Source of the DNA: Helicobacter sp. 16-1353
GTDB lineage: Bacteria > Campylobacterota > Campylobacteria > Campylobacterales > Helicobacteraceae
Length of the DNA stretch: 64,000 nt
Assembly: GCF_003288815.1 (NCBI RefSeq)
Contig: NZ_NHYM01000006.1
Span: 62,001 to 126,000, forward strand
Direction: 5' to 3'
The first letter of the stretch is position 1. Each line of letters opens with the position of its first letter. The notes under the pieces were generated by a model. That model saw nothing but the letters and a program-made list of their open reading frames with translations. It did not search any database and was not told where the DNA came from. Position numbers and translations under genes: made by a program. This document shows positions 1-64,000 of the stretch, one piece after another.

Positions 1-1011
1 AAATACCTTGCAATCAGTTGGCTTTGCAATCCCTCGCAATATATCACCACAAATACAAAGTTTATTATCACTAATGTGCTCTTTAGGTAAGATATTATCA
101 AATATTACCTCAGCATCTATTCTACTATATTCATCTCTTAATCTTAAAGTGGAATCTTTAATATTTCCCAAACCTCTCCACTCAAAATCCTCTCTCGTAA
201 CAAAATACTTATTAATCAATTCCTGTGCTCTAAGATTCCCCTCCATTGTAACAACTCTATTGTATTGTATGTCAAGTTTTGCTTGATTTGCATTTATTTG
301 CTTTATTATTCTAAATACAGAATCCATAATATCAAATGGCTCAAATCCACCAACCACAATTGGAATATTATATGTTAAAAGCGGTAGATAGATTTTTGCT
401 CCCGTAATGACACTTACATGAGATGGTGCTATTAGGGCATTAATATTACAAGGTTTAGAATGCAAAATAACCCTCAACGGCGGAGGAACTAAGAGGTGAT
501 TAATATGAAAAAAAAGATTATCTACGCCCTGCTCTAATGTTTTATCTATTAATGCAGCAGTCATTGGCGTCGTAGTTTCAAACCCTATTGCAAAAAATAC
601 AATCTTTTTATTTTTATTTTCTTTTGCTATCTTTAAGGATTCTAATGGAGAATATACAAATCTTACATCACAACCTTCACTTCGTGCTTTTTGCAGACTT
701 CCATTGCTTCCGGGAATCCTAATCATATCGCCTAAAGTTAGCAGGATTGTATCTTTTTGCTGGGCTATTTTATATGCTTGATTGATTCTATTTTTTGGCA
801 TTACACATACAGGGCAACCCGGTCCGTGTATAAAATCAATATTTTCTGGCAGAATCTTATTTAAACCATATTTCATAATACTATGAGTATGACCGCCACA
901 AACCTCCATAATATTCACTTTGGAATTAAGCTTTTTTGCTTCCAATTGTATGTTTTTTAAGATTCCTAGAATCTTATCTTTATCCCTAAAAGAATCAATC
1001 AATAAATCCAT
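1..1011 (-). CDS. hypD: HypD, hydrogenase maturation factor (C-terminus beyond window edge)
   Basis: HypD works with HypC to carry and assemble the Fe(CN)2CO group of NiFe hydrogenases in the cytoplasm. The frame is open from an ATG at 1011 to the window edge, giving 337 residues; the family is usually about 360-370, so roughly the last 25-35 residues are missing only because the window ends. Visible motifs: EVCGGHTH (Cys38), HGPGCPVCVMP (Cys66 and Cys69), FFAIGFETTTP in the middle, and CICGDIL at about 319-325, all HypD signatures. The start is supported by AAGGG five bases upstream. It is divergent from metE. A hypF end lies at the opposite edge of the window on the same strand, so the hyp genes are split here rather than in one operon. 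Confidence 0.95.
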   Translation of the reverse strand, partial: MDLLIDSFRDKDKILGILKNIQLEAKKLNSKVNIMEVCGGHTHSIMKYGLNKILPENIDFIHGPGCPVCVMPKNRINQAYKIAQQKDTILLTLGDMIRIPGSNGSLQKARSEGCDVRFVYSPLESLKIAKENKNKKIVFFAIGFETTTPMTAALIDKTLEQGVDNLFFHINHLLVPPPLRVILHSKPCNINALIAPSHVSVITGAKIYLPLLTYNIPIVVGGFEPFDIMDSVFRIIKQINANQAKLDIQYNRVVTMEGNLRAQELINKYFVTREDFEWRGLGNIKDSTLRLRDEYSRIDAEVIFDNILPKEHISDNKLCICGDILRGIAKPTDCKVF

Positions 1012-1139
1012 ATTTACCCTTAAAATCATTAATCAAAATATTTGCTTATTATAGATGATATTTTTTTAAAAAGTTTTATAAAAATTAGCAATAAAGTTAT
1101 AAATAAGAATCAATGTTACAATAACAATATTTGCAATAT

Positions 1140-1166
1140 TTGACAAAAACAATATGATATTATAAA
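1140..1166 (+). promoter_or_regulatory. Possible sigma70 promoter for metE
   Basis: TTGACA at 1140-1145 is followed after 15 bases by TATAAA at 1161-1166, about 50 bases before the metE ATG. Spacing is short, so this is tentative. The 203-base hypD-metE gap shows no recognisable SAM or other riboswitch. Confidence 0.35.
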
Positions 1167-1214
1167 ATTTTGCTATTTTTAATTTCAACAATAATAGAGT
1201 AAGAAAGGATATTT

Positions 1215-3476
1215 ATGGCTATCATTACAGGATTTCCTAGAATTGGTAAAAATAGGGAGTTAAAGAAAGCATTAGAGGGTTTTTGGGCAAAAAAAATCGA
1301 TGAAACAGCCCTACATAATGTGGCAAAAGAGCTTAGAAAAGCACATTGGGAGATTCAAAAAAATCTAGAATTTGTAAGTGTAAATGACTTTAGTTATTAT
1401 GATAATATGCTTGATTTGGCTTATTCACTAGGGGCAATTCCAGAGAGATTCAAACCATATAAAGATTTGGAGTTATATTTTGGAATGGCAAGGGGAACAA
1501 ACGATGCAATTGCCTGTGAGATGACAAAATGGTTTAATACAAATTATCATTATGTTGTGCCAGAATTAAGCATTGATGATGAATATAAGATTGATGCTAG
1601 TTGGATAATAGCACAATACAACGAAGCAAAAGAATTAGGCTATAAGCCAAAAATAAATCTTATCGGGCTTTTTACATTTTTCGCTCTAAGTAAGATTGTT
1701 AAGGGTAATCCAAAAGATGTATTTAGAAAGGTTAAAAGTGCGTATTTTGAGCTTATCGAAGAATTAGAAAAATTAGATTCTAATATTGTTATAGAGTTTA
1801 GTGAGCCTATTTTTGCTTGTGGCATAGATAAAAAACTAGGTGATTTACAATGTATTTATGAGATTCCAGCTATTGAATGTATCTATAATCATTTATCAAA
1901 AAAAGTAAAAACGATAGTTACTACATTTTTCGAACATAGCACGGAATTAACAGAGATTCTATTAAAAACAGATATTTATGGGCTTGGGCTTGACTTTGTT
2001 TATGGTAAAAAAAATATAGATTCCATTGAGAAAATTGCAAAAACTAATAAGATTCTCTATATTGGAATAATCGATGGTAGGAATATCTGGCGAAGTGATT
2101 TAGAAACTAAGCTTGAGATTTGCAATAAAATCGCACATAAGATTCCAAAAGAAAGGCTTTTTATTAGCTCTAGTTGCTCGTTGCTTCATTCGCCATTTAG
2201 CAAGGAAAGTGAAGTAAAAATGGATAAAGAAATACTTTCTTGGCAATGCTATGCAGTAGAAAAGGTTGATGAGATTTTATTACTAGAATCTGTATTTAAA
2301 AATGGAATTACAGAAGCAAATGAAGAAAAATGGGAAGAATCTAAAAATATAAATCACCATAGAAAACATTCATCTAAGATTCATAAAAAAGATGTTCAAA
2401 ATAGATTAAAAGAAAATATTAATATAAATAGAAGTGAAGAGTTTGTAGATAGAATCGCTATCCAAAAAGAAGAATTAGGCTATGAAAGTCTTGCTACAAC
2501 TACAATTGGTTCATTTCCACAAACTCCGGAGCTTAGGGCATTAAGGTCAAAATACAAGAAAAATGAAATCTCAAAAGATGATTATGATAATGGGATTAAA
2601 GAGTATATTAAGGATTGCGTAAGATTCCAAGAAGAAATTGGGCTTGATATTCTAGTGCATGGAGAGCCTGAGCGAAATGATATGGTGGAGTATTTCGGGG
2701 AGCAAATGGAGGGCTTTGTATTTAGCCAAAATGCGTGGGTGCAAAGCTATGGAAGTCGATGTGTGAAGCCACCTATTATCTATGGAGATGTTTCTCGTCC
2801 TAAACCCATGACCTTAGAGTGGTCAAAATATGCTCAAAGTTTAACTAATAAGATTATGAAAGGAATGCTAACAGGTCCAGTTACGATACTAAATTGGTCG
2901 TTTGTTAGAGATGATGTGGAGCGAAAGGAAGTTTGCAAGCAGATTGCATTTGCTATTCGTGATGAGATTAATGATTTACAAAATGGTGGGATAAAGATAA
3001 TTCAAGTTGATGAAGCAGCATTTAAAGAGGGCTATCCATTACGAGCGGAGAATATCAAGGAGTATGAAACTTGGGCACTAGAATGCTTTAAGCTATCCAC
3101 TTCAATAGCAAAGCCAAATACGCAGATTCATACACATATGTGTTATAGCGAATTCAATGATATTATAAAAACCATTGAGGATATGGATGCCGATGTAATA
3201 AGTATAGAATGTGCTAGAAGCGGAAATTCTCTATTGAAAATATTTAAAGATATTGGATATACGCATGAGATTGGTCCGGGCGTTTATGATATACATAGTC
3301 CTAGGATTCCAAGTGTTGATGAGATGGTAGAGCAAATTAAATTACTTCTAGAAGTGTTACCAAAAGAGCAACTTTGGATTAATCCAGATTGTGGATTGAA
3401 AACGCGAAAATGGGAGGAAGTCAAACCTGCATTAAAAAATATGGTGGAAGCTGTTCGTCAATTTACAAACAAATAA
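1215..3476 (+). CDS. metE: Cobalamin-independent methionine synthase MetE
   Basis: 5-methyltetrahydropteroyltriglutamate-homocysteine methyltransferase; it makes methionine in the cytoplasm without B12. At 753 residues it is full length. The N-terminal half begins ITGFPRIGKNRELKKALE, and the catalytic C-terminal half begins near residue 430 at TTIGSFPQTPELR. All four zinc ligands are present: His641 and Cys643 in IHTHMC, Glu665 in SIECARS, Cys726 in INPDCGLKTRKW. AAAGGA lies just upstream of the ATG. It stands alone, followed by a hairpin terminator. The methionine ABC importer lies 4-8 kb away on the other strand, so both synthesis and uptake are encoded. Confidence 0.97.
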   Translation: MAIITGFPRIGKNRELKKALEGFWAKKIDETALHNVAKELRKAHWEIQKNLEFVSVNDFSYYDNMLDLAYSLGAIPERFKPYKDLELYFGMARGTNDAIACEMTKWFNTNYHYVVPELSIDDEYKIDASWIIAQYNEAKELGYKPKINLIGLFTFFALSKIVKGNPKDVFRKVKSAYFELIEELEKLDSNIVIEFSEPIFACGIDKKLGDLQCIYEIPAIECIYNHLSKKVKTIVTTFFEHSTELTEILLKTDIYGLGLDFVYGKKNIDSIEKIAKTNKILYIGIIDGRNIWRSDLETKLEICNKIAHKIPKERLFISSSCSLLHSPFSKESEVKMDKEILSWQCYAVEKVDEILLLESVFKNGITEANEEKWEESKNINHHRKHSSKIHKKDVQNRLKENININRSEEFVDRIAIQKEELGYESLATTTIGSFPQTPELRALRSKYKKNEISKDDYDNGIKEYIKDCVRFQEEIGLDILVHGEPERNDMVEYFGEQMEGFVFSQNAWVQSYGSRCVKPPIIYGDVSRPKPMTLEWSKYAQSLTNKIMKGMLTGPVTILNWSFVRDDVERKEVCKQIAFAIRDEINDLQNGGIKIIQVDEAAFKEGYPLRAENIKEYETWALECFKLSTSIAKPNTQIHTHMCYSEFNDIIKTIEDMDADVISIECARSGNSLLKIFKDIGYTHEIGPGVYDIHSPRIPSVDEMVEQIKLLLEVLPKEQLWINPDCGLKTRKWEEVKPALKNMVEAVRQFTNK

Positions 3477-3482
3477 TAATCA

Positions 3483-3518
3483 AAAATATAGGGATTTTAG
3501 ATGGAATCTCTATATTTT
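3483..3518 (+). terminator. Hairpin after metE
   Basis: A 14-pair stem (one G-U pair) made of AAAATATAGGGATT and AATCTCTATATTTT with an 8-base loop starts 6 bases after the metE stop. The AT-rich outer arms supply the U-tract. Confidence 0.6.
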
Positions 3519-3600
3519 AACTCTAGTTTTTAAGCAGCGATAATTAAAAAAAATTAAACTAATATAAGTTTGGGTGTAGCTAAAGATTCTAGTTCAGCTA

Positions 3601-3696
3601 CTAGTATTGAGTGAGTGTCTTACCACTTCTAGGCTTACCAGCAAGATAAGCATATCCTTTATCTCTAAGTAAGTGATGATGTTTCAGTGGCTTCAT
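3601..3696 (-). CDS. Short hypothetical ORF, probable remnant
   Basis: A 31-codon frame begins at ATG 3696, two bases beyond the stop of the frame upstream of it, as in a coupled small-gene pair. It is basic (MKPLKHHHLLRDKGYAYLAG...), with a GKPRSGKTLTQ end. The layout recalls a small toxin-antitoxin pair, but I recognise no family. Its short length and the frameshift in its partner suggest decay. Confidence 0.3.
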   Translation of the reverse strand: MKPLKHHHLLRDKGYAYLAGKPRSGKTLTQY

Positions 3697-3697
3697 A

Positions 3698-3915
3698 TTA
3701 ACCCATCAGCTTTTTAAATTCATCAAAAACACCCCTACGAGTAAGGAATTCCCCTAAGCTCTCATTTTTATAGTCATCACAATGGTCTTGTATGATGACT
3801 TCATCTAGTTCAGGGAGATTAATCTCAATACTAGGTTTTCCACCCCACATAAGCAATTATAGAAGTTTTTATTAACACAGAAATCAATAAAATTATCATA
3901 TTCAGCTATACTCAT
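3698..3915 (-). pseudogene. Frameshifted small gene, unknown family
   Basis: ATG 3915 opens a frame reading MSIAEYDNFIDFCVNKNFYN. About 65 bases in, sense continues in another frame (MWGGKPSIEINLPELDEVII...) to a stop at 3698, ending EFKKLMG. One missing base near 3850 would join both into a protein of about 72 residues, acidic in its second half. The downstream short ORF starts 2 bases beyond its stop. I do not recognise the family. Confidence 0.4.
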
Positions 3916-3931
3916 CTATTATCTTTTAAAT

Positions 3932-5626
3932 CTATTTTGGAGTAATGGAATCTATTTTAATCTTATTTAATAAATTTGCAATCTCATCTATTTTAAATTC
4001 TAACTCTAATGCCAACTCTTTGTATTCTTTAAAATTCTTTAAAATACCAATGCAATATTTGCAATTTTTCAAATCCATTTCATAAAAAGCTTGTAATAAT
4101 TTATAATAATACTTTTCTCCATCTTCCATCATATTTTTACTTTCTTGCAAAAAGCCCACAAATTGAAAATCTTTTTTTAATCTAAAAAATGTTTTATAAT
4201 CCTTGTTTTTAATTGCTTGTAGAGCTTCATCTACCTTTTGCGGATAGGATATGACTTCTTGTATTGTGCGAATCTTTGATGGAATCTTTTTATAATGCAT
4301 CATTACGGTATTTGCGTCGGTTTTTTTACCTTTTTTTACTAATTCCTTAGCTAAAATTAGCACTTTTCCAAATCTATTTTTAAAATCAATATAGCTTTTT
4401 AGCTCTCTAAGTATTGGATTTTTTGCTACCATAGGAATAGCACGAATCTCCATATTATTATTCATTAATTGTTGAAATTCATCAATTGCTTTAATATTTG
4501 CTATTAGGGTTGATATTTGATTGTGTTTATCTGGAATGTCTAAATATTTATTTAATATGTCTAATGCCATAAGTTGATTTTTACTACAAGCTAAGGCTTT
4601 TGCCTCTAAAATATCAGCCTCAAATTTTGCTTCTAATTGCAGATAAAAATCCTCATTTTGTAAAAATTTATTTTGTGCGACAAATTCATAAGCATCCGCT
4701 ACATTATTATTTTGTAATAGTGATATGCCATATTCAACAAAAGAATGCAGATTGTAGGCACAAACATTTTTATCCACACTTGCCAACACAACTAAATCAT
4801 TATCAATAATAAAAGATTTATATTTTTTATTTGGCATAAAGCTATCTAAGATTTTTTCCTCTTTAGAAAAATTCACTATGCCTATCACTCCATTATCATT
4901 GAGATAGAAAATATACGAATCTTTATAATAATATATATCAATAATTTGTGCGAAAGTGGCTTGAAATTTATGCACGATAAATTTTGTATCTGTATTTATA
5001 ATATAAAGCACTCCATTTGTATCACCAAGTGCCAAAAACTTACAATCATCAAAAAATCTAGCACATTTAATAGTCGAGTTTGCCACACAAATAAGAACGC
5101 CTACTTTATCCTTGTATTTATCAAATAAAATAACACTTCTATCATATCCCACAGAAACGACAAATCTTTTATTGGGGCTTTCTTTGGCAAATAAAATAAA
5201 ATCTTTATGTCTATTTGGTATATCAAGCAATTTGCCATTATAGATATTCCATCGGCTCAAAAGCCCATTTTTGCCACCTATTAGAATAGTATCGCCATTA
5301 TCACTTATTGAAATACTCTCAATCTTAGAATCTTGAATCTTAAATGAGCGAATAGCCTTTGCTTGCTGTGTATCTACAACTATGGCATTTGATTCGCTTG
5401 TGTCTATATATGCAAAAAGTGGTAAGGATTTACATATAGAAATCTTGTAAGAATTAAATGAATTCTTTGCTATATTAATCGATATTGTTTTACTGCTATT
5501 ATTATCTAAAATATCGCTAATCCAATAAACTTCTTCTTTAAAGTCAAATGCAAAAATGGAATTTTGAAAAAGATTTATAGAATCTGCACTAAACTCATTT
5601 GATATATTAAATACCGGCTCAATCAT
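3932..5626 (-). CDS. Beta-propeller (WD40-like) protein with helical C-terminal half
   Basis: 564 residues with no signal peptide or membrane segment, so probably cytoplasmic. Residues about 1-310 hold degenerate WD40/PQQ-like blades, for example ISISDNGDTILIGGKNGLLSRW and FVVSVGYDRSVILFDKYKD. Residues about 310-564 are helical with TPR-like character (NVADAYEFVAQNKFLQNEDFYLQLEAKFE...). Its ATG overlaps the stop of the FapA-like gene by 8 bases (ATGATTGA), so the two are translationally coupled. It is probably a scaffold acting with that protein; the exact function is unknown. NapL of nap operons is another epsilonproteobacterial propeller, but no nap gene is nearby. Confidence 0.75.
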   Translation of the reverse strand: MIEPVFNISNEFSADSINLFQNSIFAFDFKEEVYWISDILDNNSSKTISINIAKNSFNSYKISICKSLPLFAYIDTSESNAIVVDTQQAKAIRSFKIQDSKIESISISDNGDTILIGGKNGLLSRWNIYNGKLLDIPNRHKDFILFAKESPNKRFVVSVGYDRSVILFDKYKDKVGVLICVANSTIKCARFFDDCKFLALGDTNGVLYIINTDTKFIVHKFQATFAQIIDIYYYKDSYIFYLNDNGVIGIVNFSKEEKILDSFMPNKKYKSFIIDNDLVVLASVDKNVCAYNLHSFVEYGISLLQNNNVADAYEFVAQNKFLQNEDFYLQLEAKFEADILEAKALACSKNQLMALDILNKYLDIPDKHNQISTLIANIKAIDEFQQLMNNNMEIRAIPMVAKNPILRELKSYIDFKNRFGKVLILAKELVKKGKKTDANTVMMHYKKIPSKIRTIQEVISYPQKVDEALQAIKNKDYKTFFRLKKDFQFVGFLQESKNMMEDGEKYYYKLLQAFYEMDLKNCKYCIGILKNFKEYKELALELEFKIDEIANLLNKIKIDSITPK

Positions 5627-7439
5627 TATCGTTCTTTATGGCAAGTATTTTTATAGAATCCACTTCTTTACCTTGCGATAGTGTTACTCTTTTGATGGCA
5701 TTATTGGCACTTGCATTAATGTGGAATCTATGTTCAACACCATAGAAATTAATAAATCTAATATAAAAATCAACCATACATTTATTTTCAAATATGATTT
5801 GTATATCAAACATCTTTTCTAATTTTTTCCTTATTGTTTCGTTAATTATAGTATTATTTTTATCAAAGCTTTCCATTAGAGCATTGTATTCATTTAAAAG
5901 CTTGCTACTATTTTCTAGTCTTTGCATTTGTTTGTTTAATATATTTTTATTCCAATCATATAAATCGCTATCAATTAAATCTGTATGTTTTGCCTTTAAT
6001 TGCTCATATAAAAATTGATTTTTAGTATGTTCGTATTGCAATTTATTACCACTTAAAAAGATTCCCTTTAATTTATTAAGATTAAAAATCTTATTTTTAA
6101 GGGAAATTAACTCCTCCTTAGCTTCTCCATAGAGGCAGGGATTTAGAATAAATTCATTATTTTTGCCAACCACATTTCCCACGACTAAAGATTCTTGAAT
6201 AAATAAAGTATTGTTTGATTGAATCCGCGATATTTTACCTCGTGAAAAATATAATTTAGAGCCATTTACATAATTTATAAGCAAATCATCACATTCAATA
6301 AAGCTATTTTCGCAATATCTTATTTCCGCATTCTTTGCTTTTAACTTGCCTTTAAAGTGCAGTATCGAAGCTTTTTGCGTTTCGATATTACTTTTTATAT
6401 GAACTTGCCCATTTATAAATAAATCTTTGGAGATAATATTCACAGCCCCAATATTCCCAATAATTTTTAGTTTATCGATATTTAGACTAAGTCCGGAGCT
6501 AATTATATCTTTTGTGAGATTATCATTTTTCACTACTAGAGAATCGATTTCTTGCTCTTGGATATTAATGATATTTTTGGAATTAATATTATCAAGTGTA
6601 ACAGTATTTGAGATTAGCATAACCTTACCGACAATCGATACATAGCCATTTGTATCTGCTATATATAGAATCTTATTATCCCTCTCCTCTACTCTAATGC
6701 CATAACCCGCTTCAATCCCTATAGGATAAGCTTTTCCTATACCATAAATATTTCCATAAATATCCCTCCAAGGAGAATCATAAATAGGTTTTGTATAATC
6801 AAGCAAAACCTCTCCCTCGCTAACCTTAAAAAATCCTCCATTTAATAAAAGGCTATCGTGGGATAAAATGGTGATTTTATTACTTTTTGAGATTATTAAC
6901 TTAACGGCAAGACTTTTTATTTTTGGCTCTAGGAGTTGGGAGATATTTATCGCATAGTATTCAGGATGACTTTCATTACTACGAAGTTTAGAAGCTATAT
7001 CAATAATATCTGGATTTATATTATTCCATCCAAGCCCAATTATAATCCCCCTATACGCACATATATTTAATATAGTTTGTTTTATCAGCTTTTCTATATT
7101 GTTAGTTTGTGGGATTCTTTGTGTGTATATCAAAGCTTTTAATGTCGTATCATTCTCATTGCTTTGAAGTTGGATTAAAATAGGATAAAACGAACTTTGT
7201 CGTTTAAGAATCTCTATTGTGTAGCTTTGTATTATTTTGTATGTTGTATCTATATGTGAATTAATCTCAGCATTATCAATTAAGGTTCTAGCATTTGTAT
7301 CAATAGAATCCTTTAATAAGAAAGTTTTATATGATGACAAAGAATAATCAAGCAATAATTCATTAATCTTGTATTCTAAAGCAAATTGCTTTAGAATCGA
7401 TTTAATATTATCGCCATTACGAAAATGCCTATTTTCCAT
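5619..7439 (-). CDS. FapA-like (DUF342) flagellar assembly/polymer-like protein
   Basis: 606 residues. The middle carries the DUF342/FapA signature: VSEGEVLLDYTKPIYDSPW, then GNIYGIGKAYPIGIEAGYGI and a beta-rich stretch of NINIQ/IDSLVV/KIIGNIGAVNI-type strands like a parallel beta-helix (about residues 210-420). A coiled-coil-like region follows (about 440-530; LKNKIFNLNKLKGIFLSGNK, LENSSKLLNEYNALME). No signal peptide. In other bacteria FapA-type proteins affect flagellar assembly or polar localisation; that role is inferred from the family. The gene is coupled by an 8-base overlap to the propeller protein. Confidence 0.75.
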   Translation of the reverse strand: MENRHFRNGDNIKSILKQFALEYKINELLLDYSLSSYKTFLLKDSIDTNARTLIDNAEINSHIDTTYKIIQSYTIEILKRQSSFYPILIQLQSNENDTTLKALIYTQRIPQTNNIEKLIKQTILNICAYRGIIIGLGWNNINPDIIDIASKLRSNESHPEYYAINISQLLEPKIKSLAVKLIISKSNKITILSHDSLLLNGGFFKVSEGEVLLDYTKPIYDSPWRDIYGNIYGIGKAYPIGIEAGYGIRVEERDNKILYIADTNGYVSIVGKVMLISNTVTLDNINSKNIINIQEQEIDSLVVKNDNLTKDIISSGLSLNIDKLKIIGNIGAVNIISKDLFINGQVHIKSNIETQKASILHFKGKLKAKNAEIRYCENSFIECDDLLINYVNGSKLYFSRGKISRIQSNNTLFIQESLVVGNVVGKNNEFILNPCLYGEAKEELISLKNKIFNLNKLKGIFLSGNKLQYEHTKNQFLYEQLKAKHTDLIDSDLYDWNKNILNKQMQRLENSSKLLNEYNALMESFDKNNTIINETIRKKLEKMFDIQIIFENKCMVDFYIRFINFYGVEHRFHINASANNAIKRVTLSQGKEVDSIKILAIKNDND

Positions 7440-7522
7440 TAATCACCTAAAATAATAATTAGGGAATTTTATCAAAAATATTCATCAAAAGTTTTTGTCA
7501 TTCATATTTTTATAACTTTTAA

Positions 7523-8341
7523 TTAAAATACACTTACAATCTCACCTTTATAATTTTGCTCTATAAATTCTTTTGTTTTAGGACTTAAAAGAGCATCTTT
7601 TAATTTTAGTAATTTTGGATTATTTACATCAACACTCCTAACAACCAAAATATTTGCATAAGGTGAGCGAGAATCTTCCAAAAATAACGCATCTTTACTG
7701 CTTAGATTTGCCTGCAATGCGAAATTGCCATTAATCACTGCTCCATCAACATCAGCCAATACTTTTGGTAACATCGCAGCTTCTAGCTGTTTTATTTTTA
7801 GATTTTTTGGATTTTCTATAATATCAAGTTCAGTGGCATATAAGTTTGTAGGGTCTTTTAGCTTTATAAGCCCATTATTATGTAATAAAATCAATGCCCT
7901 CCCACCATTACTTGGGTCATTTGGAATGACTATTTGAGATTCTGGTTTTAGCTCATCAATATTTGTTATTTTTTTAGAATAAAATCCAAGTGGCTCAATA
8001 TGGACTTTTGCAATGGATTCAATTTTTAGATTCTTATCTTCAACCATTTTATCTAAATAAGGTTGATGCTGATAGAAATTCGCATCGATTGAGCCATCAT
8101 CAAGGGAGAGATTCGGTAACACATAATCACTAAATTCTACAATCTCTAAATCTATTCCATCATTTTTTAAATCTTCTTTTATATTTTCTAAGATTCTTGC
8201 GTGTGGATTCGGGGTTGCTCCAATTTTTATAGTTTCTAATATTTCATTAGATTCTACATTAGATTCTGTGCTAGATTCCCCACCACAAGCCACAAAGAAA
8301 ACTCCAACTAACGCCACAAAAACATATTTTATAAATTTCAT
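7523..8341 (-). CDS. metQ: MetQ-type methionine-binding lipoprotein (copy 2)
   Basis: Substrate-binding protein of a methionine ABC importer (NlpA family), 272 residues, probably anchored outside the inner membrane. A signal peptide ends in FFVACGG with lipobox Cys19. The tether after the Cys is Glu-Ser-rich (GGESSTESNVESNEILET) and comes from the GAATC-type DNA motif. The mature domain starts IKIGATPNPHARILE and carries the family stretches SDYVLPNLSLDDGSIDANFYQHQPYL and NDPSNGGRALILLH. AGGAGAAAAT precedes the ATG. It is last in the metN-metI-metQ-metQ order; about 410 bases of structured repeats separate it from the first copy. Confidence 0.93.
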   Translation of the reverse strand: MKFIKYVFVALVGVFFVACGGESSTESNVESNEILETIKIGATPNPHARILENIKEDLKNDGIDLEIVEFSDYVLPNLSLDDGSIDANFYQHQPYLDKMVEDKNLKIESIAKVHIEPLGFYSKKITNIDELKPESQIVIPNDPSNGGRALILLHNNGLIKLKDPTNLYATELDIIENPKNLKIKQLEAAMLPKVLADVDGAVINGNFALQANLSSKDALFLEDSRSPYANILVVRSVDVNNPKLLKLKDALLSPKTKEFIEQNYKGEIVSVF

Positions 8342-8360
8342 ATTTTCTCCTTTTTATTAA

Positions 8361-8613
8361 TTTGACTTCGCGGACTAGCCAAGCTAGTCCTTGCGATAAG
8401 GGGCTTTGCCCCTTTAAACCCCCTAAAGCTACCCACCAATAGTGGGAGAGGCAAAACTTAGGTTTCGCCGACATTAGCGGAATCACTGGTTTTTTTAGAT
8501 AAGGGGCTTTGCCCCTTTAAACCCCCTAAAGCTTCATTTATTTAGGCTTCGCCTAAAAAACGAGAAAGGTTAAGGTTTTTATTTCGTATTCTGGCACTAC
8601 TAGACTTTACGAC
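8361..8613. repeat. Composite hairpin repeat between metQ copies (modules A, B, C)
   Basis: The 8342-8754 gap holds no gene. Module A (8361-8430) starts TTTGACTTCGCGG, has an 8-bp stem GGACTAGC/GCTAGTCC (8372-8379, 8383-8390), and ends with a 36-bp unit containing the AAGGGGC/GCCCCTT hairpin (8395-8430). That 36-bp unit recurs without mismatch at 8498-8533. Module B (8431-8495) contains CCACCAATAGTGGGAGAGGC and GGTTTCGCCGACATTAGCGG. TTTAGGC/GCCTAAA forms another hairpin at about 8541-8557. Module C (8564-8613) is shared almost base for base with 9656-9705. The element sits in the 5' leader of metQ copy 2 when read on the minus strand. 8614-8754 shows nothing else recognisable. Confidence 0.85.
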
Positions 8614-8754
8614 AAGGGATAATTTCTCAGCTACCCACAAAGTTTTTGCGGGAGAGCGAGAAAATAGCTCTCACACCAACTCTATCTGCCAATAGAAACT
8701 CACTTTATTGCTTCCCTAAAAATTATTTGTATGAGTTTCGCCAAAGATTCTACC

Positions 8755-9540
8755 TTAATTTTTTGTTACAGGCACGATTTCGCCCTTATATTTTTGCAAG
8801 ATAAATTCCTTTACTTCCTTACCCAACAACACTTCTTGGACTTTTAAAATATTTAGATTATTTTCATTGCCTTTTTTAGTGGCAAAAACATTCACATACG
8901 AACTTTTATCATTCTCGTGGAAAAATGCCTCTTTGATACTCATACCCGCTTGAAGTGCGTAGTTTGCGTTAATCACCGCCGCATCAACACCATCAACAAT
9001 TTTTGGTAACATCGCCGCTTCGACTTGGTGAAATTTGAATTTCTTAGGATTTTCGATTATATCAAACTCGGTAGAATCCAAATTATTCCCATCTTTTAGC
9101 TTAATTACGCCATTATCATGGAGTAAAATGAGTGCGCGAGAGTAATTCGTAGGGTCGTTTGGAAGTGCGATTGTAGAGCCTTTTTTTATAGAATCTACAC
9201 TTTTATATTTTTTAGAATAAAAGCCAAGAGGCACGACATACACAGGCTCTAAAGCTATTAAATCAAAACCTCTATCTTTATTTGTTTTCTCTAAATAAGG
9301 CTTATGCTGATACATATTTGCGTCGCTTGAGCCATCATTTAGGGCGATATTTGGCGTAACATAGTCGGTGAAACTCTGCACGATTAGATTAATCCCCTGT
9401 TTTGCCAAAAGTGGTTTTGCAAACTCTAAAATCTCTGCTGCTGGAACAGGCGTAGCACCGACTTTCACATCAACTAACTTGCCATTTTCTGCCATTAAGC
9501 TAGTTAAAAAGACTAATAAAACAAATGCGATTTTTTTCAT
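8755..9540 (-). CDS. metQ: MetQ-type methionine-binding protein (copy 1), signal peptide without lipobox Cys
   Basis: 261 residues, NlpA/MetQ family. The signal peptide MKKIAFVLLVFLTSLMAENG has no Cys near the cleavage site, so this copy looks soluble periplasmic, unlike copy 2. The mature part has VKVGATPVPAAEILEFAKP, SFTDYVTPNIALNDGSSDAN, NDPTNYSRALILLH and a C-terminal LQKYKGEIVPV that parallels copy 2 (EQNYKGEIVSVF). The two copies are clearly paralogous and in the same orientation. It carries the same AAAAGGAGAAAATATG start context as copy 2, so gene and leader were probably duplicated together. It lies about 560 bases downstream of metI, with repeats between. Confidence 0.92.
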   Translation of the reverse strand: MKKIAFVLLVFLTSLMAENGKLVDVKVGATPVPAAEILEFAKPLLAKQGINLIVQSFTDYVTPNIALNDGSSDANMYQHKPYLEKTNKDRGFDLIALEPVYVVPLGFYSKKYKSVDSIKKGSTIALPNDPTNYSRALILLHDNGVIKLKDGNNLDSTEFDIIENPKKFKFHQVEAAMLPKIVDGVDAAVINANYALQAGMSIKEAFFHENDKSSYVNVFATKKGNENNLNILKVQEVLLGKEVKEFILQKYKGEIVPVTKN

Positions 9541-9556
9541 ATTTTCTCCTTTTTAT

Positions 9557-9822
9557 TTTGACTTCGCGGAGGAACTAAGTTCCTCCTTGCGACGAAGGGC
9601 TTCACCCTTTCGAAACCCCTAAAGCTACGAATATTTTTGCTAAAGCAAAAAATTCGAGAAAGCTAAGGTTTTTATTTCGTATTCTAGCACTACTAGACTT
9701 TACGACGCTTTCAAAACCCCAAAACAAGGCTTTAGCCGAAGTTTCCTGTCAAAGCTATCCACCAAAGGTGGGAGAGGCGAAACCTAGTTTCGCCGGCAAT
9801 AGTGGAATCACTAGTTTTTTAG
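9557..9822. repeat. Composite hairpin repeat between metI and metQ (modules A, C, D, B)
   Basis: Module A begins TTTGACTTCGCGG (9557-9569) with an 8-bp stem GGAGGAAC/GTTCCTCC (9568-9575, 9579-9586). The stem sequence differs from the 8372-8390 copy, but pairing is fully kept. Module C is at 9656-9705. Module D (9716-9755) reads CCCCAAAACAAG...CGAAGTTTCCT. Module B (9757-9822) contains CCACCAAAGGTGGGAGAGGC and TTTCGCCGGCAATAGTGG. Modules A, D and B recur in this order inside the mod gene at 26590-26748. The rest of the gap (9823-10099) has more short TAGCTT/AAGCTA hairpins and no gene I can support. Confidence 0.85.
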
Positions 9823-10099
9823 CTAAGGACTTAGCCCTTTAAAACCCAAAGTGTAGCTTCCTTAAGCATAGCTTCGTGTAATATTGGCTTTAGCTAATTT
9901 CTTTGTCAAACCCCAACGACGCTTCTTGCGGTGTTATGCTTCGCCCAGAATCTAAGCTAATCTAAAAATTGCAAAGTAATTTTTAAGAATCTCGAAAAAA
10001 GGCGGTTGGTAAAAAATGCATTTTAGCCACCTAGCAAAGCTTTTTATTACTCCACATAAAATCAATAATCTTAGATTCTAGAATCTAAAAACCCTTATT

Positions 10100-10744
10100 T
10101 TACCTATATTTTCTTAAAAATTTCACTACCAAATCCCCGCTTGTTTGAATGATTTGCACTAAGATTATAATCGTAACAACGGAATACATAAGCACATCTG
10201 GGCGATATGTTTGATAGCCAATTCTTATCGCCAAATCTCCCAATCCACCCGCTCCAACTGCTCCTGCCATAGCCGAATAACCAATTAAACTTATTATTGT
10301 TATGACTATTGCATTGATTATCGAGGGCAAAGATTCAAGAATCATCATCTTTACAATGATGAATTTTGTTGCACCCATACTTTTTGTAGCTTCTATCAAA
10401 CCTTTATCAATCTCATCAAATGCCCCCTCAAAAAGCCTAGCTATAAATGGTGTAGCTGAAATGGTAAGCGGAATTATCGCTGTTGTGCTTCCCACACTCG
10501 TCCCAACAATCAATCTTGAGAGAGGTAAAAGTAATATGATTAAAATAATAAATGGGAATGAGCGGACAATATTGACAATCCCACCTAGAATCTTATTTAT
10601 CTTAGGCATTGGTAGAATGGAATTTTTCTTTGTAATACATAGAAATACACCAAGCGGAAGTCCAAAAATCACCGATAAAATGCAAGAAACTGATACCATA
10701 TAAAGCGTTTCTAATAATGCTTGTAAAATACTATCAAATATCAT
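10100..10744 (-). CDS. metI: MetI, methionine ABC transporter permease
   Basis: 214 residues with about five hydrophobic membrane segments, the usual MetI size. It has the ABC permease EAA-type loop SMGATKFIIVKMMILESLPSI, preceded by FDEIDKGLIEATK, and GYSAMAGAVGAGGLGDLAIR near the end. Its ATG follows the metN stop directly, so it is co-transcribed and coupled. It forms the inner-membrane channel for D/L-methionine with MetN and the two MetQ-like receptors. Confidence 0.95.
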   Translation of the reverse strand: MIFDSILQALLETLYMVSVSCILSVIFGLPLGVFLCITKKNSILPMPKINKILGGIVNIVRSFPFIILIILLLPLSRLIVGTSVGSTTAIIPLTISATPFIARLFEGAFDEIDKGLIEATKSMGATKFIIVKMMILESLPSIINAIVITIISLIGYSAMAGAVGAGGLGDLAIRIGYQTYRPDVLMYSVVTIIILVQIIQTSGDLVVKFLRKYR

Positions 10745-11779
10745 TTAGCATTCCCTTATAGTAGAATCTTCTTTAGATTCCACTTTTAGATTTTGTATCG
10801 TAATGCCCTGCCCTTTTAGCCATTTTAGACATTCATCTACTATAAAATCATTCCCTAAAAATTTTACCACCAAATGCCCCACTTCCGCACTTTGAAACTC
10901 CTCGATACTACCACTTAAGATATTTACATCAATATTAAATTTCTTAATCATTTGGCTAATAAGCGGACTAGAGGCGTTTGGACCTGTGAAAATGACCTTA
11001 TAAACATTGCTTTTATCGCTTAGTTTATCGATGATATTTTTCTCACTTAGTGGCGGTAGATAGGAGATTAGCTCTTTTGTAACTGCTTCTTTTGGATTGA
11101 TGAAAACCTCTTCTACCTCGCCTCTCTCGATAATCTCGCCATTATTAATTACACACATTTTATTGCAGACCTCTTTTACAACCTCGATTTGATGTGTGAT
11201 TAGCACCACGCTCAAGCCAAAATCGCTTTGAATCTTCTGCAACAAATGCAAAATTGACTTCGTAGTCTTAGAATCTAGTGCCGAAGTCGCCTCATCGCAA
11301 AGTAGCAAATCTGGACTATTTGCCAACGCCCTTGCAATCGCTACTCTCTGCTTCTGTCCGCCACTTAATTGGCTTGGGTAATAATCCACCTTATCACTTA
11401 GTCCAACTACCTCTAAAAGTTCATAAACACGGGATTTTATCTTGGATTTTTCCCATTTTGCAATCTCTAGGGCAAATGCCACATTTCCAAACACATTCCT
11501 AGAGCTAAGCAAATTAAAATGCTGGAAAATCATACCTATTTTTTGTCTGGCTAGTCGTAATTCGCTTGGATTTAGCTTACTTAAATCCTTGCCATTTACG
11601 ATAACCTCGCCGCTACTAGGCGTCTCTAGCAAGTTTATAATCCTAATAAGCGTAGATTTCCCCGCCCCGCTAAAGCCGATAACGCCGTAAATATCGCCAT
11701 TTTCTACCTCTAAATTGATATTTTTTAAAGCATGGAATCCATTTGGATAGATTTTATTAATATTATTTAGCTTAACTAT
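10745..11779 (-). CDS. metN: MetN, methionine ABC transporter ATPase, apparent ATA start
   Basis: ATPase subunit of the methionine importer, 344 residues if started at ATA 11779, the normal MetN length. From there it reads VKLNNINKIYPNGFHALKN, Walker A GFSGAGKST (35-43), Q-loop FQHFNLL, signature LSGGQKQR, Walker B LLLCDEAT, an H-loop THQ, and a C-terminal NIL/ACT-like regulatory domain (about 260-344). In this frame no ATG, GTG or TTG occurs between the upstream stop and codon 50 (TTG 11632), which is beyond Walker A and cannot be the true start. AGGAG lies 7 bases before the ATA. Either AUA is used or ATG mutated to ATA. Directly followed by metI. Confidence 0.9.
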   Translation of the reverse strand: MVKLNNINKIYPNGFHALKNINLEVENGDIYGVIGFSGAGKSTLIRIINLLETPSSGEVIVNGKDLSKLNPSELRLARQKIGMIFQHFNLLSSRNVFGNVAFALEIAKWEKSKIKSRVYELLEVVGLSDKVDYYPSQLSGGQKQRVAIARALANSPDLLLCDEATSALDSKTTKSILHLLQKIQSDFGLSVVLITHQIEVVKEVCNKMCVINNGEIIERGEVEEVFINPKEAVTKELISYLPPLSEKNIIDKLSDKSNVYKVIFTGPNASSPLISQMIKKFNIDVNILSGSIEEFQSAEVGHLVVKFLGNDFIVDECLKWLKGQGITIQNLKVESKEDSTIREC

Positions 11780-11966
11780 TGAAAATCTCCTAATTATTTA
11801 TTGAATTCCCTATTTTGGGATAAAAATAGATTTATTTTTAGGTTAAATTGCCCATAAATTCTTATAAAAAATATTGGGATTATAGCAGAAATTATTAAAT
11901 CTTAATATGTATTTTTAAAAAAATGCTATATTTTTGCTACATAAATTAATTTTCTATTTGGCTTAA

Positions 11967-12284
11967 AGCTCGTATTTTAAGGATTTTATTAGATTTTATT
12001 TCACAAAGCATATTATCTATAATAATTTTAATTTTGCGATTATTTCTGCCAATGTTGGCAAATATGTGGAATCTAGCGAAGAAAATGAGAAAAAAGCCAT
12101 TGCAGAATCCGCCATAGAATCCAGCGTAGATTCTATGGAATCCACATTGGAATAATCCGCTACAGAATCTAGCATAGAATCTACAGCATCCACACTAAAT
12201 TCTTTAGATTCTAGCAACCCCAAATCGCCCAAAAATCGCAATATAAATAAAAAACGCCAAGATTCTAGAATCCAAGCTAGATAA
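11967..12284 (+). pseudogene. Gene fragment with Glu-Ser/Asp-Ser repeat, interrupted by a stop
   Basis: The frame is open from 11967 to a TAA at 12153-12155 and then reopens to 12284. It reads a short normal stretch (YNNFNFAIISANVGKYVESS) and then ES/DS repeats (AIAESAIESSVDSMESTLE, stop, SATESSIESTASTLNSLDSS). No usable ATG precedes it. It looks like the end of a lost gene carrying the same GAATC-type expansion seen in thyX, lutC and mod. The original gene is not recognisable. The flanks 11780-11966 and 12285-12497 are AT-rich, with no feature I can support. Confidence 0.4.
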
Positions 12285-12497
12285 ATTAGGCTATCTCTAC
12301 TTTAGATTGCGTAGTAATAAGGCATAAGTGTTACAATCTAGCAACAGAGCAGTTTTTATTATTTATATTGCGGATTTGGCGGAGTTTTTAAATGCGGTGA
12401 TTTTGTGGATTTTGGCTAAAGTTTGGATTTCATATTTTGCAAGAATTGTAGAGCTTATTTAAGAATCTTATAAGGCTAGGAGAAAGTTTATAAATTC

Positions 12498-12506
12498 TGC
12501 TATACT
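12498..12506 (+). promoter_or_regulatory. Extended -10 promoter for the glycosyltransferase
   Basis: TGCTATACT is an extended -10 element (TGnTATACT) 35 bases before the gene start; no clear -35 is seen. Confidence 0.4.
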
Positions 12507-12540
12507 CTAGGCTTTTAATTTTATGCTTAAAGGGAAAGAA

Positions 12541-13930
12541 ATGCAGAGATTGCAGATAAAACATATTTTTTATTTTTGTATGGTTTTAGTGCCATTTTTG
12601 GCTATTGTGCTTTTTAATATCAATAGAGAATCACTTTGGGGAGATGAAGCCTTTAGCGTTATGACAATAGGGGGGGGGGAATCCCAAATGGAATCTAAGT
12701 CAATTTTGGGAGATAATATTCTACGATGTCCATCCATTTTTATATAATCTTTTACTTCTTTTCTATTCGAAAATCTTTGGCAATAGCGACTTTATTTTAA
12801 GATTTTTTAGTAGCATTTGGATTATTTCTTGTGCTTTTATAAGCTATATCTTGCTACTTAGGTTTATAAATTTTAAAACTGCCTTAATATTTCTTGCTAT
12901 TTTTATGCTAAATCCAAATACTATTTATTACGCCCAAGAGCTAAGAAACTATGCAATGCTACTTGGAAACTCAAGTATATTTTGCGTTATTTGCTTTATT
13001 GTTTATAAAATAATGCAAGGGAAAATAGACAGAAAATATGCCAATAGATTCTACATCGCCCTAGCATTGCTTGGTGTAAGCTTGGTTTTAACGCATTATT
13101 ATGCATATATTTTTATATTCTCAAGTGGGATTATTATGATTTGCCTTAGTCTAAAGCAAAAAAGATTTATAAAACAAACATTGCTAACATTTATTTTTAT
13201 TGGACTAGTTGGGATAATATGGCTTGGTGTGCATATAGAAATTGGTGGCTTATTAGATAAGATTCTAGATTCTCACAAGGGGCTTACTTGGGTTCATGAT
13301 GGGAATCTATTCTCATTAATATTTTCTATTATATTAGCTAGTTTGGGGAAATATGGCTGGGGGATTTTTATTATATCTTGCATTTATTTAGTAGTGAAAT
13401 ATAAGCTGGAGTTTATAAAGATAGTAGCAGATTACTTGCCTTTTATCTTGATTATTATCTTAGAGCTTGGGATTATTAGCCTTATATATCATTTTGGGAC
13501 AAAGACAATGACAACTAGATATTTTGTGATGCTTTATCCATTTATTTATCTTTTTATAGCAATTGTTTTTAGCATATATTTTAAGAATCTAGTTCCAATT
13601 ATTTTATTATCTGCACTTATCTTGCATTCGATTTATTTAAGCCATATTTATAAAAAAGAAGATATTAGGGCTGCAAGTGAGTATGTAAGGGGAGAATTTA
13701 ATCCAAAAAATTGCAAATTACCGATTGGTTGGATTGCCTATGCTAGGTATTTGCCAGAATATGAGATTATAGAAAAGCCTATTTTGCAAGAAAATTGTGA
13801 TTTGATTTTCTTTGGTGTGGATAACTCTAGTGATTTTAAATCCACGATTGAAACCTTAAAGCAACACAATATTAGCTCATACAAGATAAAAAGCTTTAAT
13901 GGCGGAATTGTGGTGGTTAAAGATAATTGA
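12541..13930 (+). CDS. GT39-like membrane glycosyltransferase, phase-variable, OFF in this sequence
   Basis: Probable polyprenyl-phosphate-sugar-dependent glycosyltransferase (PMT/ArnT fold) of the inner membrane. ATG 12541 follows AAAGGGAAAGAA. The N-terminal part has one membrane segment and the acidic motif SLWGDEAFS. A G10 tract (12670-12679) then throws the frame to a stop at about 12745. Sense continues in the next frame as FYDVHPFLYNLLLLFYSKIFG, the typical GT39 second motif, through many membrane segments to 13930. With nine G residues the frame is continuous (462 codons, no stop). OFF here, ON at G9 or G12. The substrate is unknown; a surface glycan is likely. The 3' end converges with the next gene. 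Confidence 0.8.
12670..12679 (+). repeat. Poly-G(10) contingency tract in the glycosyltransferase
   Basis: Ten consecutive G within codons after SVMTI. Such homopolymers slip during replication and are the usual Helicobacter/Campylobacter phase-variation device. The length seen gives a truncated product of about 68 residues. Confidence 0.9.
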
Positions 13931-13957
13931 TTTATAGAAAATGAAAAATAATGATTA

Positions 13958-16380
13958 TTAATCAAATAAACTTCGCTCCACACCCTTAAGTCGATAGAAT
14001 CCAGAATCTATAGATGCGATTTCCTCTAATGTATCGCGGATTAAATCCTTGCTTGGGATTATGCCATTTTTAAGTAGCGGGATAACCTCCAAGCAAATAT
14101 CATCAAAACTCACTTTTTTTCTCTGTCGTTCGCAACTTCGTAAAAATGAAATAATAAAATATTTAGTCCTATCTCTAATATCTATAGTATGATTTTTGAA
14201 TTTTTCACCTTTTTTGATATGGTATTTTTTACTCGTCTCATCGTAATCAAAATGCTGATTTATAATTGGCGTTAGATTCTCAAACATTTTTCCTAGTTCG
14301 TGTAAAAATCCAAGCTCCAAGCCTTTTATAGTAAGCTCACCATAGATTTCCTCTAAACTCGCCCCATTATCTTTTGCAATAATTGCTTCAATATTATTCA
14401 TAACCAAGCCCAAAATATCGCCAAACTGCTCTTGGGTTCTTGCTTTTGGCTTGTCTATTTTTTTGAAATGCATTATAAGCTGTCCGCTTAGCACGGTGAA
14501 AGGATTTTGTCGTTTTTTAAAGGTTGTTTGCCCATTATTTTGCCTAACACTTCCAATATATTCAAAGCCGATTTTTTCTGCCTCTTCTACTAGAATCTGC
14601 CATAACTGCGGGTCTTGGTGTTGAAAAACAAAGCTTAACCATCGATTATATTTTAATACCCTATACATTTCTTGTAGGCTTTTTATCATTAGTTCGTGGT
14701 ATTGTGCCCTACTTTTTTCTAAGCTACCTTTTTCTATACATTCTTTTTCTCTTAAATTTTTATCCACTTCAAAATCAAGCCAAGCATTCCACATTGTGCT
14801 TAAATCAAGGTAGGGAATCTTAGCTCCATAAGGTGGGTCTGTATAAATATAATCAATGCTTTTAGATTCTATTTCTTTTAGATTTGTTGCGTCTGCTTGA
14901 AAGATTTTTTCAGTATTTTCTATAGATGAATTGCTTTTATTTGATTCCCTATTCTTTAGCGTAGAGCCTTGAAAATCTTTAATAATATCTTGCATTGAAT
15001 GGGAGTAGAGTTTATAAAATATGGGGTAGTTTTCTAACTCCTCTTTACCTTTTATAACTCGTTTAATTTTGCCTCTAAAAACATCATCTATATTAAGAAA
15101 ATCCGGTTTTGGTGCTATTCTATAACGATAATAGCGACTTATTGCAGATGCTGGACCCCCTTTTGGGGTATTATGATATGTTAAATTAATCAAGGTAACC
15201 GTATTATAAAACGCCAATAATAGGCTATATCTAAGATTTCTTTTATGGATTCTAGATTCTTTATTGCCACTTGGAATGGTTTTTTTAAAAATAATTTTTC
15301 GCAATATTGCAAGTTCTGCTAATTGCATAGGGCTAAATAGCTTTAAAAGCGAATCCACATCGCTACCTTTTGGCAATATCTCATCTTTTGGAATCCACAG
15401 TAAATCTTCTTGTTTTTTAATACTAGCAGTTTCACCAAACTCCTTGTCTATGGCATTTGGATAATATGTTGCATTTTTTAGAATCTCTTTTGCTTGATTT
15501 TTATCTTTTGGCTTTAATGTTTCCAATTCACTTATAATCTCTTCGCTTAAATCATAAAATTCGCCTAGATTCACTTTCGCACTCAAAGCTTTTGTTAGAA
15601 AAATCGAAAGTGGATTTAAGTCTGTGTGGATTCCAAGTCGATTATTCATCATCGCTTCTATAGCAGTTACGCCACTACCGCCAAATGGGTCGAAAACAAC
15701 ATCTCCTTCATCAGTAAAATTCTTAATATTTAAAGCCACTATATCCCAACTCTGCCTTGTAAAATACGCCGTGCAACCAAAATATCTCGCTTTTGCTTGT
15801 TTTTTTGGATTATCAATTGTTTTTGGCAAAGGGCGAGAAAGATACCATTCATCGTCTTTTTTAGGGCTTTTTAGGTTGGGCGTTAGTTGTTTTAGTGATT
15901 GCAATGGAGTTGTGAGATATTGCTTTAAGAGTGGAAATTTAGCTTGAAATTCATCTCTTAGATTAATCTCTAGCAATAGATTCTGCCCTAATGTCTCAAA
16001 AAGCATAAAATAATATCCATTGCAAAGGGCATAATAAGGGGATTTAATATCTGGATTGATAGCGTAATAAAATGCTTGTCGCTCGGCTTTAGAGCCTAAG
16101 TTTATATTTATATTTGGTGCTTTTGCATCTAATACACAATGTGGCTTAGAATCCACATAAAGCACATAATCTGGGAATCTCGTTAATGTGATTTTTTGAT
16201 TTGAGCCGAGTATGGTTTGGCTTGTGATTTTTAGCGAGAGAGCTAATTCTAATGGCTTTGGATTTTTAGAATCTTTTGCGGTAAAATCGCAGTGTTGCAA
16301 GAGTGGCATAATGATAAATTCCCTAATGGAATCTTCCTTAATCCCCCCCCCATATCGTCTAATAAATTAAAATTTATCAT
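13958..16380 (-). CDS. DNA methyltransferase fused to an HsdR_N-like nuclease domain; phase-variable, OFF as read
   Basis: With a ten-G tract the frame runs from ATG 16380 (AAAGG six bases upstream) for 807 residues. It reads MINFNLLDDMGGGIKEDSIR, then EFIIMPLL, the conserved opening of type I R-subunit N-terminal domains, and PDYVLYVDSKPHCVLDAKAP, a PD-(D/E)xK-like core. The methylase follows: SAM motif VFDPFGGSGVTAIEAMM, later YTDPPYGAKIPYLDLSTMW (motif IV). The C-terminal ~200 residues are helical. Here the tract has nine G, so translation from 16380 stops after about 40 codons. An internal ATG (16309) would skip the first 24 residues and keep both motifs, so some product is possible. It is probably a single-chain restriction-modification enzyme or a DUF1156-like methylase. 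Confidence 0.75.
16343..16351 (-). repeat. Poly-G(9) contingency tract at the methyltransferase N-terminus
   Basis: Nine C on the plus strand, nine G in the coding sense. It lies 27 bases inside the gene, just before the conserved IKEDSIREF. Ten G restores the frame. Confidence 0.9.
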
Positions 16381-16410
16381 AGTTTGCCTTTGAGATATTT
16401 ATAAACATTG

Positions 16411-17850
16411 TCAATCTATACGATAGTGAGCCCCAAGGCTTTCTTTTCGATTTAATGCTTGGGTGATTATTTGTTTGGCGACTAAAAGTCTTAGTTTTAA
16501 TAATCTCCCAATCTCACTAAGAAGCATCACTTCAATCCCACCAAGTGCAGAATCCAAACCACTTTGCGTTCTTGCTATGCCGACTTTATTCCACATAATT
16601 TCTCGTAAAATATTTTTTAATCGCTCATCGCCATCTTTTTCTAAGATTTCATTATTTAATGGAAAGTGTCGTTCTCCTGTGCTAATTGTGGAATCTATGA
16701 TATTATTTGCAGCGATTTTGCCAAATACAAGTCCCTCTAAAAGCGAATTTGAAGCAAGTCTATTTGCTCCGTGTGTGCCGTTATTCGCACATTCACCTAT
16801 TGCATAAAGATTTTCCATATTTATTACCCTAGCATCTACATCTGTGGCGATTCCGCCCATAGAGTAATGAAATGCTGGTGAAATAGGGATTCTATCTTGC
16901 GGAATCCTAAGCCCATAAGAAGTAAGCTGACGATAGATATTTGGAAATCTACTCTTAAAACCATCTTCGCTAAAATTACTTAAATCCATATATGCTTGTT
17001 GCTTATTCTTCATACAATAATCAAAAATAGCCCTTGATACAATATCTCTTGGTGCTAATTCACCCCTTTTATCATAATCAAATAAAAATCTCTTATTATT
17101 TCCATCTACTATCATTCCTCCATCGCCTCTAACTGCCTCGCTAATTAGTTGTTTTCTGGCGTGTGGAGATTCCACATAAACGGTTGGGTGAAATTGTAAC
17201 ATCTCCATATCTCTTAATTCCAAATTATGTTCTAGCATAATCCCGTGTAAATCACTGCTTATTGTATATGCATTTGTATGATACTTGAATAATCCACCTA
17301 CTCCGCCACTGGCTATCACAACATTATTAGCATATATATTTAGAATCCCTTTTAGTGTCCTAACACAAACACCATATACTTTTTTATCCTCTATTAATAA
17401 GTCTATAATAGTAGCATTCTTCCACAATGTATGTTTAAGATTCTTGATTAAATGAGTATGTAGCATTCGCCCTGTGCCATCTCCATTGCTATGAATTATC
17501 CGCGATATGCTATGTCCGCCCTCTTTGGCAAATAAGATATTATTATTAGAATCTCTATCAATATTAAAATCTTCTTTTATTAATTCATCTAAAACTTCCA
17601 AACTACCTTCACTTAAAAGCTTGAGAGCATTTTTATTGTTTAGATTACTTCCTGCATCAAGTGTATCTTTGATATGTAAAGGAATATCATCTTTGCCATT
17701 TGCAATAGTGATTCCACCTTGTGCATAGAATGTATTGCATTCCCAAGGTTGAGCTTTGCATAATATCAAAACCTTAAGATTCTGTGGCAAATGCCTAGCA
17801 CAATATAGCCCTGCAACCCCTGCTCCAATGATTATAACATCGTATTTCAT
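16411..17850 (-). CDS. nadB: L-aspartate oxidase NadB
   Basis: FAD flavoprotein oxidising L-aspartate to iminoaspartate, the first step of de novo NAD synthesis. 479 residues. The FAD-binding GAGVAG motif is at the N-terminus (DVIIIGAGVAGLYCARHLP). Family stretches include TFYAQGGITIA, HSISRIIHSNGDGTGRMLH, MEMLQFHPTVY, ISPAFHYSMGGIATDVDARV and GECANNGTHGANRLASNSLLE. It is slightly shorter than the E. coli enzyme (540), with a reduced C-terminal helical domain. The partners nadA and nadC are not in this window. A small lipoprotein gene ends 3 bases upstream, so the two are probably co-transcribed. Confidence 0.95.
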   Translation of the reverse strand: MKYDVIIIGAGVAGLYCARHLPQNLKVLILCKAQPWECNTFYAQGGITIANGKDDIPLHIKDTLDAGSNLNNKNALKLLSEGSLEVLDELIKEDFNIDRDSNNNILFAKEGGHSISRIIHSNGDGTGRMLHTHLIKNLKHTLWKNATIIDLLIEDKKVYGVCVRTLKGILNIYANNVVIASGGVGGLFKYHTNAYTISSDLHGIMLEHNLELRDMEMLQFHPTVYVESPHARKQLISEAVRGDGGMIVDGNNKRFLFDYDKRGELAPRDIVSRAIFDYCMKNKQQAYMDLSNFSEDGFKSRFPNIYRQLTSYGLRIPQDRIPISPAFHYSMGGIATDVDARVINMENLYAIGECANNGTHGANRLASNSLLEGLVFGKIAANNIIDSTISTGERHFPLNNEILEKDGDERLKNILREIMWNKVGIARTQSGLDSALGGIEVMLLSEIGRLLKLRLLVAKQIITQALNRKESLGAHYRID

Positions 17851-17853
17851 TAT

Positions 17854-17994
17854 TTATCTTTCTTCTATTGTTTTTGACGTTGTTTCTTGGGATTCTGTGG
17901 AATCATTTGAATAAAATGGGTCTGCCTTATAACCACAACCAGCTAAAATAAAACAAATAAAATATGCTACAATTACTCTATGAAAAATATTCAA
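17854..17994 (-). CDS. Small lipoprotein, LptM-like
   Basis: A 46-residue protein from TTG 17994, with GGAG eight bases upstream. It has a short signal sequence and lipobox FILAGCGYKADPFY, where the Cys-Gly-Tyr-Lys start resembles the LptM/YifL family of tiny lipoproteins (typically CGxKGPL). The tail is polar and Ser/Thr/Glu-rich (SNDSTESQETTSKTIEER). It ends 3 bases before nadB. Its start overlaps the divergent DciA-like gene by 15 bases. LptM assists maturation of the LPS translocon LptD in enterobacteria; that role here is only inferred from similarity. Confidence 0.65.
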   Translation of the reverse strand: MNIFHRVIVAYFICFILAGCGYKADPFYSNDSTESQETTSKTIEER

Positions 17995-18456
17995 TCTATC
18001 ATCTCCAATATTACAAAACAAAGTCAATTTAAACCTTTAAATAGATTTAAAATTATAAACAAACTAATAGCCACATTACCATATAATCTAAGAAAATCCG
18101 CTCTTTATTCTAGCATAAAAGGTGAAATGCTTCTAATCGCATTTAATCACCCAACAAGTGTGAGCGAATTTAATAATTATAAACAAAAAATTATGTTAGA
18201 TATATTAGAGCAATTAAAGATTCTATATAAAGATACCAAATATTTTGATGAAATAAAGGATATTAAAACGATAAAAGCCTATTTGCCTAGAAATATTTTA
18301 AATAATTTTGATATGCCCGGAATGGAAAATATAACTGAAAATGCTATGATTGAATACTACAAAGAGCGTGCAAATGGTAGTTTTTATATCTCCAAAGATA
18401 GTCCATTTTATAATCACTTTAAGGAAATACAATCAATCATAAAAAATAATCAATGA
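17980..18456 (+). CDS. DciA/DUF721-like small protein
   Basis: 158 residues, no signal or membrane segment. The N-terminal half (IISNITKQSQFKPLNRFKI, LIATLPYNLRKSALYSSIKG, EMLLIAFNHPTSVSEFNNYK) resembles DUF721/DciA-type proteins, which recruit the replicative helicase DnaB in bacteria lacking DnaC. The match is weak. It overlaps uvrC by 4 bases (ATGA), so the two are coupled. No clear ribosome-binding site is seen, and the start may lie slightly downstream because it overlaps the divergent lipoprotein start. Confidence 0.5.
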   Translation: MKNIQSIISNITKQSQFKPLNRFKIINKLIATLPYNLRKSALYSSIKGEMLLIAFNHPTSVSEFNNYKQKIMLDILEQLKILYKDTKYFDEIKDIKTIKAYLPRNILNNFDMPGMENITENAMIEYYKERANGSFYISKDSPFYNHFKEIQSIIKNNQ

Positions 18457-20204
18457 CATTAGTAGATAAAATTAAGCAAATGCCACCAAATAGTGGAATC
18501 TATCAATATTTCGATGCACAATCTAAGATTCTATATATTGGCAAAGCTAAGAATCTAAAAAAACGAGTAAAAAGCTATTTTAATATAAAAGATAATATTG
18601 TTTTACCCGCACAGAATCTAAGCCCCAGAATCTCAAATATGGTGCAAAAAATAGATGATATAAAAACTATTCTTGTTAATAATGAACACGATGCATTGAT
18701 ATTAGAAAATTCGCTCATAAAGCAATTAAAACCAAAATATAATATTTTACTTCGTGATGATAAAACATATCCATATATCTTAATCGATAAAGAAGTTGAT
18801 TTCCCACGATTAGAGATTGTAAGAAAGATTGATAATAATAAAAATTTTCTATATTTTGGACCTTATTCAAGCGGGATAAAAGATATTATTGATAGTATTT
18901 ATGAATTTATTCCATTAGTGCAGAAAAAAAGTTGTATAAATGCCAAAGAGGCTTGTTTATTTTATCAAATAAAACGATGTTATGCACCTTGTGTTGGAAA
19001 AATCAGCAAGGAAGAATATGCAAAAATATTATTAAATGCTATAAATCTTTTAGAAAATCCAAATAAATTAATACATATGCTAAATGATAAAATGCAAAAC
19101 CTAGCAAAAGATTTACGATTCGAAGAAGCAAATATACTAAAACATAGAATCCAAAAGATAAAACAAATAGCAAATGTAAATGTGGTTGATTTAGCGAAAT
19201 TATATAATTTTGATATTTTTACTATTTTGACAATGGATAATAAAAGTGTTTTGGTTAAGATGTTTATGAGAGATGGCAAGATTACATTTAGTGATTATTA
19301 TTTTATTCATCATAATGATAATGATGTTAATCTAGATTATCTCTACACCCAAGCATTAATAAGCCACTACAAGCATAATCCGCCATTAAAGTTGGATTCT
19401 ATCTTATTGCCAATAGAGTTAGAATCTAAGCAAGATATTATGGATTTTCTCTATTTTAATTTTAATAAAAAAATAAAGATTCTAGCACCAAAAAATGGCG
19501 ATAAAAAAAATCTTATAGACTTAGCACTTAAAAATGCAAAAAATATCCTAGAAAACAATAAGGAAAATAAAATAGCAGAATCTATCAAATCCCTATTATC
19601 TTTGGAAAATATTCCTTTTAGGATTGAGGTATTTGACACTAGCCATCATAGCGGAAGTAATAGCGTTGGAGGAATGGTTGTTTTTGAAGATAATAATTTT
19701 GTTAAAAATAGCTATAGAAAGTATTTACTTCAAGGAAATGATGAATATTCACAAATGCAAGAAATGCTAACTAGGAGAGCAAAAGATTTTGAGCTAGTCC
19801 CACCGCCTGATTTATGGCTACTTGATGGCGGAAAAGGACAGATAAATATTGCTCTAGAGATTCTACATTCAAGTGGGGCTAATGTCGATGTAGTCGCTAT
19901 AGCAAAGGAAAAGATAGATTATAAAGCACATCGTGCAAAAGGTGGGGCAAAGGATATTTTACGCTCCAAAAATTTAGAGATTCACCTTGATAAAAACGAT
20001 GAGAGATTATTATTTTTACAAAAACTGCGAGATGAAGCACATAGATATGCTATAGCTTTCCATAGAAAGAAAAAAACAAATAGCATTAAGAATCTCTCCT
20101 ACACACCATCACAATTGAAAAAATTATTAAATTATTTTGGTTCATTTGAGAATATAAACAAAGCTAATAAAGAGTTTATAAAGCAGATTCTAAGGCAAAA
20201 ATAG
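18453..20204 (+). CDS. uvrC: Excinuclease ABC subunit C
   Basis: Dual-incision nuclease of nucleotide excision repair, 583 residues. The N-terminal GIY-YIG nuclease is seen as SGIYQYFDAQSKILYIGKAK. The Cys cluster is CINAKEACLFYQIKRCYAPC. The UVR domain interacting with UvrB is LRFEEANILKHRI. The C-terminal RNase H-like nuclease is EVFDTSHHSGSNSVGGMVVF with DLWLLDGGKGQINIA. The helix-hairpin-helix tail is short (LLNYFGSFENINKANKE), giving a protein about 10-25 residues shorter than E. coli UvrC. The 4-base overlap with the preceding gene marks an operon. Confidence 0.97.
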   Translation: MTLVDKIKQMPPNSGIYQYFDAQSKILYIGKAKNLKKRVKSYFNIKDNIVLPAQNLSPRISNMVQKIDDIKTILVNNEHDALILENSLIKQLKPKYNILLRDDKTYPYILIDKEVDFPRLEIVRKIDNNKNFLYFGPYSSGIKDIIDSIYEFIPLVQKKSCINAKEACLFYQIKRCYAPCVGKISKEEYAKILLNAINLLENPNKLIHMLNDKMQNLAKDLRFEEANILKHRIQKIKQIANVNVVDLAKLYNFDIFTILTMDNKSVLVKMFMRDGKITFSDYYFIHHNDNDVNLDYLYTQALISHYKHNPPLKLDSILLPIELESKQDIMDFLYFNFNKKIKILAPKNGDKKNLIDLALKNAKNILENNKENKIAESIKSLLSLENIPFRIEVFDTSHHSGSNSVGGMVVFEDNNFVKNSYRKYLLQGNDEYSQMQEMLTRRAKDFELVPPPDLWLLDGGKGQINIALEILHSSGANVDVVAIAKEKIDYKAHRAKGGAKDILRSKNLEIHLDKNDERLLFLQKLRDEAHRYAIAFHRKKKTNSIKNLSYTPSQLKKLLNYFGSFENINKANKEFIKQILRQK

Positions 20205-20284
20205 ATACGAATTTTTCTTTACTTGCAAATATTTTAAGCAATATATTGTAAAATTATCTCTTTAAATATCTCTAGCATATAAGG

Positions 20285-21448
20285 GTGAAATTGGCTGATA
20301 AGAAACTTTTTTTCTATGTGGTATTCCTACTATCTTTTAGCGTTATAATAGCATATTCACTCGGTGCTTACGCAATAGAATACTATGGCTATAATGAATT
20401 TCATTTCCTTATAAGACAATCATTTGCCGTTATACTTGGAATCTTGATTATGTGGATATTCTCACAAATTCACCCATCAAAGCTTATAAATAAATTTGGA
20501 TTCTTTATTTTCTTTTTCTCTATTTTTCTTATTATAATAATGCAATTTTTACCCGATAGCTTTGCAAGTAGTGCTGGTGGTGCTAAAAGATGGATTAGAT
20601 TGCCGGGATTTTCACTTGCACCATCAGAGTTTTTTAAGATTGGATTTATTGTATTTTTAGCTTGGAGTTTCTCAAGAAAATTTGTAGGCAAAGAGCGAGA
20701 TAGCATTGGAGCGGAATTTCTAGCATTATTGCCTTATATTGTGGTTTTTGCTTTTATTATATTTTTTATCGCAGTTATGCAAAACGACTTAGGACAAGTT
20801 GTCTTAATGGCGATAATCTTAGGGATTATGCTACTTTTTGCAGGTGGAAGCCTAAAATTGGTTGGAATGCTATTTCTCGGGGTTTCAAGTTTGGCTATTA
20901 TATCCATAGTTACAAGTGCGCATAGAATAATGAGGATAAAAACTTGGTGGGGCAGCATTCAAGATTTAGTTTTATCCATATTCCCTGAAAATATCGCACA
21001 AACAATGAGGATAGAAAATACGCCTGAACCATATCAAATATATTATTCCATCGTTGCTATGAATAATGGCGGAATCTTGGGCGAAGGGTTAGGGAATGGC
21101 GTTATTAAACTTGGATTTTTAAGTGAGGTTCACACAGATATTGTTTTAGCTGGGCTTACTGAGGAGCTTGGTTTGCTTGGACTTAGTATTTTTGTATTAA
21201 TATTTGCATTGATACTACATAGAATCTTTAAGATAGCAAATCGTGTAAAAAATAATGTTTATTCGCTATTTTGCATAGGAATTGCTGTTATGCTTGGATT
21301 CTCATTTTTGATAAATGCATTTGGTATAACAGGAATAATCCCCATAAAAGGTATCGCCGTGCCATTTTTAAGCTATGGTGGAAGTGCTATTTTAGCATCT
21401 TGTGTGGCGATTGGAATGGTGCTTTCAATAAGCAAAACAATAAAATAA
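20285..21448 (+). CDS. ftsW: FtsW/RodA/SpoVE family peptidoglycan glycosyltransferase (FtsW type)
   Basis: SEDS-family lipid II polymerase of the division septum, 387 residues with about ten membrane helices. It starts with GTG after AAGG. Motifs: GAKRWIRLPGFSLAPSEFFK (cytoplasmic/active-site loop), AVMQNDLGQVVLM, and near the end FGITGIIPIKGIAVPFLSYGGSAI, the SEDS signature. FtsW is favoured over RodA because of the length and the FLSYGGS ending; RodA is the alternative. It ends 18 bases before thyX. Confidence 0.88.
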   Translation: MKLADKKLFFYVVFLLSFSVIIAYSLGAYAIEYYGYNEFHFLIRQSFAVILGILIMWIFSQIHPSKLINKFGFFIFFFSIFLIIIMQFLPDSFASSAGGAKRWIRLPGFSLAPSEFFKIGFIVFLAWSFSRKFVGKERDSIGAEFLALLPYIVVFAFIIFFIAVMQNDLGQVVLMAIILGIMLLFAGGSLKLVGMLFLGVSSLAIISIVTSAHRIMRIKTWWGSIQDLVLSIFPENIAQTMRIENTPEPYQIYYSIVAMNNGGILGEGLGNGVIKLGFLSEVHTDIVLAGLTEELGLLGLSIFVLIFALILHRIFKIANRVKNNVYSLFCIGIAVMLGFSFLINAFGITGIIPIKGIAVPFLSYGGSAILASCVAIGMVLSISKTIK

Positions 21449-21466
21449 ATTTATCTAGGAAATATT

Positions 21467-22213
21467 ATGAAAGTTACACTTTTGCATTACACTCCCATTT
21501 ATATTTGTTCTCACGCAATCAGGACTTGTTGGCAGAGTTTTTCTAAAGGCGATTGTGGTGGCGAAAAGGATTTGGAGCTAATCGATAGAGTGGGTAATAA
21601 ATTTAAACACGCAAGCACTTTGGAACATTTATATTATAATTTTTACATTCAAGGGATTTCTAGGGCGTGTTTGCAAGAGTTAGCACGACATAGAATCGCC
21701 TCTCTAAGCGTAAAATCCACTCGCTACACACTAAAAGAGCTAAAGGGCGAAGAATCTTTTCTACCAATAAATGCGGAAAATATAAAAAGGGCTAAAAAAT
21801 ATGTAGTTTTAATGGGGGAATCTAGTGGAGATTCCATTGTGGAATCCAAAGTAGAATCCGCAGAATCTAGCATAGATTCCGCCACAAATCTAGCAGAATC
21901 TATAGAATCCAAAGCAGATTCCAAGCTAGATTCACAAATCGCTAAAGTAGATTCTGCCTCGATTCACGCACTAGAAAATTTACGATTGATTTTATTAGAA
22001 AATACCAGCTTAGATATTGCAAAATACGCTTTAATAGAATCCTATAAAACAGAATTGACTTGGAGTATAAATGCACGAAGTTTGCAAAATTTTCTAATGC
22101 TTCGTAGCTCTAAGAGTGCATTAAGAGAGATTCGACATTTGGCATTAAGCATATATGAGGCATTGCCAGAAGAGCATAAATTTATTTTTCTCCCATATAT
22201 CAATGAAAAATAG
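21467..22213 (+). CDS. thyX: FAD-dependent thymidylate synthase ThyX with a repeat-encoded acidic Ser insertion
   Basis: Makes dTMP from dUMP using folate and FAD. 248 residues. The ThyX motif RHRIAS is at 74-79, within LARHRIASLSVKSTRYTL. The C-terminal catalytic helix region is ELTWSINARSLQNFLMLRSS and LREIRHLALSIYEALPEEH. Residues about 118-164 are an insertion made almost wholly of ES/DS pairs (GESSGDSIVESKVESAESS...), encoded by GAATCT/GAATCC/GATTCC repeats. Without it the protein would be about 200 residues, near the size of the Campylobacter enzyme. The insertion falls between secondary-structure elements, and both flanks stay in frame. Confidence 0.95.
   Translation: MKVTLLHYTPIYICSHAIRTCWQSFSKGDCGGEKDLELIDRVGNKFKHASTLEHLYYNFYIQGISRACLQELARHRIASLSVKSTRYTLKELKGEESFLPINAENIKRAKKYVVLMGESSGDSIVESKVESAESSIDSATNLAESIESKADSKLDSQIAKVDSASIHALENLRLILLENTSLDIAKYALIESYKTELTWSINARSLQNFLMLRSSKSALREIRHLALSIYEALPEEHKFIFLPYINEK
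21815..21960 (+). repeat. GAATC/GATTC repeat expansion inside thyX
   Basis: About 146 bases with many GAATCT, GAATCC and GATTCC hexamers spaced mostly 9-15 bases apart, always in the codon frame giving Glu-Ser or Asp-Ser. Confidence 0.8.
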
Positions 22214-22223
22214 CTAGATTAAT

Positions 22224-24725
22224 CTAATCTTTTGCTAAAAATTCATTATAAGCATTGATAAATCGTTCATCATTGACTTGTCTAAAAAATGGCAATCCAT
22301 ATAAATTTAGCTTATGATTTATCCTAATATCTGGATTTTTGTATTTTAGGTATGCTAAAAATTCCTCTTTCCAAGAATCATTTCCCTCCAAATGCTTACC
22401 TTTTGCTTCAATAAAACATTCTATACTAAAAAAATCCTTATTTTTCTTTTTTCCAAAAAATATAAAATCTGGCTCAAATCCCACTAAATAGCTTTCTTTG
22501 TCTTTGCGGTCATCATATAGCTTGAATTCTTCAAATCCCTCATTTCTCACAACAAACCATTTTGAAAAAATATTATCAATTTCATTTTTTCTGCTATCTA
22601 TAAAATTTAAAAAATCAATCTCTAATTGACTATCTTTTAATATGGTTTTATAATAAAGCCATTCGTAGTTTAAATCATCTTTGTGTTTAGTGGTAAATAT
22701 GATTCTCTCTTTCATCTCAAATTCATATACTTTAAAATCGCTAATCTCATATTCTTGTTTCATTTTTTCCTTGATGGTTTTAAAACTCTCAAGTATGAAT
22801 TTAGCAATTTCTAGTTTATTTTCTGTAGTAAATGATTGTTTTTTATGAAATAAAATAGATATTTTCCCTAAGTAGTTTTCAATAAAATCCTTCTTGCTAG
22901 AACAATTAAATATTTCTATATCATTAAAACTTATTTGTAGAATATTCATAGCCTTTAAAAAATATTGATTCTCAATAGAATTGATATTTTTAGCAACCAA
23001 ATCATTACTATCTTTTTTGGATTCCTTAAAATCCTCTTCGTTTAGTAAAATATCTTTAGAAATCAATGGAATCTCAATCTTTCTAATTTCCGTTTTTACA
23101 TCCTCTATATTTATTTTAAATTCTTTTTTTACTTGCTTATTATTTTTAGCATAGAATATTTTCTCATTTTTGATTTTTTCTTTTAGTGTTGGATTGGGCT
23201 TTAAGTGGATTTTTTCTTTAGTATCTTCTAGGAGCAATCCATACTCTCTTATAGATTTATTTAGGTCTTCTATAAAACTAACTTCATTTAAAGTGTGGTA
23301 AGTTAATCTTTCTAATATGCTTAATTCATTATTCAAATCATTGTCAAATTTTCTTTTATATCGTAATTCGTCATCAAATTCATTTATCAAAAAAGGGCAA
23401 TATCTCGCACCCCGCCCTATTAATTGAGCTTCTTTTGTTGTATAACTTTTTTTTGAGCCTTTGCCTAAGCGAACTATATCAAATAGATTTAAAACATCCC
23501 AGCCTTCATTAAGCTTATCAACTGCAAAAATTATCCTTATAAGATTATCTCTATCCTCTAATGAGTTTAATAAAAGTTGGTTTTGCTCTACTTCTTTATC
23601 ATCATTTGTATTTAAAATATATTCTTTCTTAAAATTATTTTTTAAAAATCTTGCCAATGTCCCAAACATTGCCTCTTTAAACTCTGTTTTATAAAAATCA
23701 AAATGTTGTTTTAATATCTCATTATTTTCAAAATTAATATTTTTATAAAAATCCTCTATAACAAACCCATCTATATTATCTAGGAAATCGATAAATTTAC
23801 ATTGATTTTCTTTTGAAGTGGCAATATTTTCGCTTTTAAATAAAATGACAGGCTTTAGCTTTTCACCTTTTTTATTTGCCACAAGCTCTCTATATAAACT
23901 CATAAGCAATGCTCCTAAAAATCTATCATTTAAGTCATCACTTTCATATTTAAAAAGAAGGATTCTCTTGGCATATCCATCTCCACAAAATTTTTTTAAA
24001 TCATATTCATAGATTATTTTATCTTGGTATTTTTCTGCTACATTTTTATCCTTAGGTATAGTCGCACTAAATTCAAGTAGTAGATTTTCATCATTTGTAT
24101 TAAAAGCTTTATTGATGATAGTCTCCCAATCATCAATATTTTCTTGTTCTGTTTTATTTAGCTTTTTAGTGTTTGAGTTTAGATGATGTGCTTCATCGGC
24201 TAGAAATACAAGCTTTTTGTTTTCCAAATCTTGCAGAGTTAAAGCATTTTCTCTCTCATATTTAAAAAGAGAAAATAAAGATTGAATAGTAGTAAAATAT
24301 ATATTTATAGCATTTTCCTTGCTTTCATCAAGATTATTAATTGTATTAATCTCTATATTTTCACTTTTTATTAATATATTTTCATTAAATAAATATTTAT
24401 TAGAATATTTATTTACAAAATTTTCTTTTGTTTTCTCTAAAATTGAATGTGAATTAACGAAAAACACAAAATCCCTATATCCCCTTTTATAGCAATCCAG
24501 CATTAATGCCGCCATTACTACCGTTTTCCCACTACCAGTCGCCATATTAAACATTAGGTGATTTTTCTTAAATGTATCATTATTTGCCATATAGAATTTT
24601 AAGGCTTCTTGTTGATATTCCCTTAATTCCTTGCTTAGATTATCCCTAATATGGCTTGGAATCTCCATTTTATTAAATGTCTGTTTGCCGATTTCAATTA
24701 GAATATTTTCATATAGCTTACTCAT
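22224..24725 (-). CDS. res: Type III restriction enzyme Res subunit
   Basis: ATP-dependent helicase-nuclease subunit of a type III restriction-modification system, 833 residues from ATG 24725. Walker A ATGSGKT is at 62-68, DEAH-type box VFLADEAHHL, helicase motif VI QLIGRGARYCPF. A C-terminal PD-(D/E)xK nuclease is seen as GFEPDFIFFG...CFIEAKGK. I chose the ATG at 24725, which overlaps the mod stop by 8 bases (ATGAGTAA), over an earlier ATG at 24764 inside mod; MSKLYENILIEIGKQ is a natural beginning. It is coupled to mod, so restriction falls or rises with mod phase. Confidence 0.93.
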   Translation of the reverse strand: MSKLYENILIEIGKQTFNKMEIPSHIRDNLSKELREYQQEALKFYMANNDTFKKNHLMFNMATGSGKTVVMAALMLDCYKRGYRDFVFFVNSHSILEKTKENFVNKYSNKYLFNENILIKSENIEINTINNLDESKENAINIYFTTIQSLFSLFKYERENALTLQDLENKKLVFLADEAHHLNSNTKKLNKTEQENIDDWETIINKAFNTNDENLLLEFSATIPKDKNVAEKYQDKIIYEYDLKKFCGDGYAKRILLFKYESDDLNDRFLGALLMSLYRELVANKKGEKLKPVILFKSENIATSKENQCKFIDFLDNIDGFVIEDFYKNINFENNEILKQHFDFYKTEFKEAMFGTLARFLKNNFKKEYILNTNDDKEVEQNQLLLNSLEDRDNLIRIIFAVDKLNEGWDVLNLFDIVRLGKGSKKSYTTKEAQLIGRGARYCPFLINEFDDELRYKRKFDNDLNNELSILERLTYHTLNEVSFIEDLNKSIREYGLLLEDTKEKIHLKPNPTLKEKIKNEKIFYAKNNKQVKKEFKINIEDVKTEIRKIEIPLISKDILLNEEDFKESKKDSNDLVAKNINSIENQYFLKAMNILQISFNDIEIFNCSSKKDFIENYLGKISILFHKKQSFTTENKLEIAKFILESFKTIKEKMKQEYEISDFKVYEFEMKERIIFTTKHKDDLNYEWLYYKTILKDSQLEIDFLNFIDSRKNEIDNIFSKWFVVRNEGFEEFKLYDDRKDKESYLVGFEPDFIFFGKKKNKDFFSIECFIEAKGKHLEGNDSWKEEFLAYLKYKNPDIRINHKLNLYGLPFFRQVNDERFINAYNEFLAKD

Positions 24726-27198
24726 TTTCGCCCCCATTTTCGGCATTCTTATAGAAAATATCATTTAGCTTTTTAGTCAATTCATCGATATTGTAATCCC
24801 CATCTTTAATGTCCCCATAGAGCACATAGTCCATATTAGAATCTAGTATTAAGTGCAATATTTTCTTTTTAGATTCTAACTCCAAGCTCTCAAACTCCCC
24901 ATCTTTCAGCATTTCCCTTATATCCACGCGATAGTCTATAAACGCCTTAGTTTTTAGCTCATCATAGATTTTTGTAAGATTAGATTCATCATTTAGATTC
25001 TCTATCTTTTCCTTATATGCCACATTTAACGGCATTAGCTCCATATAGATAAAGGAATTTTTAGCGTAATATTTATCGTTTTTATCTAAATCCGGATTCT
25101 TAGGATTCCAACCAACCGCCTTGGAGATTCCCCCTTGTTCGCCATTTACTACTTTTTTAAGTCGCTCTTTTGTGATAGATTCTATATAGTCCATTTGCTC
25201 GATACCGATATAGCGGCGATTCATCTTGTGAGCGACGGCAAGTGTGGTGCCACTGCCGGCGAAAAAGTCCATAACAAGGTCGTTTTCTTGTGTGGAGATT
25301 TCGATTATTCTTTTTAGGAGTGCTTCTGGCTTTGGAGTGCTAAAAAGCTTGTCTTTTTGCGATAAATCGGGGAGTTTGCCTTTCGCTTCGTCAATAGACG
25401 CCCAAGTCTTATTTCCTTGCTCAAGGCTACACAACCCCAATTTATCATCAAAAATACTTCGCTCATTTTGAGAATCTAAAAATAGGGCTTTGATTTCATC
25501 TTTTGCATTTGCTGTATTCGATAGATTTATCCAAATTGTTTCAGGTATACTGCCGTCATGTTCATTCAAAAATAATTTTCTATAAAGATTGTTATTTATT
25601 ACAATCAATTTATTTGCATTGTCTAATTCTTGCATTGTTTGTTGTGAAACAAGCCACTCTTTAGAATCTATGAAAACTCCGCTATTTGTAGTATAAGAAT
25701 AAGCTCTACTTCCACCTTGCCCCCTTCTTCTCCACAATGCCAATTTTCTATATTTTCCACGCGAATCGTTATCTGGATTCTGATATTGCTCTAATGTTTG
25801 TTGCTCCAATTCAATTTTTGAAAATGCCAAGTTTTGTATACTTTTGGCGTAAACTAAAATATATTCACCTACCCTACTTAAAAATTTTGCCGAATTGTCT
25901 TTACCCCTTTTTCTGTGCCAAGTAATATTAGCCACAAAATTTTCCCGTCCAAAAATCTCATCGCATAGCACTTTTAAATATGCCTGTTCGTTGTCGTCGC
26001 ATTGGATAAATATCACGCCGTCATCTCGTAAAAACTCCCTTGCTACTTCAAGGCGATTTTTCATAAACACAAGCCAAGTGGAGTGGGAAAATCTATCATT
26101 ATAATTAAAGCTATCATTGCCCGTGTTATAAGGCGGGTCGATATAGATTAGCTTTACTTGCTTTGCGAATTTTTTCTTTATGGAGTGAAGTGCTAGGAGA
26201 TTATTGCCCTTTATAAGCAAGTTTGGAGAATCTTTAAGGGCGGAAATTAGAGAATCTAAATCGCTAGAATCTGTATTTTTGGGGGTTTTGGAATCTTGGG
26301 AATCTGAATCTTTGGAATCTGCATTTTTGGAATCCACATTCGCAGAGTCTAAATTTAAAGAATCTTTAGAATCTGCGGAATCCGTGCTTTTAGAATCCGG
26401 ATTCTTAGAATCTTTAAAATCCGGATTTTTGACATTTTTGGAATCTGTATTCTTGGAATCGTCCGCAGAATCTGCGGAATTTGTAGAATCTAAATCGTTA
26501 GAATCCGGATTCGCGAAATCTAAGCTTAAAGATTTCTCAAGATTAGATTCTAAGCCTTTAAGCCCCCCCCCCATACATACAGAATCTTTTAGTGAATCAC
26601 CACTAACGGCGAAAGTAAAACTTTCGCTTCTCGGGGCGTCAGTCCCTGAATCTTTGGCAAGGAAACTTCGCTCCGCTTGTTTTGGGTGGTCAAGGGGGCG
26701 AAGCCTTTCGTCGCAAGGAGTAGTTTCGCCACTTCGCGAAGTCAAACTAATGAGTTCAAAATTACAAAGAACTTTCGGTTTAAAAAGCACATCGATTTCA
26801 TCAAATGCAAGGACTTCGTTAAAGAAAATCTCATTTTGCTTTTGGCTATCCTTGCTCTGTCCTCCCTTCAAAACGCAATCTTTAAAGGCAAAGTTAAGCA
26901 CCACTTCATAATTTGTTTTTAAAAATGCTTTGTTTTTATTGCCAAGTCCAATCTTACTTGAAAATGCACTATAGCTACCATTTAACATTTTAAAATCTAA
27001 AAAAGTTAAAAAATCGCTTTGTTTAAACAATAAAATATCATTAATTTTTATAAAAAATCTATTCTTAAATTCTTGTGAAAATTTACTTTCATTTAACAAA
27101 TATTCTAATAATTCTTTATCGTATTTTTGTGCTAGATTCCGCACGAAAGATAATGTTTCAAATCGTTTTTTCAAGTCTTGCAATAGCTCATTTATCAT
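24718..27198 (-). CDS. mod: Type III DNA methyltransferase Mod, phase-variable, ON here, with two repeat insertions
   Basis: N6-adenine methyltransferase and specificity subunit, 826 residues. The N-terminal domain is about 1-150. Residues about 151-203 are the in-frame palindromic element, then GGG at 209-211 from a G10 tract, then an Asp-Ser/Lys-rich run to about residue 330. The catalytic region follows: IYIDPPYNTGNDSFNY (motif IV), a target-recognition region, and MDFFAGSGTTLAVAHKMNRR (SAM motif), the beta-class order of type III Mods. G10 is in frame, so the gene is ON. The start has AAGGG upstream. The first 150 residues match the catalytic part in style, so the whole 151-330 segment looks like an acquired linker. 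Confidence 0.95.
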   Translation of the reverse strand: MINELLQDLKKRFETLSFVRNLAQKYDKELLEYLLNESKFSQEFKNRFFIKINDILLFKQSDFLTFLDFKMLNGSYSAFSSKIGLGNKNKAFLKTNYEVVLNFAFKDCVLKGGQSKDSQKQNEIFFNEVLAFDEIDVLFKPKVLCNFELISLTSRSGETTPCDERLRPLDHPKQAERSFLAKDSGTDAPRSESFTFAVSGDSLKDSVCMGGGLKGLESNLEKSLSLDFANPDSNDLDSTNSADSADDSKNTDSKNVKNPDFKDSKNPDSKSTDSADSKDSLNLDSANVDSKNADSKDSDSQDSKTPKNTDSSDLDSLISALKDSPNLLIKGNNLLALHSIKKKFAKQVKLIYIDPPYNTGNDSFNYNDRFSHSTWLVFMKNRLEVAREFLRDDGVIFIQCDDNEQAYLKVLCDEIFGRENFVANITWHRKRGKDNSAKFLSRVGEYILVYAKSIQNLAFSKIELEQQTLEQYQNPDNDSRGKYRKLALWRRRGQGGSRAYSYTTNSGVFIDSKEWLVSQQTMQELDNANKLIVINNNLYRKLFLNEHDGSIPETIWINLSNTANAKDEIKALFLDSQNERSIFDDKLGLCSLEQGNKTWASIDEAKGKLPDLSQKDKLFSTPKPEALLKRIIEISTQENDLVMDFFAGSGTTLAVAHKMNRRYIGIEQMDYIESITKERLKKVVNGEQGGISKAVGWNPKNPDLDKNDKYYAKNSFIYMELMPLNVAYKEKIENLNDESNLTKIYDELKTKAFIDYRVDIREMLKDGEFESLELESKKKILHLILDSNMDYVLYGDIKDGDYNIDELTKKLNDIFYKNAENGGENE
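26226..26530 (-). repeat. Asp-Ser-encoding GAATC repeat run in mod
   Basis: About 300 bases dense in AGAATC/GGAATC (plus strand), read in mod as runs of DS, NS and ADS with Lys and Pro spacers (for example DSKNADSKDSDSQDSK). The period is irregular, 9-18 bases. It follows the poly-G tract. Confidence 0.85.
26563..26572 (-). repeat. Poly-G(10) contingency tract in mod
   Basis: Ten C on the plus strand. The gene stays open across it, encoding CMGGGLKG. Gain or loss of one base would end Mod at about residue 215-230 and silence the methyltransferase. Confidence 0.92.
26590..26748 (-). repeat. Palindromic element (modules A-D-B) inserted in frame in mod
   Basis: In the coding sense it starts TTTGACTTCGCG, has CTCCTTGCGACGAA (module A), CCCAAAACAAG...CGAAGTTTCCT (module D), then GCGAAAGT/ACTTTCGC and GTTAGTGGTGATTCACTA (module B). 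The same modules in the same order occur at 9557-9822. It is translated as about 53 residues beginning LTSRSGETTPCDER, ending FTFAVSGDSL, with no stop. Confidence 0.85.
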
Positions 27199-27287
27199 AA
27201 TAAACCCTTTTTATTTTTAAAGTCAATATTATAAATTTTATATTTTAAAATCTAGCTTTGATTATAAAGAGATGAAAGATTTAGATT

Positions 27288-27660
27288 TGGTGGAGCTGTG
27301 GAGAATTGAACTCCAGTCCGAAAACTAGCCTAACAAAGACCTCGACATACTTAAGAAGAAATGAAGCTAAATCTTTTGCATATTACACTTCAAAAATATG
27401 CAAGTGGCGATTTTGCACTTTGTTATTTTCTATTTTCGCCATTAGAAATAACGCATCTAACTTAGGTTTAAGAATAAATGTTTAGTTAGAATCACAAAAA
27501 TCCCGCTCCAAAAGCGTTGTTAAACCTACGCTGCTCTCGCGTAGGCTGGAGCTAGTTTATTATTGTTTGCGTTTAAATTTATTTGATGATTTTACAGTGT
27601 CAATCAAACTGGTATGCAATCTCTGCTATCTAAATCCTCGTCGAACGCCAAATCAGCCCC
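27288..27660 (-). ncRNA. ssrA: tmRNA (SsrA)
   Basis: Rescues stalled ribosomes. The 3' end has the tRNA-like TGGAGTTCAATTCTCC arm and finishes in ...GCTCCACCA at 27288. The 5' end is GGGGCTGATTTGGCGTTCGA at 27660. The tag frame (27570 to the TAG at 27526) reads ANNNKLAPAYARAA after the first alanine, a Helicobacter-type tag (H. pylori tags end APAYAKAA). Length 373 bases. It lies between mod and cadA, transcribed away from cadA. Confidence 0.96.
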
Positions 27661-27661
27661 A

Positions 27662-27731
27662 AAACTTTTAATAAACATTAAAAAATGATTAAAAGTTTGC
27701 CATTCTACACTCTTAAAATAGTTTTTGTCAA
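27662..27731 (-). promoter_or_regulatory. ssrA promoter and leader hairpin
   Basis: On the minus strand TTGACA (27726-27731) is separated by 18 bases from TAGAAT (27702-27707). The leader before the mature 5' end contains a perfect 11-base inverted repeat, AAACTTTTAAT/ATTAAAAGTTT (27698-27688 and 27672-27662), which would be removed by 5' processing. Confidence 0.7.
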
Positions 27732-27804
27732 GAATCTAATTTATTAATTTTTATGTATAATCCAAGCCTAAAATTAAAAGATATTAATTTATGAAAGAAA
27801 AACA

Positions 27805-29883
27805 ATGAAAGAAAAATTTTTTTTAATGAATATAAACTGCGTAATTTGTGGCGAAAAAATAAAAAATAAATTAGAAAAATTAGATTCTGTGAAGTATGTA
27901 AATATTGATATAAATAATAATATATTAGAAATAGACACAGATAATATCCATCTTGTAGAAAATACAATAAAATCAATAGAGCCAAATGTAAGATTCCAAA
28001 AAAATAAGCCAATTGAAGAAGAATTTAACACTAAAAAGAACTTCATATTATTAGGAAGCCTTATAGTGGCATTTTTTCTTAGCCTTATTACCATTCACTT
28101 TAATGAGAATCAAATATTTACAAATATTGCCATAGTCGTTTTAGTCGCTATTTATCTAATATCTGGAAAAGATATTTTTATAAATGCTTTTAGGAATGTT
28201 AAAACATTAAATTTCTTTGATGAAAATTCATTAATGTTTATTGCTACTTTAGCGGCATTTGCCATAGGTGCGTATGAAGAAGCTGTGGCTGTTATGCTCT
28301 TTTTTAGAACTGGAGAATTTTTACAAGATTTGGCAGTGCATAATTCTAAACATTCAATAAAGGCATTGCTTGAGATTGCACCAAATATAGCACATTTAAA
28401 GCAAGATTCTAATATCTTAGATATTTCACCACAGGAATTAAAAATCAATGATATTGTTTTAGTAAAGCCCGGAGAAAAGATACCAATTGATGGCATTGTG
28501 ATAAATGGCGAAAGCAGTGTTGATACAAAAGCACTTACAGGAGAGCCTATACCAAAGATAGCAAAAAAAGATTCTAAGGTTTTAGGCGGAACATTGAATC
28601 TAAATGGTATTTTAGAAGTCAAAACAACAAAATTATATAACGATTCTAGTGTATCAAAGATAATAGATTTAGTCCAAAATGCAAGTATGAATAAAGCAAA
28701 AACAGAGAGTTTCATTACGCAATTTGCTAGAATCTACACTCCTATAGTATTTTGCATAGCTTTAATTATTGCGATTTTACCACCATTATTTGGAATGGGT
28801 GATTTTCAAATGTGGATTTATCGCTCTTTGGTAGTTCTAATGGTAAGTTGTCCTTGTGCACTTGTGATTAGCGTTCCATTGGCTTATTTTGGCGGTATTG
28901 GAAGCGCATCTAAAAATTCTATTTTAATTAAAGGTGCAAATTATCTAGAGGCTTTAAGTAATGTTACAAATATAGCATTTGATAAAACAGGGACACTTAC
29001 AAAAGGTGTTTTTAAAATAACGCAAATAATCCCATCAAATGGATTTAGCAAAGATGATGTTTTACAATATGCTTTTTGTGCTGAAAATTTCTCAAACCAC
29101 CCTATTGCATTAGCCATAAAAGAAGAATATAAAAATACGCTAAATAATAATCACAAATGCCATAATACAAAATTCGAGCAAATAAGTGGATTAGGTATAA
29201 AAGCGACTTGTAATTATCAAAATATATTAGTTGGAAATGATAAAATCCTACACATACACAATATAAAGCACGATACTTGCAATATCAATGGAACTGTCGC
29301 ACATATAGCTATAGGCGATACTTATGCAGGATATATTTTAATAGCTGATGAGTTGAAAGATGACACAAAGGAAGCAATAGAGAATTTACGAAAATTAGGA
29401 GTAGAAAAAATCGCTATGCTAACAGGAGATAATGAATTTGCTTCAAAAGAAATAGCCACAGAATTAGGGTTTGATGAGGTGAGATATAATCTTTTGCCAG
29501 AAGAAAAAGCACAGATTTTTAGTGAATTTAAACATAATGCAAAAGGTAAAAGTATTTTTGTTGGAGATGGTATAAATGATGCTCCAAGTATAGCAATGGC
29601 AGATGTGGGCGTTAGTATGGGTAGTCTTGGTAGTGATGTAAGCAAAGAGAGTGCAGATGTTTTAATCATCAATGATAAGATTTCAAGTTTAGTAAAAGTG
29701 ATTCAAATCGCAAAGAAAACAAAAATAATAATCTGGCAGAATATCGCATTTGCACTTGGTGTAAAAGTATTGTTTATCATACTTGGATTATTTGGCGTAG
29801 CTACGATGTGGGAAGCGGTATTTGGCGATGTTGGTGTAGCACTTTTAGCATTACTAAACTCAATGAGAATCTTAAAAGTTTAA
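27805..29883 (+). CDS. cadA: Heavy-metal-exporting P1B-type ATPase (CadA/ZntA type)
   Basis: Inner-membrane efflux pump, probably for Cd2+/Zn2+/Co2+, 692 residues. A short N-terminal HMA domain has CVIC at 12-15 (usual GMTCxxC-like site). Membrane helices start near residue 75. The ion site SCPCALVIS has Cys349-Pro-Cys351. The phosphorylation motif DKTGT is at 393-397, followed by a CSNHPI-type SNHPIALAI stretch, and the hinge is MLTGDNEFA...VGDGINDAPSIAMAD. The C-terminal helix has LGVKVLFIILGLFGVATMWEAVFGDVG, the CadA/ZntA ending with Lys and Asp, which favours divalent metals over copper. H. pylori has a homologous CadA. Confidence 0.94.
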   Translation: MKEKFFLMNINCVICGEKIKNKLEKLDSVKYVNIDINNNILEIDTDNIHLVENTIKSIEPNVRFQKNKPIEEEFNTKKNFILLGSLIVAFFLSLITIHFNENQIFTNIAIVVLVAIYLISGKDIFINAFRNVKTLNFFDENSLMFIATLAAFAIGAYEEAVAVMLFFRTGEFLQDLAVHNSKHSIKALLEIAPNIAHLKQDSNILDISPQELKINDIVLVKPGEKIPIDGIVINGESSVDTKALTGEPIPKIAKKDSKVLGGTLNLNGILEVKTTKLYNDSSVSKIIDLVQNASMNKAKTESFITQFARIYTPIVFCIALIIAILPPLFGMGDFQMWIYRSLVVLMVSCPCALVISVPLAYFGGIGSASKNSILIKGANYLEALSNVTNIAFDKTGTLTKGVFKITQIIPSNGFSKDDVLQYAFCAENFSNHPIALAIKEEYKNTLNNNHKCHNTKFEQISGLGIKATCNYQNILVGNDKILHIHNIKHDTCNINGTVAHIAIGDTYAGYILIADELKDDTKEAIENLRKLGVEKIAMLTGDNEFASKEIATELGFDEVRYNLLPEEKAQIFSEFKHNAKGKSIFVGDGINDAPSIAMADVGVSMGSLGSDVSKESADVLIINDKISSLVKVIQIAKKTKIIIWQNIAFALGVKVLFIILGLFGVATMWEAVFGDVGVALLALLNSMRILKV

Positions 29884-29910
29884 AATCTCAATAATCTTAT
29901 AGATTGCATT

Positions 29911-30081
29911 TTAATATAGAATCTTAAGTTTAGATTCCAAAGCACGAGTAAGGGAGAGTTTATCGATATTATCTAGCCCTATGCCTATTGGCACAACTTG
30001 TGCGATTTTAGAAAACCTTAGATTTAAGTCTTTTAGTTTATCCTCTATAAAATCATCGCATCACTCGCAAATGTCGGGTAG
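29911..30081 (-). pseudogene. recR: recR 3' fragment (degenerate)
   Basis: A frame ending at 29911 reads FIEDKLKDLNLRFSKIAQ, then PIGIGLDNIDKLSLTRALES, which matches the C-terminus of RecR, where KxTRxAxGxPxGxxLExxDxxTLxxAL is conserved. Just upstream, in another frame, YPTFASDAM matches the preceding RecR loop, so a frameshift lies near 30050. The N-terminal two thirds, with the HhH, Cys4 zinc finger and Toprim domain, are absent. A functional recR must lie elsewhere, if one exists. Confidence 0.6.
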
Positions 30082-30620
30082 AAATTTACTTTTTACGATG
30101 TGTAGAAACAAATCCTTAAAATATTAAATCTCATAAATCTTGCAATTAGAGTTTTGCAATCTTAAGAATCTAAAGGATTGAATATTTAATTAAATTCCTA
30201 TTTTGCAGTTATATAAATATAAGAATTAGATTTAGCTTATTTTAATCTCACATAATGGGAATCTAGAATCTTATAAAATTCTTACAATTCTTACGAATCC
30301 TTAGAATCTAAGATTTTATAGATTTGGATAAGCCACTCTAGCTTAGGACTCTTTTACAAAATTATAGAATTTTGAATTATAATAGCTTGATTGGCAATTA
30401 ATAACTGCCCCAATTATTAGGAAATCATATCTTTAGCAAGTTTCCTGCTATAGTAATTCTAAATCTCCTTTTATTTAAGGTTGTTTGGATTTATGTAGCT
30501 TCCACTGCTGAAATTATATAAAAAATTTATTTTCATTATTTCTTTTTTTATTACTATTCTATAAACTTTTTTATAAACCAATATTATATTTTTTATTCTC
30601 ATTATTTATAAAGCTAGGTT
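30082..30620. other. Gene-free AT-rich stretch
   Basis: I find no open frame, RNA or clear repeat here beyond scattered AGAATCT/GATTCT strings and short direct repeats such as AATTCTTAC. It may be the decayed remainder of the recR region. Confidence 0.5.
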
Positions 30621-31340
30621 TTAATTATTTAGCATTCTATAGCCATCACAGCCGGATTGACTTCCTAAATCACAGGCTTTGCCATAAAATTCTTTTGCTT
30701 TTAAAAAATCTTGTTTGATAGCTTCTCCTTTATGAAACATAAGTCCAAGATTATCACAACCACTCGCATTTCCATCATCACAGGCTATTTCAAAAAGCAC
30801 AACTGCCTTAAAGTAATTTTGTTTAACTCCTTGTCCTTTGTAAAACATCATCCCAAGATTATAACAACCACTTGTAAATCCGCCATCACAGGCTTTTTGA
30901 TATAATTCAAGTGCCTTAAAATAATTCTGTTCAACTCCTTCATATATGCCACTAAGTTCAAAGCAACCTAAGGCATAACCACCATCACAAGCTTTTTCAA
31001 AATATTTAATTGCTTTAAAATAATCTTGTTTAACTCCTTTTCCGCTGTAATACATACGACTATATGTATACCCAAGTTCAAAACAACCAGCTACTTCCTT
31101 ACTATCACAGGATATTTGAAAATATTCAATTGCTTTTAAATAATCTTGTTTAATGCCTAGTCCATATGCATACATAAAACCAAGTTCAGTGCATGCCTGT
31201 ATAATTTTACCATCACAAGCTTTGTTATAATACTCAACTGCTTTTTGATAATCACCTTTTAGAAACATTTCAAATCCTAAAGTAAAATCATCTCCCCACG
31301 ATAAAATCACTAATCCTAATAACATTACTAGTTTTTTCAT
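30621..31340 (-). CDS. Hcp-like Sel1-repeat exported protein
   Basis: 239 residues, about five or six Sel1-like repeats of roughly 36 residues, each with the Hcp pattern of two Cys eight residues apart (ACDGKIIQAC, SCDSKEVAGC, ACDGGYALGC, ACDGGFTSGC). The repeats read ...KQDYLKAIEYFQISCD...ELGYTY. A signal peptide MKKLVMLLGLVILSWG implies a periplasmic or secreted protein; Helicobacter cysteine-rich proteins of this family are secreted, and some bind penicillin. I chose ATG 31340 (AGGGG six bases before) over TTG 31346. One repeat is truncated (GIYEGVEQNYFKALELY). Confidence 0.9.
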   Translation of the reverse strand: MKKLVMLLGLVILSWGDDFTLGFEMFLKGDYQKAVEYYNKACDGKIIQACTELGFMYAYGLGIKQDYLKAIEYFQISCDSKEVAGCFELGYTYSRMYYSGKGVKQDYFKAIKYFEKACDGGYALGCFELSGIYEGVEQNYFKALELYQKACDGGFTSGCYNLGMMFYKGQGVKQNYFKAVVLFEIACDDGNASGCDNLGLMFHKGEAIKQDFLKAKEFYGKACDLGSQSGCDGYRMLNN

Positions 31341-31388
31341 CGTCAACCCCTGTTTTTAGAAATCACAATTTTACATTAACTACAAAAG

Positions 31389-33275
31389 CTATTCCTCTCC
31401 ATAGCTAAAATGAACCTTTGTTTCTACGCCTAGATTCTCACGGATATTAATATAACTTGGTGAAAAATATAAAAATAATGCAAAGTCGTCATATCCACTT
31501 CCCTGCCGAACTTTCACATTAAAATCCCCCGGAATGCTCGATTGCAATGCTAGTGTTTGCACTCCATAGACGATATTTCCAATTGAATAAATGCTAATAT
31601 TTTCTGGCAAAATAAGATTATTTTCTAGCACTTTTAGATTACTTGGGTGGGCAGTGTTGATATACCAATCTTGCGTTTGAGACTTTGGAAAGCGGCTATT
31701 TGGCGAAAGAACGCTTTCAAAATCCACGACCTTACACACTGGTGATTTACAAAAAAACTCATATTGGATTTTTGGATTTGCCACTAGAGCGGTGTTTTTA
31801 TTTGCATTTTCTACAAGTGAGATTCTCCCACGCATTAGGGCGATACGCCAATCACTCCTAATCTTTGGCTTTATAAAATACACAGGATATTTTTCATTCT
31901 CATTATAAAACTCGATTCTAAAATAAGTATCATTTAGATTGATAATATTTGAATGAAAAACATCAAGTGGCGTTAGATTTCTATCTTTTATCCCAGAGCT
32001 TGAGAGACGACGAACCACCCTAGACTGCGAGTTTTCCACGAAAGTATCTTTTGGTATTATGGAATCTGGAATATTCTCACTAATAAGCAAAAAATTATTT
32101 TTATTATCTTCTAGCTTTAGGCTAATATCCCTAGCAAAGCAGTCTTTAGTAAAATTCCGCAAAAGCTCATTTTTATCATTTATCGCATTTATGCTAAGCC
32201 TAGCAGTGGGGAGAAAGGGAATCGCTGGGATAAAAGTGTGCTGATTGTAATAGAGCTGTTTGCCGATATTTTCATAATCAATAAAAAACGAATATGGCAG
32301 AATCTCCACTCGCTTTTTAATAATAATTGGCTTTTGGCAAGGGATTTTGCCGACATTTGCGATATTAATATCTCTTGGAATCTCACTTAGACATTTTCCA
32401 GACATTCTATCATCACTATCTAATCTATGCCCTAAGATAATCTCTAGCTCACCACTTGCCACATCTAAAAAATCTATATTAATGTTATTTTGTATATATC
32501 TACCATTTTTAAACACAAAACTACCATTTATACTTTCCCCTATTGGGTTACAAAGACCATTATCACGATTAAATCTAATAGAAAGTGGCAATAAAACATC
32601 ACTAAAACCCTCATCAATCTCACCATTTATCGTTCTAGCTGTCGCATTTGCATTAATATTTATAGGATATGTTTGCGACTTTAAAATCAAATCAACATTA
32701 TTTTGCGTTGAGAGTTGAGATATATTTGACGATGGAATCCCTTGTGTATTTAGACTAAATATAGAATCTTGGGCAGTTTTTATTGTTAGGTTTATATCAA
32801 AATCATTTGGCACAACAGTTATAGGCTGAGTTGTTTGCGATACTATTGTATTATTTTGCATAAAATGACAAGAAACATAAGCTTTATTAAATGATGAAGA
32901 ATAAGCAAAATTATAATTTAGCACATAACTAAATCCATTACCGCTAAGCTTTGAAACACTTTTTCTGCCAAATGTATCGATAAATTCACAATATTTTGAA
33001 TTAATATTTTGTGGATAGGTAATCCTACCATTGGCATCTAATGCATAAAATAAAACATTGATTTTACCATTTTGACCACTTACTTTAGTGTAGATTCTAT
33101 TATTATAATTTTTTAGTATCTCAACTAAACAAGCAATCTTTGTATAATCGCTACCATTGCATAATTTTTCTGCTTCTTTAAAAACAGGAAATTCTACGAT
33201 TAATGGTGCTTGAGTAATCTTATCTTGTGCATTCAAAAGATAAAAAAATGTAAAGATTAAGAGTATTTTTTTCAT
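31389..33275 (-). CDS. Large exported protein of unknown function
   Basis: 628 residues from ATG 33275 (GGGGAAAATT upstream). An N-terminal signal peptide MKKILLIFTFFYLLNAQ gives an export route. The rest is predicted beta-rich, with polar Asn/Ser/Ile strands and paired Cys (EKLCNGSDYTKIAC; LCNPI; CLSEIP; IPCQKP; FCKSPVCK), and no other membrane segment. Late strands (YFSPSYINIREN) give a surface-protein feel. There is weak resemblance to the DUF6701/MshQ type of pilin-associated proteins; I would not name it on that. It lies between hcp-like and yaaA genes, with no operon partner evident. Confidence 0.7.
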   Translation of the reverse strand: MKKILLIFTFFYLLNAQDKITQAPLIVEFPVFKEAEKLCNGSDYTKIACLVEILKNYNNRIYTKVSGQNGKINVLFYALDANGRITYPQNINSKYCEFIDTFGRKSVSKLSGNGFSYVLNYNFAYSSSFNKAYVSCHFMQNNTIVSQTTQPITVVPNDFDINLTIKTAQDSIFSLNTQGIPSSNISQLSTQNNVDLILKSQTYPININANATARTINGEIDEGFSDVLLPLSIRFNRDNGLCNPIGESINGSFVFKNGRYIQNNINIDFLDVASGELEIILGHRLDSDDRMSGKCLSEIPRDINIANVGKIPCQKPIIIKKRVEILPYSFFIDYENIGKQLYYNQHTFIPAIPFLPTARLSINAINDKNELLRNFTKDCFARDISLKLEDNKNNFLLISENIPDSIIPKDTFVENSQSRVVRRLSSSGIKDRNLTPLDVFHSNIINLNDTYFRIEFYNENEKYPVYFIKPKIRSDWRIALMRGRISLVENANKNTALVANPKIQYEFFCKSPVCKVVDFESVLSPNSRFPKSQTQDWYINTAHPSNLKVLENNLILPENISIYSIGNIVYGVQTLALQSSIPGDFNVKVRQGSGYDDFALFLYFSPSYINIRENLGVETKVHFSYGEE

Positions 33276-33311
33276 AATTTTCCCCAAAAATTTTCCCTAA
33301 TTATAGAATCT

Positions 33312-34079
33312 TCAAACCTCATATTGCAAGATTCTAGCAAATCCGCTTTGTTTTGTATCTATCAACTTAAATGGCACTTCAAATGCCCTATTTTGTGCGA
33401 TATGGCGGAGGGTTAGACCACGATAATGCTTGGAAAAATGTGTGCTTTTCCTACTATTTTCCTTGCCATTTTCCTTGCCATTTTTAAAAAACTCAATTTT
33501 AGTGTGTGGGAAAGTAAGCTTATAGGCTTTTGTGTAAAATTCCGCCCTTAAATCTAGGACTTCGCTAGACTTAAGGAGAGAATCTAAATGCGTTTTAAAA
33601 TCTTTATAAATCGCTACAATATCGATATTTGCGAACTTTTCGCCCTGCTTTAGCTTATAATATGGAATCTTATCGCCCCCTAAAATCGCCCCAAAAAGAT
33701 TGCTAAAAATAACCACATTTTTACGCAAAAACTCCACGCTTGTTGTATCTAGCGAGGCTACATCAAGTGCCTTAAACGCCACGCCGCTATAAAGAAAAAT
33801 AGATTCTATGGTATTAGCGGAATCTAGATTGCTACAGGCATTTAGCGTATCTATGCCAATTTTGCCGACTAACTTTTTAGCGCCAAAAATCCGTGCAACT
33901 TCGCTACTTGGAGATTTACGCAAGACTTCCAAATAAGATTCCAAAATCCGCATACGATTTGTGCGTAAATCCTCCCCAAAAAGCAAGGAATCTAAAAAGC
34001 CAAATTTGGGATTTGAGCTCCCCTTGTAGATAAAATTCTTATCCTCGCTTGGGCTAAATAAAATCTTTAAATCTTTCAT
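33312..34079 (-). CDS. yaaA: YaaA/UPF0246 peroxide-stress protein
   Basis: 255 residues, cytoplasmic. In E. coli YaaA lowers free iron under H2O2 stress. Recognised by FSPSEDKN at the start, the middle LFSNLFGAILGGDKIPYYKLK (family: LYGLLRPLD....Y.lpmg) and the C-terminal GLTLRHIAQNRAFEVPFKLI (family: Ka.RG...r). It has a Lys/Glu/Asn run (FFKNGKENGKENSRKS), from a tandem 12-base GGCAAGGAAAAT repeat in the coding sense. It is downstream of lutC across a repeat-rich spacer. Confidence 0.8.
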   Translation of the reverse strand: MKDLKILFSPSEDKNFIYKGSSNPKFGFLDSLLFGEDLRTNRMRILESYLEVLRKSPSSEVARIFGAKKLVGKIGIDTLNACSNLDSANTIESIFLYSGVAFKALDVASLDTTSVEFLRKNVVIFSNLFGAILGGDKIPYYKLKQGEKFANIDIVAIYKDFKTHLDSLLKSSEVLDLRAEFYTKAYKLTFPHTKIEFFKNGKENGKENSRKSTHFSKHYRGLTLRHIAQNRAFEVPFKLIDTKQSGFARILQYEV

Positions 34080-34268
34080 TTAGAGCCTATATTTAAAGCT
34101 TGTTTGGGGGCGGGATTTGGCGTTATTTTTTTCGCTAGATTCTACGCTAATTTTTATGCTAGATTCTGTGCGATTTGCACTGGATTTCACGCCGTTTTTT
34201 ATGCGGTTTATGCCGACTTTCACGCTAGATTCCACGCTATTTTTGATGCCAATCACGCTATTTTTCAC
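34080..34268 (-). repeat. Repeat-derived spacer, open as a 62-codon frame
   Basis: The 185 bases between lutC and yaaA consist largely of GAATC-type strings (TAGATTC, GGATTTCACGCC, TGATGCCAATCACG). They are open as a GTG-started frame overlapping the lutC stop, read as VESS/TESS/KSS/KNS runs (for example SVESSVKVGINRIKNGVK). The composition matches the repeat-coded linkers elsewhere, and no family is visible, so I take it as repeat DNA, possibly translated. Confidence 0.55.
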
Positions 34269-34981
34269 ACCAAGATAATATAAACCTGCTGTGGTCCGTG
34301 CACTCCAAAGACGGTTTGAAGCTCAATGTCCGCAGTTCGGCTTGGTCCAGCGATTAATATTAGATTGCTAGGGAGTTTCTCGCTAGATTCCACGGATTTG
34401 GCAGATTCCCCAGATTCCCCAGATTCCACGGATTTCGCAGATTCCCCAGATTCTGCTGATTTAACGCCACCGCGAAGTAGCTCCAATCCCTCCGGGAGCG
34501 ATTTAACGATATTTTTCCGCTCCAAAATCACAATGCAATTTTTTGTAATTAGCGAAGCCAAGCGCGGGTGTTTTGGCGAAGACGCAAGTCCAAAAATCCC
34601 CACATCAGCGATACCGCATTTCGCATACACTATCGAAGTATCCACGCCAAAAAGCTCATCTCTGGCATTATCCACGCTTTTTTCATATGGCTTGATATTA
34701 AAGCCGCTCAATGCCGAAAAGTCTAATTCGCTTAATTCCAAGTTATAAATCACATTTTTTGCCTCAATTTCTTTTAGAATCTCGCCGATTTTTGCCACAA
34801 TCGCTTTGGAATCTGCACTAGATTCCACGATAATCGCCTTATTTGCACTCTGCATAGCGACATAATCGCCCTCTAAATTCCCAGAATCTTTGATTAGATT
34901 CTTGTAATCTTTTTTCACGCCTCTTAATTTATTTTGTTTCAGTGCGTTTTTCGCACTTAGTAAAATGGCTTCTTTACTCAT
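34265..34981 (-). CDS. lutC: LutC (LUD domain), lactate oxidation, with a tandem-repeat insertion
   Basis: Third subunit of the iron-sulfur L-lactate dehydrogenase complex LutABC (YkgEFG), 238 residues. It has LUD-domain strands near VAMQSANKAIIVESS, CGIADVGIFGLASSPKHPRLAS and NLILIAGPSRTADIELQTVFGVHGP. A Gly-Ser-Glu-rich stretch of about 30 residues (KSAESGESAKSVESGESGES...) just before NLILIAG comes from two 36-base tandem repeats. It overlaps lutB by 8 bases. Confidence 0.92.
   Translation of the reverse strand: MSKEAILLSAKNALKQNKLRGVKKDYKNLIKDSGNLEGDYVAMQSANKAIIVESSADSKAIVAKIGEILKEIEAKNVIYNLELSELDFSALSGFNIKPYEKSVDNARDELFGVDTSIVYAKCGIADVGIFGLASSPKHPRLASLITKNCIVILERKNIVKSLPEGLELLRGGVKSAESGESAKSVESGESGESAKSVESSEKLPSNLILIAGPSRTADIELQTVFGVHGPQQVYIILV
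34385..34456 (-). repeat. 36-base tandem repeat inside lutC
   Basis: Plus-strand units 34385-34420 and 34421-34456, starting AGATTCCACGGATTTSGCAG. They differ in only three or four bases, and both are in frame with lutC. Confidence 0.85.
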
Positions 34982-36434
34982 AAATCACCCCTTTAAGATT
35001 TTTTACCTTAGAGTGCAAACTCGCATCTAGGGCTGGATAGCTCCTACAGCTTAGCCACTGCTTTAGCCCCGGGATAATCCCGCCAAAGGCTTTCCCAAGC
35101 CCTCCAAAAATCCGCACTTGCGTAATTAGCAATCGCCACTTAAAGCCACTGGTCGCAAAGCTAGTGAAAACCGCAAAGCTATTTTTTTCTAGCGAACTTC
35201 TATGCGTCTCTTTATAGCCCACAACGCCCCCTCTGCCCTCTCCAGCCTTCTCACTTCGCAAATCTCTAATTAAACTAGCAAGTGGAATCTTAACTGGGCA
35301 AACCTCGCTACATCGCTCACAAAGGGAGCAGAAGTTTAGCATTGGGGCACAGTTATTTAGCCCAAAAATCTGTGGCGATATGACCTCGCCGATTGGTCCC
35401 GGGTAGGTCGATAGATAGGAGTGTCCGCCGATTTTATCATACACTGGGCAGTGATTTAGACAAGTGCCACAGCGGATACAGCTCAAAGCTCGATAATAGT
35501 GGCTATCAGCTAGAATCTTGGAGCGATTATTATCAAGCAAGATTATATGCACTTCTTTTGGTCCATCTAACTCGCCCTCTTGGCGTGGGGAGGCGATGAT
35601 ATTATTATAGCAGCTGATATTTGCCCCAGTGGCACTTGGCACAAGGAGCAAGTCTAAAATACTCGCATCTTCAAAGCTCTCCACAATCTTCTCAATCCCG
35701 CAAATTGCGATATGTATATCACACGCAGTCGTGCTCATACGCCCATTGCCCTCATTTTCAATAAGCCATATCGCGCCCTCATTTGCGATAGCAAAATTCA
35801 CGCCAGAAAGACCTATTCTAAAATCCTTAAATTCCTTTCTTAAGTGCGTCCTTGCGATGTTATTTAGCTTTTCTGGCTCACTTTCAAGCGGTGCATTTAG
35901 CTTATCTTTAAAGATTTCGCCAATCTCATAGCGATTTTTATGAATGGCGGGAGCTACGATATGCACTGGTGGCTCATCGATTAGCTGGATTATAAGCTCA
36001 CCTAAGTCCGTCTCAATGGCGTTTATACCATTATCTTTCAAATAATGATTTAGCCCAATCTCCTCGCTTGCCATTGATTTCCCTTTTAAAATCACATTGG
36101 CATTATTTTTTTGCATAAGCGAGAGAATGATTTCATTCGCCTCTTTAGAATCTTTCGCCCAATGGACTTTAAAGCCATTTTTAGTAGCGTTTCGCTCGAA
36201 GTTTTCTAGCAAAGTTGGCAGGTTCGCCAAAGCATTTTGCTTGACTTTTCGCCCTAGCTCACGCAACTCCTCCCAGTTTGTATAGCGATTGGCAATGGTA
36301 TTTTTTCGATTTTTCTTTAAGATTCCCATTGCAGATTTTAAGTTCTTCCGCATTTGCTTATCGTTTAATTTATTATGGACAATTTCCTCGTATTGCTCTC
36401 CGGAATGAAAATTTTGTGAATGATTTTCGCTCAT
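34974..36434 (-). CDS. lutB: LutB, iron-sulfur subunit of L-lactate dehydrogenase complex
   Basis: 486 residues. The N-terminal LUD domain runs to about 290. Then come two 4Fe-4S cluster motifs, CIRCGTCLNHCPVYDKIGG and CSLCERCSEVCPVKIPL, and a helical C-terminal domain with GFKWRLLITQVRIFGGLG. The protein passes electrons from lactate toward the quinone pool; the cytosolic complex is LutA-LutB-LutC. It is between lutA (gap 10 bases) and lutC (8-base overlap). Confidence 0.95.
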   Translation of the reverse strand: MSENHSQNFHSGEQYEEIVHNKLNDKQMRKNLKSAMGILKKNRKNTIANRYTNWEELRELGRKVKQNALANLPTLLENFERNATKNGFKVHWAKDSKEANEIILSLMQKNNANVILKGKSMASEEIGLNHYLKDNGINAIETDLGELIIQLIDEPPVHIVAPAIHKNRYEIGEIFKDKLNAPLESEPEKLNNIARTHLRKEFKDFRIGLSGVNFAIANEGAIWLIENEGNGRMSTTACDIHIAICGIEKIVESFEDASILDLLLVPSATGANISCYNNIIASPRQEGELDGPKEVHIILLDNNRSKILADSHYYRALSCIRCGTCLNHCPVYDKIGGHSYLSTYPGPIGEVISPQIFGLNNCAPMLNFCSLCERCSEVCPVKIPLASLIRDLRSEKAGEGRGGVVGYKETHRSSLEKNSFAVFTSFATSGFKWRLLITQVRIFGGLGKAFGGIIPGLKQWLSCRSYPALDASLHSKVKNLKGVIYE

Positions 36435-36444
36435 AATGTCCCCC

Positions 36445-37170
36445 TTATAGATTTATGCGCTGGGCGATGAAGTCGTATAAATGCACGCTTTTTACCCCAG
36501 CCCCGCTCTTTTCCATTGCCCCAGTGATATTCATCAAGCACCCCGCATCACCAGACACGAGATAATCAACGCCCCTACTTTTAATATCTGCAATTTTCTC
36601 TTCCACCATCGCTTTTGAAATCTCCGGCTCTTTTATGGAGAATGTCCCGCCGAATCCACAACATTCCTCTTCCCTCTCTAGCTCCACTAATTCCACATTA
36701 TTTAATTGGCGGATTAATGCTTTTGAAGATTCTATACTTTTTGCGACCCGCAAAGCATGGCAGTTTGAATGCCAAGTAACCTTGACCTTTTCGCCCTTAT
36801 CCTCGTATTTTACTTTTAATTCTTTTAGTAAAAAGTCGCTTAGCTCATAAATTCTAGAGCAGAACTCTTTTACCACACTATAATCCCCGTCATCGGCGAA
36901 AAGCTCCAAATAATCGACCTTCATCACCCCAGCACATGAGCCAGATGGCACGATTATGGGATATGGTTTGTCAAATAATGCGATATTATGCATTGCGATT
37001 TTTTTCGTGTATTCGTAGAATCCAGAATTATAACTCGGCTGACCGCAACAAGTTTGGTCTTTTTTGAAAATTACCTCAACGCCTTGCTGTTGTAGTAATT
37101 TGATTGCATTTAAACAAGTATTAGAATACGCTATTCCCCCAAGACAAGTAGCAAAAAAATACGCTTTCAT
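36445..37170 (-). CDS. lutA: LutA, CCG-domain subunit of L-lactate dehydrogenase complex
   Basis: 241 residues. It carries two CCG (cysteine-rich) domains, seen as TCCGQPSYNSGF (N-terminal) and EECCGFGGTFSIKEPE (C-terminal). CLGG near the start and GDAGCLMNITGA near the end complete the ligands. AAGGAGGAGATAG precedes the ATG. First gene of the lutABC operon. Confidence 0.95.
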   Translation of the reverse strand: MKAYFFATCLGGIAYSNTCLNAIKLLQQQGVEVIFKKDQTCCGQPSYNSGFYEYTKKIAMHNIALFDKPYPIIVPSGSCAGVMKVDYLELFADDGDYSVVKEFCSRIYELSDFLLKELKVKYEDKGEKVKVTWHSNCHALRVAKSIESSKALIRQLNNVELVELEREEECCGFGGTFSIKEPEISKAMVEEKIADIKSRGVDYLVSGDAGCLMNITGAMEKSGAGVKSVHLYDFIAQRINL

Positions 37171-37258
37171 CTCTTTCTATCTCCTCCTTTAAAGTTGAAT
37201 GCGTTTAAATTTTATCGTAAAAAGTTAAAAGTTTATGCCACAATGTTGTATAGTTGGA

Positions 37259-37573
37259 TTAAAAATTCAGCAAAATTACTGCAAAAATAACTACAACAAT
37301 TCCCAAAATGCTAATGGCATTTAATTTTTCGTTATAAAGCAAATATCCGCCAATGCAAGTGCCTAATATCCCAACCGCTCCCCAAGTAGAATAAGCCACG
37401 CTTAAAGGAAAATATTCCAATGTAAAAGATAGTAAAATAAATGCTACAATGACTAAGAAAACCGCACCAAAACCGAATATTTTATGTTTAAAACCATTAG
37501 ATTTTTTTAATAATAAATTAGCACATATATCAAGAAAAGCGGAAGCGATAATAATCAATAAATATACACTCAT
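37259..37573 (-). CDS. Small multidrug resistance (SMR) family transporter, subunit 2
   Basis: 104 residues, four membrane helices. It has SVAYSTWGAVGILGTCIGG, the helix 3 core of SMR proteins. Its ATG overlaps the stop of the other SMR gene by 4 bases, so they form a paired, probably heterodimeric exporter such as MdtIJ, YvdRS or YkkCD. The substrate is not known. Confidence 0.88.
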   Translation of the reverse strand: MSVYLLIIIASAFLDICANLLLKKSNGFKHKIFGFGAVFLVIVAFILLSFTLEYFPLSVAYSTWGAVGILGTCIGGYLLYNEKLNAISILGIVVVIFAVILLNF

Positions 37574-37917
37574 TTTTCTTTTGCCTCACCGATATTAATT
37601 AATACAATCCCTGTAATAGCAAGTATTATCCCTATAGCTTGTTTAGTTGTTACAATCTCATCAAATATAAATAATGACATTAAAACAATCAAACTAGAGC
37701 CTAAAACCTCCCATATGGCATAGGCTATACCTACTTTAATCTTTGTAAGTGCTAGTGCTAATAGATAATATGAAAGTGTTATAAAAACTACCATAAAAAT
37801 GTAGCCAAATAATCTACCATCTCCAACTTTCAAGAATCCAGCTGAAACTACTTCTGTAATAATTGCTAGTAGTAGAAAAAACCAAGCAAGAATCTTTTTT
37901 CGTTCAACATTATTCAT
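37570..37917 (-). CDS. Small multidrug resistance (SMR) family transporter, subunit 1
   Basis: 115 residues from ATG 37917 (AAGGATAATT upstream), four membrane helices. It has the SMR active-site Glu in FFLLLAIITEVVSAGFLK and IAYAIWEVLGSSLIVLMS. It precedes its partner by a 4-base overlap. The guanidine-exporting Gdx subgroup is one alternative, but no guanidine riboswitch is seen before it. Confidence 0.88.
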   Translation of the reverse strand: MNNVERKKILAWFFLLLAIITEVVSAGFLKVGDGRLFGYIFMVVFITLSYYLLALALTKIKVGIAYAIWEVLGSSLIVLMSLFIFDEIVTTKQAIGIILAITGIVLINIGEAKEK

Positions 37918-37941
37918 AATTATCCTTATATGCAAAAAAAA

Positions 37942-38451
37942 TTAATCTTTGCTAATTATAATATCCTCTATAATATCGCCCTGCTCTATTTTATCAAGCA
38001 CTTCAAAACTTTTTTCGTCATTTCTTTGGATTCCGCCAAATACGGTATGCACTCCATCTAGATGTGGACAAGGCACAAAACATATAAAAAATTGGCTTCC
38101 GCCTGTATCTTTTCCTGCATGTGCCATACTTAAAGCCCCTTTTATATGTAGTTTTGGATTGTTTTCCACTTCGCATTTGATTCTATATCCCGGACCACCC
38201 ATACCAGCTAACTTTGGATTACTTTTACTAAAAGGACAACCGCCCTGTGCCATAAATCCTTTTATCACTCTATGAAATGTTAAACCTTTATAGAATCCGC
38301 TATTTGCCAAAACAACAAAATTAGTAACCGCCTGTGGTGCTGAATCTCCATAAAGCTTTAGCTTGATTTTGCCTTTAGAAGTGCATATAGTTGCATATTT
38401 GCTATTTTCTAATAATGTTTCATCTATATCAAATATTTTTAAATCTTCCAT
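37942..38451 (-). CDS. ppiA: Cyclophilin-type peptidyl-prolyl cis-trans isomerase
   Basis: 169 residues, cytoplasmic (no signal). Conserved [35 protein letters not shown] and [10 protein letters not shown]. The active-site Arg in FHRV and Phe in QFF are present. AAGGA precedes the ATG. Confidence 0.95.
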
Positions 38452-38530
38452 TTATATTTCCTTATCATAATTAATTTGATTGCAATTTTACCGATATTTT
38501 TGTGAAGTTTTAGATATTTGGAGTAATCGT

Positions 38531-39148
38531 TTGTTCTTAAAAATAATATTATGTATTCTTTTAAGCACTTTTATCTACTCAAAAGAATATATGATAATAG
38601 ATAAAAATGATTGGATTGCAGGTGCTATAAAACTTGATATAAATTTCGCCAATGGTGCATTTGGAAGTAAATTTGGAATCTTTTTAGATGATAATACGAT
38701 AATTACAAGCTCCGCTATAACAAATATAGGATTCCCAAGTGATATAAATGTAAAAATAAAAGATAGCAAAGTTGATTTAATAATCTGCATTGCAAAAGCA
38801 AGATTAGTGGTAAGTGATGAAAATACTGCTTTGGCGATGTTAAAAATCACTCATTATACAGATGATTATTGTAATTATTCTAATAAAAAGCTATATCACC
38901 AAGAATTAATAAATAATCAAAAAATAAATTTCCGCAACAATTATAAATCTAAGGAAATAGAAACGATAAGCGACAATAGTCCGTTTTTAATACAAAACTA
39001 CAAAAAAACAATTATTTATGAGCAAGGATTCCCATACTTTGATAAAAATGGAAGATTTATCGGCATATCAAGCAATAATAATATAATAAATATAGATAGT
39101 ATAAATAAATTTATGCAACGATTTAGGTATTTCAAACTACAAGATTAA
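38531..39148 (+). CDS. Exported trypsin-like fold protein lacking a catalytic Ser
   Basis: 205 residues from TTG 38531 (GGAG seven bases upstream). The first 20 residues are a signal peptide (FLKIILCILLSTFIYSKEY). GIFLDDNTIITSSAITN corresponds to the His-containing GIFLKDNLILTSAHVV of trypsin-fold proteases, with Ser-Ala where SAH is expected. EQGFPYFDKNGRFIGISSNN sits where GxSGGP(L/V)FDxxGxxIGI is expected. No obvious His/Asp/Ser triad is complete, so it is probably a non-catalytic binding protein. It is upstream of fmt, separated by 113 bases. Confidence 0.55.
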   Translation: MFLKIILCILLSTFIYSKEYMIIDKNDWIAGAIKLDINFANGAFGSKFGIFLDDNTIITSSAITNIGFPSDINVKIKDSKVDLIICIAKARLVVSDENTALAMLKITHYTDDYCNYSNKKLYHQELINNQKINFRNNYKSKEIETISDNSPFLIQNYKKTIIYEQGFPYFDKNGRFIGISSNNNIINIDSINKFMQRFRYFKLQD

Positions 39149-39261
39149 GATTCTCTAAAACATTGATATTAATAATATATAAAAGTAAGTGTTAAAGTGG
39201 AAATTTGGAATTTTTATTTTAGAATACAAACTTAGAAATTTTATTAAAAAGGTATTAGGAT

Positions 39262-40167
39262 TTGAATATTTTATTTTTTGGGACGCCATTATTTGCAAGG
39301 ATAATTCTAGAATCTTTGATTAATGATGATTATTTTAAGATAATTGGGCTTGTAACACAAATAGATAAACCATTTGGCAGAAAGATGGAGCTAAAAGCAC
39401 CACAAACAAAGGAATTCTTGCAATCTATTAAAAGCAATATTCCAATCTATCAGCCAAAAAATCTTAATGATTTAAGATTTATATATGATTTAAAACCAGA
39501 TATTATTTTGGTCGTAGCTTACGGGAAAATCATACCAAAAGAAATTATTAATAATTTTTATTGTATTAATATTCATGGCTCTATTTTGCCAAAAAGTCGC
39601 GGAGCTAGTCCTATACAAGATATGATTTTAAAAAATCAAAATCTTATTGGAACAAGTATTATAAAAATGAGTGAAAACCTTGATAGTGGCGATATACTAG
39701 GAATAAGATATATGATAAATAAACAATTAGATATTGAATATACAACCAAGATTCTAGCCCAAAATAGTGCAAAATTAATTATAAAAATACTAAAGATTCT
39801 AGATTCTATAAAGCCTTTACCACAAATACATGTAGATTCTAGTTATTGCAAAAAAATTGAAAAAATTGATGGGTTAGTTATGTTTGATAATGCAAATAAG
39901 ATTTATTTAAAATATTTAGCATATAAAATTTGGCCAAATATATATCTAAAAAATGGCACAAAGCTTTTTGATATTAAGATAAATGATATAGATTCTAAGA
40001 ATAAAGAAGGGGAGATTCTAGCTATCAATAAAGATTCTATTATCATTGGTTGCAAAAAAGGAAGTTTAAGCATTAAAATATTGCAAGATGTAGGGAAAAA
40101 TAAGGTTGATTCTGTATCGTATCTAAGAGGAAAAAGATTAAAAATAGGTAGTTTGCTTATAGATTAA
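39262..40167 (+). CDS. fmt: Methionyl-tRNA formyltransferase
   Basis: Formylates initiator Met-tRNA. 301 residues, with TTG start after TTAGGA. FFGTPLFARIILESL near the start, then INIHGSILPKSRGASPIQ (HGS and SLLPxxRGAxP) and the LDSGDI motif. The C-terminal OB-like domain is at about 205-301. It is followed 4 bases later by birA. Confidence 0.96.
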   Translation: MNILFFGTPLFARIILESLINDDYFKIIGLVTQIDKPFGRKMELKAPQTKEFLQSIKSNIPIYQPKNLNDLRFIYDLKPDIILVVAYGKIIPKEIINNFYCINIHGSILPKSRGASPIQDMILKNQNLIGTSIIKMSENLDSGDILGIRYMINKQLDIEYTTKILAQNSAKLIIKILKILDSIKPLPQIHVDSSYCKKIEKIDGLVMFDNANKIYLKYLAYKIWPNIYLKNGTKLFDIKINDIDSKNKEGEILAINKDSIIIGCKKGSLSIKILQDVGKNKVDSVSYLRGKRLKIGSLLID

Positions 40168-40171
40168 TAAT

Positions 40172-40804
40172 ATGAAAATAGTAACATTTAAAACACTACC
40201 ATCAACACAACAATATTTAATAACATTAATTAAGGATAATAAAATAAAGCAACCTACTTGCATTGTAGCAAATAAGCAAGATTCTGGTATCGGCTCAAGG
40301 GGCAATAAATGGGTAGAAGTTGAAAAGGGTTTGTATTTTTCATTTTGTATGCCTTTAATTAGCCTACCAAATGATTTAAAATTAGAATCTATGTCGATTT
40401 TTTTTGGATTTATTTTTAAGCAGAATCTAGCAAATATCGGCTCTAAAGTCTGGCTAAAATATCCTAATGATTTATATGTAGAGCAGAATAAGATTGGTGG
40501 GATAATCTGCAATATAGTAAATGGCTTTGTTGTTTGTGGCATTGGTTTAAACATAGAATCTAAAAACTTCGCCACTATTGATAATGGACTTATTGTGGAT
40601 TATGATGATTTTTTAGAAACATATTTTAGCAGTATAGATAATTATAGTTGGAATAAGGTTTTTACCAAATATAGCCAAGAATTTCATCAAAATGAGCGGT
40701 TTTCTTTTCATTATAAAAATAAGATTCTATCCTTTAAAAATGCTAAATTACTCCCAGACGGTGCGATAAAAATCAATAATGATATTATCTATTCTATAAG
40801 ATAA
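40172..40804 (+). CDS. birA: Biotin protein ligase BirA (monofunctional)
   Basis: 210 residues. It attaches biotin to acetyl-CoA carboxylase. It lacks the HTH DNA-binding domain found in E. coli BirA. Motifs: GSRGNKWVEVEKGLYFS and LKYPNDLYVEQNKIGGIICN (ATP/biotin sites). Its start is 4 bases beyond the fmt stop, so the two are co-expressed. Confidence 0.93.
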   Translation: MKIVTFKTLPSTQQYLITLIKDNKIKQPTCIVANKQDSGIGSRGNKWVEVEKGLYFSFCMPLISLPNDLKLESMSIFFGFIFKQNLANIGSKVWLKYPNDLYVEQNKIGGIICNIVNGFVVCGIGLNIESKNFATIDNGLIVDYDDFLETYFSSIDNYSWNKVFTKYSQEFHQNERFSFHYKNKILSFKNAKLLPDGAIKINNDIIYSIR

Positions 40805-40978
40805 ATGATAATCGAATAAAAGTAAAATTAAACTATTTTTTATAATATAGTAAGATTTAATTTATATAAAAAAAGTTACAATACCTAATCTAGTTTTAGA
40901 GAGTTAAACTAAGATTTAGGAAGTTAGAGCTTTTCACAAATAAATATTTCAAAATAACAATTATTAAGGGCTAATATA

Positions 40979-41770
40979 ATGAATAAGTGCGAGATAATAA
41001 CCATTGCAAACCAAAAAGGCGGTGTAGGTAAAACTACTACAGCAGTGAATTTATCTGCTTCGTTAGCATATAAAGGTAAAAAAGTATTATTGATTGATGC
41101 TGACCCGCAGTCAAATGCAACTACAAGCTTAGGTATTTATAGAAATGATGTGGAATTTTATCTTTATCATGTTCTTACTGATTCTAAGAAATTATCTCAA
41201 ATTATTAAAAAAACTGATACTAAGAATCTATTTTTAGCACCTTCAAATATTGGATTAGTTGGTTTTGAAAAAGAATTTTATAATAAAAGAACTCAAGGTA
41301 GGGAATTAATATTAAAGAAAAAAATAGCCGAAGTAACCGAAGATTATGATTTTATTATATTAGATTCTCCTCCAGCATTAGGACCACTTACAATGAATGC
41401 TTTGAGTGCATCAGATTCTGTTTTAATACCAATACAATGTGAATTTTTTGCATTAGAGGGTTTAGCACAGCTACTAAGCACGATTAAAATGCTAAAAGAG
41501 CAAATCAACCCAAATCTAAGCATTAAAGGTTTTTTACCTACAATGTATGCATCTCAAAATAATCTTGCAAAACAAGTTATTTATGATTTATCGCAACATT
41601 TTGATAAATATATGTTTAAGGATATTAATTCTCAAAATTTAACCATTCCAAGAAGTGTGAAATTAGCGGAATCTCCTAGTTTTGGTAAGCCAATACTGCT
41701 TTATGATATGCGTTCAAATGGAAGTATTGCCTATCAAAATCTAGCTGAAGCAATATTGCAAGGAGTATAA
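40979..41770 (+). CDS. parA: ParA/Soj chromosome-partition ATPase
   Basis: 263 residues. Deviant Walker A IANQKGGVGKTTTAVNL (18-base region), LLIDADPQSNATTSLG, and Walker B IILDSPPALGPL. It moves the origin region with ParB. The ATG is 174 bases beyond birA, where TACAAT may serve as a -10. Its last base is the first of parB. Confidence 0.97.
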   Translation: MNKCEIITIANQKGGVGKTTTAVNLSASLAYKGKKVLLIDADPQSNATTSLGIYRNDVEFYLYHVLTDSKKLSQIIKKTDTKNLFLAPSNIGLVGFEKEFYNKRTQGRELILKKKIAEVTEDYDFIILDSPPALGPLTMNALSASDSVLIPIQCEFFALEGLAQLLSTIKMLKEQINPNLSIKGFLPTMYASQNNLAKQVIYDLSQHFDKYMFKDINSQNLTIPRSVKLAESPSFGKPILLYDMRSNGSIAYQNLAEAILQGV

Positions 41771-42633
41771 TGGCAAAGAAAAAAGCACTTGGTCGCGGAT
41801 TAAGTGCATTAATCGGTGAAGTAGAACAAGCTTATGAGAATAATTTAAACGATAATTCTGCTTTGGTTGTTGAGATTGATATTGATTTAATAAAACCAAA
41901 TCCATTGCAACCAAGAAAAACATTTAACGAATCTTCTTTGATTGAGCTGTCAAATTCAATCAAAGAGCACGGGATTCTGCAACCCATATTAATATATGAA
42001 GATAATAATGAATATTTTTTAATAGCAGGTGAAAGAAGATTAAAAGCTTCTAAAATCGCCAATCTTCAAACGATTAGAGCTATTGTTGTAGATATTAAAT
42101 TAGAAAAACTTAGAGAATTAGCCTTAATAGAAAATATACAAAGAGAGGATTTGAATCCTATCGATTTGGCACTTTCCTATGACGCGTTGATAAAAGATTA
42201 TAATATTACGCAAGATGAGCTTGCATCAAAGCTACAAAAAAGTAGAACGCAAATTACAAATACACTTGCTTTATTGCGTTTGCCAAAAGACGCACAAAAG
42301 CTATTAATCGAAGGTAGAATCTCACAAGGACATGCAAAGGTTTTAGTAAATCTTAGTAATGATGATTTCACTTTGGCGTTAAACTCGATAATTGGTCAAA
42401 AGCTTTCAGTAAGGGAAACGGAAAATTTAGTTAAGAATATTAAGACTGCTCCTAAAAATCATAATAAAAAGCAAATCATTGAATTTAAAGATGATTTATC
42501 AAAGCTATCAAATATATTCCAATCTATTGATATTGATACAAAAATTAGTAATAATTCATTAATTTTAAAATTTAAAACTAAGGAAAAAGTAAATAGGTTA
42601 ATAAAAATTTTAAGTAATTTGAATAATTTATAA
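41770..42633 (+). CDS. parB: ParB/Spo0J partition protein
   Basis: 287 residues, CTPase and parS-binding partition protein. It starts KKKALGRGLSALIGEVE, then the box NPLQPRKTF, AGERRLKASKIA (CTP-binding), the HTH ENIQREDLNPIDLALSY...LASKLQKSRTQITNTL, and a C-terminal dimer domain. I did not see a canonical parS nearby. Confidence 0.97.
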   Translation: MAKKKALGRGLSALIGEVEQAYENNLNDNSALVVEIDIDLIKPNPLQPRKTFNESSLIELSNSIKEHGILQPILIYEDNNEYFLIAGERRLKASKIANLQTIRAIVVDIKLEKLRELALIENIQREDLNPIDLALSYDALIKDYNITQDELASKLQKSRTQITNTLALLRLPKDAQKLLIEGRISQGHAKVLVNLSNDDFTLALNSIIGQKLSVRETENLVKNIKTAPKNHNKKQIIEFKDDLSKLSNIFQSIDIDTKISNNSLILKFKTKEKVNRLIKILSNLNNL

Positions 42634-42716
42634 CAAAAAATAATAACTAATTTGTTAATATTATGTCATTTATTTTAAATAACTAAAGTTAGCTACTTTG
42701 CTAAAGAGGAGAGGTA

Positions 42717-43142
42717 ATGGGTATAAGTTTAAATCCGGAGTTAATGTTACTTGTATTTTTCTTATTCATTCTATGTATGATTCTATTGAATAAATGGCTT
42801 TATAAGCCAATTTTAGAATTTATGGATTCTAGAGATAATATGATTAAAAATGATTTAGAGAATGCAAGTAGCAATGATAGTGAGATAGAAGAAATACAAA
42901 CTAAGATTAACAATATCTTAGAAAATGCCAAAAAGGAAGCAACTTCATTAAGAGAAAGGGCATACGAACAGGCAAAATTAAACTATGACAAAAATATTCA
43001 AGAAATAAAAAATTCTAATGAAAAAGATTTAGCAAACTTTATGGAATCTATCAAAAAAGAGAAAGAAGAGCTAAAAAAATCACTTCTTACTAAAATGCCA
43101 GATTTTAAGAAAAGTTTAAATGCAAAATTAAAAGAAATGTAA
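42717..43142 (+). CDS. atpF': ATP synthase subunit b' (stator)
   Basis: 141 residues, one N-terminal membrane segment (LMLLVFFLFILCMILLNKWLY), then a long coiled coil (KNDLENASSNDSEIEEIQTKI). First gene of the F0/F1 block. Paired b' and b subunits are typical of epsilonproteobacteria. GAGGAGAGG precedes the ATG. The a and c subunits are not in this window. Confidence 0.92.
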   Translation: MGISLNPELMLLVFFLFILCMILLNKWLYKPILEFMDSRDNMIKNDLENASSNDSEIEEIQTKINNILENAKKEATSLRERAYEQAKLNYDKNIQEIKNSNEKDLANFMESIKKEKEELKKSLLTKMPDFKKSLNAKLKEM

Positions 43143-43160
43143 TTTAAGGAGAGGTATGTA

Positions 43161-43667
43161 ATGCATAAAATATTATTTATATTATTGCCAGTATTTGCAT
43201 TTGCAGCAGATGTTGATATAGCAAATAGTGATATTATAGAGCGAACAATAAATTTTGCTATATTTGTTGCAATTCTTTGGTATTTACTAGCAAATAGAAT
43301 AAAATCTGCCCTAAAGGCAAGACAAGATGGAATCTCTAGTCAATTGAATGCAGTCCAAGATAAATTAGCTCAATCTAAAGCCAAAAAAGAAGATATGTTA
43401 AAATCCCTAGAACAATCCAAACAAAAAGCAGAAGAAATAGTAGCTAATGCTAAAAAAGAGGCTTTTATTATTACCCAAAATATAGAAGAACAATGCAAAA
43501 ATGATATTGAGATTCTAAATAAAAATCATCAAGAATTGCTAAGTTTTGAACAAAAACGAATGAAAAAAGCTGTTATTGATGATATTTTAGATGAGCTTTT
43601 AATCAAAAATGATGTAAAGCTTGATAAAAACGATTACATAGATATACTTTTAAAAAGGGTTGCATAA
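43161..43667 (+). CDS. atpF: ATP synthase subunit b
   Basis: 168 residues, with a hydrophobic N-terminus that includes a short signal-like stretch (MHKILFILLPVFAFA), a membrane helix IERTINFAIFVAILWYLLANRIK, then coiled coil. Gap to b' 18 bases; its last base overlaps the atpH start. This two-segment N-terminus is a known feature of the epsilon b subunit. Confidence 0.93.
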   Translation: MHKILFILLPVFAFAADVDIANSDIIERTINFAIFVAILWYLLANRIKSALKARQDGISSQLNAVQDKLAQSKAKKEDMLKSLEQSKQKAEEIVANAKKEAFIITQNIEEQCKNDIEILNKNHQELLSFEQKRMKKAVIDDILDELLIKNDVKLDKNDYIDILLKRVA

Positions 43668-44197
43668 TGAATTCGCTAGTATCAAAAAAATATACAAAAG
43701 CATTAGTATCAGCGATAGGCATAAAAGGGGCTTCTAAAGCATTAGATACTTTATATTTAATATCTAATTGTTTTAGTGATGCCAAATTTAGTGCTATTGT
43801 TAATTCTCCAACAGTATCAAAATCTAAAAAAGAATCTTTGATTTTATCAGTTGTTGAAATAAAAGATAAAAAAATAATAAACTTCATAAAAATTCTCAAT
43901 CAAAAAAATAGATTGAGCGAGATTCCGCTAATATGTGATGAATTAAAAAGATATATTAACTCTAGTAATAATGAATATGAACTTATAGTTTATTCATCAT
44001 TTAAGTTGGATTCTAAAGACTTAGAGCATATCAAAAAAGAGATGGGTAAAAGACTAGGAGTATCATTATATGCTACAGAAAAACCAATGGATACGGAGGG
44101 GGTAAGATTGTTTGTAGATGGTATTAGTGTTGAAACTTCATTTTTAAAAAATGGATTTTCTAATAGTTTAAGAAATTATATTTTAAAAGCATTTTAA
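43667..44197 (+). CDS. atpH: ATP synthase subunit delta
   Basis: 176 residues, F1 stator subunit. It starts SLVSKKYTKALVSAIG, with an N-terminal helical bundle and the C-terminal GVRLFVDGISVETSFLKNGFSNSLR. It overlaps atpF by one base. Confidence 0.93.
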   Translation: MNSLVSKKYTKALVSAIGIKGASKALDTLYLISNCFSDAKFSAIVNSPTVSKSKKESLILSVVEIKDKKIINFIKILNQKNRLSEIPLICDELKRYINSSNNEYELIVYSSFKLDSKDLEHIKKEMGKRLGVSLYATEKPMDTEGVRLFVDGISVETSFLKNGFSNSLRNYILKAF

Positions 44198-44215
44198 ATT
44201 TAAGAAGGAGTAAAA

Positions 44216-45730
44216 ATGTCAAATAAGATTCAAGTAGATGAAATAAGCTCAATCATAAAGCAAAGAATAGATGATTTTGAGTTAAAAATTGATATAGATG
44301 AAGTTGGGACAGTTATTAGCTATGCTGATGGTGTTGCTAGAGTCTATGGATTAAAAAATGTTATGTATTATGAAATGGTAGAATTTGACACTGGAGATAA
44401 AGGATTAGCCTTAAATCTCGAAGATAATAGCGTAGGTGTTGTTATACTTGGAATTGGAAAGGATATAAAAGAGGGAGTTTCTGTTAAAAGACTTGGAACT
44501 CTTATGAGTGTGCCTGTTGGAGATGCTGTTGTAGGAAGAGTTGTAAATACTTTAGGTGAGCCAATAGATGGAAAAGGAAGTATTGAAGCAAAAGAACAAA
44601 GATTTATCGAGATAAAAGCACCCGGAATTATGGCTAGAAAGTCCGTTCATGAGCCACTACAAACAGGAATCAAAGCGATTGATGCACTTGTGCCAATTGG
44701 TAGAGGACAAAGAGAGCTTATAATAGGTGATAGACAAACAGGTAAAACAACTGTTGCGGTAGATACTATTATAAACCAAAAAGGACAAGATGTAATTTGT
44801 ATATATGTAGCCATTGGACAAAAAGAATCCACAGTCGCGCAAGTAGTTAGAAAATTAGAAGAACACGGCGCGATGGAATACACAATAATAGTCAATGCTT
44901 CGGCTTCGGATTCTGCTACTATGCAGTTTTTAGCACCATATGCAGGTGTAACAATGGGTGAATATTTTAGAGATAATTCAAGACATGCATTAATTATTTA
45001 TGATGATTTGAGTAAGCACGCTGTTTCATATCGAGAAATGTCATTAATCCTAAGAAGACCACCGGGTCGTGAAGCATTTCCCGGAGATGTATTTTATCTA
45101 CATTCAAGACTACTAGAAAGAGCTGCGAAATTAAGTGATGAGCTAGGTGCTGGTTCGCTTACTGCTTTACCTATCATTGAAACACAAGCGGGCGATGTGG
45201 CAGCATATATCCCAACAAATGTTATATCAATTACAGATGGACAAATATTCCTAGAAACAGATTTATTCTATTCTGGTATAAGACCTGCAATAAATGTGGG
45301 CTTATCTGTATCAAGAGTTGGTGGAGCTGCACAAGTAAAGGCAATGAAACAAGTATCTGGGACTTTGCGATTAGACTTAGCACAATATAGGGAGTTACAA
45401 GCGTTTTCACAATTTGCATCAGATTTAGATGAAGGCAGTAGAAAACAGCTTGATAGAGGTCAAAGAATGGTAGAAATATTAAAACAACCTCCATATTCTC
45501 CACTATCTGTTGAGAGACAAATTGTTATTATTTTCGCAGGAGCAAGAGGCTATTTAGATAGTATCCCAGTTAATAAAATCACAAAGTTTGAATCTGACCT
45601 TTATCCTTTTATAGAGGCTAAATATCCTAAAATATTTGAGGTTTTAATCAGCAAAAAAACAATAGATTCTGATTTAGAAACATTATTAAAACAAGCTCTA
45701 GAAGAATTTAAAAATACTTTTTCAATATAA
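44216..45730 (+). CDS. atpA: ATP synthase subunit alpha
   Basis: 504 residues. Walker [10 protein letters not shown] at 171-179, [11 protein letters not shown] near the start, and [23 protein letters not shown], the alpha signature. Gap to delta 18 bases, with AAGGAG. Confidence 0.99.
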
Positions 45731-45743
45731 ATAAGGTTGAAAT

Positions 45744-46646
45744 ATGGGGAATAGTTTAAAAGATATTAGAAAAGAAATCTCAAGTATAAAAAATATTCAA
45801 AAAACTACAAGGGCAATGAAACTTGTGGCAAATTCTAAGCTTAAAAAAGCAGTAGAAGCAGCCAAACGAAGTAAGATTTATTCTGCTAAGCTAAATGAAG
45901 TTTTTAATGAAATTATCCAAAAAACTTTATCGGGGAATATGTTTGAAAAAAATGATATTTTATTTGTAGATAAAACACGACAAGTAAAAATGGTGGATAT
46001 TATTTTTGTAACTTCTGATAAGGGCTTATGTGGAGCTTTTAACTCAAATACCATCAAAGCAGTTGTCCATCTTATGAATGAATATAAAAATAATGGAATT
46101 AAGATTCGATTAAGAGGTATTGGTAAAACGGGGATTAGATATTTTCATTTTAATGAAATAGAGTTATACGACCAATCTACAACTTTATCATCGAATCCTA
46201 GTGATGAAGGTGCATCTGAATTTATTATGAAAGCTGTGAATGATTATATAAATGGCGTTACAGATAAAGTTATAATAGTTCATAATGGATTTAAAAATAT
46301 GTTATCTCAAGAAATACAGATAACAGAGATTATGCCATTTTGTATAGATTTAGATAGTATCACAAAAGAAGTTCAAAATGATGGTGAAATGCTAATAGAG
46401 CCTACAGACAACGAAAAAATGATTCTAGAGGAATTAGCAAAACAATATATAAATTACAATATGTTTTATGCCTTGATAGATTCTCTAGCTGCAGAGCTTA
46501 GCTCAAGAATGCAAGCTATGGATACTGCTACTAAAAATGCATCTGAATTAGTAAAAGATTTAACAATTAAACTTAATAAATCTAGACAAGCAGCGATTAC
46601 TACTGAATTGGTAGAAATAAATGCTGGTGTAGAAGCAATGAAATAA
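45744..46646 (+). CDS. atpG: ATP synthase subunit gamma
   Basis: 300 residues. The rotor shaft begins GNSLKDIRKEISSIKNIQKTTRAMKLVA and ends RQAAITTELVEINAGVEAM. The globular part has VTSDKGLCGAFNSN. It is 14 bases after atpA. Confidence 0.97.
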   Translation: MGNSLKDIRKEISSIKNIQKTTRAMKLVANSKLKKAVEAAKRSKIYSAKLNEVFNEIIQKTLSGNMFEKNDILFVDKTRQVKMVDIIFVTSDKGLCGAFNSNTIKAVVHLMNEYKNNGIKIRLRGIGKTGIRYFHFNEIELYDQSTTLSSNPSDEGASEFIMKAVNDYINGVTDKVIIVHNGFKNMLSQEIQITEIMPFCIDLDSITKEVQNDGEMLIEPTDNEKMILEELAKQYINYNMFYALIDSLAAELSSRMQAMDTATKNASELVKDLTIKLNKSRQAAITTELVEINAGVEAMK

Positions 46647-46666
46647 AAATAAATAGGAGTAAATAG

Positions 46667-48070
<1,404 letters not shown>

Positions 48071-48109
48071 TTATTTTAAGTTAAACTAAATTTAAGGTTT
48101 ATATAAATT

Positions 48110-48508
48110 ATGGAAAATAACAATATAAAATTATCTATAGTAACCCCTTATGGAATGATATTTGATGGTGAAGTAAAAGCCGTAAATCTACCCGGAGAAG
48201 AGGGTGAATTTGGTGTTCTTCCCGGACATTGCGATTTTTTATCTTTGCTAAAAGCTGGGGTTATTGATATAGATATGAAAGATGGTAAAAAAGAATTAAT
48301 CGCCATAAATTGGGGATATGCTAAAGTAAATACAACAAATGTTGATATTCTAGCAAATGGTGCTGTTGCGATTACTGGTAATTCTGATAGTGAAATATCT
48401 AAAGCAATAGATAATGCAAAAAGCCTACTTGAAGATGCCGCTTCTGATAAAGTATTGCTTTCATCAGTATTACATAAAATAGAGACTAATGCTAAACAAA
48501 TTGTATAG
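48110..48508 (+). CDS. atpC: ATP synthase subunit epsilon
   Basis: 132 residues. N-terminal beta-barrel KLSIVTPYGMIFDGEVKAVNLPGEEGEFGVLPGHCDFLSLLKAG, with a short C-terminal helical hairpin. 40 bases after atpD. It closes the ATP synthase block (b', b, delta, alpha, gamma, beta, epsilon). Confidence 0.95.
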   Translation: MENNNIKLSIVTPYGMIFDGEVKAVNLPGEEGEFGVLPGHCDFLSLLKAGVIDIDMKDGKKELIAINWGYAKVNTTNVDILANGAVAITGNSDSEISKAIDNAKSLLEDAASDKVLLSSVLHKIETNAKQIV

Positions 48509-48531
48509 TAGCATATTAAGGAGTATTATTT

Positions 48532-49113
48532 TTGAGTAGTTTTTTTTCTGATATGGGAGCTATTACTTGGTTTGTTTTAGCTTGGCTATCAATCTATTTT
48601 ATAGCAAACATTTGGATTTTTATATGGAGATTTTTAAAGTTAAGCGATATTTTAAATGCAGAAAAAGGAACATTGGAATTACTTAATAATAATATGCTAC
48701 CAATAAAAGAATCTGTATTTTCTAATATCTTAAATAGTAATAAAAAAATCGATGCAGAAACGCTTAATATGTATAAAATAAAAGCTATAAAGCAACTTAC
48801 TACTGGTTTATCTATGCTTAGTATTATCTCATCAACTGCACCATTTATTGGATTATTTGGAACGGTAGTTGAGATATTGGAAGCATTTTATTACTTAGGT
48901 GGCGAGGGAAAAGTATCATTTGATATTATAGCTCCAATCATATCAAAAGCATTAATTGCTACTGCATTTGGAATATTAACAGCTATTCCAGCATATTCAT
49001 TTTATGTGCTTTTAAAAAGAAAAGCTTACGAAGCCACAACCTATCTAGATATGCAAATTAATATTATTTTAAGTGCCACAAAAGATATTAATCCTAAAAT
49101 CACATTAAAATAA
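48532..49113 (+). CDS. exbB: ExbB/TolQ-type proton channel
   Basis: 193 residues, TTG start with AAGGAG nine bases upstream. Three membrane segments: the first at about 13-32, two more in the conserved MotA/TolQ/ExbB domain, with STAPFIGLFGTVVEILEAFY and IISKALIATAFGILTAIPAYSFY. It forms the proton-driven motor with ExbD/TolR. The Tol genes (TolB, Pal) downstream suggest a TolQ role, and H. pylori annotates this position as exbB. Confidence 0.9.
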   Translation: MSSFFSDMGAITWFVLAWLSIYFIANIWIFIWRFLKLSDILNAEKGTLELLNNNMLPIKESVFSNILNSNKKIDAETLNMYKIKAIKQLTTGLSMLSIISSTAPFIGLFGTVVEILEAFYYLGGEGKVSFDIIAPIISKALIATAFGILTAIPAYSFYVLLKRKAYEATTYLDMQINIILSATKDINPKITLK

Positions 49114-49132
49114 TATCTTATAAGGAATTGTT

Positions 49133-49537
49133 TTGGGAAATAATGGTGATTTTAATTGGGACGAACTGCCAGACTTAAACATTACACCTTTGGTGGATAT
49201 TATGCTTGTTTTACTTGCAATTCTTATGGTAACAACACCAACCATTGTTTATAAAGAAGATATTGTATTAGCAAAAGGTTCTAAAACACAAAAAGTTATA
49301 GACGACCCTATTATAGAGATTAGAATAGATAAAAATAAAAATATCTATATAAAAGATTCTGTATTTTCTTATAAAAATTTTACTGATAGTTTTATTCTAT
49401 TTTCATCAACTTACAATAAAGACACAGAAGTGAGAATAAGAGCAGACAAAGATATTGTATATGGTGATGTTATATTTGTATTAAAAACTATCAAGGAAGC
49501 AGGTTTTTTAAAGGCATCTTTAATAACAAATGGCTAA
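49133..49537 (+). CDS. exbD: ExbD/TolR-type motor protein
   Basis: 134 residues, TTG start. One membrane helix, LNITPLVDIMLVLLAILMV, with the Asp of the proton path (LVDIMLVLL). The rest is periplasmic. It overlaps the next gene by 8 bases. Confidence 0.92.
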   Translation: MGNNGDFNWDELPDLNITPLVDIMLVLLAILMVTTPTIVYKEDIVLAKGSKTQKVIDDPIIEIRIDKNKNIYIKDSVFSYKNFTDSFILFSSTYNKDTEVRIRADKDIVYGDVIFVLKTIKEAGFLKASLITNG

Positions 49538-50339
49538 AACTAATAATGTAGATAATCTATACTTTGCACTTAGTGGCATTTTTGCAGTATTTTTATATAT
49601 TTTATTGCTTTTTTTTATCGCTTTTATATTAAATAGTAATAACCATATTAAAATATCGATTAACAACCCAAGTAAGATTAGTAGTATAAATGTAAGTTTA
49701 GTAGATGAAGTTATTGAGCAAATTCCACAAAATATTCCTAAAAAGCCATCTCCACAAAATACAAATAAAGGTAAAGCTAAAACTAAAGAAAGCGGTTCTA
49801 AAACTCCTATTGCAGGATTCGGGGCTAGTGATTTATTTGAAAAAATAGATACGAAAAATCTAAAACCAACAAAAGAGGATTTACCTCTTGCGGATAATAG
49901 AGATAAAATTGCATTAAATAAACAAAAAACAGATGATAATGATGCTATAAAAAATGAAAAATTAAATGAGATTCTGCAAAAAACACAAAATATAATGCAA
50001 ACTTTACAGAATCTAAATGAGAATATCTCAATATCGGATTCTGCTACTAGTAAATTTTGTGATAAATATAGTGATTATTGCAATAAATTAGCAGAATTAT
50101 TGTATTCAAATTGGAATATTAAAAGTAGTTTTGATACGACATTATCATCAACTGTGATAATTAGAATTAGTAAAGATGGAATTTTTAGCTATACTATCAA
50201 AAAAAAATCTGGTAACGACAATTTCGATAATGATTTAGAAGAATCCTTAGAAAAACTTAAAAATACAACATTTCCAACATTAGATGATGTCGATATAGAT
50301 AGATTAGAAGTAATATTTAGAAATAAAAAAGGAGATTAA
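49530..50339 (+). CDS. TolA/TonB-like energy transducer
   Basis: 269 residues, one N-terminal membrane anchor (about 12-34), a Lys/Pro-rich periplasmic spacer (IPKKPSPQNTNKGKAKTKES), coiled coil KNEKLNEILQKTQNIM, and a C-terminal domain with a Cys pair, KFCDKYSDYCNKLAELLYSNW, plus VIIRISKDGIFSY. The position between exbD and tolB suggests TolA, which spans the periplasm to Pal/TolB. It ends directly before tolB. Confidence 0.85.
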   Translation: MAKTNNVDNLYFALSGIFAVFLYILLLFFIAFILNSNNHIKISINNPSKISSINVSLVDEVIEQIPQNIPKKPSPQNTNKGKAKTKESGSKTPIAGFGASDLFEKIDTKNLKPTKEDLPLADNRDKIALNKQKTDDNDAIKNEKLNEILQKTQNIMQTLQNLNENISISDSATSKFCDKYSDYCNKLAELLYSNWNIKSSFDTTLSSTVIIRISKDGIFSYTIKKKSGNDNFDNDLEESLEKLKNTTFPTLDDVDIDRLEVIFRNKKGD

Positions 50340-51596
50340 ATGATAAAAAAGATTCTTGTTTTTTTTATTTTTATCGTTAATGCATTTGCATTTGATGCAA
50401 CTATTGAGATAATAAAAGATACAACAAAATTGCCAAATATTATGGTGGAGAATCTAAATAGTAATAAAAATAGTGCATTAACTGCTAATAAAATATATAA
50501 GATGCTTATAGCAGACCTAAAAGTTAGCGGACACTTCAATGTTTTAGAAAATAATAATGGCAATAATAATATTGATTATGCCACACAAGCAGCAAATAAT
50601 ATAAATTTGGTTGCAAAATTAGAAAGTAGTGTAAGTAAAAATGAAATTATAACAAATCTTGTTGTTTATGATATAAATATCAAACAAGTAGTATTATCCA
50701 AGCAATATACCGTAAATCAAGATTCTAGGTATCCTTTTTTGGCACATAAAATGGCTATTGATATAAATAATTATATAAAAGCACCATCGATTGATTGGAT
50801 GAATAGATTTGTAGTATTTTCAAAATATACAAAACCAGAAGAAAGCCATATTGTGGTTGCAGATTACACTCTTACATTTCAAAATACAATCATTAGAAAT
50901 GGTTTAAATATTTTTCCAAAATGGGCAAATAGCGAACAAGATAGCATATATTTTACAAAATATCTAGATTCTCCAACTCTCATAAAATACAATATTTATA
51001 CTGGTAAAATGGAGCAACTTCTATCTAGTGATGGATTACTTATAACCTCCGATGTAAGTTTAGATGGAAGTAAAGTATTACTTAGTATGGCACCTAATGG
51101 ACAACCAGATATTTACTTATATGATACTAACAAAAAATCTACTCAAAGGCTCACGAATTATAGCGGTATTGATGTTGGTGGAAATTTCATAGATAATGAA
51201 AAAGGCATTATGTTTATATCCGATAGAATGGGGTATCCAAATATTTTCTCATTAGATTTATCAACAAAATTAATCAATCAACTTGTATATCACGGAAGAA
51301 ATAATAGCTCTGCGAGTGCACATAATGAATATATTGTTTATTCAAGTAGAGAAAGTGAAAATGAATTTGGGAATAATTTATTTAACCTTTATTTAATTTC
51401 AATAAAAAGTGATTATATAAGACGATTAACTGCAAATGGTGTAAATCAAATGCCAAGATTTTCAAGAGATGGCGGGAGTATTATGTTTATAAAAAATACA
51501 GATACAGAAAGCTCACTTGGTATCATTAGATTAAACTATAATAAAAGCTATCTATTTCCTTTAGCAAATGAAAAAATACAAGCGATAGATTGGTAA
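50340..51596 (+). CDS. tolB: TolB, periplasmic beta-propeller
   Basis: 418 residues, signal peptide MIKKILVFFIFIVNAFA, TolB N-terminal domain (about 20-150), then a six-bladed propeller with NGQPDIYLYDTNKKSTQRLT, FISDRMGYPNIFSLDL and GVNQMPRFSRDGGSIMFI. Its ATG is one base beyond the TolA-like stop. It interacts with Pal and TolA to keep the outer membrane anchored. Confidence 0.95.
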   Translation: MIKKILVFFIFIVNAFAFDATIEIIKDTTKLPNIMVENLNSNKNSALTANKIYKMLIADLKVSGHFNVLENNNGNNNIDYATQAANNINLVAKLESSVSKNEIITNLVVYDINIKQVVLSKQYTVNQDSRYPFLAHKMAIDINNYIKAPSIDWMNRFVVFSKYTKPEESHIVVADYTLTFQNTIIRNGLNIFPKWANSEQDSIYFTKYLDSPTLIKYNIYTGKMEQLLSSDGLLITSDVSLDGSKVLLSMAPNGQPDIYLYDTNKKSTQRLTNYSGIDVGGNFIDNEKGIMFISDRMGYPNIFSLDLSTKLINQLVYHGRNNSSASAHNEYIVYSSRESENEFGNNLFNLYLISIKSDYIRRLTANGVNQMPRFSRDGGSIMFIKNTDTESSLGIIRLNYNKSYLFPLANEKIQAIDW

Positions 51597-51603
51597 AAAA
51601 TTA

Positions 51604-51633
51604 TTGACAATAATATTATAATTTAGCTAGAAT
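51604..51633 (+). promoter_or_regulatory. Sigma70 promoter for pal
   Basis: TTGACA (51604-51609), an 18-base spacer and TAGAAT (51628-51633), 37 bases before the pal GTG. It gives pal a second transcription start within the operon, consistent with its high expression. Confidence 0.6.
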
Positions 51634-51669
51634 ATTCACTTAATTCACAAAAAAGAGGAGAAACGAAAA

Positions 51670-52215
51670 GTGAAAAAAATATTAATCATTGGTTCATTAG
51701 TCATAGCTTTTGTAATTGCTGGGTGCTCAGAAAAAGCAGATGTAGAAGTAGATGGAACTACTACACAAGTATCATCAGATGGCACTACTACAACAACTAG
51801 CACTAGTGGAGATGGAGTGATGACTGGTTCATCATCAGATTCAGATAACGCAATGGGTGGTAATGTAAGTGGTAATGAATTACATTCAGTATATTTTGCA
51901 TTTGATAAATTCAATATAGAAGGTGATAGAAATATTCAAACAATTAAAACTAATTCGAAATTAATCACAGATAGCGTTTATGAAGTAAGAGTAGAAGGAA
52001 ATACCGATGAATGGGGAAGTGATGAATATAATTATGCACTTGGATTAAAAAGAGCCTCTTCTGTTAAAGATGCACTTGTAAATAATGATGTCCCTGTTAA
52101 TAAAATTAAGCTTGTAAGCTATGGTGAGAGCAAACCTAGATGCACAGAAAAAACAAAAGAATGCTGGAGAGAAAATAGAAGAGTTGATTTTGTTTTAATT
52201 CCAAATGCTCAATAA
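51670..52215 (+). CDS. pal: Pal, peptidoglycan-associated lipoprotein
   Basis: 181 residues, GTG start with AAGAGGAG upstream. Lipobox FVIAGCSEK with Cys19. A low-complexity Thr/Ser/Asp linker follows (TTTTSTSGDGVMTGSS). Then the OmpA-like domain with VYFAFDKFNIEGDRNIQ, VEGNTDEWGSDEYNYALGLK and GESKPRCTEKTKECWRENRR (Cys pair). It binds peptidoglycan on the inner face of the outer membrane. Confidence 0.97.
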   Translation: MKKILIIGSLVIAFVIAGCSEKADVEVDGTTTQVSSDGTTTTTSTSGDGVMTGSSSDSDNAMGGNVSGNELHSVYFAFDKFNIEGDRNIQTIKTNSKLITDSVYEVRVEGNTDEWGSDEYNYALGLKRASSVKDALVNNDVPVNKIKLVSYGESKPRCTEKTKECWRENRRVDFVLIPNAQ

Positions 52216-52248
52216 TATAGAAAATTTTTATATTTTAAGTTAATATTT

Positions 52249-53145
52249 GTGAAAGCTATATTAATTTTTATATTATTCTTTAGCCTTGTATGGGCTAAAG
52301 AACCATCTGCTTTTGAGCTACAAAATGGTAACACAAAAAAAGAAATACAAAGTATTAAAAATAAGAGTGAACAACAATCCAATAAAATATTTGAATTAGA
52401 TAATCGTGTTAAACAACTAGAAACTTCTTTAGAGGGTTTAAAAAGTATTTATGAAGGATATGCTTTAAACATAAAAGAAATAAACGATAAGATTAATACA
52501 AATGATAATACTAATATTCAAAAAAATGATATTCAAAATCTACAAGAACAAGTGCTAAACAACACAAACAATATACAATTGCTAAAAAATAGTTTAGATA
52601 GTATCAATAATGCTATCAACCAAATTCAAGAAATATTATCTGCTGAAATAGAAAAACAAAATGATAATGCTACAAAACCAATTAATACTAATAGGATAAA
52701 TGACAATAATACTACAAATCCTAAAGTTAGCACAGAATCTATAAAGGATTCTAGCAATATAGATTTTGACAAAGATACAACAAGAAGAGGTGATATTTTT
52801 AAAGAAGCTAGAAGCTTAACTTATGCAAAAAAATTCAATGAAGCAATTGCTAGATATAAATGGTTTATTGAAATTGATTATAAAAAAGCAGAATCTAATT
52901 ATATGTTAGGCAATATCGCATATGAACAAAATCGCTATAATGATGCGATTTATTATTATAAAGAGAGTGCTATTTTAGATGATAAAGCCACCTATATGCC
53001 TCGCTTACTTTTAAATAGTGCAAATTCTTTTAGAGTTTTAAAAGACATAGATAATGCAAAAAACTTTTATAATTCATTATTGTCATTATTCCCTAATAGC
53101 AATGAGGCAAAAGAAGCAAAAAGTCAATTAGATAAATTAAAATAA
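52249..53145 (+). CDS. cpoB: CpoB/YbgF, Tol-Pal system coordinator
   Basis: 298 residues, GTG start. Signal peptide KAILIFILFFSLVWAKE, then a coiled coil (about 25-140) with Asn-rich runs, and a TPR domain (about 185-298) reading ARSLTYAKKFNEAIARYKWF, SNYMLGNIAYEQNRYNDAIYYYK and the last YNSLLSLFPNSNEAKEAKSQ. It couples Tol function to cell-wall synthesis. Confidence 0.92.
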   Translation: MKAILIFILFFSLVWAKEPSAFELQNGNTKKEIQSIKNKSEQQSNKIFELDNRVKQLETSLEGLKSIYEGYALNIKEINDKINTNDNTNIQKNDIQNLQEQVLNNTNNIQLLKNSLDSINNAINQIQEILSAEIEKQNDNATKPINTNRINDNNTTNPKVSTESIKDSSNIDFDKDTTRRGDIFKEARSLTYAKKFNEAIARYKWFIEIDYKKAESNYMLGNIAYEQNRYNDAIYYYKESAILDDKATYMPRLLLNSANSFRVLKDIDNAKNFYNSLLSLFPNSNEAKEAKSQLDKLK

Positions 53146-53154
53146 AGGAATATT

Positions 53155-53706
53155 ATGAGCAAAATTGAAAAAAATCATCTAGTAGCCATAAACTATACAG
53201 TTACAGATAAGAGCAGTGGCGAGATATTAGATTCCAATAAAGACGAAGAGCAACCTTTTACCTTTTTGCTTGGACAAAATCAAGTTATTATAGGTTTAGA
53301 AAATGCCTTAATAGGAAAAGCTGTAGGAAGTAATTTTAAAGTTGAAATTAAACCTGAAGATGCATATGGAATAAAAAACCCTGATTTCTTACAAGAAGTG
53401 CCAAAAGACCAATTTAGCGGAATTGAATTAGTAAAAGGAATGACACTTTTTGGTCAAAGTGAAGATGGACAAACTATTCAAGTTATTGTTGATGAGATTG
53501 GTGAAGATTCTATTATGGTGGATTATAATCACCCACTAGCTGGAAAAACATTATTATTTGATGTAGAAGTATTATCTAGCAAAGAACCAACCCAAGAAGA
53601 AATACTAGAATTAACATCTTCATCTTGTGGTTGTGGTCATAGTTCTGGTGAATGCTGTGGTGGCTCTCATCATAAAGATGGTGAAAGTTGCTGTGGCAAA
53701 CATTAA
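53155..53706 (+). CDS. slyD: SlyD, FKBP-type isomerase and nickel chaperone
   Basis: 183 residues. FKBP core VAINYTVTDKSSGEILDS, FLLGQNQVIIGLENAL, and IF loop region FSGIELVKGMTLFG. The C-terminal tail is very Cys/His-rich (SCGCGHSSGECCGGSHHKDG..., ending CCGKH), the metal-binding tail. In nickel-using bacteria SlyD delivers Ni to hydrogenase or urease; the hyp genes at the edges of this window fit that use. Confidence 0.95.
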   Translation: MSKIEKNHLVAINYTVTDKSSGEILDSNKDEEQPFTFLLGQNQVIIGLENALIGKAVGSNFKVEIKPEDAYGIKNPDFLQEVPKDQFSGIELVKGMTLFGQSEDGQTIQVIVDEIGEDSIMVDYNHPLAGKTLLFDVEVLSSKEPTQEEILELTSSSCGCGHSSGECCGGSHHKDGESCCGKH

Positions 53707-53748
53707 TCAAATATCAATGTTTTAAAATCAATCTACAAAGGTTATTTG

Positions 53749-54666
53749 ATGAAACTTGCTTTTATTTTTCCCGGACAAGGAAGTCAAGCTATTGGAATGG
53801 GGAAAGAATTTTATGAGAATTACAGCATTGCAAAAGAATTATTTGATACTGCAAGTGATATATTAAAAATTGATATGAAAAATCTCCTTTTTGAAGATAA
53901 TGACAATATCAATAAAACACAATTTACACAACCAGCAATCTTATTAGTAAGTTATATATCATATATATTATTTAACAAGCAAAATAAAAGTATGCCTATA
54001 TTCACTTTAGGACATTCATTAGGCGAGATTACAGCAAATGTAGTGGTTAATGGAATCTCTTTTGAAAATGCGATAAGCCTAGTTTATAAAAGAGGTGAGT
54101 TAATGCAAAAAGCTTGTGATGGCTTAGAAGCTGGAATGGCTGTTGTAATGGGGCTAGATGATAATATTTTAGAAGATTTCTGTAAGCAAAAAGAAAATAT
54201 TTGGTGTGCTAACTATAATAGTGATGGACAAAATGTATTGGCTGGATTAAAAAAAGAGCTATTGAAAGCAGAAAATGAGATAAAAAATCTTGGAGCAAAA
54301 AGATTCTTAATGCTTCCTATGTCTGTTGCTAGTCATTGTCCGCTTTTAAATAGTATGTGTGATGAATTTAAAAATATTTTAGATAATGCTTTAGTGGATA
54401 ATTTTACCTCTGAAGTCATATCAAATGCAACGATGGAATCCTATAAAAGTAAAGCCAAAGCATTAGAACTTCTCACTATGCAGCTTACAAAACCTGTTTT
54501 TTACAAACAATCCATTCAAGCAAATCAAGATAGAATCGATTGCTTCATAGAGTTTGGATATGGCAATGTATTAAAAGGCTTAAATAAGCGATTAGGAAGC
54601 AAACCGACATATTGTGTTTCAAATATTTCTAGCCTTGAATCTACATTAAATGAGATAAATAAATAG
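53749..54666 (+). CDS. fabD: Malonyl-CoA:ACP transacylase FabD
   Basis: 305 residues from ATG 53749 (AAAGG seven bases upstream; TTG 53746 is an alternative). FIFPGQGSQAIGMG at the start. The active Ser is Ser90 in LGHSLGEI. Then LMQKACDGLEAGMAVVMG and MLPMSVASHCPLL. It starts fatty acid elongation. In-line with slyD and mtn. Confidence 0.96.
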   Translation: MKLAFIFPGQGSQAIGMGKEFYENYSIAKELFDTASDILKIDMKNLLFEDNDNINKTQFTQPAILLVSYISYILFNKQNKSMPIFTLGHSLGEITANVVVNGISFENAISLVYKRGELMQKACDGLEAGMAVVMGLDDNILEDFCKQKENIWCANYNSDGQNVLAGLKKELLKAENEIKNLGAKRFLMLPMSVASHCPLLNSMCDEFKNILDNALVDNFTSEVISNATMESYKSKAKALELLTMQLTKPVFYKQSIQANQDRIDCFIEFGYGNVLKGLNKRLGSKPTYCVSNISSLESTLNEINK

Positions 54667-54673
54667 GACAATA

Positions 54674-55372
54674 ATGAAAACAATAGCAATAATTGGTGCA
54701 ATGCAAGAGGAGATTACTCCGCTTTTGGCATATTTTAAAGACTATGATACAAAAAATATTGGTGGCAATTCATACTATATAGCAAATTACAAAAACTATA
54801 AAATCATAATAGCATATAGCAAGATAGGTAAGATTCACGCTGCTTTAACCTGCTCTAGTATGATTTTATGTTTTAATGCTGATTACATTATATTCACAGG
54901 CGTTGCGGGTGGATTAAGTAGTGATTTAAAGATTGGAGATATAGTTCTTGCAACCTCACTTTGCCAATATGATGTTGATATTACCGCTTTTGGACATCCA
55001 CTTGGTTTTATTCCAGAAAGTAGTGTTTATATTAATACGAATAAAATACTAAATGATATAGCAAAACAAGTAGCGAAAGATAAAAATATACCACTCAAAG
55101 ACGGCATAATCGCATCTGGCGATACCTTTGTATCTAATAGAGATAAAAAACAATGGATTATTGAGAACTTTAATGCTTGTGCTGTAGAAATGGAAGGTGC
55201 TAGTATAGCTGTTGTATCAAATTTATTAAATATTCCATTTTGTGTAATTCGCTCTATTAGTGATAGTGCAGATGATAATGCAGATATAAATTTTGATGAA
55301 TTTCTATCAACTTCTGCTATAAAAAGTGCTTCTTTTGTATTATCTATGGTTGATAAAATTATAAAAATATAG
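54674..55372 (+). CDS. mtn: 5'-methylthioadenosine/S-adenosylhomocysteine nucleosidase
   Basis: 232 residues. IIGAMQEEITPLLAYF, TGVAGGLSSDLKIGDIV, the purine site VEMEGASIAVVSN, and the catalytic Asp in RSISDSADDNA. It recycles SAH and MTA and, in epsilonproteobacteria, acts on aminofutalosine for menaquinone synthesis; that is family knowledge. It is the last gene of the train. Confidence 0.95.
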   Translation: MKTIAIIGAMQEEITPLLAYFKDYDTKNIGGNSYYIANYKNYKIIIAYSKIGKIHAALTCSSMILCFNADYIIFTGVAGGLSSDLKIGDIVLATSLCQYDVDITAFGHPLGFIPESSVYINTNKILNDIAKQVAKDKNIPLKDGIIASGDTFVSNRDKKQWIIENFNACAVEMEGASIAVVSNLLNIPFCVIRSISDSADDNADINFDEFLSTSAIKSASFVLSMVDKIIKI

Positions 55373-55413
55373 TCATCAATTTTTATCTAATTAAGGGAAT
55401 AATATTTAAGAAA

Positions 55414-55438
55414 TTTGTGAGGCTATATGCCTCACAAA
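55414..55438 (+). terminator. Hairpin after mtn
   Basis: A perfect 10-bp stem TTTGTGAGGC/GCCTCACAAA with loop TATAT, 42 bases after the mtn stop, followed by AAGGAG rather than a U-tract. It could also act on the opposite strand for katA, whose 3' end is nearby. Confidence 0.5.
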
Positions 55439-55460
55439 AGGAGTTAAACAAAGCATGAAT

Positions 55461-55486
55461 AACATATAACAATATTGTTATATGTT
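55461..55486. terminator. Perfect 26-base palindrome between mtn and katA
   Basis: AACATATAACAAT/ATTGTTATATGTT, 13 bases each side with no loop, then TTAATT. It probably serves as a bidirectional terminator for mtn and katA. Between the two hairpins sits AAAGGAGTTAAACAAAGC followed by ATG and a 4-codon frame. Confidence 0.5.
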
Positions 55487-55509
55487 TTAATTATAGAATC
55501 TTAAATGAT

Positions 55510-56958
55510 TTATAATACCAATTCCTCTACTCTCTTGCCATAAGCTAAGTCGGCTTTTTTGAAATGCTCGATTTGCTTTTTCTTAATCTCTACTGGCACA
55601 CCTTCCATTGCTCGTTTGATATTTTGGCAAAGCACCTCTTTTTGCGCATCACTCATCAATCGATACAAATCGCCCGGCTGTGTGTAGTAATCATCATCAT
55701 AATCCCTAAAGTCAAAATGCCCCGCGATGTGTGCGTCATCTTGGATTTTACTTGCATCAAAGTTCGGCTCCTCTACACCACTTTCTTCCTCATAGCCCGG
55801 TAACGAACTTGGATTGTAGTTGATAAGTCCGCCGTAGTTGCCATTTTGCATAAAGCCATCTCGGCTTGTGTTGTGATACGGGCATTTTGGCGCATTTACT
55901 GGAAGCTGAGTGTGATTTACACCAAGTCTATATCGTTGTGTGTCGCCATAGCTGAAAAGTCGCCCTTGTAGCATTCTATCCGGGCTAAAGCTAATGCCCG
56001 GCACGATGTTTGCTGGGTTGAAGGCACTTTGCTCGACTTCTGCGAAGTAGTTTTCCGGATTTTTATTTAGCTCCAAGATTCCCACTTCAATTAGTGGATA
56101 TTGCTTATGCGACCAAGTTTTAGTCAAGTCAAATGGGTGGAATCCGCAAGTTTTCGCCTCTGCCTCTGGCATAATTTGAATGCAGAATCTCCATTTTGGG
56201 AAATTGCCCTTTTCGATATTTTCATATAAATCTCGCTGTGCGGATTCTCGGCATTTACCCACGACTTCGGCTGCTTCCTCGTCTGTGTAGTTTTCGATTC
56301 CTTGCATGGATTTAAAGTGGAATTTCACCCAGAATCGCTCATTTTTCGCATTGATAAAGCTATAAGTGTGGCTTCCAAATCCGTGCATTTGGCGGAAATT
56401 CTTTGGTAGTCCTCTATCGCTCATCAGGATTGTTACTTGGTGTAAAGATTCAGGGTGCAGGCTCCAAAAGTCCCACGCCGCAGTTGCACTTCGCAAGTTT
56501 GTCTTTGGGTCTCGTTTTTGAGTGTGGATAAAATCTGGGAATTTCAACGCATCGCGGATAAAAAATACTGGAGTATTATTACCAACTAAATCCCAATTCC
56601 CTTCCTCTGTATAAACCTTTAGGGCGAATCCTCTTACATCTCGCTCCGCGTCTGCTGCACCTCGCTCACCTGCCACGGTTGAAAATCGCAAGAATACTGG
56701 AGTTTCCTTGCCGATTTTGTTGAAAACTTTGGCTTTTGTGTATTTCGTAATATCGTGGGTGATAGTTAGCTTACCATATGCCCCACTTCCCTTGGCGTGA
56801 ACCACACGCTCTGGGATTCTCTCTCTATCGAAATGTGCTAGTTTCTCTAAAAACCACACATTTTGCAATAGCATTGGTCCTCTTGGTCCCATTGTTAGGG
56901 AGTTTTGATTATTATCTACCGGGGTTCCCGTCGCTGTCGTCATTTTTAAATTTTTCAT
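55510..56958 (-). CDS. katA: Catalase KatA
   Basis: 482 residues, monofunctional small-subunit haem catalase. Conserved [16 protein letters not shown] (distal His region), [45 protein letters not shown], and the proximal [14 protein letters not shown] (haem-ligand Tyr). The ATG is preceded by AAAGGAG. Removes H2O2, typical in microaerophiles. Confidence 0.99.
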
Positions 56959-56989
56959 AAAAATTCTCCTTTTTCAAAATTGAGATTTG

Positions 56990-57080
56990 ATTATACAACA
57001 TTAAATATTAAAAATTATTAAAAAATAAAAATTATTATTTAAAAAATATTAAAAACAATACTAATATCTTATGAAAGCGT
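56990..57080 (-). promoter_or_regulatory. AT-rich katA upstream region, possible Fur/PerR site
   Basis: About 90 bases upstream of katA are nearly pure A/T with repeated ATTAAAAATTATTAAAAAAT and TTATTATTTAAAAA strings, like epsilonproteobacterial Fur/PerR boxes. I cannot define a single operator by eye. Confidence 0.25.
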
Positions 57081-57140
57081 CGCTAAAATTTAGTAAGATT
57101 TTATAATCTAAGCCAATAAAAATTGGACTTAGATTTGATT

Positions 57141-57686
57141 TTAGCCTACAAGAGCACGATTTGCGTATAATTCACCAAGCTCAAAAGCTTTCTTATTTAC
57201 ATCTGCAACCTTAGCAGGAACTTTTGAAAGCATAGTTTCATAAACAATATCTCTATCAACACATTTAGTAAGTGTAACTGTGATTGCAAGTGCAACAACA
57301 GATTGCGTTACGGCATTGCCTACTTCCTCTTTTGCGATAGTTATAATAGGAATCTTGTAGATTCTATATTTTTCATAATCCTCTTTTGCAGGATTTACTA
57401 GATTACTTTCAACTACAACTATTGCATTGTCTTTCAAATCAACCTTGAATTGATTGTAGCTGATTTGTGCCGTTGAAAGCATAAAATCGATTGATTGTGC
57501 ATATGGATATAGAATCTCATTATTATCAAGTAAAATATCAACCTTAGTAGGACCGCCACGAACTTGGCTCGTATAAGTCGCTGCTTTCACTCCATAGCCT
57601 TTATCCTTGATTTTCGCTTCTGCTAGAATCTCCCCAGCTAATAAAACACCCTGTCCCCCAACACCTGTAAAGCGAAGCTCTGTCAT
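57141..57686 (-). CDS. oorC: 2-oxoglutarate:acceptor oxidoreductase gamma subunit OorC
   Basis: 181 residues, pyruvate/ketoisovalerate gamma-domain. RFTGVGGQGVLLAGEILAEA, SQVRGGPTKVDILLDN. It overlaps oorB by 4 bases. Last of oorDABC. Confidence 0.95.
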   Translation of the reverse strand: MTELRFTGVGGQGVLLAGEILAEAKIKDKGYGVKAATYTSQVRGGPTKVDILLDNNEILYPYAQSIDFMLSTAQISYNQFKVDLKDNAIVVVESNLVNPAKEDYEKYRIYKIPIITIAKEEVGNAVTQSVVALAITVTLTKCVDRDIVYETMLSKVPAKVADVNKKAFELGELYANRALVG

Positions 57687-58510
57687 TTCTTGCCTCCTTT
57701 AGCCTTTGCTACAACTTTATTAAAATACGCATTGCAATATTCTTCTTTGCTTGTGTCATTTTTTAAGATTCCAGTTACAAATTTATTTTCTTGTTCTTCT
57801 GGGCTTAGTTTTTCATACTCCATCTTAGAAACCAATCTAGAATCTATCCAATTAAGCATATCTACAGCCTCAATCATCTTATTTTTTCTACCTAAATTAA
57901 CATGACAATTACTATGAATATCAAAAAAGCTAAATCCTTCGTGCTTAAAACCGGAAGCAAGGATGCTCTCTAATTTCTGTGGTTTTGTAACACCACCTCT
58001 AGCCACAAACGAAGCCCCCGCAGCATCTGCCAATTTACAAGGGTCAAATGTGTAATCAATATTTCCATATTGTGCAGTAACCGTCCAAAAATCCCTAGGC
58101 GTAGTTGGTGAAGTTTGAGAGTTTGTCAAACCATAAATAAAATTATTAATTAAAATAAAATTTATATCAATATTTCGTCTACAGGCGTGAATTGTATGAT
58201 TTCCACCGATTGCCATTCCATCACCATCACCAGAAATAACAATAACATGTTTTTTTGGATTTGTTAGCTTGATACCTGTGGCATATGCCAAAGTCCGCCC
58301 GTGTGTGGTGTGAACGGTATTACAATTCAAATATGATGAGAATCTCCCGCTACAGCCAATCCCACTTACAACGCAAACATCATTCATATCCCAACCAATA
58401 TTTTCTATTGCTCTAATAACAGTTTTTAAGATTACTCCATCACCACAACCCCAACACCAAAGTGTAGGCATTTTATCCATTCTTAGATATGTATCATAAT
58501 TATATGCCAT
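57683..58510 (-). CDS. oorB: 2-oxoglutarate:acceptor oxidoreductase beta subunit OorB
   Basis: 275 residues, thiamine-diphosphate subunit. LWCWGCGDGVILKTV, GIGCSGRFSSYLNCNTVHTTHG and the ThDP motif SGDGDGMAIGGNH...NNFIYGLTNSQTSPTT. It follows oorA by one base. Confidence 0.97.
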   Translation of the reverse strand: MAYNYDTYLRMDKMPTLWCWGCGDGVILKTVIRAIENIGWDMNDVCVVSGIGCSGRFSSYLNCNTVHTTHGRTLAYATGIKLTNPKKHVIVISGDGDGMAIGGNHTIHACRRNIDINFILINNFIYGLTNSQTSPTTPRDFWTVTAQYGNIDYTFDPCKLADAAGASFVARGGVTKPQKLESILASGFKHEGFSFFDIHSNCHVNLGRKNKMIEAVDMLNWIDSRLVSKMEYEKLSPEEQENKFVTGILKNDTSKEEYCNAYFNKVVAKAKGGKK

Positions 58511-58511
58511 T

Positions 58512-59636
58512 TTACAACCCTTTTACTTCATTTATAATTTCATTAGGAGAGATAGCTCTACCATTTGCTTTTCCATAAAATTTGACCTCTTTTTTCATTA
58601 TTCGTTCAATTTCTTTTACATATTGACCTAAATTCAATTCAACTACCAGAATCTTTTTAAATCTAGCTCCAATTTCTGCTATCTTTTTTTCTGGAGATGG
58701 CCAAATTGTAATAGGTCTAAAAAGTCCAATTTTTATATTATTTTTTCGTAATTCATTTATCGCCTCTTTTGCAGATAATGAAGCAGAGCCATAGGCAATA
58801 AGTAGAATCTCTGCATCTTCAAGCATATATTCTTCATATTCTTCAATCTTAGAAGCTTTTGAATTTATTTTATTAAATAATCTAGCAATTAATTCACTAC
58901 TTAATTTTTCATCTTCTGTTGGGAATCCTGTATATCCGTGAGTAAGCCCTGTAATGTGATATTTATATCCGGTAAAAAATGGATTTAAAATCGCACTTTC
59001 ATCATTTGGAACTTGATATGGCTTATAATCTTTTGGGTCGCCATCGAATTTTCGTCTACTTATAAGGCTTTTTTGCACCTCATCGAGTTCTGGTAAAAAA
59101 GCTTTTCCATGCATATGTCCCAATGTTTCATCAAGCAATAAAAAAACAGGGGTCATTAACTCTTCTGCTAGATTAAATGCCCTAATAGTTTGTGTATAAG
59201 TCTCACTTAAACTTCCCGGGCAAAGTGCAATAGAACAATAATCACCATGTGTTGGAGATTTAGCTTGATTTATATCACCTTGTGATACTCTCGTAGGAAG
59301 CCCTGTTGATGGACCACCACGCATAACATTAACAATAACCAATGGAATTTCTGCCATAAAAGCATATCCAATCTGCTCTGCTTTCAATGAAATGCCGGGA
59401 CCAGAACTAGCTGTTAGTGATTTTGCTCCGCCCATTGAAGCACCAATAGCTACAGAAATACCAGCTATTTCATCTTCCATTTGTATAAAAACACCATCAT
59501 TTTTTGGTAAAAGAACACTCATAGTGTGTGCAACTTCACTTGATGGAGTTATTGGATATCCGCCAAAAAACTTACAACCAGCATCAATAGCTGCAATTGC
59601 TACTAATTCATTTCCCTCTGAAACAATATCTCTCAT
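58512..59636 (-). CDS. oorA: 2-oxoglutarate:acceptor oxidoreductase alpha subunit OorA
   Basis: 374 residues. GGYPITPSSEVAHTMS, SGPGISLKAEQIGYAFMAEIP, VNVMRGGPSTGLPTRVSQGD. It starts 11 bases beyond oorD, and AAGGAAAAT precedes the ATG. Essential replacement for 2-oxoglutarate dehydrogenase in the open TCA cycle of Helicobacter. Confidence 0.97.
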   Translation of the reverse strand: MRDIVSEGNELVAIAAIDAGCKFFGGYPITPSSEVAHTMSVLLPKNDGVFIQMEDEIAGISVAIGASMGGAKSLTASSGPGISLKAEQIGYAFMAEIPLVIVNVMRGGPSTGLPTRVSQGDINQAKSPTHGDYCSIALCPGSLSETYTQTIRAFNLAEELMTPVFLLLDETLGHMHGKAFLPELDEVQKSLISRRKFDGDPKDYKPYQVPNDESAILNPFFTGYKYHITGLTHGYTGFPTEDEKLSSELIARLFNKINSKASKIEEYEEYMLEDAEILLIAYGSASLSAKEAINELRKNNIKIGLFRPITIWPSPEKKIAEIGARFKKILVVELNLGQYVKEIERIMKKEVKFYGKANGRAISPNEIINEVKGL

Positions 59637-59647
59637 ATCTATTTTCC

Positions 59648-59959
59648 TTATAATACCATATATTTATTTTCTTTGATTTTTGCCGCCATTTCCTTTGCCT
59701 CTTTAGTAAGTTTTGCGAATTTAAATTCTTTCCTATCTGCCACATGTATGGCAAAATCTGGACAAGATAGCTCACAATTATTACAACCTATACAACTATT
59801 TGGGTTTATAATATCAATAATCTTGCCATTTATAGAGCTTTTATCAAATCTCATAGCAAGAGTTCCACTTGGACATACATCAACACAAATATCACAAGCC
59901 TTACATCTATCATAATCAACCCACACAGGAACATTTACTGGTGTCTGCAAACTGCTCAT
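59648..59959 (-). CDS. oorD: 2-oxoglutarate:acceptor oxidoreductase ferredoxin subunit OorD
   Basis: 103 residues with two 4Fe-4S motifs, CKACDICVDVCPSGTL and CIGCNNCELSCPDFAI. First gene of the operon. AAGGAG lies just before its ATG. It carries electrons out of OorAB. Confidence 0.95.
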   Translation of the reverse strand: MSSLQTPVNVPVWVDYDRCKACDICVDVCPSGTLAMRFDKSSINGKIIDIINPNSCIGCNNCELSCPDFAIHVADRKEFKFAKLTKEAKEMAAKIKENKYMVL

Positions 59960-60143
59960 TTTTACTCCTTAATTGACTAACCTTTGTTTTATATAAATTA
60001 TACAACTTAATTGTAATTACTAATAAAGAATTTTTATCCATTCCAAACATTTTTTTGCAGTATTTTTAAAAAAATTGTAACATTTTTGCATAGAGTAATG
60101 ATTAATTAAATTATTAATATAGCCTATAGTATTATGAAATAGG

Positions 60144-61088
60144 CTATTTAATATTTTCTAAATGTTTTTCGTAGTTATTTGAAAAGCTATGAGTTCCTGA
60201 AGAATTTTTTACAAAATATAAATAATCAACTTTTGCAGGGCGAATCGTAGCAATAATAGCATCCATACTAGCACTTCCTACTGGATAGGGCGGAATCCCT
60301 TTATATTTGTAGGTATTATAAACGCTTTTATCATTTCTAATTCTTTGTGGAGTAATTTTTTGATGAGAATATTCACCATAATTAAGAGAGCCGTCCATTT
60401 GAAGTGGCATTTTTAGTTTTAATCGATTGTATATTACAGCCGCAATAATTGGCATTTCAGCGATATTTGCAGCTTCTTTTTGCACAATTGAAGCAATTGT
60501 TACATAATTAAACCATTGTTTTTCATCATATCGCCCGAGAATCTTAATTGCATTCTTTTTGTGCTGTTTCATCGACTGCCCGATTAAATAACCCATCAAA
60601 TATCTAGGACCTATATCTATTGGAACTTTATAAGTATCTGGATAAATCACACCATCTGGATAAGAAGTATTTTCATAATATGCATCCCAAAGTTCCTGTT
60701 TATCTAATCCTAAGGTAGCGCTAATATCTTCTATGAAAAAATACATAGTTTCACCCGGAATTAGCTTTAATTCCTTTAATGCAGCTTTAGAATTTGTAAG
60801 CTGATATAAAAAACTACCTTTCGAGGTTTCTTGATTTATTGCATTTGTAGGATGAATCTCTATCCAACCACTTTGAGGAGAACCAATGAAACGCAATAAA
60901 AATAAATCTAATTTATTAACATCTAAATTATTTTTTTCTAAATGTGTTATAATTCCGCCAATACTCCCTTTTGGAACATTAATAACACTGGGATAAGAAG
61001 CACTCAAACTTAAATAATAGAAAATAGATATGATAAAAAATAAGGCTACATTTAGAAAAACATATAGCAAAATTGCCGTTCTACTCAT
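60144..61088 (-). CDS. mltG: MltG endolytic transglycosylase (YceG-like)
   Basis: 314 residues from ATG 61088, one membrane anchor (SRTAILLYVFLNVALFFIISIFYYL). The catalytic Glu is in SIVQKEAANIAEMP. Later GSLNYGEYS, NTYKYKGIPPYPVGSASMDAI and DYLYFVKNSSGTHSFSNNYEKH, the family ending. It cleaves nascent peptidoglycan. Earlier in-frame ATGs up to 61253 would read deeper into the opposite gene and add a non-hydrophobic leader, so 61088 is preferred. Its first 59 bases overlap the AsmA-like gene on the other strand. Confidence 0.9.
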   Translation of the reverse strand: MSRTAILLYVFLNVALFFIISIFYYLSLSASYPSVINVPKGSIGGIITHLEKNNLDVNKLDLFLLRFIGSPQSGWIEIHPTNAINQETSKGSFLYQLTNSKAALKELKLIPGETMYFFIEDISATLGLDKQELWDAYYENTSYPDGVIYPDTYKVPIDIGPRYLMGYLIGQSMKQHKKNAIKILGRYDEKQWFNYVTIASIVQKEAANIAEMPIIAAVIYNRLKLKMPLQMDGSLNYGEYSHQKITPQRIRNDKSVYNTYKYKGIPPYPVGSASMDAIIATIRPAKVDYLYFVKNSSGTHSFSNNYEKHLENIK

Positions 61089-63708
61089 TATTATTCTACT
61101 TTTTTTATTGATTTTTAAAACCCTAAGCGATGGCATTAGAATAAATAGTTTATCCATTGCAGGAATTAAGATTGACGGATTATATCTAAAATTAGACAAA
61201 AAGTTAGTATTAGATATTGATAATATAGACTTAGGAGTAATACAAATAGCCAAAGATTCTGCCCCTCCAAGTATAGCAGATATAGCAAATATTGTGCGAA
61301 GGGCTATTTGGGTAACTTCATTTTTTGAGCATTTGGATATATCAAATATACAATATGCAAATGAAAGCTCATCAATCTACTTCGATGGAAATCAATATAA
61401 AATAAATATCCCATATGTCCTAGCGGCTTTCAAATTAAAAAATGATGGTGATGATATATTTTTAGATATTGACACACTTAAGGTCAAAAAAGAGGAATTA
61501 GACATAAAAGGCAGAATCTTATATCTCAAAAAGGGCAATATCTTTGCATTTGACCTAGAAAGCTATATAAACAATCGATTGGACAATACAATAACATTTC
61601 AAGGACAAACTGATTTCAAACATCTAAATATTGTATTAGATTCTACAATGTTAAATTCTATCGATGTTTTAGCACCTTATATTAAGGTATTGGATACTAA
61701 TGTTTATGAATGGATTTACAAAAAAGCTAAATTTGATAGTGTAACGATAAATCGTGCATACCTAGATATAAAAAATATACAATCAAATGATATTGGGAAA
61801 AAAATTATAGATAATCTATATGCAAGCGGATTAGTCGAAAATGTAAGTTTAAAAATAGAAGATGAGCTATCCCCAATAGTAACAAAACAAGTCGCTATAA
61901 TATTCGATAAAGGGAAATTGAGTTTTAAAACACATAATGCTTCTTATGATGGAGTTATAGTAGATAGCGGACAAGTAGATATTTCTAATTTCGTAGAAAA
62001 ACAACTATTATTAGAGCTAAATCTTACCGCAAAACACGCCATATTAGATGAAAGAATACTTGGAATCTTAAATTATTATGGGATAAATATTCCCGTAACG
62101 CAAAAAGATGGTTTTGGAGATGGTTTTATTAATCTTGATATTTTATTGCCAACGCATGAATTGGGAGTAGTAGTTAAACCAAATGGATTCTTCAAAGTTG
62201 TAGATTCCAATATAAAAGTTAGCGGGGTGGATTTATTTGTAAAAGATGCAAATATCTATATAGAAGAAGATTCTGTGTTGATAGTGGATTCGTATGCACG
62301 ATTTAAGGATATTTTAGATACAAAAGTAGATATTATGGTTGATACACTAAATAAAAAAATCGATTTAGTGGCAAATCCTAGTTATTTTAAATTAAGCGAT
62401 GAAAAAACAGCAGATATATTAGATTTTAGCAATCAAACGATAAATGCCAAAATGGATTTTAGTGGTGATGATTTTTTAGTTGATTTTGCAAACTATGATA
62501 TACATATCAAAGCAAATGATTCTATTAATGTAGATATTAATAATATAAGCAAGATTCTCCCATATTCGCCAATCTTAAAACTACTTGATATAAATAGTGG
62601 TAATATAAAATTAAGCATAAAAGATATTGAAAACATCAATCTAAGAGCAACTATAGAGAATCTAAATTATCCAATTTATAGATTAGATGGAAGTAAGATT
62701 ACTGCTATAAATATTAATGGAAGCATCACAAAAGATACCATTTCATTAAATGATTCAAATCACCAAATAGAATCTTCAATAGATATAAATAGCGGAGATA
62801 TAGAGCTAAAAGCACATAATGTAGCGGTGGATATAAATGAGATATTAGATTCTAAGATTCCAATATTTGCAAATATGACAAATGATAGTAATGACAATGA
62901 AACAAAATCATATACAAATATATTGATAAATGGCACTAATATCATAATAAAGCTTTTTGGTTACAACATACATTTAGATGACGGAATGCTAAAAACCACA
63001 CAAAATGGATTTATTAGCAATGGTAAAAATAAAAATGGCATAGCAAATCTCATTTTAGATAATGGCGTAATGGATATTGATGCAAATAATTTTAATGATG
63101 AATTTGTAAATAAAATGTTTAACAACGAGATTGTTGCAGGAGGGACATTTGGACTAGTTGGAATCTACAAAGATAGTAAATTCTTAGGCGATATAACTAT
63201 GGCAAATACTAGCATAAAAAATATGGCTTCGTTGCAAAATATGCTTTCATTTATTGATGCGATACCTTCACTTGTGGTTTTTAAGCTTCCGGGATTTAGC
63301 ACAAGTGGATATGAAGTAGATAATGCAACAATTCGCATAGGAATAAATAATGAATTTATTGCATTAGAAAATATCAATATAAATGGTAGCTCAGTTGATA
63401 TTGACGGTGAGGGCGTTATCGACCTAAAAACAAAGGAATTGAATATTGATTTAAGCTTATCAACAATGAAGAGTTTAAGTTCTATTTTAAATAAGATTCC
63501 CATAATAGGATATGTTTTACTTGGAGATGATGGAAAAATCACAACAGAAGTTAAAGTTTCAGGGAAAATTGAAGACCCAAAAATGGAATTATCATTATTA
63601 GAAGATACAGCAAAAGCACCTGTAAATATTATAAAACGGATATTTTCACCATTTCAATTACTCGTAGATGAGCTAAAAAAAGAAAGTGAAGAAAAGGGAA
63701 ATCGCTAA
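61030..63708 (+). CDS. AsmA-like/YhdP-type large envelope protein
   Basis: 892 residues, one N-terminal membrane segment (SKIAVLLIIILLFLLIFK), then a long repetitive beta-strand region of Asp/Asn/Ile-rich stretches. The C-terminal AsmA-like domain (about 680-870) reads GFISNGKNKNGIANLILDNG, TFGLVGIYKDSKFLGDITM and LSTMKSLSSILNKIPIIGYV. AsmA-like proteins are bridge-like lipid carriers between membranes, so phospholipid transport is a plausible inference. The start is divergent and antisense-overlapping with mltG. Confidence 0.85.
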   Translation: MIKNKATFRKTYSKIAVLLIIILLFLLIFKTLSDGIRINSLSIAGIKIDGLYLKLDKKLVLDIDNIDLGVIQIAKDSAPPSIADIANIVRRAIWVTSFFEHLDISNIQYANESSSIYFDGNQYKINIPYVLAAFKLKNDGDDIFLDIDTLKVKKEELDIKGRILYLKKGNIFAFDLESYINNRLDNTITFQGQTDFKHLNIVLDSTMLNSIDVLAPYIKVLDTNVYEWIYKKAKFDSVTINRAYLDIKNIQSNDIGKKIIDNLYASGLVENVSLKIEDELSPIVTKQVAIIFDKGKLSFKTHNASYDGVIVDSGQVDISNFVEKQLLLELNLTAKHAILDERILGILNYYGINIPVTQKDGFGDGFINLDILLPTHELGVVVKPNGFFKVVDSNIKVSGVDLFVKDANIYIEEDSVLIVDSYARFKDILDTKVDIMVDTLNKKIDLVANPSYFKLSDEKTADILDFSNQTINAKMDFSGDDFLVDFANYDIHIKANDSINVDINNISKILPYSPILKLLDINSGNIKLSIKDIENINLRATIENLNYPIYRLDGSKITAININGSITKDTISLNDSNHQIESSIDINSGDIELKAHNVAVDINEILDSKIPIFANMTNDSNDNETKSYTNILINGTNIIIKLFGYNIHLDDGMLKTTQNGFISNGKNKNGIANLILDNGVMDIDANNFNDEFVNKMFNNEIVAGGTFGLVGIYKDSKFLGDITMANTSIKNMASLQNMLSFIDAIPSLVVFKLPGFSTSGYEVDNATIRIGINNEFIALENININGSSVDIDGEGVIDLKTKELNIDLSLSTMKSLSSILNKIPIIGYVLLGDDGKITTEVKVSGKIEDPKMELSLLEDTAKAPVNIIKRIFSPFQLLVDELKKESEEKGNR

Positions 63709-63751
63709 AATAAATCTTAATCTTTGATTAAATCATTAAATCTCAAGGATT

Positions 63752-64000
63752 CTATCTTAAATAATCATTTGATAAATAAGCAGCAATTTGCCCAAATGCT
63801 ATTCCACCATCATTTGGCGGAATCTTATCGTGCATATAATAGATTATTTTTCTTTTATTAAGCTCACAAATGAGCCTATCACAAAGAATCTTATTTTGAA
63901 AAACGCCACCACTAAAAACCACTATAGCATTTTCTCTAACTATTACATCTACTACTATTGCAACTAGTGTATTAATAAACTTTGATGCTATTTTCACTTT
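63752..64000 (-). CDS. hypF: HypF carbamoyltransferase, C-terminal end (rest beyond window edge)
   Basis: About 82 C-terminal residues, ending at TAG 63752-63754. VFSGGVFQNKILCDRLICEL and IPPNDGGIAFGQIAAY are the end of the Kae1-like domain of HypF. HypF makes the cyanide ligand precursor from carbamoyl phosphate. It is on the same strand as hypD at the other end of the window, 63 kb apart. Confidence 0.93.
   Translation of the reverse strand, partial: KVKIASKFINTLVAIVVDVIVRENAIVVFSGGVFQNKILCDRLICELNKRKIIYYMHDKIPPNDGGIAFGQIAAYLSNDYLR

What the first reader, a model, noticed from the sequence alone, without database searches (positions are those of the whole stretch)
8372..9586. Compensatory changes in the module A stem suggest a structured RNA
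The stem at 8372-8390 is GGACTAGC/GCTAGTCC, and at 9568-9586 it is GGAGGAAC/GTTCCTCC. The sequences differ at several positions, yet all eight pairs are kept. The flanking TTTGACTTCGC and CTTGCGA are unchanged. Both copies are just upstream of a metQ start on the minus strand. Pairing kept through sequence change points to selection on a hairpin, in RNA or in single-stranded DNA.
Basis: seen in the sequence. Interest (0 to 1): 0.65.

Follow-up and report, generated by a model that had tools for sequence, protein, structure and literature searches.

The report
Mobile hairpin element inserted before metQ
The two hairpins beside the metQ genes belong to a large family of short, mobile, self-folding DNA inserts that has spread through Helicobacter, Campylobacter and their prophages, landing between genes, in ribosomal RNA genes and even in frame inside essential protein genes, while keeping its fold as its sequence changes.

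Summary
The excess pairing is far beyond chance: in 146 distinct copies picked by their flanks, 87% of stem cells are Watson-Crick against a tree-based null maximum of 72%, and double changes are 25% against 9%.

It is not a metQ regulator. It is the first part of a three-hairpin element of about 90 bp: 41 matches in this genome, none in four same-genus genomes, matches in 77 of 153 Campylobacteraceae genomes, and copies on prophages and a conjugative plasmid. A relative has a tight metI-metQ-metQ operon without inserts. In prophages, one site with an 89-bp element flanked by a 38-bp duplication has an empty counterpart.

Copies also interrupt proteins in frame (ValRS, Cas1, a type III methylase, UvrC, UbiX, TrpF) and a 16S rRNA. 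The nearest known kind is the Rickettsia palindromic element. No Y1 transposase was found in carriers and few have a reverse transcriptase, so the mover is unknown. Between genes, hairpin A usually faces the downstream start codon. Wobble pairs suggest the folded strand is the sense strand, but RNA and single-stranded DNA are not separated.

The parts
8366..8396 (-). Hairpin A, copy 1: CTTCGC-GGACTAGC-CAA-GCTAGTCC-TTGCGA on the + strand (outer stem TCGC/GCGA, TT bulge, 8-bp variable stem, 3-nt loop); folded strand taken as minus (metQ sense)
   Evidence: sequence, model R1 hit, folds
8397..8416 (-). Hairpin B, copy 1 (TAAGGGGCTTTGCCCCTTTA), covarying
8425..8449 (-). Module C, copy 1: AAAGCTAC-hairpin-GAGA with variable stem (CCCACCAATAGTGGG)
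8450..8489 (-). Module D, copy 1: GGCAAAAC..GTTTCGCC plus GGAATCACTGG tail; a similar module ends the ValRS and Mod coding inserts
8572..8637 (-). Second, more diverged A+B unit in the same insert (outer stem TCGT/ACGA, i.e. compensated)
   Evidence: R1 hit 6.9e-15
8342..8754 (-). Whole composite insert between the two metQ genes (413 bp; about 10 bp in relative G004)
9562..9592 (-). Hairpin A, copy 2: CTTCGC-GGAGGAAC-TAA-GTTCCTCC-TTGCGA
9593..9612 (-). Hairpin B, copy 2 (CGAAGGGCTTCACCCTTTCG), compensated relative to copy 1
9621..9659 (-). Module C, copy 2 with a different, longer stem (CGAATATTTTTGCTAAAGCAAAAAATTCG)
9665..9730 (-). Second diverged A+B unit of insert 2
   Evidence: R1 hit 1.6e-12
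9751..9814 (-). Further C+D modules of insert 2
9541..10099 (-). Whole composite insert between metI and the first metQ (559 bp; metI and metQ overlap by 4 nt in G004)
26686..26751 (+). A+B unit inserted in frame in the type III DNA methylase gene (24718-27198, minus strand; peptide TSRSGETTPCDERLRPLDHPK)
   Evidence: R1 hit 6.5e-17, ORF, translation, Pfam domains on either side

Best explanation
The metQ hairpins are the leading hairpin (A) of a non-coding mobile palindromic element of about 90 bp, in composite copies up to several hundred bp, made of successive hairpins A, B and C (and D here) with conserved flanks, bulge and linker (ACTTCGC ... TTGCGA ... ACCCCTAAAG) and variable but compensated stems. 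It inserts with duplication of target DNA in at least some cases, and is carried between Campylobacterota by prophages and plasmids. Between genes it settles mostly in the orientation that puts hairpin A next to the downstream start codon or rRNA 5' end. The pairing is kept because propagation needs a folded single strand. Shown: the family, the covariation, the empty sites, one clear 38-bp duplication, in-frame and rRNA insertions, the orientation bias. Inferred: that the selected strand is the transcribed sense strand, that folding is needed for mobility rather than for host benefit, and that the mover acts in trans. In the metQ operon it is most likely a tolerated insert between cistrons, not a metQ-specific regulator.
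For: Family and pairing. Patchy spread: 0 of 4 same-genus genomes, 4 of 121 in the family, 77 of 153 Campylobacteraceae genomes, named Helicobacter and Campylobacter records, IMG/VR viral contigs, C. jejuni conjugative plasmid between Mu-transposase and AAA-ATPase genes. Empty sites: metI-metQ-metQ, ValRS in 15 relatives, prophage L221 against L233 and L226 with a 38-bp duplication, L217 against L213, adjacent duplications of 14-24 bp elsewhere. In-frame inserts with split domains. 16S insert after nt 208. Orientation: 41 sense against 16 antisense, p=0.0013; 15 against 3 in viral contigs. TT bulge kept in 104 of 110 distinct stems.
Against: No mover was found: Y1 transposase absent above cut-off in 20 genomes, reverse transcriptase absent from 9 of 10 carriers tested. 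Duplications are clear at only some sites; in the window they are 7-9 bp and not distinguishable from chance, and at score >=20 flank matches exceed controls only 52 to 36. Orientation counts rest on crude ORF calls and some loci are related. The wobble asymmetry is concentrated at three of 20 pair positions.
Confidence: 0.8

Rival explanations
1. A cis-acting structured RNA (leader or riboswitch-like, or an RNA processing or stability element) kept by the host for the genes it precedes, including metQ.
For: Hairpin A in the sense strand often ends within some 20 nt of a start codon and directly before 16S and 23S rRNA; folds are stable (z -3.2 to -5.6).
Against: No shared gene set; 41 hits in one genome and none in its four genus mates; copies inside coding genes, mostly in the opposite orientation; no Rfam family at gathering score; no insert in the metQ operon of a relative.
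Confidence: 0.12
2. Neutral palindrome correction: template switching during replication makes imperfect inverted repeats perfect, so paired changes arise without selection.
For: Known mutational route (own knowledge); stems vary freely in sequence while staying paired.
Against: The TT bulge survives in 104 of 110 distinct stems instead of being corrected; mismatches lean to one strand's wobble (120 A.C against 43 G.T; 15 of 19 informative positions), although transcription-linked mutation could add to that.
Confidence: 0.1
3. REP-type element mobilised as a single-stranded DNA hairpin by a Y1 (RAYT/IS200) transposase.
For: Strand-specific hairpins with conserved flank and bulge resemble such substrates (own knowledge); patchy spread.
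Against: PF01797 absent above cut-off in 10 carriers and 10 non-carriers; a 38-bp target duplication is not expected of Y1 enzymes, which make none (own knowledge).
Confidence: 0.05
4. An rRNA intervening sequence whose main niche is rRNA genes and which strayed elsewhere.
For: One copy is a 140-bp insert in 16S rRNA; many Campylobacter genomes hold the element before 16S or 23S; IVSs with internal stems are reported in Campylobacter and Helicobacter 16S and 23S (PMC3335488).
Against: Most copies examined here lie outside rRNA genes; published IVS sequences were not aligned with it.
Confidence: 0.1

Closest known systems
Rickettsia palindromic elements (RPE; also Wolbachia)
   Same: About 100-150 bp, stem-loop forming, non-autonomous, between genes and fused in frame in conserved protein genes, also in RNA genes (PMC2229807).
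   Different: Other phylum; several successive short hairpins with variable compensated stems instead of one long stem with terminal inverted repeats; carried on prophages; long target duplication seen.
REP elements with RAYT transposases (GTAG/CGTC families)
   Same: Short palindromic repeats in many intergenic copies (PMC3733652).
   Different: No Y1 transposase in carriers; in-frame coding and rRNA insertions; stem sequence not conserved.
Pneumococcal BOX elements
   Same: Modular interspersed small repeats (BOX named in PMC3049150; modular make-up from own knowledge).
   Different: No sequence relation tested; BOX is not known to me to sit in frame in essential genes.
rRNA intervening sequences of Campylobacter and Helicobacter
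   Same: A copy is inserted in 16S rRNA and forms stems; such IVSs are known in these genera (PMC3335488).
   Different: The element is general, with most copies outside rRNA genes.

Membership tests
Rickettsia palindromic element (RPE) | Short (about 105-146 bp) sequence predicted to fold as stem-loop | tested here: met
   89 bp between duplicated flanks in L221, 116-bp tandem unit in C. coli, 140-bp 16S insert; folds
Rickettsia palindromic element (RPE) | Found both between genes and in frame in conserved protein genes | tested here: met
Rickettsia palindromic element (RPE) | One long stem with terminal inverted repeats | tested here: not met
   successive local hairpins A, B, C; no terminal inverted repeat seen
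Rickettsia palindromic element (RPE) | Sequence homology to RPE families of Rickettsiales | not tested
   RPE sequences were not aligned; the genome-collection pattern scan returned no Rickettsiales
REP/RAYT | Y1 transposase (PF01797) in carrier genomes | tested here: not met
   0 of 20 genomes over the cut-off
Retroelement (RNA-templated insertion) | Reverse transcriptase in carriers | tested here: not met
   PF00078 in one (the window's genome) of 10 carriers, and in 4 of 10 non-carriers
rRNA intervening sequence | Insert in a variable helix of 16S or 23S rRNA | tested here: met
   one locus only, G190 16S after nt 208; excision not testable
Known structured RNA (Rfam) | Match above a family's gathering score | tested here: not met

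The most novel reading that the evidence does not exclude
A non-coding element that moves through its folded sense transcript, inserting at translation-initiation regions and rRNA 5' ends with long, variable target duplications by unknown host or prophage machinery, and that has seeded both rRNA intervening sequences and in-frame peptide inserts across Campylobacterota.
Probability: 0.15. Interest if true: 0.85.

Novelty: new variant of a known kind. Interest (0 to 1): 0.62.

Why it matters
In-frame protein-coding palindromes are, as far as I could find, described for Rickettsiales; a family in Helicobacter and Campylobacter, in cultivable species and on prophages, would let the origin, movement and cost of such inserts be tested at the bench. 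It also offers one source for some rRNA intervening sequences of these genera, and a natural set of more than 100 distinct stems for asking whether RNA or DNA folding is selected.

Tried and rejected
metQ-specific riboswitch or leader: rejected, no Rfam family and copies before unrelated genes. REP/RAYT: no Y1 transposase. Reverse-transcriptase driver: absent from most carriers. Chance pairing: rejected by four controls. General strand asymmetry of mismatches: weaker than it first looked, since three positions carry most of it. Duplications at the two window inserts: only 7-9 bp, not significant. Literature searches found no description of this repeat in Campylobacterota, but most subscription papers are not held, and the key RPE paper of 2002 could not be read.

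Full report
What was checked. Each lies about 15 nt upstream of the ribosome-binding site of a metQ-like ORF, in an operon metN-metI-metQ-metQ read on the minus strand. The stem is longer than described: TCGC/GCGA closes it across a conserved TT bulge, and a second hairpin B follows at once.

Family. The window lies in a 1.9-Mb genome whose relatives fall in the Helicobacter/Campylobacter group. A covariance model from 16 own copies finds 41 matches at E<=0.1, 33 of them at E<=4e-5. Four same-genus genomes have none, 4 of 121 genomes of the family have it, this one included, and 77 of 153 genomes of another family, taken as Campylobacteraceae from named records, have it. A pattern that fixes the flanks and leaves the arms almost free hits Helicobacter valdiviensis, H. 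burdigaliensis, Campylobacter coli, C. showae, C. concisus and several metagenome-assembled Campylobacterota.

Is the pairing more than chance? Own copies: 57 double-change cells against 20.4 in shuffles, covariation score 0.448 against 0.200, and sliding the partner by 1-3 columns destroys it. Arm-free pattern hits: 24 distinct Campylobacterota cores pair at 5.7 of 7 free positions against 3.4 for swapped arms (maximum 4.5), while the four hits in other phyla pair at 1.5, a natural negative control. Viral-contig copies: 5.8 of 7 against 3.7, maximum 4.9. On a tree of 146 flank-selected copies with independent columns simulated, the Watson-Crick fraction is 0.874 against a null maximum of 0.723, and double changes 0.253 against 0.086. 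Part of these loci came in through a structure-aware model, which is why the pattern-only sets matter. Decayed copies exist but are few: 2 of 146 keep fewer than five pairs.

Which strand. Mismatches read on the model strand are A.C more often than G.T (120 against 43), that is G.U on the other strand, the metQ sense strand. In distinct stems the excess sits mainly at three positions, and 15 of 19 informative positions lean that way. The TT bulge is kept in 104 of 110 distinct stems, which palindrome correction would have removed. This favours a strand-specific fold, in RNA or in single-stranded DNA.

Where it sits. Between co-directional genes it is sense 41 times and antisense 16 times (p=0.0013), and 15 against 3 in viral contigs, often with hairpin A next to the start codon. 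Several Campylobacter copies end directly before 16S or 23S rRNA, and one is a 140-bp insert within 16S after nucleotide 208, a kind of site known for intervening sequences (PMC3335488).

In-frame copies. In this genome the element interrupts valyl-tRNA synthetase, Cas1 and the type III methylase of the window without stop codons. None of the 15 relatives searched carries the 80-residue ValRS insert; the eleven read out in full run straight from the YF..KDS region to the ATTRPET motif. In one rumen Campylobacter bin it interrupts malate dehydrogenase, UvrC, a LysE-type transporter, UbiX, a methyltransferase, an MMPL-like transporter and MobA; in another genome TrpF carries two. Pfam and PDB alignments show several of these domains split at the insert.

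Insertion. Relative G004 has metI and metQ overlapping by 4 nt and about 10 nt between the metQ genes, where this genome has 559 and 413 bp. In prophages, L221 carries an 89-bp A-B-C unit between two copies of a 38-bp sequence present once in L233 and L226; L217 against L213 shows a second empty site. Other adjacent duplications of 14-24 bp occur, but many sites show none, and those at the two window inserts are too short to count. A copy lies between the Mu transposase and AAA-ATPase genes of a pTet plasmid. The mover is unknown: no Y1 enzyme, reverse transcriptase in only one of ten carriers.

Conclusion. It works like Rickettsia palindromic elements (PMC2229807) but is not shown to be a member: it lacks the single long stem with terminal inverted repeats, and sequence homology was not tested. 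I rate it a new variant of a known kind.

Noticed in passing
window 24718-27198 (element 26686-26751): Type III DNA methylase gene carrying an in-frame element followed by a long Asp/Ser-rich low-complexity stretch.
   Followed up: partly
window 12080-12290; also ValRS, Cas1 and Mod ORFs: Dense TAGAATCTA/GATTCT repeats, coding for Asp-Ser runs where they fall in genes; a second repeat family of this genome.
   Followed up: no
L081, L085, L088, L101, L137, L209, L210 (rumen Campylobacter bin): The 12-mer TTCAAATTTGAA recurs in and around genes and abuts the left edge of the element in several coding insertions.
   Followed up: no
L102:2378-2791 (C. coli C8C3): Four tandem copies of the element with a 116-bp period where C. 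coli LMG 9860 (L080) has one.
   Followed up: partly
L066 and L069 (H. burdigaliensis-like genome): A separate palindromic repeat containing TCATTGCGAGG...GCAATC, resembling a widespread repeat of other phyla.
   Followed up: no
L126 (16S rRNA, 140-bp insert after nt 208): The element forms a 16S rRNA intervening sequence with an added terminal stem CCCTATATATT/AATATATAGGG.
   Followed up: yes
L256 (own genome C8:28789-29367): A 663-aa frame with a reverse transcriptase domain, context not examined.
   Followed up: no
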